The translations under genes were made by a program, and so were the position numbers. Under the pieces are notes generated by a model. It searched no databases and had not been told where the DNA came from. It saw only the letters and a list, made by a program, of their open reading frames with translations. From assembly GCA_903910385.1 (NCBI GenBank), contig CAIVZM010000081.1:1-37680 (forward strand): a stretch of 37,680 nucleotides of DNA, in the 5' to 3' direction. Within the stretch, counting starts at the first letter, position 1, and the number at the start of each line of letters is the position of its first letter. Source of the DNA: an uncultured Armatimonadota bacterium. Its GTDB lineage: Bacteria > Armatimonadota > Armatimonadia > Armatimonadales > Armatimonadaceae. Below are positions 1-37,680 of this stretch, one piece after another.

Positions 1-618
1 ATAGTCGTCACCGTGGTCCGTGCGGTTTTCTGTGGAATCTGGCGGCGGGACTGATTGCGTATTGCCACCAGCCTACGAAGCCGTCGCTGCACCTGCGAGA
101 CGTGGGAGCATTGACCCAACCTTAACCCGAACTCACGTTATTTTACCGATCCCTATTACAAGCGCCCTTACTGGAAGCGCGGCGAAAAGGAGCAGGGCGA
201 ACACGTTTACTATCTTGCCCCAGATCGTAAGAAACTGCGGCGTGTGGTGGACGACCTGAAACAGCCCAACGGTATCATCGGGACGCCGGACGGCAAAACG
301 CTCTATGTCGCCGACATCGGTGCGGGCAAGACTTACGCCTACAATATCCAACCGGATGGAACGCTCACCGGGAAACGCCTCTTCTGCGAATTGGGAAGCG
401 ACGGCATGACCATAGACAGCGCCGGAAATGTCTATCTGACCGGCGATGGCGTCACTATCTTCGACAAGAACGGGAAAAAGGCGGGGCATATCGCGGTGCC
501 GGAACCCTGGACCGCCAATGTCTGCTTCGGCGGCAAGGACAAGCATACGCTGTTCATTACCGCCAGTAAGGGGTTGTATTCCATTCGCACCAAAACCCAC
601 GGCGTCGGTAGTCAATAA
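1..618 (+). CDS. SMP-30/gluconolactonase-like protein, 3' part, apparently frameshifted
   Basis: The last 168 codons (115-618) are open and read like the second half of an SMP-30/gluconolactonase/LRE beta-propeller: YFTDPYYKRP near 139-168, then QPNGIIGTPDGKTLYVADIG, then a DGMTIDSAGNVYLT block. In this family the PNG and DG.. blocks carry metal-binding residues, and members hydrolyse sugar lactones or related esters. The same frame has a TGA at 112-114. Upstream residues that look homologous (TLTRTHV just before the YFTD block) lie in the next frame, so one base seems to be missing near 138. A second shift may lie further upstream. The gene start is outside the window or destroyed. The stop codon lies in the first copy of the 14-bp repeat. 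It could be a decayed gene or a sequencing error near a contig end. Confidence 0.65.
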
Positions 619-734
619 GCGGAAGTCAATAAGCGGAAGTCAATAAGCGGAAGTCAATAAGCGGAAGTCAATAAGCGGAAGTCAATAAGCGGAAGTCAAT
701 AAGCGGAAGTCAATAAGCGGAAGTCAATAAGCGG
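611..734. repeat. 14-bp tandem repeat, about nine copies
   Basis: The unit GTCAATAAGCGGAA starts at 611, 625, 639, 653, 667, 681, 695, 709 and 723. Eight copies are complete and identical; the ninth matches 12 of 14 bases before diverging to TT. The TAA stop of the preceding gene lies in the first copy. Because 14 is not a multiple of three, TAA recurs in all three plus-strand frames. The complement carries TGA in all three frames. Perfect identity suggests recent slippage expansion. Confidence 0.95.
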
Positions 735-829
735 TTGCGTGCCTGTTTGTAATACTCTGATCGCTGCCGGAATAGCGGTCTTGCTCACGATGGCGGTTCC
801 GGTCAGGATTGTCTTCCGCCTTTGCGGCG

Positions 830-949
830 ATGCCCAATTCCAGACCGGGGCCGTGGTCATGGGTTATCGTCCGGGTTCCCCCGGCGCTGGTCGGATTGGG
901 CTGGATAGGCGTAATCATGCTCTGGATTTTTGCCTTACGCGATAAATGA
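830..949 (+). CDS. Possible 39-residue single-span membrane protein
   Basis: I do not recognise this ORF. It starts at ATG 830 and encodes MPNSRPGPWSWVIVRVPP followed by a strongly hydrophobic stretch (ALVGLGWIGVIMLWIFAL) ending in RDK, which would be one transmembrane helix. There is no clear Shine-Dalgarno sequence. Another hydrophobic run (LIAAGIAVLLTMAVPVRIV) is encoded just upstream in a different frame from GTG 739. The two may therefore be pieces of one frameshifted two-helix protein. Its stop lies just before the GTG start of the YciH gene, which would suit translational coupling. It may equally be chance. Confidence 0.3.
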   Translation: MPNSRPGPWSWVIVRVPPALVGLGWIGVIMLWIFALRDK

Positions 950-956
950 GGCTTAT

Positions 957-1346
957 GTGTCCCGGATAAATTCAAAACGCACTGGATCAACTGGATCAAG
1001 CGGCGGCCTTGTCTACTCGACCCAACATGGGACGATGTGCCCTGCGTGTAACGCGCCGCTATCGGATTGTCAGTGTAACGTAGCGCCATCCTCCTCCGCC
1101 TCTCGTGACGGAATCGTTCGGGTCGGGCGCGAGACGCAAGGACGAAAGGGCGCCGGGGTGACCGTCGTTATCGGGGCGCCGTTGGATAGAAACGAACTTT
1201 CGGAACTCTGTACGCAACTGAAAAAACGCTGCGGCTCCGGCGGAACCCTCAAAGACAGCGTCATTGAAATTCAGGGCGATCATCGGGATGTGATCGTCGC
1301 GGAACTGGCAAAGCGCGGATGGATCGTGAAGCGCGTCGGCGGATAA
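957..1346 (+). CDS. yciH: YciH/SUI1 family translation initiation factor-like protein
   Basis: Homologue of eIF1/SUI1. Family members bind the small ribosomal subunit near the P site and affect start-codon selection in archaea and eukaryotes. The bacterial YciH protein is non-essential and its role is less settled. The SUI1 fold covers roughly the last 85 residues, with the typical strings DGIVRVGRETQGRKG, KKRCGSGGTLKD and IEIQGDHRD. The N-terminal part has GGLVYSTQHG and a four-cysteine cluster (CPACNAPLSDCQC) that could bind zinc. I prefer GTG 957 because GAGG lies 5 nt upstream, giving 129 residues; TTG 930 would add nine residues. It converges on the aminotransferase gene with only about 30 bp between the stops. 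Confidence 0.9.
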   Translation: MSRINSKRTGSTGSSGGLVYSTQHGTMCPACNAPLSDCQCNVAPSSSASRDGIVRVGRETQGRKGAGVTVVIGAPLDRNELSELCTQLKKRCGSGGTLKDSVIEIQGDHRDVIVAELAKRGWIVKRVGG

Positions 1347-1375
1347 GATGACCCCGTAAAAAAGCGTCCTGCGGT

Positions 1376-2701
1376 TTATGCCATGATTTCTCTGAGGACA
1401 ACTTTGGTAGCGGATAGTGTCTGATCTATGTCGTCTTCCGTATGCGCCGCCGAAACGCTTCCCTGCTTGGTCGGAAGCGGGAAGTGGTAGACGCCTTTCT
1501 CGATCAAGGCGGTGCGGTATTTCACGTCGAACGCCATATCGTGATTCTCTGCGATATCGTGCCAGTCCACCGGCGCGTGATCCATAAAGTAGGCGCAAAA
1601 CGCCGAACCCTGACGCGCTACTGTCGCGGTGACGCCCCGTTCAGCGAAAATGGCGCTCAAGCCCGCTTCCATCCGCGCTCCCAACCGCTCCAGACGGGGG
1701 TAAATCTCTGCGCCGTCACGCAACAACTTTTCCATTGTGGCGATTGCCGCCGCCATCACGATGGGGTGGCCGTTGTAAGTTCCGGCGATCATGACGCGTT
1801 TGGCGGGTTCCGGGTGGTTGAACAACTCCATAATTTCTGCCTTGCCGCCAATCGCTCCCAGCGGATACCCGTTAGCGATCGCCTTACCAAAGACCGAAAG
1901 GTCCGGTTTGAGTCCTGCCAGCGATTGATATCCGCCGATATGGTGGCGGAAGCCGGTTTTTACCTCATCCATTACCCAGACCACTCCATAGCGATCGCAT
2001 AGTTCACGAACGCCCTCCCAGTACCCCGGCTTCGGCTTGACAATACCGATGTTTTGCAGAATAGGTTCGGAGATAAGGCAGGCGACCGGATAAGTCGAAA
2101 ACGCCCATTCCACCGCTTCCAGATCGTTGAAGTTGAGGACATGAACGCGATTTTCGACGCCTTCCGGCATTCCGGCAGACATAGGTATAAACGGATACTC
2201 CCCCCGACTGATTCTCGGTCCGATAGCGCCAAGCGGAGTCATGACATTGCAGGCGACTTCATCGTGCCAGCCATTGTAACCGCCCTGCATGACCGCCACA
2301 TGATCCTTACCGGTAAAGGCGCGGGACAATCGCAGAGCGTGATAAGTCGCCTCACTTCCGGTTGTGGCGAACTGTACCTGCTCAAGATTCGGGACACACT
2401 GGCAAAGCAGATCGGCGGCGCGTCCTTCCCAGGGCGTCGTCCCGCTTCCGGCGAGCGTCCATCCCTCCTGCATCGACTGCATCACCGCCGCTTCCACTTC
2501 CGGGTCGGCATGTCCGAGAAGGTAGGGGGCGAATCCGGCATGGTAATCGGTATAGCGATTGCCGTCCACATCCCAAAGCGAGGCGCCCTTTCCCCGGGCG
2601 AACGCGATCAGCGGTTCGACCTTGCGGTTAAGCGAGACGGTTCCGCCGGGAATAAGACGCGAGTTCGCCGTGAATAAGGCGGCCGATTGATCACGTTTCA
2701 T
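1376..2701 (-). CDS. Class III PLP aminotransferase resembling glutamate-1-semialdehyde 2,1-aminomutase
   Basis: A 441-residue fold-type I PLP enzyme of the HemL-like branch of class III aminotransferases. GSAM isomerises glutamate-1-semialdehyde to 5-aminolevulinate in tetrapyrrole synthesis, and paralogues act on other amino groups. Visible features are the N-terminal SRLIPGG block, the phosphate-binding TTGSEAT near 113-119, DEVKTGFR near 245-252 and the Schiff-base lysine K273 in FGKAIANGYP. The C-terminus shows the family-like AAHTEDDIDQTL. Length fits the family. No other heme gene lies nearby, so a true HemL role is not shown by context; a secondary aminotransferase is equally possible. 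ATG at 2699-2701 is the natural start, with only a weak AAAGAC upstream. It is divergent from mgtE. Confidence 0.85.
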   Translation of the reverse strand: MKRDQSAALFTANSRLIPGGTVSLNRKVEPLIAFARGKGASLWDVDGNRYTDYHAGFAPYLLGHADPEVEAAVMQSMQEGWTLAGSGTTPWEGRAADLLCQCVPNLEQVQFATTGSEATYHALRLSRAFTGKDHVAVMQGGYNGWHDEVACNVMTPLGAIGPRISRGEYPFIPMSAGMPEGVENRVHVLNFNDLEAVEWAFSTYPVACLISEPILQNIGIVKPKPGYWEGVRELCDRYGVVWVMDEVKTGFRHHIGGYQSLAGLKPDLSVFGKAIANGYPLGAIGGKAEIMELFNHPEPAKRVMIAGTYNGHPIVMAAAIATMEKLLRDGAEIYPRLERLGARMEAGLSAIFAERGVTATVARQGSAFCAYFMDHAPVDWHDIAENHDMAFDVKYRTALIEKGVYHFPLPTKQGSVSAAHTEDDIDQTLSATKVVLREIMA

Positions 2702-2875
2702 GTCGATGTCTTTCTAAAGCGCTCTCCACGTAAAAGTTTCGCACGATATGAATGTTTCCGTCAGGGAGGGGAGAATCGCCTCCTGAAGATCATTTCCAGT
2801 TTATCGTCTCTCACTTCCAAAAGATGCCATGCGCTGATCTGGAAAGCGAATGCGGGAATCAAAATCCGTATTTTA

Positions 2876-2884
2876 TGATATAAT
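2876..2884 (+). promoter_or_regulatory. Extended -10 promoter candidate for the mgtE leader
   Basis: TG at 2876-2877, one base, then a perfect TATAAT at 2879-2884, forming an extended -10 element. No convincing -35 hexamer is visible, which is usual for extended -10 promoters. Transcription would start near 2891, leaving a leader of about 330 nt before mgtE. That start would cut into the 5' arm (2884-2893) of the longest closing stem I can draw, so either the promoter or that stem is wrong. Confidence 0.5.
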
Positions 2885-2890
2885 TCGGAG

Positions 2891-3090
2891 GCGCGTTTTT
2901 TCCGCCGTCTCGCAAGAGGGCGCGACGTGAGAGAAGACATCCGCCGAATCCAATATCAAAAGCAATGTCCATAGACGCCAATAGTACCTCGCTGCGTACA
3001 CGCAGCGCGGGTCGTCCGGACAGGGACGCGGTGAATCGCGAAACCCGGTCTGTCGGCGTCGCCTCCCGAATCTAAAGAACGGAGGCGATT
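2891..3090 (+). ncRNA. M-box-like (ykoK) Mg2+ riboswitch candidate upstream of mgtE
   Basis: The string AATGTCCATAGACGCCAAT at 2964-2982 matches, from memory, the most conserved core of the M-box (ykoK) riboswitch (AAUGUCCAAAGACGCCAAU), including the GUC-loop-GAC hairpin. A GTGAG lies 37 nt upstream, close to its spacing in the Bacillus mgtE M-box. A perfect hairpin, CGCTGCG/CGCAGCG, lies at 2990-3007. CGCCTCC (3060-3066) can pair with GGAGGCG at 3081-3087, making a stem just before a pyrimidine-rich tract, or with an identical GGAGGCG at 2887-2893. Such mutually exclusive pairing is typical of an expression platform. The conserved helix flanking the core is not obvious, so the ends are approximate. 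The gene downstream encodes a Mg2+ channel, the classic M-box target. Confidence 0.62.
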
Positions 3091-3220
3091 CCGCTTCCGC
3101 TTTTCCGCTTCTTTCTCCCCTTCTCCTGACGATTCCGTTGCAACGGTTCCTCGAACCGGCGTGTACGCGGCGAACCAAACCGCAAGATTATTGAACTGAC
3201 ACCGCCGAAAGGGAACCGCC

Positions 3221-4615
3221 ATGTCCGTAACCGAACGAGAGGACCTGGTCGAGGGCCTGCGTGACGCCTTGCGCCTGCAACAGCAGGGCGATAGCGATGC
3301 GCTCGTTCAGGCATTGGAGGGACGGCACCCCGCCGATATCGCCGAGGCGATGAGCGAGTTGCCCAACGGGGACGCGCTAACTGTGTTTAGCCTCCTCGAC
3401 AACGCCCGCGCCGCCGAAGTCCTCGATGAACTGCATCTGGAAACGCAACGTTATCTTCTCGATAACGATGTTCCGGGACGCATAGCCGATTTGCTGGATC
3501 GCCTCCCGATGGATGACGCCGCCTATGTCGTCGCCAACATGGCGGATGATTCCCCGGAACGCGCCGAAGTCCTCGTCCAGAATCTGGAAAAGCGTTCTCC
3601 GGAAGACGCCGCCGAAGTGCGGGAACTGCTTTCCTACAACGACGATTCCGCCGGGCGACTCATGACGGACAAGTTTGTCCGCCTTTCCGCCTCGATGACG
3701 GTGGATGATGCGTTCGTCGCCGTCCGTCGCTCCGATCCGGAAGTGGAGACGCTGTCCGACCTGTATGTCGTGCAAAACGCCCCGGACGGGGGAGAATTGC
3801 TTATCGGAGTCCTCAGCCTGCGGGATCTGGTGCGTGCGCGTTCTTACCAGACAATCCGTGAGATCATGGTGCCGGAACCGATCACGGTGAACGTCGACAC
3901 CGACCAGCAGGAGGTCGCTCGGATTATCGCCAAGTACGACTTCATGGCATTGCCGGTACTCGATGATAAAGGCTACCTGGCAGGAATTATCACCGTTGAT
4001 GACGTGATCGACGTCCTCGTGGATGAGTTCAACGAGGACTACATGAAACTCGTCGGATCAGATGCCGAGGAAATGGATCGTCGGACCCCGGTACAGGTCG
4101 CGAAACTACGATTGCCCTGGCTGATGGGAACCATGCTTATCGAACTGGGGGCGGGCGGGGTGATATCGCATTTCGACTGGGTATTGCGGGAGGTCATCTT
4201 ACTCGCCTCCTTTATGCCCGTCATCTCTGCCATTTCCGGCAATGTCGGATTACAGGCGGCGGCGATCGTGGTGCGCGGTCTGGATACGGGGCATATCAGC
4301 CTGGATAATATGGGGAAGGCGGTTCGCAAGGAATTGCTCACTTCTCTTTTGATGGCGCTGGTCTGCGGTATCATTCTGGGACTTGTCGGCGTCATCTGGT
4401 CACGACATCTGCCATTCGGTCTGGTTATCGGCGGCGCAATGACCGCTTCCATGCTGACCGCCGGAATGATGGGCACGATCATTCCCATGTTCTCCAAGAA
4501 ACTCGGATTCGACCCTGCCGCCAGTGCTGGACCGTTTGAGACTGCATTTCAGGATGTCATTGGCTATGCCGTTTTCCTGTGGCTCGCCTCTCTGCTAATC
4601 AATTACCTGAAATAA
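3221..4615 (+). CDS. mgtE: Magnesium transporter MgtE
   Basis: Mg2+-gated magnesium channel of the inner membrane, 464 residues, a normal length. The N-terminal MgtE_N helical domain covers about 20-130 (RHPADIAEAM, DNDVPGRIADLLDRLP). A CBS pair follows at about 145-265 (DSAGRLMTD, MVPEPITVNV, DFMALPVLDDKGYLAGIITVDDVIDV). The membrane domain occupies about 290-463 with roughly five hydrophobic helices. In known MgtE structures, acidic residues between the N and CBS domains sense cytosolic Mg2+ and close the pore. The ATG at 3221 has AAGGGAA just upstream. The 519-bp leader with an M-box-like element suggests control by magnesium at the RNA level. Confidence 0.95.
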   Translation: MSVTEREDLVEGLRDALRLQQQGDSDALVQALEGRHPADIAEAMSELPNGDALTVFSLLDNARAAEVLDELHLETQRYLLDNDVPGRIADLLDRLPMDDAAYVVANMADDSPERAEVLVQNLEKRSPEDAAEVRELLSYNDDSAGRLMTDKFVRLSASMTVDDAFVAVRRSDPEVETLSDLYVVQNAPDGGELLIGVLSLRDLVRARSYQTIREIMVPEPITVNVDTDQQEVARIIAKYDFMALPVLDDKGYLAGIITVDDVIDVLVDEFNEDYMKLVGSDAEEMDRRTPVQVAKLRLPWLMGTMLIELGAGGVISHFDWVLREVILLASFMPVISAISGNVGLQAAAIVVRGLDTGHISLDNMGKAVRKELLTSLLMALVCGIILGLVGVIWSRHLPFGLVIGGAMTASMLTAGMMGTIIPMFSKKLGFDPAASAGPFETAFQDVIGYAVFLWLASLLINYLK

Positions 4616-4670
4616 CTGGAAGCAAATGGAATAGGGAAGGTGCGACTATCGAAAAACGGGTCGCAACGGG

Positions 4671-4676
4671 TATAAT
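4671..4676 (+). promoter_or_regulatory. Possible -10 box for the FAD oxidoreductase
   Basis: Perfect TATAAT 18 bp before the preferred ATG at 4694. No good -35 hexamer is visible at 16-18 bp spacing. If real, transcription would start around 4683 and the mRNA leader would be very short. Confidence 0.35.
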
Positions 4677-4693
4677 CGGTGTCAAATAACCGA

Positions 4694-6445
4694 ATGCGTT
4701 ACACCTGTCCTTCCCTTTGCCTTCTTCTATTATTCACTATGAATCTATCCTCTACTGCCGTCGCTGCGCCGCCGGAAGGCGACAGTCCTGTTCGCGTTCT
4801 CGATGTCGAGAAGCGTCGTGTGGTTGTAGCTTCCGAAACACTCGCCGATGCTGGCCCTTCCTGTGATGTCCTGATTCTCGGCGGCGGGACAGGTGGAGTG
4901 GCGGCGGCGCAGGCGGCGGCGGCGCGGGGCGTCTCTGTCATTCTGGTGGAGCCTACCCGTTCGCTGGGAGGTCAGTTTACCAGTCAGTTAGTGCCCGCCC
5001 CCGATGAAAACCGCTACATCGAACCCTATCAGGGAGCTTCCACGACAAACTATCGCAACCTGCGCCGTCGTGTTCGGACACACTACCGAAATCTGCCCGA
5101 TATCAAGGCAGGACTGGAAGAATCCGTCGGTCAGTGCTGGGTCAGTCGCGTTTCTGGAACTCCCGATGTATGGGAAAAAGCGATCAATGAGGCGCTGAAC
5201 CCGTTGATAACCATAGCGACGGGCGATGGGCGACCGATCAAGCGTATCTACCGGCGCCATCAACTTGCACGTATGGGTTTTCTGGCGAATGGGCGGGTCA
5301 ATTACGTCGATATCGTCGATCTGGATTCCGGTAAGGTAACGCGCATCGGGGCGCAATTCGTGCTGGACGCTACCGAAGATGGTTCCGCTCTGGAAATGGC
5401 GGGATGTCCTACAGTCCTCGGGCAGGAGGCGAAATCGGAATTCAACGAACCCAGAGCGCCGCAGGAAGCGCGTCCGGACTGGGTCCAGTCCTTCACCTAT
5501 TGTTTTTTGGTTCGCTGGCAGACAAAGGGCGAGAAGAAAATGATTGAAAAGCCTGCGGAGTATGATTATTTCCGTCAGGTCGGCGAGTACACGCTCAACT
5601 ATGAGTATATCGACCGGGGGACTGTCCCGTATCAGATGCTCAAAAAGGCTCCCGGCGCGGGAGGCTCTTTCTGGACCTATCGACGATTGGTAGCGTCGTC
5701 TTCCTTTAAGAACCGTCCCGTTTCTCCTGAAGGCGATATTGCGTTGATCAACTGGCGCGGTAATGATTTCCATGAGCAACCCTATATCGGTCCCGGCATG
5801 TCGGTCGATGAACAGGCGTTTGCGCTGAATCGGGCGCGAGATTTTGCGAAGGGATTTCTGTACTTCCTTCAGAATGAGGCTCCCCGTGATGAGGGGGGCA
5901 TTGGTTACCCGGAGATTCAACCTCTCAATGGAACCGATGTTGCGGGAGTGGATGAGGAAGGATTTGCGTTGCATCCCTACATTCGCGAATCGCGTCGGCT
6001 GAAGGCGAAATTTACGCTGAACGAGAATCATTTGCTTGCCCCACCCACCGATAAGGATGCCAAATGGGGGGAAGCGTTTCCGGACTCCGTGGGATGTGCG
6101 CTGTATGCAGTGGATATTCATCCGGCGAAGGGAGAACCTCCGTTGCTGGTTCCGGCGTTGCCCTACCATATTCCGCTGGGATCGTTTTTGACATCGTCCG
6201 GACCCGTAAATGTCCTCCCCGCCGCCAAAAATATCGGCGCGACCCGGCTGGCGTTAGCGTCCGCGCGTATGCATCCTACGGAATGGCTTATCGGTGAGAC
6301 GGCGGGCGCTCTCGCCGCCTTCTGTTTGCGCCGTAATATAGCTGACCCATCCGCTGTTCGGGCGGATTCCCATCTTCTGACCCTGTTTCAATGGGACTTG
6401 CGCTCCGGTGATTATCCGCTGTACTGGTCGGATATTTTACCGTGA
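4694..6445 (+). CDS. Secreted FAD-dependent oxidoreductase (FAD_oxidored family)
   Basis: A 583-residue flavoprotein. From ATG 4694 the N-terminus is a good signal peptide (MRYTCPSLCLLLLFTMNL, then SSTAVA before APPEG), so it is probably exported; GTG 4679 would spoil this. The Rossmann FAD site is CDVLILGGGTGGVAAA near 58-73, with an acidic residue at the end of the next strand (VILVEP) and GGQFTSQL after it. The middle holds family-like strings such as DATEDGSALEMAGCP and ALINWRGNDF. The C-terminal FAD-contact region has ALPYHIPLGS, NVLPAAKNIGATRLALASARMHP and IGETAGALAAF. Related proteins are common in Planctomycetes, Verrucomicrobia and Armatimonadota, often near glycan genes; their substrates are mostly unknown. 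There is no obvious operon partner. Confidence 0.85.
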   Translation: MRYTCPSLCLLLLFTMNLSSTAVAAPPEGDSPVRVLDVEKRRVVVASETLADAGPSCDVLILGGGTGGVAAAQAAAARGVSVILVEPTRSLGGQFTSQLVPAPDENRYIEPYQGASTTNYRNLRRRVRTHYRNLPDIKAGLEESVGQCWVSRVSGTPDVWEKAINEALNPLITIATGDGRPIKRIYRRHQLARMGFLANGRVNYVDIVDLDSGKVTRIGAQFVLDATEDGSALEMAGCPTVLGQEAKSEFNEPRAPQEARPDWVQSFTYCFLVRWQTKGEKKMIEKPAEYDYFRQVGEYTLNYEYIDRGTVPYQMLKKAPGAGGSFWTYRRLVASSSFKNRPVSPEGDIALINWRGNDFHEQPYIGPGMSVDEQAFALNRARDFAKGFLYFLQNEAPRDEGGIGYPEIQPLNGTDVAGVDEEGFALHPYIRESRRLKAKFTLNENHLLAPPTDKDAKWGEAFPDSVGCALYAVDIHPAKGEPPLLVPALPYHIPLGSFLTSSGPVNVLPAAKNIGATRLALASARMHPTEWLIGETAGALAAFCLRRNIADPSAVRADSHLLTLFQWDLRSGDYPLYWSDILP

Positions 6446-6733
6446 TTTATGGCTTATTTGCTGATCGCTTCGCAGAAGCGGCACCCCTCAAACGCTTCTT
6501 TATTGAAGAATTTTCTTCGTCGCTTATATACTCCTTACTCCAAGCCAGGAGACGCCAGAACCACGGTGATTATGGCATCTTACTGTGAACATTCTCAGTT
6601 AAGATTTAACATTGCCTTAATCTTCTTCTGTAGACCGCAATGTAGAGTAATCTGACTCGTTAAGAGAAGTATCCTGTTCCTCTGGCGCAAACCCTTCTTA
6701 ATCTATAGCGCCGTCTCTGTTAAGGTGAAAAAT
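6446..6733. other. Intergenic region with weak hairpins
   Basis: About 290 bp between the oxidoreductase and the first prepilin-like gene. CGCTTC-GCA-GAAGCG near 6468 and TTCTT-TATTG-AAGAA followed by TTTTC near 6500-6520 are small hairpins that could end the upstream transcript. I see no convincing promoter with both hexamers, although the region is AT-richer than its flanks. A 68-codon open frame here has no recognisable features. Confidence 0.4.
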
Positions 6734-7618
6734 ATGCCTAAAAACGTTCACAACCGAAAAAGCGCCTTCACGCTTATTGAACTACTTGTCGTTATTGCTA
6801 TTATCGCTATTCTTGCTGCGATTCTTTTTCCTGTTTTTGCGCAGGCTCGTGAGAAGGCTCGCGCTATTTCCTGTCTGTCCAACCTCAAGCAGGCGGGACT
6901 CGCCTATGCGATGTACACGCAGGACTACGATGAGACCACGCCGATTCAACGGGCGTATGACAACCTCAAACAGGGAACAGGCGGACCGTACTGGTATGTG
7001 TTGCTTCAACCATATGTAAAGAACTGGGGTCTGATGGTTTGTCCTGACCGAACCGCAACCACGACAAAAACGGGCGTAAACTATCCGACCGCAGTCAATG
7101 GCAGGCTTCTGGGTTATGGCTATAACGATGGCTGGATTAGCGATAGTAGCCTGGGTCTCACTCTACAGACGACGATTCCTGACCCGCTCAATCCCGGTGG
7201 GACGGTCAGCGCACGTCCTGGTCGTTCCATTGCGGGAATTCAGGCGCCCGCTGATACGGTCGCGTTTGGTGACACCTACGATACGCCGGGTTACTCCATC
7301 GCTATGGACAACCTGCTTGGCGGTAGCGACGCTCCTACGACCACCAAGGGACTGCGCCATAATGGGAACCTCAACTTTGTCTTCGTAGATGGTCATGCAA
7401 AAATCATTCATATGCAGGTAGGTAAGTATTCCAACGGCTACATCGTGACCCGTCCTTCAAATGAAGTGGATGGGCAAAAATGGTGCTATGATCCTAATGC
7501 AACGCCGGACGCCTCCTTCGGAGGACCCGGCGATGGTTACCCAATTGTTTCCGCAACGGCAACCTGCCAGGAAGCGGTTCATGACTATTACACCGGTTCC
7601 TGGACCCTGATTCCGTAA
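6734..7618 (+). CDS. Prepilin-like N-methylation domain protein (DUF1559/H-X9-DG type)
   Basis: A 294-residue type IV pilin-like protein. The short basic leader [11 protein letters not shown] is followed by [20 protein letters not shown], the N-methylation helix with Glu at +5. Cleavage by prepilin peptidase is expected between A11 and F12. The extension [22 protein letters not shown] and the CMYTQDYDE-like block are features I link with Armatimonadota. The C-terminal half has [13 protein letters not shown], fitting the H-X9-DG motif of the Planctomycete and Armatimonadete DUF1559 family. The protein is probably a surface or pseudopilin-like component; its exact role is unknown. ATG 6734 is chosen because AAGGTGA lies about 7 nt upstream. 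A strong hairpin follows at 7636. Confidence 0.88.
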
Positions 7619-7635
7619 TTAACTTTAGGACGTGA

Positions 7636-7671
7636 CGCCGTAATAGAGTCAGGAATGGTTCTATTACGGCG
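7636..7671 (+). terminator. Hairpin terminator after the first prepilin-like gene
   Basis: Perfect 12-bp stem CGCCGTAATAGA (7636-7647) with TCTATTACGGCG (7660-7671) and a 12-nt loop. It begins 18 nt after the stop codon. The following CATTTCCCT is only weakly T-rich, so termination may be incomplete and allow read-through into the lipoprotein gene. Confidence 0.65.
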
Positions 7672-7705
7672 CATTTCCCTCTGTGATTCACCCCGGGAGG
7701 TTCCC

Positions 7706-7864
7706 ATGACAACAACGAAACGATCCGCTGCCCTATTTCTCGCCCTTGTTCTGTGTATTCTCTTCGTCACCGGCTGCCAGTCCAGCGGGAACGGGGATGC
7801 GCCCAATGCGGGAATGCCCGCCGCGCAAAAAGACTCTATTCAGCGACACAAAAAAGAAGATTAA
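7706..7864 (+). CDS. Small 52-residue lipoprotein
   Basis: Starts at ATG 7706, preceded by a strong GGGAGG 5 nt upstream. The protein MTTTKRSAALFLALVLCILF is followed by VTGC, a good lipobox with Cys24 as the lipidated residue. Only about 28 polar residues remain after the cysteine, rich in Gly, Ala, Lys and Asp. It is therefore a very small membrane-anchored lipoprotein of unknown function. Its stop lies 7 nt before the ATG of the beta-propeller gene, so the two are probably co-translated. Lys and Arg make the tail positively charged at the end (QRHKKED). I do not recognise a family. Confidence 0.75.
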   Translation: MTTTKRSAALFLALVLCILFVTGCQSSGNGDAPNAGMPAAQKDSIQRHKKED

Positions 7865-7871
7865 CCGACCA

Positions 7872-8882
7872 ATGAAATTCCGCTTTTCCACGCTTCGTCC
7901 CTCTTTCAAACGGATGTCTCTCGCGGCTTCGCTCCTTGCCGTTGGCGCCATTATCCCCGGTCCCTCAGGCGCCCAGGTCGCTCCCTTATTAAGCGCTCAA
8001 AAGCCGATAGTTGTCCCCGGCGGTTCCGGCGGATACGACTGGATGCAGTTCGATGCGAAAATGAACCGCGTTCTGGCAGGGCATAAGGGTAAGGGAACTC
8101 TGGTCGTTCTCGACCTCAACGATAATAAAATTACCTCTGTCCCGGTCGGAGCGGCGCAGGGAATAGCTATTGACGAAGCGGATGGTAAATATTTCGTCGG
8201 CGATGCCGATGAACAAAAAATTGTTGTCGTTGACCGCAAGACGCTAAAAATCACCGGGCAAATTCCGGTTACAGGCCCGGTCGACGCGATGGCTTTCGAT
8301 ACGAAGCGCGGTCTGGTCTACGCCGGGCACGACGATGGAACCGAAGTATGGGTCATTGACGGTAAATCAAACAAAATCGTCGGCGCTGTAAAAATTTCCG
8401 GAGCGCCCGAATATATCGAGTACGACTCTGTCACCGACCGCTTGTATCAAAATGTCAAGACCGACGATACTCTACATGTGATTGACAGCGATAAAAAGGC
8501 GGCGGAATTCGTGTGGAAAACAACGCCCGCCACGGGACCGCATGGTCTTGCCGTATCTGGCAAGACAGGTCGCGTTTTCTGTGCGGGCAAAAATGGCAAA
8601 CTGGTCGCGCTAGATATTCGCACGGGAAAAACGCTCGCCATCGCCGATATTGCTTCAGGCGTAGACCAGATTGCTCTGGATCATGGCAATCAATACATCT
8701 ATTCGGCCTGTAAAGGATTTATCTCCGTGACGGAAGTCACGAAAAGCGGATTACGCTCCCGGGCAAATATTCCTTCTCCGGCAGGCGTTCATACACTGAC
8801 CGTAGATCCTAAAACGCACACAGTCTGGGCTTGCTATGCAGACAAGAAGGACAGTTATCTCATCGCCTTCGCAACAAAATAA
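7872..8882 (+). CDS. Secreted YncE-like beta-propeller protein
   Basis: A 336-residue exported protein. The signal peptide is MKFRFSTLRPSFKRMSLAAS... ending near PSGAQ. The rest consists of about 40-residue repeats with the pattern of YVTN/YncE-type beta-propellers: GKGTLVVLDLNDNKITSVPVG, GDADEQKIVVVDRKTLKITG, VYAGHDDGTEVWVIDGKSNKIVG, FCAGKNGKLVALDIRTGKTL. These suggest a seven-bladed propeller. Such proteins bind ligands or act as scaffolds; no catalytic residues are evident. I chose ATG 7872 because it gives a proper signal peptide and follows the lipoprotein stop closely; the longer open frame overlaps the lipoprotein gene. Together they may form one envelope unit. Confidence 0.85.
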   Translation: MKFRFSTLRPSFKRMSLAASLLAVGAIIPGPSGAQVAPLLSAQKPIVVPGGSGGYDWMQFDAKMNRVLAGHKGKGTLVVLDLNDNKITSVPVGAAQGIAIDEADGKYFVGDADEQKIVVVDRKTLKITGQIPVTGPVDAMAFDTKRGLVYAGHDDGTEVWVIDGKSNKIVGAVKISGAPEYIEYDSVTDRLYQNVKTDDTLHVIDSDKKAAEFVWKTTPATGPHGLAVSGKTGRVFCAGKNGKLVALDIRTGKTLAIADIASGVDQIALDHGNQYIYSACKGFISVTEVTKSGLRSRANIPSPAGVHTLTVDPKTHTVWACYADKKDSYLIAFATK

Positions 8883-8966
8883 GAAATCGCCTGAAAACTG
8901 TTGATCGCTGAAGCGTCTGTTCCGGCAGGCGAAATGGTGACTGACAGTAAAAATAGGAATCAACTC

Positions 8967-8997
8967 TTGACGGGATACGGAGGGTGTATGTTATAAT
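8967..8997 (+). promoter_or_regulatory. Sigma70-type promoter of the second prepilin-like gene
   Basis: TTGACG at 8967-8972 and a perfect TATAAT at 8992-8997, spaced 19 bp, with an extended -10 TG at 8989-8990. The start site would fall near 9004, giving a leader of about 47 nt that contains the GAAGGAG ribosome-binding site. Confidence 0.75.
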
Positions 8998-9050
8998 CAC
9001 GGCATTACCCTCTTAACCTTTCCTGGCTATTTCCTGAGAAGGAGTTTTTG

Positions 9051-9881
9051 ATGAGACTTGTTCGTTCTGGCTCCACCAAACACGCCATTACATCGCGTAA
9101 TAGCGCGGCATTTACGCTCATCGAACTGCTCGTCGTTATCGCCATTATCGCGATTCTCGCCGCTATTCTTTTTCCTGTCTTTGCACAGGCTCGTGAGCGA
9201 GCGCGACAGGCTTCCTGCCTCTCGAATATGCGCCAGCTTTCCCTTGCCTTTCTGATGTACGCGCAGGATTACGATGAGGCTCTGGTTCCCACCGTAAACT
9301 ATGCCGTTGCCCCGCCTGCTCGCCCCATCTGGTCTGCGGTTCTCCAACCTTATGTGAAAAACGAAGGCATATTCAACTGTCCCAGCGCCTCGGGCGTCGC
9401 TTACCCCAAAGATTGGGATAACCGTAAATTCGCTTCTATTGGTCTGAATGCGCAGACCGCCTTTGATCCAGCGTCAGCGGAAGGCTTTCCGAGCGTCGTC
9501 TCTCTGGCGGCAATGGAAGAATCATCTCGGACGCCCCTCTTCGCCGATACGCCCAATGCGGCGCCGGGGGCGCCGGGTTCCGATAAGCATCGCGGTTTCG
9601 TCTTTGATCCCTGTGTGCCGGATAGTGTCGTGAACGTCACTGATGTGCGCCTTTCGACGCCGCTCGTCGCTGACCGTGATCTGGTAGAAGGCGATCCTCG
9701 TCCTGCCGGTCAATTGAAACCGATTTACGCCCGTCACTTCAAAACAGGGAATAATGGCGGACAAACGACCCTTGTCTTCGGCGACGGTCATGTCAGGTCT
9801 TATTCCGCATCTTCGATTCTGGCGCAGGAGAAAGGCGCGAACCTTTTCTGGCGCTTCCGTGGAGTCTGTCCGACTCCGTAA
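9051..9881 (+). CDS. Prepilin-like N-methylation domain protein (DUF1559-like)
   Basis: A 276-residue paralogue of the protein at 6734. The leader [20 protein letters not shown] precedes [20 protein letters not shown] and [22 protein letters not shown], with the cleavage site between A20 and F21 and Glu at +5. The [11 protein letters not shown] block and an [16 protein letters not shown] segment are shared with the first copy ([15 protein letters not shown]). The C-terminal H...DGH segment is present, but the spacing from the histidine in [11 protein letters not shown] is longer than nine. GAAGGAG lies 7-8 nt before ATG 9051, and its own promoter is strong. It is probably exported and assembled by type II secretion or type IV pilus-like machinery, none of which is encoded here. 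Confidence 0.88.
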
Positions 9882-10000
9882 AAAGCGCTCCCATGACAGC
9901 GCAATTGATTCAAAAGATCGTCCTGATACGTCCCGACGCTAAGTTCCGGCTGGTAGGTGGTGTCAAACCATCAGTAACAAATTCATACTAGTTCAATATA

Positions 10001-10621
10001 TTATTTGAGATGATGGCTTGGAGGGCGAATTGGCGCAGGAAGCTGACGAATTTTGAGGCTATCTATCGCTGTCACAATCTCTTGCATTATCTCTGTATGA
10101 CCTGTGCTGCCAGAAAAAATAAAAGTTGAGTCTCCTTTATTGAAGATCTCACCGACAAAGTGGCTGTCGCGGCCATCCTTATTAGTAGAGTAAGATACGC
10201 GGTACACAGGAGCGCCATCATTAAGTCGCAGAGATGCCACTTTTGCATGCGGGACTTCCTTGGGTTGCATAGCCAGAAAGGCGTCGCGTAAGCCATCTCC
10301 TGAAACTTGCAACTTTGTCTGCCTTGCCAACTCCAAAACTGTTCCCGTTTTTAATTTGAATTTTACTACTTTTTCATCCTCGGTTTGTATTCTTGATTCA
10401 GGTGGAAGATTTACAGTAACCACAGTTCCATGCCACAGGTTAGAGTATGTCATGCCTTCACTATTAGCAGTCAGTGTTCCATGGGTTTTACTAGTTGCCG
10501 AAACGGGAGGTTTCTGTTGAGTTTTCGATTGGTCTCCTTTTTGTGCAAGGGAACTTGAGGCAAGACAAATTATAAGTGTAACCACTAGGCCTGAAATTGT
10601 CGATTTATGTGTCGTATTCAT
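10001..10621 (-). CDS. Secreted protein of unknown function
   Basis: I do not recognise this 206-residue protein. It has a clear signal peptide: basic N-terminus MNTTHKSTIS, hydrophobic core GLVVTLIICLASSSLA, cleavage before QKG. A polar linker rich in Lys, Gln, Ser and Thr follows. The remaining domain of about 150 residues has alternating strands (GTVVTVNLPPESRIQ, VYRVSYSTNKDG, FIFSGSTGHTEIMQEIVTAIDSLKI). The last pattern recalls PsbP/DUF1795-like folds, but this is only a resemblance. The coding sequence is visibly AT-richer than its neighbours, which may mean recent acquisition. The ribosome-binding site is weak. It is isolated, with no operon partner. Confidence 0.65.
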   Translation of the reverse strand: MNTTHKSTISGLVVTLIICLASSSLAQKGDQSKTQQKPPVSATSKTHGTLTANSEGMTYSNLWHGTVVTVNLPPESRIQTEDEKVVKFKLKTGTVLELARQTKLQVSGDGLRDAFLAMQPKEVPHAKVASLRLNDGAPVYRVSYSTNKDGRDSHFVGEIFNKGDSTFIFSGSTGHTEIMQEIVTAIDSLKIRQLPAPIRPPSHHLK

Positions 10622-10835
10622 AACCCGTTATCTTTCAGTACAATTTTGATTCTTATGATCTTGCCCTTCCGGCTTTTCTTCGCCGGGGCTATTTCAGTTT
10701 TAGTTATACGCTGTCGTCTCGCCGAGTCCCTCCTCGTCTCTACAAACGGGCTGCCATCGGCGCTGTTTCTGAAAAATGAGTCCGTGTGCAATGCACTCAG
10801 TCCGAGCGCAATAAACTCATAATGATAGCTGGAGC

Positions 10836-10864
10836 GTGACTTGGAAGCGAACCTTGCGTATAAT
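10836..10864 (+). promoter_or_regulatory. Promoter candidate for the SDR gene
   Basis: GTGACT at 10836-10841 (four of six consensus bases) and a perfect TATAAT at 10859-10864, spaced 17 bp. The start would be near 10871, 50 nt before the ATG. The rest of the 10622-10920 gap shows no gene I can support; a 71-codon open frame there lacks family features. Confidence 0.55.
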
Positions 10865-10920
10865 CAGTTGTTACACAGCGGTTTCCATGTCTGGTCAATC
10901 TGGTTCTGAAAAGGAAAACA

Positions 10921-11688
10921 ATGAACCCTCAACCCTTAGGGAATAAAGTGGCGTTGATTACCGGAGCCGCACGCGGAATCGGTTACGGTATTGCGCGTCG
11001 CTATGCCGAAGAAGGCGCATCCGTCGTTATTGCGGATATCAACCAAACCCTCGCAGAAGAAAGCGCGGCGCGAATTACGGCGGAAACCCGTCAGAAAGCG
11101 CTGGCGTTGCGTTGCGATGTGTCCGACCGTGCGAACGTCGATGCCGTTATCGCGCAGACGATAGCGGAACTGGGCGGACTGGATATTCTGGTCAGTAATG
11201 CGGGTATCTGCCCCTTTGTCGAATTCCTCGATCTGGACAACCAAATCTGGCAAAAAACAATCGATGTGATTCTCACCGGTGGATTCAATGTCGGGCAGGC
11301 GGCGGCGCGAGCAATGATCGCGCAGGGACGCGGCGGACGGATTCTGTATATCACTTCGCTGTCGACTATTCAGGCAGGCAGCAATCAGGTAGACTATGCC
11401 GCTGCCAAATCAGGTGAGAGGATGCTCATGGCGAGCATGGCAGGGCCGCTGGGAAGATATGGCATCACGGTCAACGGAATCGCTCCGGGCGTCATTTATA
11501 CCGAAATGGGGGCGCATCACTGGGATGTAACGGAGCATCGTACCGCATTCGAAAAATCAAACCCACGCGGACGATTGGGAGAACCGAAAGATATCGCCAA
11601 CGCCGCCGTCTTCCTTGCGCTGGACGAGAGTGAGTACATTACGGGTTCCACCATCCGCGTCGATGGCGGTCATATGCCCATCGGTTGA
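10921..11688 (+). CDS. Short-chain dehydrogenase/reductase (FabG-like)
   Basis: A classical SDR of 255 residues, the normal length. It uses NAD(P)(H) to oxidise or reduce a hydroxyl/keto group. The nucleotide-binding TGAARGIG is at 14-21, with Asp39 (VVIADI) suggesting NAD preference. The structural NAG motif is at 93-95, and the catalytic residues are S146, Y159 and K163 in YAAAK. The C-terminal GRLGEPKDIANAAVFLALDESEYITGSTIRVDGG is typical. AAAGGA lies 7 nt before ATG 10921. It lies 85 bp upstream of the alpha-L-fucosidase on the same strand. A role in deoxy-sugar catabolism (for example an L-fucose dehydrogenase-like step) is plausible but is only inference from this proximity. Confidence 0.9.
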   Translation: MNPQPLGNKVALITGAARGIGYGIARRYAEEGASVVIADINQTLAEESAARITAETRQKALALRCDVSDRANVDAVIAQTIAELGGLDILVSNAGICPFVEFLDLDNQIWQKTIDVILTGGFNVGQAAARAMIAQGRGGRILYITSLSTIQAGSNQVDYAAAKSGERMLMASMAGPLGRYGITVNGIAPGVIYTEMGAHHWDVTEHRTAFEKSNPRGRLGEPKDIANAAVFLALDESEYITGSTIRVDGGHMPIG

Positions 11689-11773
11689 GAGAAAAAGAGC
11701 CTGCCCATCACACAGGAAATAATTCTGCGTTCGCCATTGCGGACACAAGATGTAAGGGGAAATAATAAAACGA

Positions 11774-13249
11774 ATGCTCGAACCAAGCCACAATGATCCG
11801 CAATTAAGTGACATCGCTCCGCCCGCTCCCTATGGTCCGACCCCCACGTCGCGCCAGTTGTTCTGGCATCGGGAACGACCGCTGTACGGGTTCCTTCACT
11901 TTACGGTCAATACCTTTACCGGTCGAGAATGGGGATTCGGGGATGAATCGCCGGAACTATTCAATCCCACCGATTTCGACGCCGATCAAATCGCTGCCGC
12001 CTTTGTGGCGGGGGGATTGGAAACGCTGATTCTGACCTGCAAGCATCACGATGGCTTCTGCCTCTGGCCTAGCCCCCTGACACGGCATTCCGTCGCCGCT
12101 TCTCCTTGGAGAGAGGGGAAGGGGGATATGGTGCGGGAAATCTCCGATGCCTGCCACCGTCATGGTCTCCGGTTCGGCGTCTACCTGTCTCCCTGGGATC
12201 GTAACCATGCGGAGTACGCCCGCCCGGAATATATCACGTACTATCGGGCGCAACTGCGGGAACTTCTGACACAGTACGGCTCTATCTCGGAGGTCTGGTT
12301 CGACGGAGCCAACGGTGGCGATGGTCATTACGGCGGCGCGAAGGAAGCGCGGCGCATCGATGCCGCTACTTACTACGATTGGCCGACTACCTGGGGATTA
12401 GTTCGGGAGTTACAGCCCGAAGCCGTCATTTTTAGCGATGTCGGCCCTGATGTCCGCTGGGTCGGGAACGAGGAAGGTATCGCCGGAGAACCTTGCTGGG
12501 CAACCATCGATGTGACCGGGCTCGCGCCGGGGAAGGCGGAGTCCGAGTATCTGAATCGGGGCGACCGTGATGCGCCGAACCGCGTCTGGCTCCCGCCCGA
12601 ATGCGATGTCTCTATCCGCCCCGGTTGGTTCTATCATCCCGAAGAGGACGACAAAGTCAAAAATGGCGAAAAGTTGGTCGATCTCTACTTCAAATCCGTC
12701 GGGCGTGGCGGTGCGTTCCTGCTCAATCTGCCCCCGGATCAACGGGGACGGATTCCAGACACGGATGTCGCAGCTGTGACCGATATGCGCCGCCGTCTGG
12801 ATCATCTTTTCGCCAACCCCATCACAGCATCCGGCTCCGGACTGACAGTGACGGCAAGCCAGACACGGGGGGGACAGACGGACTTTACGCCTGATTGTGT
12901 CCTTGATGGCAACCTGGATACCTACTGGGCGACCAATGACGGGGTAACGACGGCGGAAATCACGGTTCGCTTGCCGGAGTCGCGACCAATCAGCGTCATT
13001 CGCTTGCGTGAGCATTTACCGTTGGGTCAGCGGATTCACGCTTTCGCAGTCGATATCGCCTCCGGGGAGGGGGATGAGTGGCAGGAAACGTTCCGGGGCG
13101 AAAGCGTCGGTGGTTGCCGTCTCATTCAACCTGGCGGTTCGGACTCGATAGTGGCTGACCGCATACGCCTTCGAATTCTGGAAGCGGGCGCCTGTCCTGC
13201 GATCGAGGAAATCGGTCTGTTTAGCGGGAGCGCTACAGTAGCATCCTAA
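11774..13249 (+). CDS. GH29 alpha-L-fucosidase with C-terminal F5/8-type domain
   Basis: A retaining exo-glycosidase that releases alpha-linked L-fucose. The 491-residue protein has an N-terminal GH29 barrel (about 20-345) with TCKHHDGFCLW at 88-98 and the catalytic nucleophile D177 in SEVWFDGANGG. FLLNLPPDQRGRIPD marks the end of the barrel. Residues about 355-485 form an F5/8 type C (CBM32-like) sandwich: DFTPDCVLDGNLDTYWATND, ISVIRLREHLPLGQRI, IRLRILEAG. No signal peptide is visible, so it may act in the cytoplasm on imported oligosaccharides. ATG 11774 is used; a GGGGA lies rather far upstream. It probably shares a transcript with the SDR gene. Confidence 0.92.
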   Translation: MLEPSHNDPQLSDIAPPAPYGPTPTSRQLFWHRERPLYGFLHFTVNTFTGREWGFGDESPELFNPTDFDADQIAAAFVAGGLETLILTCKHHDGFCLWPSPLTRHSVAASPWREGKGDMVREISDACHRHGLRFGVYLSPWDRNHAEYARPEYITYYRAQLRELLTQYGSISEVWFDGANGGDGHYGGAKEARRIDAATYYDWPTTWGLVRELQPEAVIFSDVGPDVRWVGNEEGIAGEPCWATIDVTGLAPGKAESEYLNRGDRDAPNRVWLPPECDVSIRPGWFYHPEEDDKVKNGEKLVDLYFKSVGRGGAFLLNLPPDQRGRIPDTDVAAVTDMRRRLDHLFANPITASGSGLTVTASQTRGGQTDFTPDCVLDGNLDTYWATNDGVTTAEITVRLPESRPISVIRLREHLPLGQRIHAFAVDIASGEGDEWQETFRGESVGGCRLIQPGGSDSIVADRIRLRILEAGACPAIEEIGLFSGSATVAS

Positions 13250-13275
13250 TCTACGAAGAATCATAAAATCCTGTG

Positions 13276-13323
13276 CGAAGCGGTTCCTTCAGTAGACTGA
13301 TGGCTGCTGAAGGAACCGCTTCG
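13276..13323. terminator. Strong bidirectional terminator hairpin
   Basis: A perfect 17-bp stem, CGAAGCGGTTCCTTCAG (13276-13292) with its complement at 13307-13323, and a 14-nt loop. It is followed on the plus strand by TGATCTTTTTTC. It lies between the convergent fucosidase and RraA-family genes and probably ends both transcripts. Confidence 0.92.
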
Positions 13324-13357
13324 TGATCTTTTTTCTTCGGGCGAGCAAGTGACGCTC

Positions 13358-14164
13358 TCAGGCGTTCGTCTTGATCCACTCGTCGAAGTCGGCCTTCATT
13401 TCATCCGTCCAACCGCCGTCCACCTGACCGGACGTGTAAACACCTTCGCGAATACGGATCTGCCCCCACTCATCCATTTTTCGGATACGCTCCGAACGGG
13501 TGACCACTTCCTCCGCAAGGTGGGGCGGGACAAAAACGATGCCGCCAATCGTGCCCAGAACGATATCGCCGGGCAGGGCGATCGCTTCACCGATACGGGT
13601 CGGGGCATTGAGCGACGAAAGAGAGACATCCGCGATAGCGGAAGCGTCTACACCACGATGGAAGGCGTTCAGGTTCGGAATCTCGCCCATGCGGATGACA
13701 TCGCGGACACCGCCATCGATGACCATTCCCACCTTTGTCTTCTCGGCGATAGCGGTGCCGAGGTTGTCACCCGCGAACGTGCCGTCTTTGACCTTGCCGA
13801 ACATATCCACGACCACGACATCGTTTTCGACCAGAGTATCGATCACGAAAGAGTTGTGCAGACCGACGCTACCCTGCGCCTTGCCCCAATCCTGAATACA
13901 GGCATGTAAGTCCGGGCGCGTGGGAACCAGCGTACAGGTGACGGCGCGACCGACCATGACGCTGTTCGGATGGAGAATATGCCAGTTGCCCGCATATTGA
14001 TAGCGGTAGCCTTTCTCCTTCACGACGCCCCATGCCTCTTCGACGGTGACCAGTTTCATCCGCTCAAGGATTGAATCCGGGACTTTTGGTCGTCCATCTG
14101 GGAACCGTTCCCCCGTCCATTCGCGTGTCCAGTGAAGAATATCTTCCTTTCGATTCAGCCACAT
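13358..14164 (-). CDS. RraA family protein (HMG aldolase-like)
   Basis: 268 residues from ATG 14164. The family includes 4-hydroxy-4-methyl-2-oxoglutarate/oxaloacetate aldolases and RraA, an RNase E inhibitor. The central stretch has the signature G(D)NLG.AIAEKTKVGMVIDGGVRD, where the Arg-Asp pair and upstream GD contact the metal and substrate in aldolase members, and the later GDIVLGTIGGIVFVPP. An N-terminal extension of about 60 residues (DILHWTREWTGERFPDGRPKVP) is longer than in E. coli RraA, as in other members annotated as dimethylmenaquinone methyltransferase-like. A longer frame to 14245 exists, but AGAGG just before 14164 favours the shorter start. An enzymatic role in sugar-acid breakdown is more likely than RNase inhibition. 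Confidence 0.85.
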   Translation of the reverse strand: MWLNRKEDILHWTREWTGERFPDGRPKVPDSILERMKLVTVEEAWGVVKEKGYRYQYAGNWHILHPNSVMVGRAVTCTLVPTRPDLHACIQDWGKAQGSVGLHNSFVIDTLVENDVVVVDMFGKVKDGTFAGDNLGTAIAEKTKVGMVIDGGVRDVIRMGEIPNLNAFHRGVDASAIADVSLSSLNAPTRIGEAIALPGDIVLGTIGGIVFVPPHLAEEVVTRSERIRKMDEWGQIRIREGVYTSGQVDGGWTDEMKADFDEWIKTNA

Positions 14165-14325
14165 TGCCTCTAACCTTTCCCCTGTGAAACTTGACGAGCG
14201 CGTCCTGACGAATTCAGATATCGGACGTTCGCTCCGCACTTCCATAGTTCGGCGAAGGGTCAGGCATAATCCTTCTCCTGTGCCGTACCGCCGCTATTCA
14301 GGTTAGCGTCGGATATTAAGCAATC

Positions 14326-15327
14326 TCAGTTGCGTCGGCGGGCACGATACTTCCAACTTACTGCCATCAGAGCCATCATGCCCGAGTACGATCTTTCGCC
14401 GAAGATTCGTCGGCGGTAACGGTGATAGGCGTTGCGTAAGCGCCAAGCCGGACGGAAGCCTGACGGCGCAGCAAGCGCTACCTGTCGGGCTTCCTCGCGC
14501 TCTTTGTCTGTCATCGGCGCAATCAGGGCGGTCACTGTCCGTCGCAGGAGGATCGCCACATTCCGTGGCGTTACCAGATTGACCTGTGGCATTCGGTCGC
14601 CATACTCCGCGAAGGCGGTCTCAAAAGCGAGATTGGTCTGTTCCTGATCTTTCCCAGAGAAAACGAACTGCTGGAGGGACATGTTGTCGCCATGAATACG
14701 GTAGTACGCCTGATCGGAATCCAGAATGCCGACATCGGCGTGCGCCGCGAATCGCATCCACATTTCAAAATCGGCAGTGTGCGGTAATGTGTTGCGGTAT
14801 CCGCCTAACTGATGCTGAAGACTGGTTCGCGTAATCACTTCCGGACTGCTTATAAAGTTCTTGCCCCTTGCGATAAAGTCATGCAACCAGGCTTTCCCTT
14901 CCGCCAGATGCCCGGAATGGCCGTCCCCCACTCGATAGGGCGGCAAATGATCCGAAGACTCGAATCGGATCGCACGACCATATACCATGCCGGCGGACGG
15001 GTGCGAATCCATAAAGGAAACGGCGCGTTGCAGAGCGTCGGGGGTCAACAGATCATCGGCGGAGATCAGGAGCGTATAATCGCCTGACGACCATTCCAAC
15101 CCCTCATTGTAGGTGGCGATATGACCTTTGTTTTCAGCATGGCGGCGCCATTCCACACGCGAGTCGCGGCTCGCCCAGTCCGAAGCGACTTCAGGAGTAT
15201 TGTCGGGCGATGCGTCGTCCAGAATCAATACCTTCAAATCAACGTCCTGCGACAGGATACTTTCCAGACATGCGGAAAGATAGTGTGCATATCTATAACA
15301 GGGAATAATGATATCAACACGGCTCAT
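14326..15327 (-). CDS. Family 2 glycosyltransferase
   Basis: A 333-residue GT-A fold transferase, last gene of the sugar operon. It starts MSRVDIIIPCYRYAHYLSACLESIL, with the nucleotide-binding DDASPDNTP near 38-46 and the metal-binding DXD-like ISADDLLTP after SSGDYTLL. A further PHTADFEMWMRFA block (ED/DxxxW acceptor region) is typical of GT2. The C-terminal third is basic with no clear membrane helices. ATG 15327 overlaps the TGA of the acyltransferase gene by four bases (ATGA), which fixes the start and shows translational coupling. It probably transfers the sugar made by the operon's enzymes to a lipid-linked or protein acceptor; the acceptor is unknown. Confidence 0.9.
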   Translation of the reverse strand: MSRVDIIIPCYRYAHYLSACLESILSQDVDLKVLILDDASPDNTPEVASDWASRDSRVEWRRHAENKGHIATYNEGLEWSSGDYTLLISADDLLTPDALQRAVSFMDSHPSAGMVYGRAIRFESSDHLPPYRVGDGHSGHLAEGKAWLHDFIARGKNFISSPEVITRTSLQHQLGGYRNTLPHTADFEMWMRFAAHADVGILDSDQAYYRIHGDNMSLQQFVFSGKDQEQTNLAFETAFAEYGDRMPQVNLVTPRNVAILLRRTVTALIAPMTDKEREEARQVALAAPSGFRPAWRLRNAYHRYRRRIFGERSYSGMMALMAVSWKYRARRRN

Positions 15328-15977
15328 TCGTATAGATTTCTTGCAGGATTGCCTGCAACGATAGAGTGCGCGGGAACATCCTTCACCACCACAGCGCCCA
15401 TACCTATCAGGGATCCCTCGCCAATCTCTAACCCTTGCCGAATGACCGCTCCCGCCCCGATATAAACGTTCCGATGCACGACGACGCCTCCGCTGATAAT
15501 GACGCCGGGTGCGACAATGGTTCCCCATCCGATCCGTGTCTCATGGCCAATCGTGGCATTGGCTGCGATTTTGACATGATCCTCCAGATGCACCAGTCCC
15601 GCTATCGACGATCCGAACTGGATATAGACTCCCTTACCGATTTTCGCACTTCGGGAAACCGCCGCGCCAGAATGAATCAATGTCGCCCACTGATGCGCTC
15701 CAATGCCAGTGGCATTCACCAGCGCAGGTAGACTCCTGTAAGATTTATCGCTTCCAATTGCCATGATAAATTGGCGATCTTCGATAGCATTCGCCAAACT
15801 CAGAGCGCCTCGAACCAACAATCCCTGCCAGAGACTGCCTTCGGGTAGACGATCATCCAGTAAACCATCTACTTGCCAGCGTTCGCTATCCGTCACTGCA
15901 CGATCATTGATCGAATCGATAATATCCAAAATATCCAGAGCGTTTCCCGATGCGCCGAGAATCATAAGGTTATTCAT
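15324..15977 (-). CDS. NeuD/PglD-like sugar O-/N-acyltransferase
   Basis: 217 residues. The N-terminal Rossmann-like region (MNNLMILGASGNALDILDII, IMAIGSDKSYRSL) binds the sugar nucleotide. A left-handed beta-helix of hexapeptide repeats follows from about 100 to 210 (IGKGVYIQFGS, IAANATIGHETRIGWGTIVAPGVII, IGAGAVIRQGLEIGEGSLIGMGAVVVKDVP), ending in AGNPAR. This two-part layout is that of NeuD and PglD, which acylate sialic acid precursors or UDP-4-amino sugars using acetyl-CoA. The catalytic histidine is probably in TIGHETRIG. It directly follows the PglE-like aminotransferase with a 3-nt gap, as PglD partners PglE in bacillosamine synthesis, so an N-acetylation role is inferred. Confidence 0.88.
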   Translation of the reverse strand: MNNLMILGASGNALDILDIIDSINDRAVTDSERWQVDGLLDDRLPEGSLWQGLLVRGALSLANAIEDRQFIMAIGSDKSYRSLPALVNATGIGAHQWATLIHSGAAVSRSAKIGKGVYIQFGSSIAGLVHLEDHVKIAANATIGHETRIGWGTIVAPGVIISGGVVVHRNVYIGAGAVIRQGLEIGEGSLIGMGAVVVKDVPAHSIVAGNPARNLYE

Positions 15978-15980
15978 GCA

Positions 15981-17138
15981 TCAACCTGCCGCCTGACGCA
16001 ATGCCGTTAATACTATCTCCGTCTCTATGGAAGTCATTTCCGAAAACAGCGGGAGCAGAATAACGGAATCTCGCGCCTGTTCCGAGTTCGGAAGGGGATT
16101 GCAAACCAACCCACGGTATGCCGGCTCCTGATGGGCATTCATAATGCCTCGCCGGGAACTGATTCCCTGATCCAGTAACCGTTGCATCAAGGCATCCCGC
16201 GTCATCGGAAAATCCGGTAGCACACGTACAGCGTAACTTTGATAGTTGGATCGGGCGTATTCGGGACGGTATGGCGATGCCAACCCGGGTATCTCCTCCA
16301 GCGCCCGAGTATACGTCCCCGCAATATCCAGACGATGCGACAGCAGTTCCGGGAGACGGCGTAATTGTACGCGACCGATAGCCGCCTGAATATCCGTCAT
16401 TCGGTAATTGTAGCCAATAACTGGATACTCCTCGAAAGTCACAGTCCGCGCTGAATGGCGGGTGACATCAGAGATACTCATACCGTGCTGTCGCAAAAGG
16501 CGGAAGCGACTATCCCACTCCGGATTGCGCGTGGTCAACATTCCCCCGTCCCCGGTTGTCAGTATCTTGCGCGGATGAAACGAAAAACAGGCAATATCCC
16601 CATGGGGCTTACCGATTCGTTCCCATGCGTTGTCCCAAAGAATTTGCGAACCGATGGCGCAAGCGGCATCCTCGATCAGCGGAATCGCATACCGATTCGC
16701 AATCGGCGAGATTTCCGACAGATTACAGGGCATTCCCATCTGATGCACGACCAGAATCGCTTTCGTCCGTGGGGTGATCGCCTGTTCCAACTGGCAGGGA
16801 TCGATATTGTAGGTCAGAGGATCGATATCCACCAGAACTGGCGTCGCCCCGCAGTACGTGACCACATTGACAGTAGCGATATAGGAATGGCTGACAGTGA
16901 CGACTTCATCGCCTGGGCTGACTCCGACCGTCAGCAGAGCGAGATGCAATGCTGTGGTGCAACTGGAAACCGCGCAGGCATGAGGCGAACTTACAAATGC
17001 GGCGAATTCCGTCTCGAACGCCGCCGTTTGCGGTCCCTGCGTCACCCAACCAGAAAGGATTGCCTGCCGTGCGGCGTCCGCTTCCTCCTCGCCCAGCGAG
17101 GGACGCATGATCGGAATAGGTTGCTGAAGTGCGTTCAC
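15981..17138 (-). CDS. DegT/DnrJ/EryC1/StrS sugar aminotransferase (PglE-like)
   Basis: 385 residues, PLP-dependent, converting a keto-sugar nucleotide to an amino sugar. It starts at GTG 17138, which overlaps the TGA of the epimerase gene (GTGA); this short start gives the expected N-terminus NALQQPIPIMRPSLGEEEADA. Motifs are SSCTTALHLALL, GDEVVTVSHSYIATVN, IEDAACAIGS and the Schiff-base lysine in CFSFHPRKILTTGDGGMLTT. A conserved GYNYRMTDIQAAIGRVQLRRL and the C-terminal HQEPAY segment follow. It lies beside a PglD/NeuD-like acyltransferase, suggesting a 4-amino sugar product. It is clearly distinct from the DegT protein at 18179. Confidence 0.93.
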   Translation of the reverse strand: MNALQQPIPIMRPSLGEEEADAARQAILSGWVTQGPQTAAFETEFAAFVSSPHACAVSSCTTALHLALLTVGVSPGDEVVTVSHSYIATVNVVTYCGATPVLVDIDPLTYNIDPCQLEQAITPRTKAILVVHQMGMPCNLSEISPIANRYAIPLIEDAACAIGSQILWDNAWERIGKPHGDIACFSFHPRKILTTGDGGMLTTRNPEWDSRFRLLRQHGMSISDVTRHSARTVTFEEYPVIGYNYRMTDIQAAIGRVQLRRLPELLSHRLDIAGTYTRALEEIPGLASPYRPEYARSNYQSYAVRVLPDFPMTRDALMQRLLDQGISSRRGIMNAHQEPAYRGLVCNPLPNSEQARDSVILLPLFSEMTSIETEIVLTALRQAAG

Positions 17139-18133
17139 GATGGCGTTGCCTTCTGTGACAGGGAATCCAGAACATGTCGACGCCACATCTGCAGTTCGCG
17201 CAATCCCTCTTCCAATCCGACAGTCGCCGTAAATCCGAGGTCTCTGGCGGCGCGAGTAGTATCGGCGAGCCTGCGCGGAACGGCATTCACCCGGCGCGGC
17301 GGATGGAAAGTCGGTTGCAAATGATGCGCTCCGGTGACATTTTGCATCGCTTTCCACAATTGGAGCAGGGAGGTCTCGGCGCCGCTGGCGACATTGTAAA
17401 CATTGTCCGTTTGCGGCGATTTCATTGCCAGTAGATTCGCACGAGCGATTTCCGGCGCATAGATGAAATCCATGCTGGCGGAACCATCTCCATGAATCTG
17501 GGGCGACTCTCCCCGTTCGATACACTCCAACCAGCGGACGAACACTTCGGTGTAGACGCCCGTCACATCCATGCGCGGTCCGTAGACATTGAAGTAGCGT
17601 AGACCGACACTCGGCAAATCGTACATCTCATTGAAACTGCGGGCGATACCTTCATTCATGATTTTTGCCGCGCCATACAGTGTCCGGTTGTTATAAGGAG
17701 GGCAGCTTTCATCTGTGGGAAAAGTATCCGCCGCGCCGTAGATAGACGCGGAAGAGGCGTAGACGATCTTGCGAATGTTCGCTTCCTGCGCTGCCTCGAA
17801 AACATTGAAAGTCCCGTTTACCAGGACGTCCATACATTCCCGAGGCGCCTCCGCGCACCGGGTGATACGGATTGCCGCTTGATGAAAGACATAATCCGCG
17901 CCCCGGACAGCATCGCGAACCATGCGCCTATCGCAGATGTCTCCCTCCATCAGGCGCACTTTCCCGGACGCCATCGCCGAAGCCAGGTTTTCTCGCGTCC
18001 CGCGCACGAAATTATCGAGGATGCGAATCTCTCCTGCGCCTTCCGCGATCAGACCATCCACGATATGGGAACCGATCAAGCCTGCCCCGCCCGTCACTAA
18101 AACGGTTGATCCCTGTAAATCGAATTCCGCCAT
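17135..18133 (-). CDS. NAD-dependent nucleotide-sugar epimerase/dehydratase
   Basis: 332-residue extended SDR. The NAD site is VLVTGGAGLIGSH near 11-23, followed by Asp41 (RILDN) that would bind the adenosine ribose. Catalytic elements are SSASIYG and YGAAK (Tyr and Lys of the SDR triad), then GLRYFNVYGPRMDVTGVYTEV and GDGSASMDFIYAPEIA of the substrate half. These resemble UDP-glucose/UDP-GlcNAc 4-epimerases more than 4,6-dehydratases. The likely role is to supply or epimerise a UDP-hexose for the two aminotransferases. Its TGA overlaps the next gene's GTG, and it starts 45 nt after the upstream aminotransferase. Confidence 0.9.
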   Translation of the reverse strand: MAEFDLQGSTVLVTGGAGLIGSHIVDGLIAEGAGEIRILDNFVRGTRENLASAMASGKVRLMEGDICDRRMVRDAVRGADYVFHQAAIRITRCAEAPRECMDVLVNGTFNVFEAAQEANIRKIVYASSASIYGAADTFPTDESCPPYNNRTLYGAAKIMNEGIARSFNEMYDLPSVGLRYFNVYGPRMDVTGVYTEVFVRWLECIERGESPQIHGDGSASMDFIYAPEIARANLLAMKSPQTDNVYNVASGAETSLLQLWKAMQNVTGAHHLQPTFHPPRRVNAVPRRLADTTRAARDLGFTATVGLEEGLRELQMWRRHVLDSLSQKATPS

Positions 18134-18178
18134 GATTCTCCCTATTCCTGAAATTCTCGTTGACGACCGGTCGACCCT

Positions 18179-19291
18179 CTACTTCCAGACGCCGCCGACC
18201 AGAGCGGTTCGGACAGCATCGATGACAATGCTTTGTTGATCTTCTGTCATTTCGGGAAACAGGGGCAAGGAGAGGCATTCGTTGGCGGCGCGTTCCGCAA
18301 CCGGGAAATCTCCGCATCGATGATTCAGATGCTGATAGGCCGGTTGCAAATGAAGAGGGCGAGGGTAATGCAACGCCGAACTTACCTGCATCGATAGCAA
18401 CATTTCTCGCAGTTGATCGCGCTTCGGATGCATTACAACAAACAGATGCCAGGCATGCTGTCCGTATTGCGCTTCTATCGGCAATTGGATCGGTAACCCT
18501 TCCAGTTCCTCCAGGTATCGTGCGGCAAGGCGACGGCGTTCTGCGACCCACTGCTCCGCATATTGCAACTTGACGCCCAGAATCGCTCCCTGTAGCGAGT
18601 CCATGCGGTAATTGAACCCGATTTCCTCATGACTGTAGCGGTTGTACTGGGCATGGTCTCGCAGAGCCATCAAGCGATCGGCGATACGATCATCGTTCGT
18701 AACAACCGCTCCCGCCTCTCCTCCGGCTCCCAGATTTTTGCCGGGGTAGAAACTGAATCCCGCCGTAGTCCCGAAAGTGGCGACCGAGCGACCCCGATAG
18801 GTAGCGCCATACGCCTGCGCCGCATCTTCGACGATCGGGATGCCATACTTTTGGCTCAGAAACTGTAACGGTTCCAGATTGCACGCCTGACCATACAGAT
18901 GAACCGGTAGGAACGCCCGGGTTCGCGACGTGATGTGCTCCTCCACTCTGGTCATATCCATGGTAAAGGTGTCCGGGGCGACATCCACATACACCGGCGT
19001 CGCCCCGATGTAGCTGATCGCCCAACTGGTGGCGATAAATGTGAAGGGGACTGTAATTACCTCATCGCCGGCGCCAACGCCGGCGCCAAGTAGCGCCAGA
19101 TGCAGAGCGGAGGTGCCCGAGTTAACGCCCACGCAACGCTTGACTCCCAGGGCGCTTGCGAATTTCGCTTCGAAAGAAGCCACTTTGGGGCCGGAAATAA
19201 ACTGGAGGCTGTCAGCGACTTCTCGCAATTCATCCAGAATTTCGTCCCGCATCCGCTCATACTGAGAGCGCAGATCAAAAACAGGAACCAT
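18179..19291 (-). CDS. DegT/DnrJ/EryC1/StrS sugar aminotransferase (WbpE/QdtB-like)
   Basis: 370 residues. The N-terminus MVPVFDLRSQYERMRDEI and the order of motifs match 3-keto sugar aminotransferases such as WbpE or QdtB: VNSGTSALHLALLGAGVGAGDEVITVPFTFIAT, VHLYGQACNLE, VEDAAQAYGA, and the PLP lysine in FSFYPGKNLGAGGEAGAVVT. Later blocks are EIGFNYRMDSLQGAILGVKL and HYPRPLHLQPAY. GAGGAG lies 5 nt before ATG 19291, inside the end of the acetyltransferase gene. Its neighbour is a WbpD-like acetyltransferase, as in pathways to 3-acetamido sugars. The dehydrogenase (WbpB-type) that would make the 3-keto substrate is not encoded in the operon. Confidence 0.93.
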   Translation of the reverse strand: MVPVFDLRSQYERMRDEILDELREVADSLQFISGPKVASFEAKFASALGVKRCVGVNSGTSALHLALLGAGVGAGDEVITVPFTFIATSWAISYIGATPVYVDVAPDTFTMDMTRVEEHITSRTRAFLPVHLYGQACNLEPLQFLSQKYGIPIVEDAAQAYGATYRGRSVATFGTTAGFSFYPGKNLGAGGEAGAVVTNDDRIADRLMALRDHAQYNRYSHEEIGFNYRMDSLQGAILGVKLQYAEQWVAERRRLAARYLEELEGLPIQLPIEAQYGQHAWHLFVVMHPKRDQLREMLLSMQVSSALHYPRPLHLQPAYQHLNHRCGDFPVAERAANECLSLPLFPEMTEDQQSIVIDAVRTALVGGVWK

Positions 19292-19293
19292 AA

Positions 19294-19809
19294 CTACTCC
19301 TCTTCACCGAGCGCTTTCCGGGAACGCAACAATCGGGCGGGAACTCCCGCCACGATTACCCCCGGCGCAACATCCTTCGTCACGACCGCCCCCGCTCCTA
19401 CCAGAGCGCCCTCGCCGATCGTCACCCCGGCGATAATAATCGCGCCGCTTCCTATGGAAGCCCCCTTACGTACCCGCGTCGGGATGACGGTCCAGTCTGC
19501 TTCCGTCAATAATCCGCCGTTTTCCGATGCCGCTCTCGGATCAAGATCGTTGGTAAACATGACGCCATGACCGACAAAGACTTCATCTTCGATGGTAACC
19601 CCTTCACACAGGAACGAGTGACTGCTGATCTTGCAGTGTGCGCCAATATGACAGTTCTTCTGTATCTCGACAAAAGCGCCGACTTTCGTCTCATCGCCAA
19701 TAGTGCATCCGTAAAGATTTACGAACCCGAACAGGCGAACGTCATTCCCTAAAGTGACATCGGAAGCCACTCGATTATAAGATGGCATTTCCGAAATAGG
19801 AGTAGTCAT
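19294..19809 (-). CDS. Hexapeptide-repeat sugar N-acetyltransferase (WbpD/QdtC-like)
   Basis: 171 residues, first gene of the operon. Almost the whole protein is a left-handed beta-helix of hexapeptide repeats (VTLGNDVRLFGFVNLYGCTIGDETKVG, CHIGAHCKISSHSF, IGSGAIIIAGVTIGEGALVGAGAVVTKDV), ending in AGVPARLLRS. The VMFTNDLDPRA segment matches the VFTNVYNPR type of WbpD/WlbB, acetyltransferases acting on 3-amino sugar nucleotides with acetyl-CoA. ATG 19809 is preferred, with AAGGT just upstream; TTG 19821 would add four residues. The stop is 2 nt before the aminotransferase ATG, so the two act as a coupled pair. Confidence 0.9.
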   Translation of the reverse strand: MTTPISEMPSYNRVASDVTLGNDVRLFGFVNLYGCTIGDETKVGAFVEIQKNCHIGAHCKISSHSFLCEGVTIEDEVFVGHGVMFTNDLDPRAASENGGLLTEADWTVIPTRVRKGASIGSGAIIIAGVTIGEGALVGAGAVVTKDVAPGVIVAGVPARLLRSRKALGEEE

Positions 19810-20189
19810 ATTTACCTTCAATGTATGAATAAGAGAAGTGAATGGTTTGGAAAGTAATTTTGTCTTGCTGAGAGATATACAAATAAGACTATATCGTACA
19901 TATTAAAAAATATAACGAAACAAATTGATGTTATTGCGAGAATATTTTTATAAAGACAAATAAATTATATAAATATTTTTAATTCTGGTTATTTCAGGTA
20001 TTTTGCTTTTATGTTGTGAAATTGGTTATAGGAAATTTATAAACATAAATTTGTATAAATATGCTGTCAGCCGTTGATGGAAGGATTCTATACATGCTTC
20101 CACGAAAAAGTATCGATATTTTTGAGAAGTCTTGCCGGAAACTCTCTCGAAGAAGGATGGGGAACGGATAGACGGGAAGCATCGATGAT
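19810..20189. promoter_or_regulatory. AT-rich divergent intergenic region
   Basis: 380 bp between the amino-sugar operon (leftward) and the SGNH hydrolase gene (rightward). It is strikingly AT-rich compared with the rest of the window, with many A/T runs between 19880 and 20060. On the plus strand TTGATG (19925-19930) and TATAAA (19949-19954), 18 bp apart, could be a promoter for the hydrolase. I found no equally good pair for the leftward operon. No gene is supported here; minus-strand open frames overlap the hydrolase coding region without recognisable features. Confidence 0.5.
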
Positions 20190-21956
20190 ATGACGAAATT
20201 TGCGTTCTTTTTCTTGTTGCTTGTGTCAATCAGCGGGGCGATGAGCACATCTGCGCTTGCTATCCCGATTTCTCCGAGCGATAAGGAGGCTGTTTTGAAA
20301 CCGCTACGCGGCGTTCGGCGCATTGTGTTTCTGGGGGATAGCATCACGTATGCGGGCGGGTATGTGGACGCCATCGACACTTACTTGTTTACTTATGCGC
20401 CCGATCAGGTCTTCGAACTCATCGATATCGGACTGCCCAGCGAGACGGTATCCGGTCTGACGGAGGCGAACCATGCGGGCGGCGCATTTCCCCGTCCTGA
20501 TCTCGCGGAGCGTCTCGACCGGGCACTGGAAAAGACCAAGCCCGATCTGGTCGTCGCCTGCTATGGCATGAACGATGGCATCTATCAACCCTTCGATACC
20601 GAGCGCTTCCGCAAATATCAGGAGGGTATAAACCGACTGAGCGCAAAGGTAAAAAAGGCAGGGGCGCGTCTCTATCTCGTCACTCCTCCTCCCTTCGACG
20701 CCCTCCCGATACGCGCCTCCACTCGTCCGGCGGGGCAGGCAGATTATCCCTCCGGTCAACCCTTCGAGGGATACGATTCGGCGCTCGCTCAATACTCTGA
20801 GTGGCTGATATCGCAGCGGAAATCCGGCTGGAATGCCATCGATATCCATACCCCGATCAATGCCTATGTGGCGGAACGTCGTAAAACGCAACCGGATTTC
20901 ACGCTGGCGGGCGACGGCGTCCATCTGGATGCTACGGGTCATCGACTGATCGCTCGTGAGATTCTTCGCGCCTGGGGGGCGCCGGAGGAGACGCTGCCGA
21001 GCGCAATCGCTCCCATGCAACCGCAGAACTCCGCGCTTCCTGTCCTGGCGTTGGTTCATCAGCGTCAACGTCTGCTCACCGATGCCTGGTTGACCGATAT
21101 CGGGCATACGCGACCGGGCATGGCGACCGGCGAACCTCTGGCGGAAGCAAAGCGAAAGGCGCAGTTGCAGGAAAGCCAGATACGTGAAGCGGTGCGATTT
21201 CTGCCGCCGCGTTTCCCCGGCGTGACCGGTGATTACCATGGCTTCGAGCGATTCGATTTCGTCGTGGATGGTTGTAAAGCGACGGTGGTCGCTCCGCGTC
21301 AGACGATGCCGGGACGCCCCTGGATATGGCGGGCGGAGTTCTTTGACCACCGTCCCGAACTGGATCTCGCTCTGCTATCGCGCGGATTCCATCTGGCGTA
21401 TATCGAAGTGGGAAATACGTTCGGGGCGCCGTCCGCTCTGAAGCATTGGGACGCCTTTTACAAAGAGTTGACCGGGCGCTTCGGTCTCTCGAAAAAGCCG
21501 ACGCTGGAAGGACTATCTCGCGGCGGTCTGTATGTTTACAACTGGGCGTCCGCAAATCCCTCGAAAGTATCCGTCGTCTTCGGCGATAACCCCGTCTGCG
21601 ATTTCAAAAGCTGGCCCGGCGGAAAAGGCAAGGGACCGGGCAGTCCGGACGATTGGAAAAAGCTGATTCAGGATTATGGATTCAAATCCGAAGCGGAAGC
21701 CCTCGCCTATCGTCGCAATCCGGTGGACAACCTGGCGCCGCTGGCGAAGGCGGGCGTCCCCCTGCTCCATCTCAGCGGCGATGCGGATGAAGTGGTTCCC
21801 TATGAGGAGAACACCGTGGTTCTGCGGGAACGCTATGAGAAACTGGGCGGAAAGATTCAGGTCATTGTCAAGCCCGGTTTCAAGCATCACCCGCACGGAT
21901 TGGACGACCCCACGCCTCTGGTAGATTTCATTCTGGCGCACACCGCCACGCCCTGA
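20190..21956 (+). CDS. Secreted SGNH (GDSL) esterase fused to an alpha/beta-hydrolase
   Basis: 588 residues with a signal peptide (MTKFAFFFLLLVSISGAM... to ALA). The first domain, about 40-265, is an SGNH hydrolase: block I GDSIT with S51, block III YGMNDG with N128, and block V DGVHL with D242 and H245. The second, about 340-585, is an alpha/beta-hydrolase of esterase type: nucleophile S443 in EGLSRGG, D531 or D533 in SGDADEVVP, and histidines 566/567/569 in FKHHPHG. Both catalytic sets look intact, so one exported protein may carry two esterase activities, for example removing acyl groups from a polysaccharide. It lies upstream of, and convergent with, a GH31 enzyme. The start has only a weak ribosome-binding site. 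Confidence 0.88.
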   Translation: MTKFAFFFLLLVSISGAMSTSALAIPISPSDKEAVLKPLRGVRRIVFLGDSITYAGGYVDAIDTYLFTYAPDQVFELIDIGLPSETVSGLTEANHAGGAFPRPDLAERLDRALEKTKPDLVVACYGMNDGIYQPFDTERFRKYQEGINRLSAKVKKAGARLYLVTPPPFDALPIRASTRPAGQADYPSGQPFEGYDSALAQYSEWLISQRKSGWNAIDIHTPINAYVAERRKTQPDFTLAGDGVHLDATGHRLIAREILRAWGAPEETLPSAIAPMQPQNSALPVLALVHQRQRLLTDAWLTDIGHTRPGMATGEPLAEAKRKAQLQESQIREAVRFLPPRFPGVTGDYHGFERFDFVVDGCKATVVAPRQTMPGRPWIWRAEFFDHRPELDLALLSRGFHLAYIEVGNTFGAPSALKHWDAFYKELTGRFGLSKKPTLEGLSRGGLYVYNWASANPSKVSVVFGDNPVCDFKSWPGGKGKGPGSPDDWKKLIQDYGFKSEAEALAYRRNPVDNLAPLAKAGVPLLHLSGDADEVVPYEENTVVLRERYEKLGGKIQVIVKPGFKHHPHGLDDPTPLVDFILAHTATP

Positions 21957-21978
21957 CGGGCTGTTCATGGAGAAAGCG

Positions 21979-22006
21979 GGGGGAAGGAAATTGTCTTCCT
22001 TCCCCC
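21979..22006. terminator. Terminator hairpin between convergent genes
   Basis: Perfect 11-bp stem GGGGGAAGGAA (21979-21989) with TTCCTTCCCCC (21996-22006) and a 6-nt loop, followed by TTCATTGGTGTTTTCG on the plus strand. It separates the SGNH hydrolase and GH31 genes, which point towards each other. Confidence 0.85.
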
Positions 22007-22026
22007 TTCATTGGTGTTTTCGTTTC

Positions 22027-24093
22027 TTAGCGTGCAAAAGACTGGACGGTAATCGCTCCGTACAGGCTTGATCCGTCGCCTTCGCGTTTGGTCATAACGC
22101 CTCTTCCGTCCTTATCTATCGAAAGGTCGAACCAGGAATAGCGGCCTTTCCGGTAGGCGAATGTTTCGCCGTCGTCGTCATAAAGCGCTCCGTGAGGCGT
22201 TTGATTTCCGTAGGAACGCAGAATAATCGGCGTTCCTTTGCGTAACGTTCCGGCGCGTAACTGAGGCGCAATCGTCGGTATCAATGCGCCATTGCGTACA
22301 AAGAGCGGGATCTTGTCCAGAGCGGGCGTCACTTCGATTGTTTCGCCGTCGCCGACCCGCTTGCCGGTTTCATAATCGAACCATTCGCCGTGGGGCAAGC
22401 GCACTTTCCGCGATTTCGTTCCGGCGAACATCGGAGCGACCAGGATATCATCGCCCAGCAGATATTGGTCTGTCTCATCGCCGCCATCTACCAGTGACAT
22501 AGCGCGTATGACGGGCGTCCCCTGATAATGATATTGCGCGAAAGCGGTGTACAGGTAGGGCAGAATCTCAATACGGAACTGCATTGCCTTCTTGACGGGT
22601 TCCTCGTAACCGGGGAAACTCCAGGGCTTGGTGCCATCCGCCCAGGCGTTCAACTGTGCGATATGCGAAAGTACCGCCGTCTGCATCCGGCGCACCCACT
22701 CCTCGCCGTTAGATGCGGAACGCGCCTCCGCACACCACATGACCCCCGCTAATCCTGCGCTCGTAATCCCGGTGACATATTCCCGGTGATCGTAGGTGTC
22801 GCTATAGATGGCGAAGGGGAATCGACTCGCGCCGCCGTTGGAACCGCGCACCAGACCAAATGTCCGCTTACCGGAGTCCTCGAACAGCGTTTCCAGTTCG
22901 CGTTGCCAGAGGACGCCATAAATTTGTCGCATCTGATCGCCGGGAATACCGGAGGGGAAAGCGGCATGATCCGGCCAGAGCCAGACATCGACTCCGTCCA
23001 CTTCATCGATCTTATAACCGCTGACGCCCAGATCAATTCCTACCGACTTATGGTGTTGTCGAACGATTTCGGCGGCTTTAGGAATGGTCAGATCTGGGAC
23101 AGCCCCCAGCCAGACCGTGTGCGAGGCGAAAAACGGTTTGAGCGGCGTATAAAGCGGCGAACTTTCCGCCACATAGGGGTTTTCCCACAAATTGACGCGC
23201 AGGTTATCGTCCCCCAGTTTTTTCAGGAATCCTGCTGGATCCGGAAAACGCTTCTCGCTCCAGACGAAGGAACCGGGATAGGATCGGGATTGCCAACCGG
23301 GTTCCAGCCCGACCACATCCAGCGGGAAGCTGCGTCGGTCAAACTCCTCCGTCTCGCGGGTAACCTCTTCGGCGCTCGCTTCCAGCGGAACGCGATGCCA
23401 GAAGCCCAGCGCCCAACGGGGAGGTAATGCCCCCCCGCCGCAAAACAGATTGTAGCGCCGGAGCGCATCCATCGGGGTCGGGCCTGCGAAAAGGAACACT
23501 TCCATACCCGGCGCCTGCACGGACGCTTCCACCGCATCCGAAGCGGGTTGCGCTTCCCATGCCGGGTCGGTGTTGCGGTCGCGTGATTTCGGATTTCCGG
23601 GCGAGCCGAGACGGTTCCCGACTCCCGCATAAATGGAAATAGGTCGCGCCGTATTGAAAAAGACCGCGTATCCCTTACTGCTTATATACAGGGGCGTCGG
23701 CGCATGGAGGCGATCCTTCCCACCGCTGTAATGATCCATCCGAAGATGGTAGACCCCGCCGCGACGGTCGCTGCCGTGCATCTGCAGTCCAAGCCCGTAC
23801 AGCTTTTCGTCCGGCAGAAGCGGAATCCGTGCGACCGCATGACCCGCCACATTTTCCCCGGAAGCGAGACTCAGGTCAATGGGCGGCGTTTCGACATCCC
23901 CCTGTTTTTTCAGAGCGTCCTTCGCCGGACGGGCGGCGGCGGCGGAAATCAGGTTCAGTTTGTCTTTACGACCGATGGTCGCCCGCCAGACTCCGGGCGC
24001 CACCCTGTCCCATTGGAGCGTTTTCGGGGGAGAAAGCGGGGCGGAAAGCGTAGAAATAGCCATAAATGCGGTCACAATGCCGAAAAGTGTCAT
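22027..24093 (-). CDS. Secreted GH31 glycoside hydrolase
   Basis: 688-residue retaining alpha-glycosidase (family includes alpha-glucosidases, alpha-xylosidases and alpha-galactosidases). A signal peptide covers about the first 18 residues (MTLFGIVTAFMAISTLSA). An N-terminal beta-sandwich reaches about 215, then the barrel begins with PPRWALGFWHR. The nucleophile is D363 in GVSGYKIDEVDG, and D432 or D435 in AIYSDTYDHREY is the likely acid/base. The barrel ends around LPYLYTAFAQYHYQGTPVIRAM, and a C-terminal beta region (LLGDDILVAPMF, VRLPHGEWFDY) follows, as usual. Substrate cannot be told from the motifs. AAAGGGA lies 7 nt before ATG 24093. It is transcribed behind the propeller-toroid gene, but a hairpin separates the two. 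Confidence 0.9.
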   Translation of the reverse strand: MTLFGIVTAFMAISTLSAPLSPPKTLQWDRVAPGVWRATIGRKDKLNLISAAAARPAKDALKKQGDVETPPIDLSLASGENVAGHAVARIPLLPDEKLYGLGLQMHGSDRRGGVYHLRMDHYSGGKDRLHAPTPLYISSKGYAVFFNTARPISIYAGVGNRLGSPGNPKSRDRNTDPAWEAQPASDAVEASVQAPGMEVFLFAGPTPMDALRRYNLFCGGGALPPRWALGFWHRVPLEASAEEVTRETEEFDRRSFPLDVVGLEPGWQSRSYPGSFVWSEKRFPDPAGFLKKLGDDNLRVNLWENPYVAESSPLYTPLKPFFASHTVWLGAVPDLTIPKAAEIVRQHHKSVGIDLGVSGYKIDEVDGVDVWLWPDHAAFPSGIPGDQMRQIYGVLWQRELETLFEDSGKRTFGLVRGSNGGASRFPFAIYSDTYDHREYVTGITSAGLAGVMWCAEARSASNGEEWVRRMQTAVLSHIAQLNAWADGTKPWSFPGYEEPVKKAMQFRIEILPYLYTAFAQYHYQGTPVIRAMSLVDGGDETDQYLLGDDILVAPMFAGTKSRKVRLPHGEWFDYETGKRVGDGETIEVTPALDKIPLFVRNGALIPTIAPQLRAGTLRKGTPIILRSYGNQTPHGALYDDDGETFAYRKGRYSWFDLSIDKDGRGVMTKREGDGSSLYGAITVQSFAR

Positions 24094-24133
24094 CGACAGT
24101 CCCTTTGTTGGTTACGCGAATAAATTCGTGGGG

Positions 24134-24164
24134 CGAAGCAGGGAATCCTGTCTTCCCTGCTTCG
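24134..24164 (-). terminator. Hairpin terminator after the propeller-toroid gene
   Basis: Perfect 12-bp stem CGAAGCAGGGAA (24134-24145) with TTCCCTGCTTCG (24153-24164) and a 7-nt loop. It lies 37 nt past the stop of the minus-strand gene at 24201. The minus-strand sequence after it, CCCCACGAATTTATT, is only moderately T-rich. Confidence 0.7.
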
Positions 24165-24200
24165 ATTACCTTGTCTTTATTGCAAGTGGTCAGGTTGTCT

Positions 24201-26462
24201 TTATCGAACCGGGGCGGAAATGAAGCCGTAGTAGCGTCCCATCCAGTACGCCATCAGCCAGTCGTTGGGACGGTCTTCGCGTTCGCCGTTGTTGCCGATG
24301 ACCATCTTGTACGGTTCCTGATCGAACATGCACAATCCCATTTCACTGCGCGGCGGCAGGCGTTTGAGGCGCAGTTCGTCGATACCGGGCGTCAGGTCAC
24401 GTTCCACGTCTTCGCGCCACCGGTTGTCCACCGTCCATTCGATATGGTCGAGAGGCCAATCGCGTAGCTGGGCGATAGATTTGTCCAGCGGTACGGCGTC
24501 GCCGGAAAATTTGTTGTAGGCAAAGTCATAAAACGGGATGTGATCGTTCTTTACCGCCGGATGCCAGCGACGCATACTCATCTGCATGACGTTTTTGAGC
24601 GTCGGGTTCAGCGCATAAGTGACGGCGTTCGGGTAGACGATTGTCAATAACTCATCCTCGATATGGGTGCGTTCCGAGGGAGTGACAAACGATATTTTCA
24701 TCGCCAGTTTGTCGTAGCCGTATTTTTCCATCAGGAGTTTTGTCGCCTCCTGATAGCGTGGTTTCCCCGTCATGTGGTACGCAACACTGAGGTGGGTGAG
24801 AATTTCGACGGCGTTCCCTGCCGCTTCTTCGTTCCATGTCGGGTCATCGATCAGACTGCCGGGATTCCAGTGACCCCAGCGGGTCGCTACCCCGTCGATA
24901 TCCTGTAGGACGAAGCCATGATCGACAATCCCGCCGATAATGCGGTCTACCTGTGCGGCGACCCTCTTCTTTTCTTCCGCATCGGCGGCGAGGTCATAGT
25001 AAAGCGCGTAACCGAACATATGCCCGTCGACTTCGTCGGAACTGGCATCCCGCTTCCACAGCCACTTACCATCAGGAGAGGGAACCCAGCGCTTTTCGAT
25101 GATTTTTTCACGAGGATCGGTACGGTGCGACTCCGCGATTTCCTGCGGGGTGAATGTCTGGTCTACCTCATGGCGCGGCGCGGTCCCGACAGGAAGGACG
25201 GAACGGGCGATAAAGTGGGCGGTTCCCGTCGCTTGTTGCAGGATTTCCATGGCATGGAACGCCGCCTTTGCGTTTTCGCGGGCGTCCGCCGCACCGGTGA
25301 CCGTATAGCGCAGAGACTCCACCGCAAGGTACATTCCGGTATGCTCGCCGTCGTTGTCGTCATCCTCGATGAAACTTCGGGAAAGATCGCCGGGCTTGAC
25401 CAGAACGGCAGGGCCGACAAGACCCGGCGGACGAATGTGACGCGCCCGAAGCATCTTGAGATAGTAATCCGCCTTATCCGCAAGGGTCATTTTCCGACGT
25501 CGAATCGCATCGACGCCTCCAGCGGTCGCTACCCATGCCGTTCCGTCTGCGCTGATGGCGATATCCCGCGCTTCATCGTGGGAGAGCCAGCGCTTGCTGT
25601 GGCGTAGCGTCCAGGAATCGCCGTTGTAGCGCACAACGCCATTTTTGGTCGCCGCCCAGATTCTCCCGTCGGCGTCCCGCGTGACGCTCATCGCGCCCTG
25701 GAACGGCATTCCCTGTTTCGCGGAAAGGGAGCGAATGCGTTTATCGCCCCGGTAAAAGTCCAGTCCTCCTGTTGTTGCAATACAGGTCTCGCTGTCTGAC
25801 AGCGCCAGTAAATCGGTCACGTTACTGCTCAGAAGTACATCGGGGCGACCGAAGCGGCGGGCGGGCGGCGAACCGAGCGCGAGATTTTGCAGATACAAAC
25901 CGCTCGCCGTCCCGATCCAGAGGCGATTATCTGCTGTGGGTTGTACGGAGCGTATAGCGCGATGCCATGCGCCTTTGACTTCCCCCCATTTGCCGTTCTG
26001 TCGGAGAAAAATTCCGGTCGGGCCAGCGACAACCAGAACCTCGCCTTTGCCATCGCGCCGCCCGCCGATTGCACCCACTGGCTTCAGAGCAAGGTCTGTG
26101 GGCGTCACGCGTTCCGAAGTCGCACGGAACAGACCGTTCCATGCGCCCACCCACAGGGTTCCGTCTCCATCCCGGTAGAGCGAATTTGCCGGGCCGACGC
26201 TATTGCCGCCCTCCGGCGTTTTCCATTGGCCGTTTTCCAAAAAGCGAACGCCCGCGCCCGTAGCTGCCCATACGCGCCCCTGATTATCCAGAGTGAGAGC
26301 GCGAACGTCGTTTTCTTCCGTCGTCGCCAGCGGATACGCTGCGTGGCTTTCTTGAAAGAACGGCGTATCCGCAATCGGCATCGTAGTCTGAGCGACGGCG
26401 AAAGGAGAGAAATACAGTAGAGTCAGGACAAGACTATTCAAAAAAGTGTATCGAAAGAGCAA
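24201..26462 (-). CDS. Secreted two-component-type propeller protein with alpha/alpha-toroid-like C-terminus
   Basis: 753 residues with a signal peptide (MLFRYTFLNSLVLTLLYFSPFAVA before QTT). Residues about 45-335 form repeats typical of the Reg_prop family found in the periplasmic sensor of hybrid two-component systems: VRALTLDNQGRVWAATGAGV, LYRDGDGTLWVGAWNGLFR, VQPTADNRLWIGTASGLYL, VTRDADGRIWAATKNGV, IAISADGTAWVATAGGVD. The rest, about 345-753, is mainly helical and Trp/Tyr/His-rich (RWGHWNPGSLIDDPTWNEEAAGN, HIEDELLTIVYPNAV), suggesting a six-hairpin or glycosidase-like toroid. No kinase or transmembrane segment follows. The TTG start at 26462 is supported by GGAGGA 6 nt upstream. Function unknown; glycan binding and cleavage is a reasonable guess. 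Confidence 0.75.
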   Translation of the reverse strand: MLFRYTFLNSLVLTLLYFSPFAVAQTTMPIADTPFFQESHAAYPLATTEENDVRALTLDNQGRVWAATGAGVRFLENGQWKTPEGGNSVGPANSLYRDGDGTLWVGAWNGLFRATSERVTPTDLALKPVGAIGGRRDGKGEVLVVAGPTGIFLRQNGKWGEVKGAWHRAIRSVQPTADNRLWIGTASGLYLQNLALGSPPARRFGRPDVLLSSNVTDLLALSDSETCIATTGGLDFYRGDKRIRSLSAKQGMPFQGAMSVTRDADGRIWAATKNGVVRYNGDSWTLRHSKRWLSHDEARDIAISADGTAWVATAGGVDAIRRRKMTLADKADYYLKMLRARHIRPPGLVGPAVLVKPGDLSRSFIEDDDNDGEHTGMYLAVESLRYTVTGAADARENAKAAFHAMEILQQATGTAHFIARSVLPVGTAPRHEVDQTFTPQEIAESHRTDPREKIIEKRWVPSPDGKWLWKRDASSDEVDGHMFGYALYYDLAADAEEKKRVAAQVDRIIGGIVDHGFVLQDIDGVATRWGHWNPGSLIDDPTWNEEAAGNAVEILTHLSVAYHMTGKPRYQEATKLLMEKYGYDKLAMKISFVTPSERTHIEDELLTIVYPNAVTYALNPTLKNVMQMSMRRWHPAVKNDHIPFYDFAYNKFSGDAVPLDKSIAQLRDWPLDHIEWTVDNRWREDVERDLTPGIDELRLKRLPPRSEMGLCMFDQEPYKMVIGNNGEREDRPNDWLMAYWMGRYYGFISAPVR

Positions 26463-26588
26463 GAGAAATCCTCCGGAATGTTCCGTTAGCCCTTGAATTC
26501 ATCAGAGCTGGCATAATCTCCTTATTCTGGATATCACGCCTGATCCGCCATAACTAACCGAGGAAAGAGTCTAACGCTGTTACTGCGA

Positions 26589-28001
26589 TCAGGTGAGAAT
26601 GCTTTTGATGACCTGTGACGGTTCGACGCCGGTCAGTTTGGCGTCCAGTCCCTGGAACTTGTAGGTGAAGGACTCATGCGCGACGCCCAACTGGTGGAGC
26701 ATGGTCGCATGAAGATCGTGTACCGTTGTCACGTTCTCGATGGCGGCATAGCCCAGGTCGTCCGTTGCGCCGTGAACCATGCCGCCGCGAACGCCCGCTC
26801 CGGCAAGCCAGACGGACATCGCCTTATTATGGTGGTCGCGTCCGCTACCGCCCTGTGACATGGGAGTGCGCCCGAACTCGCCCGCCCAGACAATCAGGGT
26901 GTCTTCCAGCATTCCCCGCTGTTTCAAATCCGTGATCAGCGCCATACAGGCGCGGTCGATTTCCAGTGATTTGAGCCGGATTCCCTCTTTGATATCGCCG
27001 TGATGATCCCAGTCCTTGTGGTAAAGCTGGATGAAGCGGACGCCTTTTTCGGCGAGTCGACGCGCCAGCAGGCAGTTCGACGCAAACGAGCCGTCGCCGG
27101 GCTGACACCCGTACAGTTCCAGCGTTTCTTTCTTTTCGCGGGAGACATCCAGCAATGCCGGGACGCTCGCCTGCATCTGGAACGCCAGTTCGTACTGCGC
27201 GATACGGGTGGCGATTTCCGGGTCGTCCGCCACGGTATTGTATTCTTTATTGAGCGCGTTTATCGCCCTGATATCACTGCCCTGACGATCCCGCGTGACG
27301 CCCGGAGGGTTCGCCATATATAAGACCGGGTCGCCCTTACTACGCAACTGGACGCCCTGATACTTGCTGGGAAGGAAGCCGCTACTCCACTGTCGCGCCG
27401 CAATCGGCTGATTTTGCCCGCCCTGACCCAGCGAGGTCAGCACCACGAAGCCCGGTAAGTCTTTTGCCAGATTGCCAAGACCGTAGGTCACCCACGAACC
27501 CATGCTCGGTCTGCCCGCGATCTGCGAACCGGTGTTCATGAACATATGCGCGGGATCATGGTTGATAGCATCGGTGGTCATGGAGCGGATCAGGCAGATT
27601 TCATCCATGACGGAGCCGATATGCGGAAGCAGGGCGCTGATTTCGATCTGGTTCTTGCCGTATCGGGCGAAGGGGTGTTGCGGCCCGAAGCAGGTCAGTC
27701 GTTGCCCCTGCAGTTGCGCCAATTGTTGCCCTTTCGTCATGCTATCGGGCATGGGCTGACCGTTCATCGCCGCCAGTTTGGGCTTGGGGTCGAACGTCTC
27801 CAGATGCGACGGCCCGCCCGCCATACTGAGCCAGATGACCCGCTTCGCTTTCTGAGGCAAGGTGACGACTCCCTGCGCGTGCGCCTTACCTTCCAGAGAC
27901 GCCAGCGCTAACGCTCCCAGACCGTGGACGGCGCGACCCAGTAGCGCCCGGCGGGTCATTTGCTGGGAGCGGAATTGTTTGAGTTCTGATTCTCTTGTCA
28001 T
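26589..28001 (-). CDS. DUF1501 family protein with Tat-type signal
   Basis: 470 residues. The DUF1501 domain belongs to the alkaline-phosphatase-like superfamily and is always found in Planctomycetes and related phyla beside DUF1553 genes; its reaction is not established. Motifs are AKRVIWLSMAGGPSHLETFDPKP, ICLIRSMTTDAINHDPAHMFMNTGSQ, PSMGSWVTYGLGN, ARRLAEKGVRFIQLYHKDWDHHGDI, WAGEFGRTPMSQGGSGRDHHNKAMSVWLAGAGVRGG, and NVTTVHDLHATMLHQLG. Twin arginines in MTRRALLGRAVHGLG indicate Tat export. I prefer ATG 28001 (TTRESEL-type N-terminus) to the first ATG at 28082, which would overlap the upstream gene. It starts 23 nt after the DUF1553 gene, so they form one operon. Confidence 0.9.
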   Translation of the reverse strand: MTRESELKQFRSQQMTRRALLGRAVHGLGALALASLEGKAHAQGVVTLPQKAKRVIWLSMAGGPSHLETFDPKPKLAAMNGQPMPDSMTKGQQLAQLQGQRLTCFGPQHPFARYGKNQIEISALLPHIGSVMDEICLIRSMTTDAINHDPAHMFMNTGSQIAGRPSMGSWVTYGLGNLAKDLPGFVVLTSLGQGGQNQPIAARQWSSGFLPSKYQGVQLRSKGDPVLYMANPPGVTRDRQGSDIRAINALNKEYNTVADDPEIATRIAQYELAFQMQASVPALLDVSREKKETLELYGCQPGDGSFASNCLLARRLAEKGVRFIQLYHKDWDHHGDIKEGIRLKSLEIDRACMALITDLKQRGMLEDTLIVWAGEFGRTPMSQGGSGRDHHNKAMSVWLAGAGVRGGMVHGATDDLGYAAIENVTTVHDLHATMLHQLGVAHESFTYKFQGLDAKLTGVEPSQVIKSILT

Positions 28002-28024
28002 AGTCTTAATGGTTATCGTAGGTA

Positions 28025-31000
28025 TCAGGGACGGGTGATGGTCTCGTGAAGATTGAGTAGCGTTCGTGCGACGTGCATCCACGCGGCGAGTTCGGCTTTA
28101 TCCACCATCGGCGGCAGGGGCGCATTTCCCGTCTTGAGAAGCGCTTCTGCGGATGCGGCATCGTTCTGATAGGCGGCGCGGCGCTCTTTGTAGACGTTTT
28201 GCAGGATCTGAAATTCCGCAGGGGTGGGGGTACGTTGAAGCGTCTGGCGCCACGCCCAGTTCAGGCGCTGTTCCGGCGTTCCTTTCGCTTCGGTCAGGAT
28301 ACGCGCCCCGAAGGAACGGGCTGCCTCCACATATGTCGGGTCGTTCAGAGTGACCAGCGCCTGTTGCGGAATATTGGAGCGGTTGCGTTCGGCGGTGCAC
28401 TCTTCCCGACTCGGGGCGTCGAACGCGAGCATCGACGGGTGCAGAAAACTCCGCTGCCACCAGGCATAAAGACCACGGCGGTACTGGCTTTCGCCCTTAT
28501 CCGCCATGTAGTCGCGCACCGGGAAGTTGAGATTTTCCCAGTACCGTTCCGGTTGATAAGGCTTGACGCTGGGACCGCCGATCTTCAAAGACAGCAGACC
28601 GGATACCGCCAGAGCATTGTCCCGCACTTCTTCCGCGTCCAGACGGAATCGGCTCTGTCGAGCGAACTCCCGGTTATAGGGGTCACGCGCCAGCAGAGAT
28701 TTGCTGGCGGTGGATGCGAGCGAATTGCTCCGCAATTCGCTGACCTGTTTGTAGGTGGCGCTGTTTACCAGCATTCGCACCATATGTTTGGTATCCCAAC
28801 CGCTATCCCGGAACTCGCAGGCAAGCCAGTCCAGCAACTCTGGATTTGTGGGCGGTTCTCCCTGTGCGCCGAGGTCTTCGAGGACTTTGCTCAGTCCGGT
28901 TCCGAAGAACTGCTTCCACAGACGGTTCACCACGGTTCGCGCCGTCAGCGGGTTTTCTTTGCTGACCAGCCAGTTGGCGAGATCAAGGCGCGTTCCGCCT
29001 TTTGCCGGGGGCAGGAACGCCGGAGTGGCGGGCTTGACCACTTCACCGCTCTCATCCATGAAATTTCCGCGAGGCAGGATACGAACCGTCCGGGGATTGT
29101 TATTTTTGACCGTCACCAGACACCGACCGATAGTCGCTTCATACTCGTTTCGCCCCTTTGTCGCTTCGGCGATCTCATTGCGCAGAGGAGCAAGGTCTGG
29201 CGCGATAGTCTTAAAGTAGGTGTGGAGTTTTTCTGTTTGCGCGGATGTACGCTTCTCCAGAGGGAGGGACACAATATCGGCGATCTCTCGGGGCGCCGCT
29301 GTCAACGGTCGCGGAACGGTAGGATTTCCGGTGACCGACAGGCGGAATTTACCCAGAGTATGGGAGTCGCCATGATTCTGCTTCAGCGTTACTTGAAGGA
29401 TTTCGCTATCGGATAACGTTAATTTCTCGGTAAGTGTCAGCGCCAGCGATTGCGCCTGGCCTGCCTGCGGAAGTATCGCCCATCCGAAGCTGTCGCCTTT
29501 TGCATCACCGTCGATGACGGAAGTGGCGTTCCACAGTCGGTAGGGGTTTCCCTCTGCGTATTCTTTTTGCTCAAAGGAAGCTTGCGCGGCGCCAAACCGG
29601 ATGAGGCGCGGTTGCGTCCCAGCCTTGAGGATCTGCGCCTCCACTTCCGTGAGAACGAAGTTGCCATTTCCGGCGCGACCCGGACCCTGAGAAGGCAGCG
29701 AGGTGTCGGGGAGGGCTTCCAACCGCAGTCCGGTCAGCGTGCCGGACATCTTTAGATCGATGGTATAAGCGGTTTTATCGGGAGACGCTCCCTGAGCGAG
29801 CACGGCGCTATCCGTTTGGACGTTCAGTTGAACGCCGTTGATCGCGGTGGCTCTGATCGGTTTTAACGCCGTCCACAGCGCCTGTGACGCTATTTCCTCG
29901 CGGACGCTTTTTTCCCATTCGCTCTGCGCCGACGCTACTTCGGGATGGGGCGCATCGAATTTCCGCTGTAGTTCGGACACATGAGCGTCCCGGCGGGCGA
30001 GTTCGCTTTTCTGGGCAGTATCGGGCGTGAGCATCCCCGGTTCGCGTGCCCCTATAATGTCCTCTCTGATATCGGCGAAGTAGGCTCCCAGCGTATAGAA
30101 GTCGCGGGTGCGAATCGGGTCGAACTTGTGGTCATGGCATTGAGCGCACCCGGTGGTCTGCCCCAGCCAGACCGTCCCGACCGCACGTACCCGGTCGGTC
30201 AGGTAACGCGCCTCGTAGTCTTTGGGCTGTCCGCCGCCTTCTTCGGTGGTCAGCAAAAGCCGATTGAATGCCGACCCAATGCGCGTTTCTTGATTGGCAT
30301 CGGGAAGCAAGTCTCCGGCGAGTTGCTCCCGCGTGAAGCGGTCAAAGCGTTTATTCGAATTGAAGGAGGCGATAACCCAGTCCCGGTACGGCCAGATGTT
30401 GCGCGGCGTGTCGCTGTGATAGCCGATAGTGTCGGCGAATCGGACGACATCGAGCCAACCTTGCGCCATCCGTTCGCCATAGTGCGGGCTTGCCAGCAGA
30501 CGCTCGACCAGGTTTTCATATGCCTTCGGCGATTTGTCCTGCTCGAAGGCGGTCACTTCGGCGGGAGTCGGGGGAAGTCCGATCAGGTCAAAGGAAAGGC
30601 GTCGGATTAGCGTCCGCCGATCTGCCTGGGGCGAGGGCTTGAGACCGATTTCCGTCAGTCGTTTCTGTACCAGAAAGTCTATCGGGTTCTTGCCAGCGGG
30701 AATCGCGGCTTTCACCGGCGCTTCATACGACCAGTGTTTCTGATAGATAGCCCCTTCGTCGATCCAGCGCAGCAGGAGGCGCTTCTGTATCGGCGTCAGC
30801 GTTTTATGGAAATCGGCGGGCGGCATCTGACGGGCGTCGCCCGCGGGAGCCATGATCCGGCGCGTCAGTTCGCTCATGAGAACGTCGCCCGGAATAATAG
30901 CGCTATTGGGCTGATCAAGCCTCAGATTTGCCTGCCGCTTGTTTTTGTCCGGGCCATGACAGGCGAAGCAGTTATTGGAGAGGATGGGGCGGATATCGCG

Positions 31001-31168
31001 GTTGAAGACAATCTTTGTCGGTATCGTTTCCGCTGGCATTGTGTGGGCAGGCATCGGCGGCGCAGGCTTCATTGGTCCGGCGAGGCTGATTCCGGCGAAG
31101 ACAGCGGTGGGCAACCCGCAACAAACAATTTTGAGGACGTTCATAGTTCTTTCCGTACTCTTATCCAT
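28025..31168 (-). CDS. PSCyt1-DUF1549-DUF1553 cytochrome-type protein
   Basis: 1047 residues from ATG 31168, with an export signal around MNVLKIVCCGLPTAVFAG. A PSCyt1 domain has one c-type heme site C67-FACH in ILSNNCFACHGP and MPPADFHKTLT later. DUF1549 follows (ADRRTLIRRLSFDLIGLPPTPAEV, YGERMAQGWLDVVRFADT), containing another CxxCH in GCAQCHDHKFDPIRTRDFY. A middle region of about 350 residues includes a lectin/discoidin-like beta segment. DUF1553 closes the protein (DLANWLVSKENPLTARTVVNRLWKQFFGTGL, NPELLDWLACEFRDSGW). The function of these proteins is unproven; they occur with sulfatase/glycan genes. AGGAGG lies close to ATG 31168; ATG 31144 is the alternative. Confidence 0.92.
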   Translation of the reverse strand: MDKSTERTMNVLKIVCCGLPTAVFAGISLAGPMKPAPPMPAHTMPAETIPTKIVFNRDIRPILSNNCFACHGPDKNKRQANLRLDQPNSAIIPGDVLMSELTRRIMAPAGDARQMPPADFHKTLTPIQKRLLLRWIDEGAIYQKHWSYEAPVKAAIPAGKNPIDFLVQKRLTEIGLKPSPQADRRTLIRRLSFDLIGLPPTPAEVTAFEQDKSPKAYENLVERLLASPHYGERMAQGWLDVVRFADTIGYHSDTPRNIWPYRDWVIASFNSNKRFDRFTREQLAGDLLPDANQETRIGSAFNRLLLTTEEGGGQPKDYEARYLTDRVRAVGTVWLGQTTGCAQCHDHKFDPIRTRDFYTLGAYFADIREDIIGAREPGMLTPDTAQKSELARRDAHVSELQRKFDAPHPEVASAQSEWEKSVREEIASQALWTALKPIRATAINGVQLNVQTDSAVLAQGASPDKTAYTIDLKMSGTLTGLRLEALPDTSLPSQGPGRAGNGNFVLTEVEAQILKAGTQPRLIRFGAAQASFEQKEYAEGNPYRLWNATSVIDGDAKGDSFGWAILPQAGQAQSLALTLTEKLTLSDSEILQVTLKQNHGDSHTLGKFRLSVTGNPTVPRPLTAAPREIADIVSLPLEKRTSAQTEKLHTYFKTIAPDLAPLRNEIAEATKGRNEYEATIGRCLVTVKNNNPRTVRILPRGNFMDESGEVVKPATPAFLPPAKGGTRLDLANWLVSKENPLTARTVVNRLWKQFFGTGLSKVLEDLGAQGEPPTNPELLDWLACEFRDSGWDTKHMVRMLVNSATYKQVSELRSNSLASTASKSLLARDPYNREFARQSRFRLDAEEVRDNALAVSGLLSLKIGGPSVKPYQPERYWENLNFPVRDYMADKGESQYRRGLYAWWQRSFLHPSMLAFDAPSREECTAERNRSNIPQQALVTLNDPTYVEAARSFGARILTEAKGTPEQRLNWAWRQTLQRTPTPAEFQILQNVYKERRAAYQNDAASAEALLKTGNAPLPPMVDKAELAAWMHVARTLLNLHETITRP

Positions 31169-31274
31169 CGCCTCCTCTTTCCCCTGCAAAGTCCGGTACG
31201 CTTTTCCGTAAATCAGGCAAGACCCGGTAGAGGCAGGTGACGTTTTCCGCACAGCATCTCTGGCTTTAGTAAAG

Positions 31275-31280
31275 TATAAT
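31275..31280 (+). promoter_or_regulatory. Possible -10 box for the rightward DUF1553 gene
   Basis: Perfect TATAAT 47 bp before ATG 31328, in the short gap between the two divergent cytochrome genes. No clear -35 hexamer is visible at normal spacing, so this rests on the -10 alone. Confidence 0.35.
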
Positions 31281-31327
31281 CTTCACGGCAAAGGGATTTA
31301 TGTCGCCAGTGGCGAACGGGGGTAATT

Positions 31328-34294
31328 ATGCATCGTATCGCATCGCTTCTGGGACTGATGGCGCTCCCTATTGCGCTGGCGCTGGCGACTCCGCCGTCTG
31401 CGACGGAGCAGGCGACATCGGAGTTTTTTGAAAACTCCGTTCGACCTATTCTTGTCACCCGGTGCGTCTCGTGCCATGGAGCGACTCAGCAAATGGGCAA
31501 TTTGCGACTGGATAGAGGCATCACTCCGGCGCAGGCGCAAAAGCTGGTACGAGCGATTGGTTATGAAGCAAGCGTCAAGATGCCGCCATCAGGGCGACTC
31601 TCGGAGAGCGACCGGGCGGCGCTGACACGCTGGGCGAACTCCGGGGCGTCCTTCCCGAAAACTTCGACCAGCGCTGGTCGCGGAGGATCGCAATCGTGGC
31701 CGTTTACGCCATTACGTCCGCCGCTTGCGCCGCCCGTGGATCAGGCGCGAACGGATATCGATGCCTTCCTTCTGGCGAAACTTCACACACTGGGACTGAC
31801 ATTCGCTCCCCCGGCGGACAGGCGAACGCTGATTCGGCGTGTCTCTTTTGATCTGACCGGGCTACCGCCGACCCCGGAAAAAGTCGAATCTTTCGTCGCT
31901 GACAGACGTCCCGACGCTTACGAACGGGTGGTCGATGAACTTCTGGCATCGCCGGGATACGGCGAGCGTTGGGGCAGGCGATGGCTGGATGTAGCGCGGT
32001 ACGCCGACTCCGCCGACGCCCGTGGACTCGGCGGCGAGGGCGATATCAGCGAGGCATGGCGGTATCGTGATTGGGTCATCGGGGCATTGAACGCCGATAT
32101 CCCCTATACCGATTTTATCCGTCTCCAACTCGCAGGAGACCTTTACGACGACCCTGTGCCGACCGGTTTTCTGGCGATTGGAAACTGGGGAAACGGCGAT
32201 GCCGACAAAGACAAGATTCTCACCGATATCGCCGATGATCAGGTGGACGTGACAAGTAAGGCGTTCCTCGGTCTGACCGTTGGGTGCGCTCGTTGTCATG
32301 ACCACAAGTTCGACCCCATCTCGACCAGAGACTATTACTCACTGGCGGGAATCTTCTTTTCCAGCCATATCCTGCCCCGTCTGACCCCGAAAGGTCAGGG
32401 CGAAGTCATGTTGCGGATTCCGCTGGAAACGCCCGGCCAGAAAGCCGCGCAGGCGAAACTCGCGGAAATGAATCGGCGTCTTGCGACAGAACGGGACGCC
32501 GCACAGAAAGCGGTAGCGGAAAAATGGGCGCAGGAGGCGAAGGCGGGGCGTATTCTTGACCGGGCGAAATGGGACGAGTTTATCGGCGTCGGCGGACCGT
32601 CCACACTGAGGATTCCGTTTCAGCGATTGGGCGATGTGGCAGGGATTGAGGGCGTCAAAGGCGAAAAAGAGGCCCTCAGCGCCACCGTGAACACGACAGC
32701 GCAGGCGCAACGAATTTTGACATTCACGTTGCCGCCGCGTTCGGTCAATCTCCATCCCAGCCCAACTGCCGGAGTGGCGGCGATCTGGAAAGCGGAACAT
32801 AGCGGAACCGTAGCGGTGGAAGCGTCCCTGATGGATGCCGACCCCGCCTGCGGCGATGGGTTCGCGTGGGAATTACGTCAGGGGGATGTCGTTCTGGAGA
32901 AGGGGAAAGTCGAAAATGGCGGAAAATCTCCTCTGCTGAAACGCTCAGTGACGGTTCGTGAGGGGGAAATTCTCCTGCTGTGCATCCTTCCCGGCGGCGA
33001 ATACAGTTGTGATACCACCACTATCGCCTGGAAAGTGGGCGACCGGAATCTGACCGCCGATGCGCTGGCGAATCCGGGTAAAGGGGCGTTTGGGCCGTGG
33101 CGTTTCGCCGACCTTGGCGCGATCAAGCGGACGCCGGAGATGGAAGCGGTCATTTCCCTATGGAAATCTGGTGATCAGACAAAAGCCCTGAATCTTGCCG
33201 CAATGTTGCCTCCTGACCAGAAGGAAAAGGGCGGATTTTTGCCGGACAGTGAAGCGTTTCTGATGCCAGAAGCGAAAGCATCCCGCGACGCTCTGGAAAA
33301 GGAACGCGCCGCCTTGAAGGCGCAAATTCCGGCGACCCCGCAAATCGCCAACGGCATCGCGGAAGGGGGCGTTCCTGGAAGCCAGCATGAGGGCATCCAT
33401 GATGTCCGGGTGCATCGGCGGGGACGCTACGATAATCTTGGCGACATTGTTCCCCGTGGCGCTCCGGTCGTTCTGGGCGGCGGACCCCTTCCCATCACTT
33501 CCGGTAGTGGACGGCGCGAACTGGGGCAATGGATCGCCAGTGAGAAGAACCCGATGACAGCACGGGTCATTGCCAACCGTATCTGGCAGGGGCATTTCGG
33601 ACGTGGAATCGTGGCGACTCCGAGTAACTTCGGTCTGCTGGGCGAAAAACCGACCCACCCGGAACTGCTGGACTGGCTGGCGTCCCGACTGATCGCCGAC
33701 GGATGGAGTTTGAAAAAGCTCCATCGGCGTATCGTCACCAGCGATGCCTACCGACAATCTTCCGTTCCGTCGAAGGCGGCGCTCGCTCGCGACCCGGACA
33801 ATCGTCTGCTATCGCGTGCGCCGCGTCTCCGGTTAGAGTCCGAAGCCCTGCGCGACAGCCTGCTGTCAGTTACCGGGAAACTGGATCGGACATCGGGCGG
33901 AATGGCGTTCCGCGACCTTGCGATTCCGCGCCGAACTGTTTACGCGATGACAATCCGGTCTGATCGCACGGGCTTCGGGCCACTCTTCGATGCCGCCGAT
34001 TCGACCAACAGTATCGAAAAACGGACTATTTCCACGGTTGCCCCGCAAGCCCTGTACCTGCTCAACAGCCCCTTTGCGCTGGAACAGGCGCAGGCGCTCG
34101 CGATCCGTCTCAGAGCGCATCCCGGTACGGACAATGATCGGATCGACTATATCTACCGGCTTCTTTACTCCCGGCCACCGACCGCACGGGAAATCACTCT
34201 GGGGAAATCTTTCCTGATGCAATCGGGTGGGGACGGTTGGGACGCCTACGCTCAGGTCTTGCTCTGCGCGAATGAATTCTTTTATGTGGACTGA
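31328..34294 (+). CDS. PSCyt1-DUF1549-DUF1553 cytochrome-type protein, second copy
   Basis: 988 residues with signal peptide MHRIASLLGLMALPIALALA. The heme motif CVSCH is at 46-50 in ILVTRCVSCHGATQQMG. DUF1549 has IDAFLLAKLHTLGLTFAPPADRRTLIRRVSFDLTGLPPTPEKV, RWGRRWLDVARYADSADARG and GCARCHDHKFDPISTRDYY. A coiled, Ala/Lys/Glu-rich segment (QKAAQAKLAEMNRRLATERDAAQ) follows. DUF1553 is at the end (GQWIASEKNPMTARVIANRIWQGHFGRGIV, PELLDWLASRLIADGWSLKKLHRRIV). It is only partly similar to the leftward copy, so this is an old duplication or a separately acquired pair. GGGGG lies 6 nt before ATG 31328. The DUF1501 gene follows 4 nt after the stop. Confidence 0.93.
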   Translation: MHRIASLLGLMALPIALALATPPSATEQATSEFFENSVRPILVTRCVSCHGATQQMGNLRLDRGITPAQAQKLVRAIGYEASVKMPPSGRLSESDRAALTRWANSGASFPKTSTSAGRGGSQSWPFTPLRPPLAPPVDQARTDIDAFLLAKLHTLGLTFAPPADRRTLIRRVSFDLTGLPPTPEKVESFVADRRPDAYERVVDELLASPGYGERWGRRWLDVARYADSADARGLGGEGDISEAWRYRDWVIGALNADIPYTDFIRLQLAGDLYDDPVPTGFLAIGNWGNGDADKDKILTDIADDQVDVTSKAFLGLTVGCARCHDHKFDPISTRDYYSLAGIFFSSHILPRLTPKGQGEVMLRIPLETPGQKAAQAKLAEMNRRLATERDAAQKAVAEKWAQEAKAGRILDRAKWDEFIGVGGPSTLRIPFQRLGDVAGIEGVKGEKEALSATVNTTAQAQRILTFTLPPRSVNLHPSPTAGVAAIWKAEHSGTVAVEASLMDADPACGDGFAWELRQGDVVLEKGKVENGGKSPLLKRSVTVREGEILLLCILPGGEYSCDTTTIAWKVGDRNLTADALANPGKGAFGPWRFADLGAIKRTPEMEAVISLWKSGDQTKALNLAAMLPPDQKEKGGFLPDSEAFLMPEAKASRDALEKERAALKAQIPATPQIANGIAEGGVPGSQHEGIHDVRVHRRGRYDNLGDIVPRGAPVVLGGGPLPITSGSGRRELGQWIASEKNPMTARVIANRIWQGHFGRGIVATPSNFGLLGEKPTHPELLDWLASRLIADGWSLKKLHRRIVTSDAYRQSSVPSKAALARDPDNRLLSRAPRLRLESEALRDSLLSVTGKLDRTSGGMAFRDLAIPRRTVYAMTIRSDRTGFGPLFDAADSTNSIEKRTISTVAPQALYLLNSPFALEQAQALAIRLRAHPGTDNDRIDYIYRLLYSRPPTAREITLGKSFLMQSGGDGWDAYAQVLLCANEFFYVD

Positions 34295-34298
34295 AAAT

Positions 34299-35675
34299 AT
34301 GACACGACGCGAAATGTTGAAAAACTGGGGTACGGGATTTGGAATGCTCGGACTCGCTTCCTTGCTGTCAGAGGATGCCCTTGCGGCGTCTTCCCCTACG
34401 GCGACTCCGCTACCACGAGCGAAGCGCGTCATTTTTCTCTTTATGTCTGGCGGACCTTCGCATGTAGATACTTTCGACCCCAAGCCTCGCCTCGCGGCGG
34501 AGAATGGGAAGCCGTTACCCTTTGCCAAGCCGTCGCTGGAACGCACCAAAACCGGGAATCTGCTGGCATCTCCCTGGCAGTTCAAAAAATATGGTCAGAG
34601 CGGTATCGAGGTCAGCGAACTCTTTCCAAAGGTAGCGGAATGTATAGATGATATCTGTGTGATTCGCTCCATGGTCGCCGATAATATCAATCATAACGGC
34701 GCCTGCCTGCAAATGAATACCGGAGAGCAGGCGTTCTCGCGTCCGTCACTGGGTTCCTGGCTGCTCTATGGGCTGGGAACCATGAACCGGAATCTGCCGG
34801 GATATGTCGTTCTGTCTCCGGCGCAACCGGCTCAGGGCGCTCCGCTCTGGGGTAGCAGTTTTCTACCGTCAGCGTTCCAGGGCACTCTGGTTTCCGACCT
34901 GAAGAATCCTATCGCCAACCTGACGAACCCACGCTTTTCAGCGCAAAAGCAACGGGAACAGCTTGACCTTCTGGCGCAACTCAATGCCCTGCACAAAACA
35001 GAGCGCCTCGGCGATGCCCAGTTAGAAGGACGGATTCAGAGCTTCGAATTGGCGTTTCGGATGCAACGGGAAGCGCCGGACGCCTTCGATGTAGAACGCG
35101 AAAGCCCGGAGACAAAGAAACTCTACGGTCTGGATAATCCGCTGACGGAAACGTTCGGGCGTCAATGCCTGATGGCGCGGCGATTGGCGGAACGTGGCGT
35201 CCGAATGGTGCAGGTCTACCATACGCAAACGGCAAAGCGGGCGAGTTGTCAGCTCTGGGATCAGCATGGCGGTTTGCGGGCGGAACTGCCCAACAACTGC
35301 GCCGCCACGGATCAGCCGATTGCCGCATTACTGAAAGACTTGAAGGCGCGGGGGATGTTAAAAGACACCCTCGTAGTCTGGGGTGGGGAGTTCGGGCGGA
35401 CGCCGACCGCCGAAAGCGCCGATGGTCGGGAGCATCACCCGTTCGGTTTTACTATGTGGATGGCGGGCGGAGGGATCAAGGGTGGACTCGCCTACGGAGC
35501 GACGGATGAATACGGTTGGCATGCCGTCGAAAATAAAGTCCATGTCCATGACCTCCATGCCACGATCCTGCACCTCATGGGAATCGACCATACCCGTCTT
35601 ACTTACCTGTACGGGGGTAGAAACTACCGGCTCACCGATGTTTACGGCAAAGTTGTGACCGATATTCTGGCATAA
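34299..35675 (+). CDS. DUF1501 family protein with Tat-type signal, second copy
   Basis: 458 residues. MTRREMLKNWGTGFGMLGLASLL is a twin-arginine signal. The body has AKRVIFLFMSGGPSHVDTFDPKP, ICVIRSMVADNINHNGACLQMNTGEQ, PSLGSWLLYGLG, ARRLAERGVRMVQVYHTQ, a WDQHGGLRAELPNNCAATDQPIAALLKDLK block, WGGEFGRTPTAESADGREHHPFGFTMWMAGGGIKGG and HVHDLHATILHLMG. Each parallels the leftward DUF1501 protein. ATG 34299 is used because longer starts overlap the upstream gene and lack a signal. It probably acts with the preceding cytochrome-type protein outside the cytoplasm. A strong hairpin follows 10 nt after the stop. Confidence 0.92.
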   Translation: MTRREMLKNWGTGFGMLGLASLLSEDALAASSPTATPLPRAKRVIFLFMSGGPSHVDTFDPKPRLAAENGKPLPFAKPSLERTKTGNLLASPWQFKKYGQSGIEVSELFPKVAECIDDICVIRSMVADNINHNGACLQMNTGEQAFSRPSLGSWLLYGLGTMNRNLPGYVVLSPAQPAQGAPLWGSSFLPSAFQGTLVSDLKNPIANLTNPRFSAQKQREQLDLLAQLNALHKTERLGDAQLEGRIQSFELAFRMQREAPDAFDVERESPETKKLYGLDNPLTETFGRQCLMARRLAERGVRMVQVYHTQTAKRASCQLWDQHGGLRAELPNNCAATDQPIAALLKDLKARGMLKDTLVVWGGEFGRTPTAESADGREHHPFGFTMWMAGGGIKGGLAYGATDEYGWHAVENKVHVHDLHATILHLMGIDHTRLTYLYGGRNYRLTDVYGKVVTDILA

Positions 35676-35685
35676 GAGATGCCCG

Positions 35686-35722
35686 GCGAATCCTCCGCGC
35701 TCGAGGGCAACGGAGGATTCGC
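35686..35722. terminator. Terminator hairpin between convergent genes
   Basis: Perfect 12-bp stem GCGAATCCTCCG (35686-35697) with CGGAGGATTCGC (35711-35722) and a 13-nt loop. It lies between the DUF1501 and arylsulfotransferase genes, which converge. The T-tract is weak on both sides. Confidence 0.75.
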
Positions 35723-35732
35723 GAACATGGTT

Positions 35733-37301
35733 CTACTTATTGACTTTGAACGGTGTCGATGTTGCGCCGGTGATACGCATTTCTCTGGGATACTGCATAT
35801 CCATTCCTTTGCGTAAGTCTTCTCGCTTTATAACGCCGGGAAGGACGGGGGTGCAACGATAGGAAAAGAAGGGATCTTTCATCCGCAAACGGAGGACGAC
35901 TTTGCCGCTCTGATCGAGTTCGGTTACCATCGCGTTCTGACCCCATTCTGTCACCCAGTCGCCCTTTGGCAGTTTGCGGGCGCTACCGCAACACCACGCA
36001 TCCGGCGCATCCTTGTCCGTGACCTGCTCCAGCCATTGGGCGGTATGCGCGTTCTCATCAATCCGGTAGCGTACCGCCCGTGGAGCACGTCCAAAAGTCG
36101 TGCCGTTATCATGGACTGTCAGGGTGCCGTCCGGCAGGATACGCGCATCATGTTGTCCTCCGAAGTTGCCGTTGGGGTCGCGCACAAAGCGCAGACTCTC
36201 CGGCCCCTGTGCGCCGCCCCGGTATGATCCGCCCAGTTTCCAGAGCCTTGCGCCCGTCGCCCGGTCAATGCGGATGACCGCATTGAGATGGCGTAAGGAC
36301 ATGACATAACCGGTACCATCCAACTCTACCGAGTTCATATGATAGGGGTCTGCCGGGGAGGAATACACCAGATAGTTTTGCCGCCAGTTCGGCTCTGTCT
36401 CAGAGATATCGATATGATCCATCGATGACCAGCGCCAGACAACCTCGCCTTTCGGCGTGACTTCCTCGATCACGTTATCCAGTACATTTGCGGTCGCGGA
36501 ACCGCCGTAGGCGCTCAAATCTACCGGGCCGCGCACGACTCCCACGATATAGAGGTAGTTGCCGTTCGGAAGAAGCGTCAGTTCATGGTTGTCCATGAAA
36601 CCGTCTTTGGGTTGGAGAGTCTGGGTAACCTTGCCATCAAGCGTTCGGATTTCCCCGACCGAGGGATTCTGCGCGAATGTCAACCACCCGATTTTCCCAT
36701 CGGGAAGAAATTTGGCGTCGATCGGTACGGGAGATTTCTGATACCACCACAGGGGTACGCCGAAATTGTCCGCGACAATGACATAGTTGTGCAACTCTCC
36801 AAAATCCCGCCGAATGTTGGGAGCGAAAACATAGTATGCCGCCTGGGGGACGCCGGGGCGTTCGGTCAGATAGCCGGGGAAATTTGCCGGCAAACGGCGA
36901 ACGTAATACGTACGTACGCCGGAGGGGAGACTCACCTTGAACGGTAAACTCTGCCCCTCTTTGAAGTTATCGACACGTTGCGTGAAGACGAATGACCGGA
37001 ATAACTGACCGTCTACCGAGACTTTTGTATTCCTCGGCGCGCTCACCGAAAATTGCAGGGAGTCATCTGCGCTCGCCCCGACGACATAATCGGTGATATT
37101 GGGGTCGAAGGGAGGATTGAGAGCGGGAGTGGTCAAAATCTGGACGGACGCCGCTGTCTGGAGCGATTTTGCCGATTGTGGCAATGCAATGAGCGCAAAG
37201 ACGACGCCGATGACAGCGAAAAGACTGATTCCTTTGAGGAACTGAAGCAGACGATAATGCCGGATGGATAGCGAAGAACTCCGCCGGTTGCCCTGAAACA
37301 T
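35733..37301 (-). CDS. Arylsulfotransferase (ASST)-family membrane-anchored protein
   Basis: 522 residues from ATG 37301. A basic N-terminus (MFQGNRRSSSLSIRHYRLL) precedes one hydrophobic segment (FLKGISLFAVIGVVFALIAL), a signal anchor. A beta-sandwich (VQILTTPALNPPFDPNITDYVVGA, cadherin-like N-domain of ASSTs) comes next. A propeller follows with the ASST strings LHNYVIVADNFGVPLWWYQ, NHELTLLPNGNYLYIVG, DNVIEEVTPKGEVVWRW, HMNSVELDGTGYVMSLRHLNAVIRIDRATGARLWKLGG and GQHDARILPDG. ASSTs move sulfuryl groups between phenols; the histidines in NHEL, YHMN and GQHD are the likely active site. GAGGGGG lies 9 nt before ATG 37301. A longer frame to 37436 lacks a ribosome-binding site. Confidence 0.85.
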   Translation of the reverse strand: MFQGNRRSSSLSIRHYRLLQFLKGISLFAVIGVVFALIALPQSAKSLQTAASVQILTTPALNPPFDPNITDYVVGASADDSLQFSVSAPRNTKVSVDGQLFRSFVFTQRVDNFKEGQSLPFKVSLPSGVRTYYVRRLPANFPGYLTERPGVPQAAYYVFAPNIRRDFGELHNYVIVADNFGVPLWWYQKSPVPIDAKFLPDGKIGWLTFAQNPSVGEIRTLDGKVTQTLQPKDGFMDNHELTLLPNGNYLYIVGVVRGPVDLSAYGGSATANVLDNVIEEVTPKGEVVWRWSSMDHIDISETEPNWRQNYLVYSSPADPYHMNSVELDGTGYVMSLRHLNAVIRIDRATGARLWKLGGSYRGGAQGPESLRFVRDPNGNFGGQHDARILPDGTLTVHDNGTTFGRAPRAVRYRIDENAHTAQWLEQVTDKDAPDAWCCGSARKLPKGDWVTEWGQNAMVTELDQSGKVVLRLRMKDPFFSYRCTPVLPGVIKREDLRKGMDMQYPREMRITGATSTPFKVNK

Positions 37302-37451
37302 CGTTTTATACCCCCTCGTCGGTGGTGATTGGCGAAAAAGATTGACTGGCGCCGCGCAACTATCGAAAGCGAAGTCTACGGGGAATCGTCGCCGAAGCGG
37401 CAGTGCGCGCCAGTACGCTGAAAGCATCGCAATCATGGATGCCCATGCGAA

Positions 37452-37480
37452 ATTATAAGAGGGTTCCGCCCGTCTGTCAA
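37452..37480 (-). promoter_or_regulatory. Perfect sigma70 promoter of the arylsulfotransferase gene
   Basis: Read on the minus strand, TTGACA (37480-37475) is followed by exactly 17 bp and TATAAT (37457-37452), a full match to the housekeeping consensus. Transcription would start near 37445, giving a leader of about 145 nt before ATG 37301. An ATG at 37436 lies only about 9 nt inside the transcript. The remaining sequence from 37302 to 37451 shows nothing else I can name. Confidence 0.9.
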
Positions 37481-37493
37481 TCTGCTGTTTAAC

Positions 37494-37680
37494 CTATTGT
37501 TCCGGCATCAGCCATTCCGCTCCCGGCGGTGCATTTTGCTCAAAGTCTTTTGAAATCCACCGTGCGGGAGAGAGAGGGGCGCCCGGATTGCGGTAGGCGT
37601 AAACGACGCACCATCGCATCGGGCTTTTGGGTTTTCGTGGCGTGACGGCGTGCGCGGCGTGCGTGTGCATCAACACAATG
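37494..37680 (-). CDS. C-terminus of a probable phytanoyl-CoA dioxygenase (PhyH)-like protein
   Basis: About 61 C-terminal residues; the frame stays open to the window edge. The text LMHTHAAHAVTPRKP, then KSPMRWCVVYAYRNPGAP and the short polar tail ending WLMPEQ, resembles the end of Fe(II)/2-oxoglutarate dioxygenases of the PhyH family. There, the distal iron-binding histidine is followed by a serine/arginine-rich strand that binds 2-oxoglutarate. H8 or H11 would be the iron ligand and R24 the 2-oxoglutarate contact. With so little sequence the family call is tentative; any cupin-like enzyme could look similar. Its substrate cannot be judged. The arylsulfotransferase promoter begins 14 nt beyond its stop. 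Confidence 0.5.
   Translation of the reverse strand, partial: IVLMHTHAAHAVTPRKPKSPMRWCVVYAYRNPGAPLSPARWISKDFEQNAPPGAEWLMPEQ

Follow-up and report, generated by a model that had tools for sequence, protein, structure and literature searches.

An exported Reg_prop propeller joined to a predicted (alpha/alpha)-barrel domain without a described family in Armatimonadota

What does an exported Reg_prop propeller do when it is followed by a helical toroid and not by a kinase? The question is raised by an ORF at 24201..26462 (minus strand; 753 aa plus stop) in a 37,680-nucleotide stretch of DNA from an uncultured Armatimonadota bacterium, called the window here. Translation starts at a TTG codon at 26462, 7 nt downstream of a GGAGG ribosome-binding site (26470..26474, minus strand). 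The ORF is not a chance one, because ten relatives were 64-70% identical to its product over the C-terminal domain; over the full length, identity was 55-60%. Residues 1-25 (26388..26462, minus strand) have the features of a signal peptide, with a putative AVA-Q cleavage site and the hydropathy maximum over residues 6-24 (a mean of 1.58 for the best 19-residue stretch, counted from residue 6). Beyond residue 40 the highest mean was 1.11, and no membrane segment was found there by hydropathy. Judged by these features, the protein is predicted to be secreted.

The segment after the signal peptide was identified as a propeller by sequence and by predicted fold. Pfam detected four Reg_prop repeats (PF07494, E 1.9e-15; 55.4 bits against a gathering score of 20.4) and no kinase, receiver or Y_Y_Y domain. 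AlphaFold2 placed the strands of seven blades at residues 53-81, 92-121, 131-161, 170-204, 215-246, 257-287 and 298-325, with the last blade closed by the N-terminal strand 35-43, so that residues 30-325 (25488..26375, minus strand) form a single seven-bladed propeller in the model. Foldseek searches with the full-length model returned the sensor propellers of BT4663, BT3049 and BT4673 first (3v9f, 3ott), followed by virginiamycin B lyase (Vgb), and a sequence search agreed that those three sensor domains are the nearest solved structures. When the protein's own genome was searched with the Reg_prop repeat model, no match was obtained at E 0.001, the 24-position model being too short. The Bacteroides hybrid two-component sensors to which BT4663, BT3049 and BT4673 belong thus share an exported Reg_prop seven-bladed propeller with the window protein; they carry two propellers, Y_Y_Y, a membrane segment and a kinase, whereas the window protein has one propeller and a toroid. 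Hybrid-sensor identity was rejected, since Pfam found no Y_Y_Y, kinase, receiver or AraC domain and no hydrophobic segment follows residue 40. The preliminary description, made from the letters alone, had proposed Reg_prop repeats after a signal peptide with neither membrane segment nor kinase, and both points were borne out.

The toroid half was characterized by structure prediction. The helical domain begins near residue 326-327 in the AlphaFold2 model, not at 340 as first proposed, and occupies residues 326-753 (24204..25487, minus strand). The full-length model, computed with 14 sequences, had a pLDDT of 86.9 and a pTM of 0.84, and the C-terminal domain alone had a pLDDT of 84.7 and a pTM of 0.89; the high pTM suggests a defined packing between the two modelled halves. 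Foldseek comparison of the C-terminal domain alone with the PDB retrieved cellobiose 2-epimerases/AGE, GH76, GH9 and GH146 proteins, nearly all of them sugar-acting. The match probability was up to 1.00, but TM was only ~0.43-0.46, with an rmsd of ~9 A and 8-13% identity, so the matches of the model are convincing at the level of fold class and weak in detail. The early proposal of a toroid-like domain, to be compared with sugar-acting barrels after structure prediction, therefore held for the model: at fold level the predicted domain belongs to the (alpha/alpha)6-barrel enzyme class. A hydrolase, lyase or epimerase class is not readable from the fold, because TM was at most ~0.46 and the rmsd ~9 A. 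An aromatic-rich character, also proposed at first, was not distinctive (10.0% W/F/Y vs 5.8-10.9% in other window proteins).

Sequence comparison did not assign the toroid to a described family. Neither Pfam nor NCBIfam had a family over it, and the 38-member family assembled around it likewise had no match at cut-off. PDB sequence searches with profiles of 38 and 29 family members gave nothing significant, a viral structure library gave no match at E 0.001, and PHROGs gave none for the toroid or for a relative on a viral contig. The sole sequence hints were sub-threshold matches to GH127/GH146, GH88 and C5-epimerase. We also compared HMMs of the extended toroid family with HMMs of reference alignments built from Armatimonadota proteins of the AGE, GH127, GH88, GH76 and C5-epimerase groups. 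The toroid family scored 75% with AGE, 68% with GH127, 23% with GH88, 7% with GH76 and 4% with C5-epimerase; between the known families, scores were 49% for GH127-GH88, 43% for GH127-AGE, 62% for GH88-AGE and up to 98% for AGE-GH76, and the propeller, used as a negative control, scored 0.1-0.3%. These scores indicated that the toroid behaves as a separate branch of the (alpha/alpha)-barrel class, set apart from the recognised families by roughly the distance seen among these. GH127/GH146 beta-L-arabinofuranosidases (PF07944) resemble it in barrel fold, in HMM-HMM score and in weak sub-threshold profile matches: six of the 38 members matched PF07944 below cut-off (best E 0.0025), and the window protein did not match. 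GH127 enzymes have a Cys-Zn site; GH127-type chemistry was rejected, as the toroid contains only C711 and the wider family has no conserved Cys. GH76 (PF03663) gave no Pfam match in the 38 members, and GH88/GH105 (PF07470) gave none in the window protein. The parts of the pairing are of known kinds; the toroid family, which is without a description, and a conserved pair of blades are new.

The toroid carries six conserved motifs (all coordinates on the minus strand). D369-N-D-G372 (25347..25358) is kept in 37 of 38 core members, and A419-R420 (25203..25208) at 51/52 for each residue in the wider family of 52 sequences. W469-K-R-D472-A-S474-S-D476-E-V-D-G-H481 (25020..25058), with the signature D.S.D...G, contains an S474 that is invariant (52/52), together with D476 (48/52) and D472 (45/52). 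The acidic cluster H600-I-E602-D603-E604 (24651..24665) reads HSDDE in most members, and its D603 is present in all 38 core and 42/52 wider members. R683-E-D685 (24408..24416) is found in 38/38 and 37/38 core members, with R683 at 48/52 in the wider set; Y739-W740 in the last helix (24243..24248) is present in 38/38 core members, with W740 at 51/52. DNDG, SSDE..GH, H..DE and R.D hardly vary in the core group and make up a candidate active site; D, E, H, R, W, S and G are abundant among the residues that are fixed there. GH76 uses a tandem Asp catalytic pair; in the window protein an acidic pair is seen in the sequence at 602-603. In distant members DNDG is changed, and H481, H600 and the H..DE cluster are not retained, so that members may differ in chemistry or may in some cases lack activity.

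Conservation was distributed very unevenly over the protein. Among the 38 core members, 67 columns had at least 90% identity; 59 were in the toroid, seven in blades 6-7, one in blade 1 and none in blades 2-5. Within the propeller, good conservation was thus limited to blades 6-7 (residues 250-325, 25488..25715, minus strand), which include R291-W292-L293 and had an occupancy of 98-99%; that of blades 2-3 was 64-66%. This pattern suggests that the last two blades may be structurally coupled to the toroid, rather than belonging to a separate glycan-binding module.

We consider it probable that the protein is a secreted glycan-active enzyme of a putative (alpha/alpha)-barrel family without a description, most likely a glycoside hydrolase. 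Catalysis would be the task of the toroid, with acidic residues that are conserved in its DNDG, D.S.D and H..DE loops. The propeller would pack on the toroid through the last two blades, which would help to shape or close the cleft, and the outer blades, variable in number and sequence, may tune substrate binding. The predicted fold, the profile scores and the conservation pattern speak for an enzyme; we infer catalysis, a glycan substrate, a hydrolase over a lyase or epimerase, the catalytic residues and the packing and role of the blades. A GH31 gene lying just downstream on the same strand was counted in favour of an enzyme.

The same data bear on a rather unlikely alternative, in which both halves bind ligands and the protein serves in glycan binding or surface assembly, with the toroid as a non-catalytic scaffold. 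The model for it is PorZ of Porphyromonas gingivalis, a secreted, kinase-free, Reg_prop-like propeller protein that is similar to BT4663 and binds a glycan, A-LPS (PMC8545088). The NCBIfam PorZ model matched the window protein weakly (E 4e-6, far below cut-off), and the absence of some acidic motifs from distant members would suit a binding protein. PorZ, however, consists of two propellers and a beta-sandwich at the C terminus and has no toroid, whereas the window protein has one propeller and a toroid; moreover, the conserved polar residues lie in the toroid and not in the propeller, and an inert scaffold that carries a propeller for binding should show the reverse. For a Reg_prop-like protein without a kinase, PorZ is a precedent (PMC8545088); the preliminary description knew of no described family with the whole architecture, and no described family covers the toroid.

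It is less likely still that the toroid is a secreted sugar epimerase or isomerase of the AGE type and not a hydrolase. The AGE/cellobiose 2-epimerase family (PF07221) shares the (alpha/alpha)6 barrel, supplies the top Foldseek matches and has the best HMM-HMM score, and H481 and H600 are conserved in core members of the toroid family. Both His residues are, however, not retained in distant members, and at E 0.1 PF07221 was matched by neither the 38 members nor the window protein. A further argument against this reading is that AGE enzymes normally work in the cytoplasm, on free sugars. That the protein senses glycans and signals by way of a partner, its toroid passing the signal on to another protein in the membrane, is very improbable: the propeller is homologous to those of hybrid two-component sensors, but there is no membrane segment, no Y_Y_Y domain and no conserved signalling neighbour.

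The family is widely distributed in the phylum. Its profile matched 86/291 Armatimonadota genomes (~30%), from many families of the phylum, with one to eight copies each; the genome of the window protein has two copies. When all bacterial genomes were scanned with a single protein as query, every match with a named phylum was in Armatimonadota. The propeller-toroid pairing is therefore widespread in this phylum and not a one-off fusion. The region ahead of the toroid spans 153 to 606 residues in the 38 aligned core members, except for one (L063) with only ~49; another relative (L111) has only ~150 residues there, apparently about three blades. Short N-terminal regions are scattered over the tree and need ~8 changes, on crude length classes and provisional start codons.

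A divergent branch of five relatives has no Reg_prop (L098:1883-4207, L099:1802-4282, L100:1718-4006, L101:1934-3946 and L102:2816-4906). Their match to the toroid profile is split, and ~180-320 residues with BNR/Asp-box repeats precede the last helix, so that a BNR/Sortilin-type propeller is apparently inserted between the toroid body and that helix. The toroid is thus combined with one type of propeller in this branch and with another elsewhere in the family, which we count in favour of an enzyme. The initial idea that the propeller was recruited as a glycan-binding module for an enzyme survives in part. The resemblance of the toroid to sugar-acting enzymes agrees with it; a lone recruitment does not fit a family present in ~30% of genomes, in which the propeller region is reduced or enlarged and a different propeller is found in one branch, and glycan binding is a role that the propeller could have.

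We tentatively put forward a bolder version, although we doubt that all of it will hold: the toroid would found a new carbohydrate-active enzyme family, the last two blades would be an obligatory part of the active site, propeller and barrel would form one catalytic unit, and this arrangement would have been reached a second time with the BNR propeller inserted in the barrel. Secreted propeller-plus-toroid architecture is known from glycan degradation in BT1020, a GH143 propeller with a GH142 (alpha/alpha)6 domain; that propeller, in contrast, is five-bladed, catalytic and of another family, and the window protein matches neither GH142 nor GH143. Armatimonadota have been little characterised and carry many carbohydrate enzymes, and a toroid family in 86/291 genomes, with neither a database model nor a solved structure, would be a promising candidate when new enzyme families are sought. 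The conserved blade pair makes a testable claim of the propeller as part of the catalytic site and not an add-on binding module.

Some relatives occur in other settings. One toroid is fused to an FGE-sulfatase (formylglycine-generating-enzyme-like) domain (L103:2030-3901). Another relative, at 26% identity, has no propeller and begins like a lipoprotein; it lies on a viral contig (IMGVR_UViG_3300035701_006044; L067:4878-6083) that also carries ParB/DNA-methyltransferase and replication-type genes, and it keeps the RD.S.D and AYWMGRY motifs and is without DNDG. No match was obtained for this relative in a phage collection, or for three family members in a plasmid collection. At two loci (L003:6990-11368 and L011:6981-11358), two family members stand tail to tail and differ in their N-terminal regions, which are long in one and short in the other; further genes on either side are common to both loci, including an ABC-transporter permease, and L003 has a BNR_2 protein.

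In the window, the propeller-toroid gene is the third of four neighbouring genes on the minus strand. It is preceded by genes for a PSCyt/DUF1549-DUF1553 protein (28025..31252) and a DUF1501 protein (26589..28082; PF07394, E 8e-153), and followed by the gene for a GH31 alpha-glycosidase-like protein (22027..24093; PF01055, E 7.9e-38). The spacing is compatible with co-transcription of the four genes; promoter and terminator scans were no better than chance. Among 102 proteins flanking the relatives there was no recurrent partner, and GH31 was not conserved beside them. Gene neighbourhoods are not shared among the relatives and so offer no operon-based clue to a substrate. The region 26589-34294 holds two planctomycete-type PSCyt/PSD1 proteins encoded divergently (28025-31252, minus strand; 31328-34294, plus strand), one of them followed by DUF1501, and an arylsulfotransferase-like (ASST) protein is encoded near the same cluster at 35733-37436.
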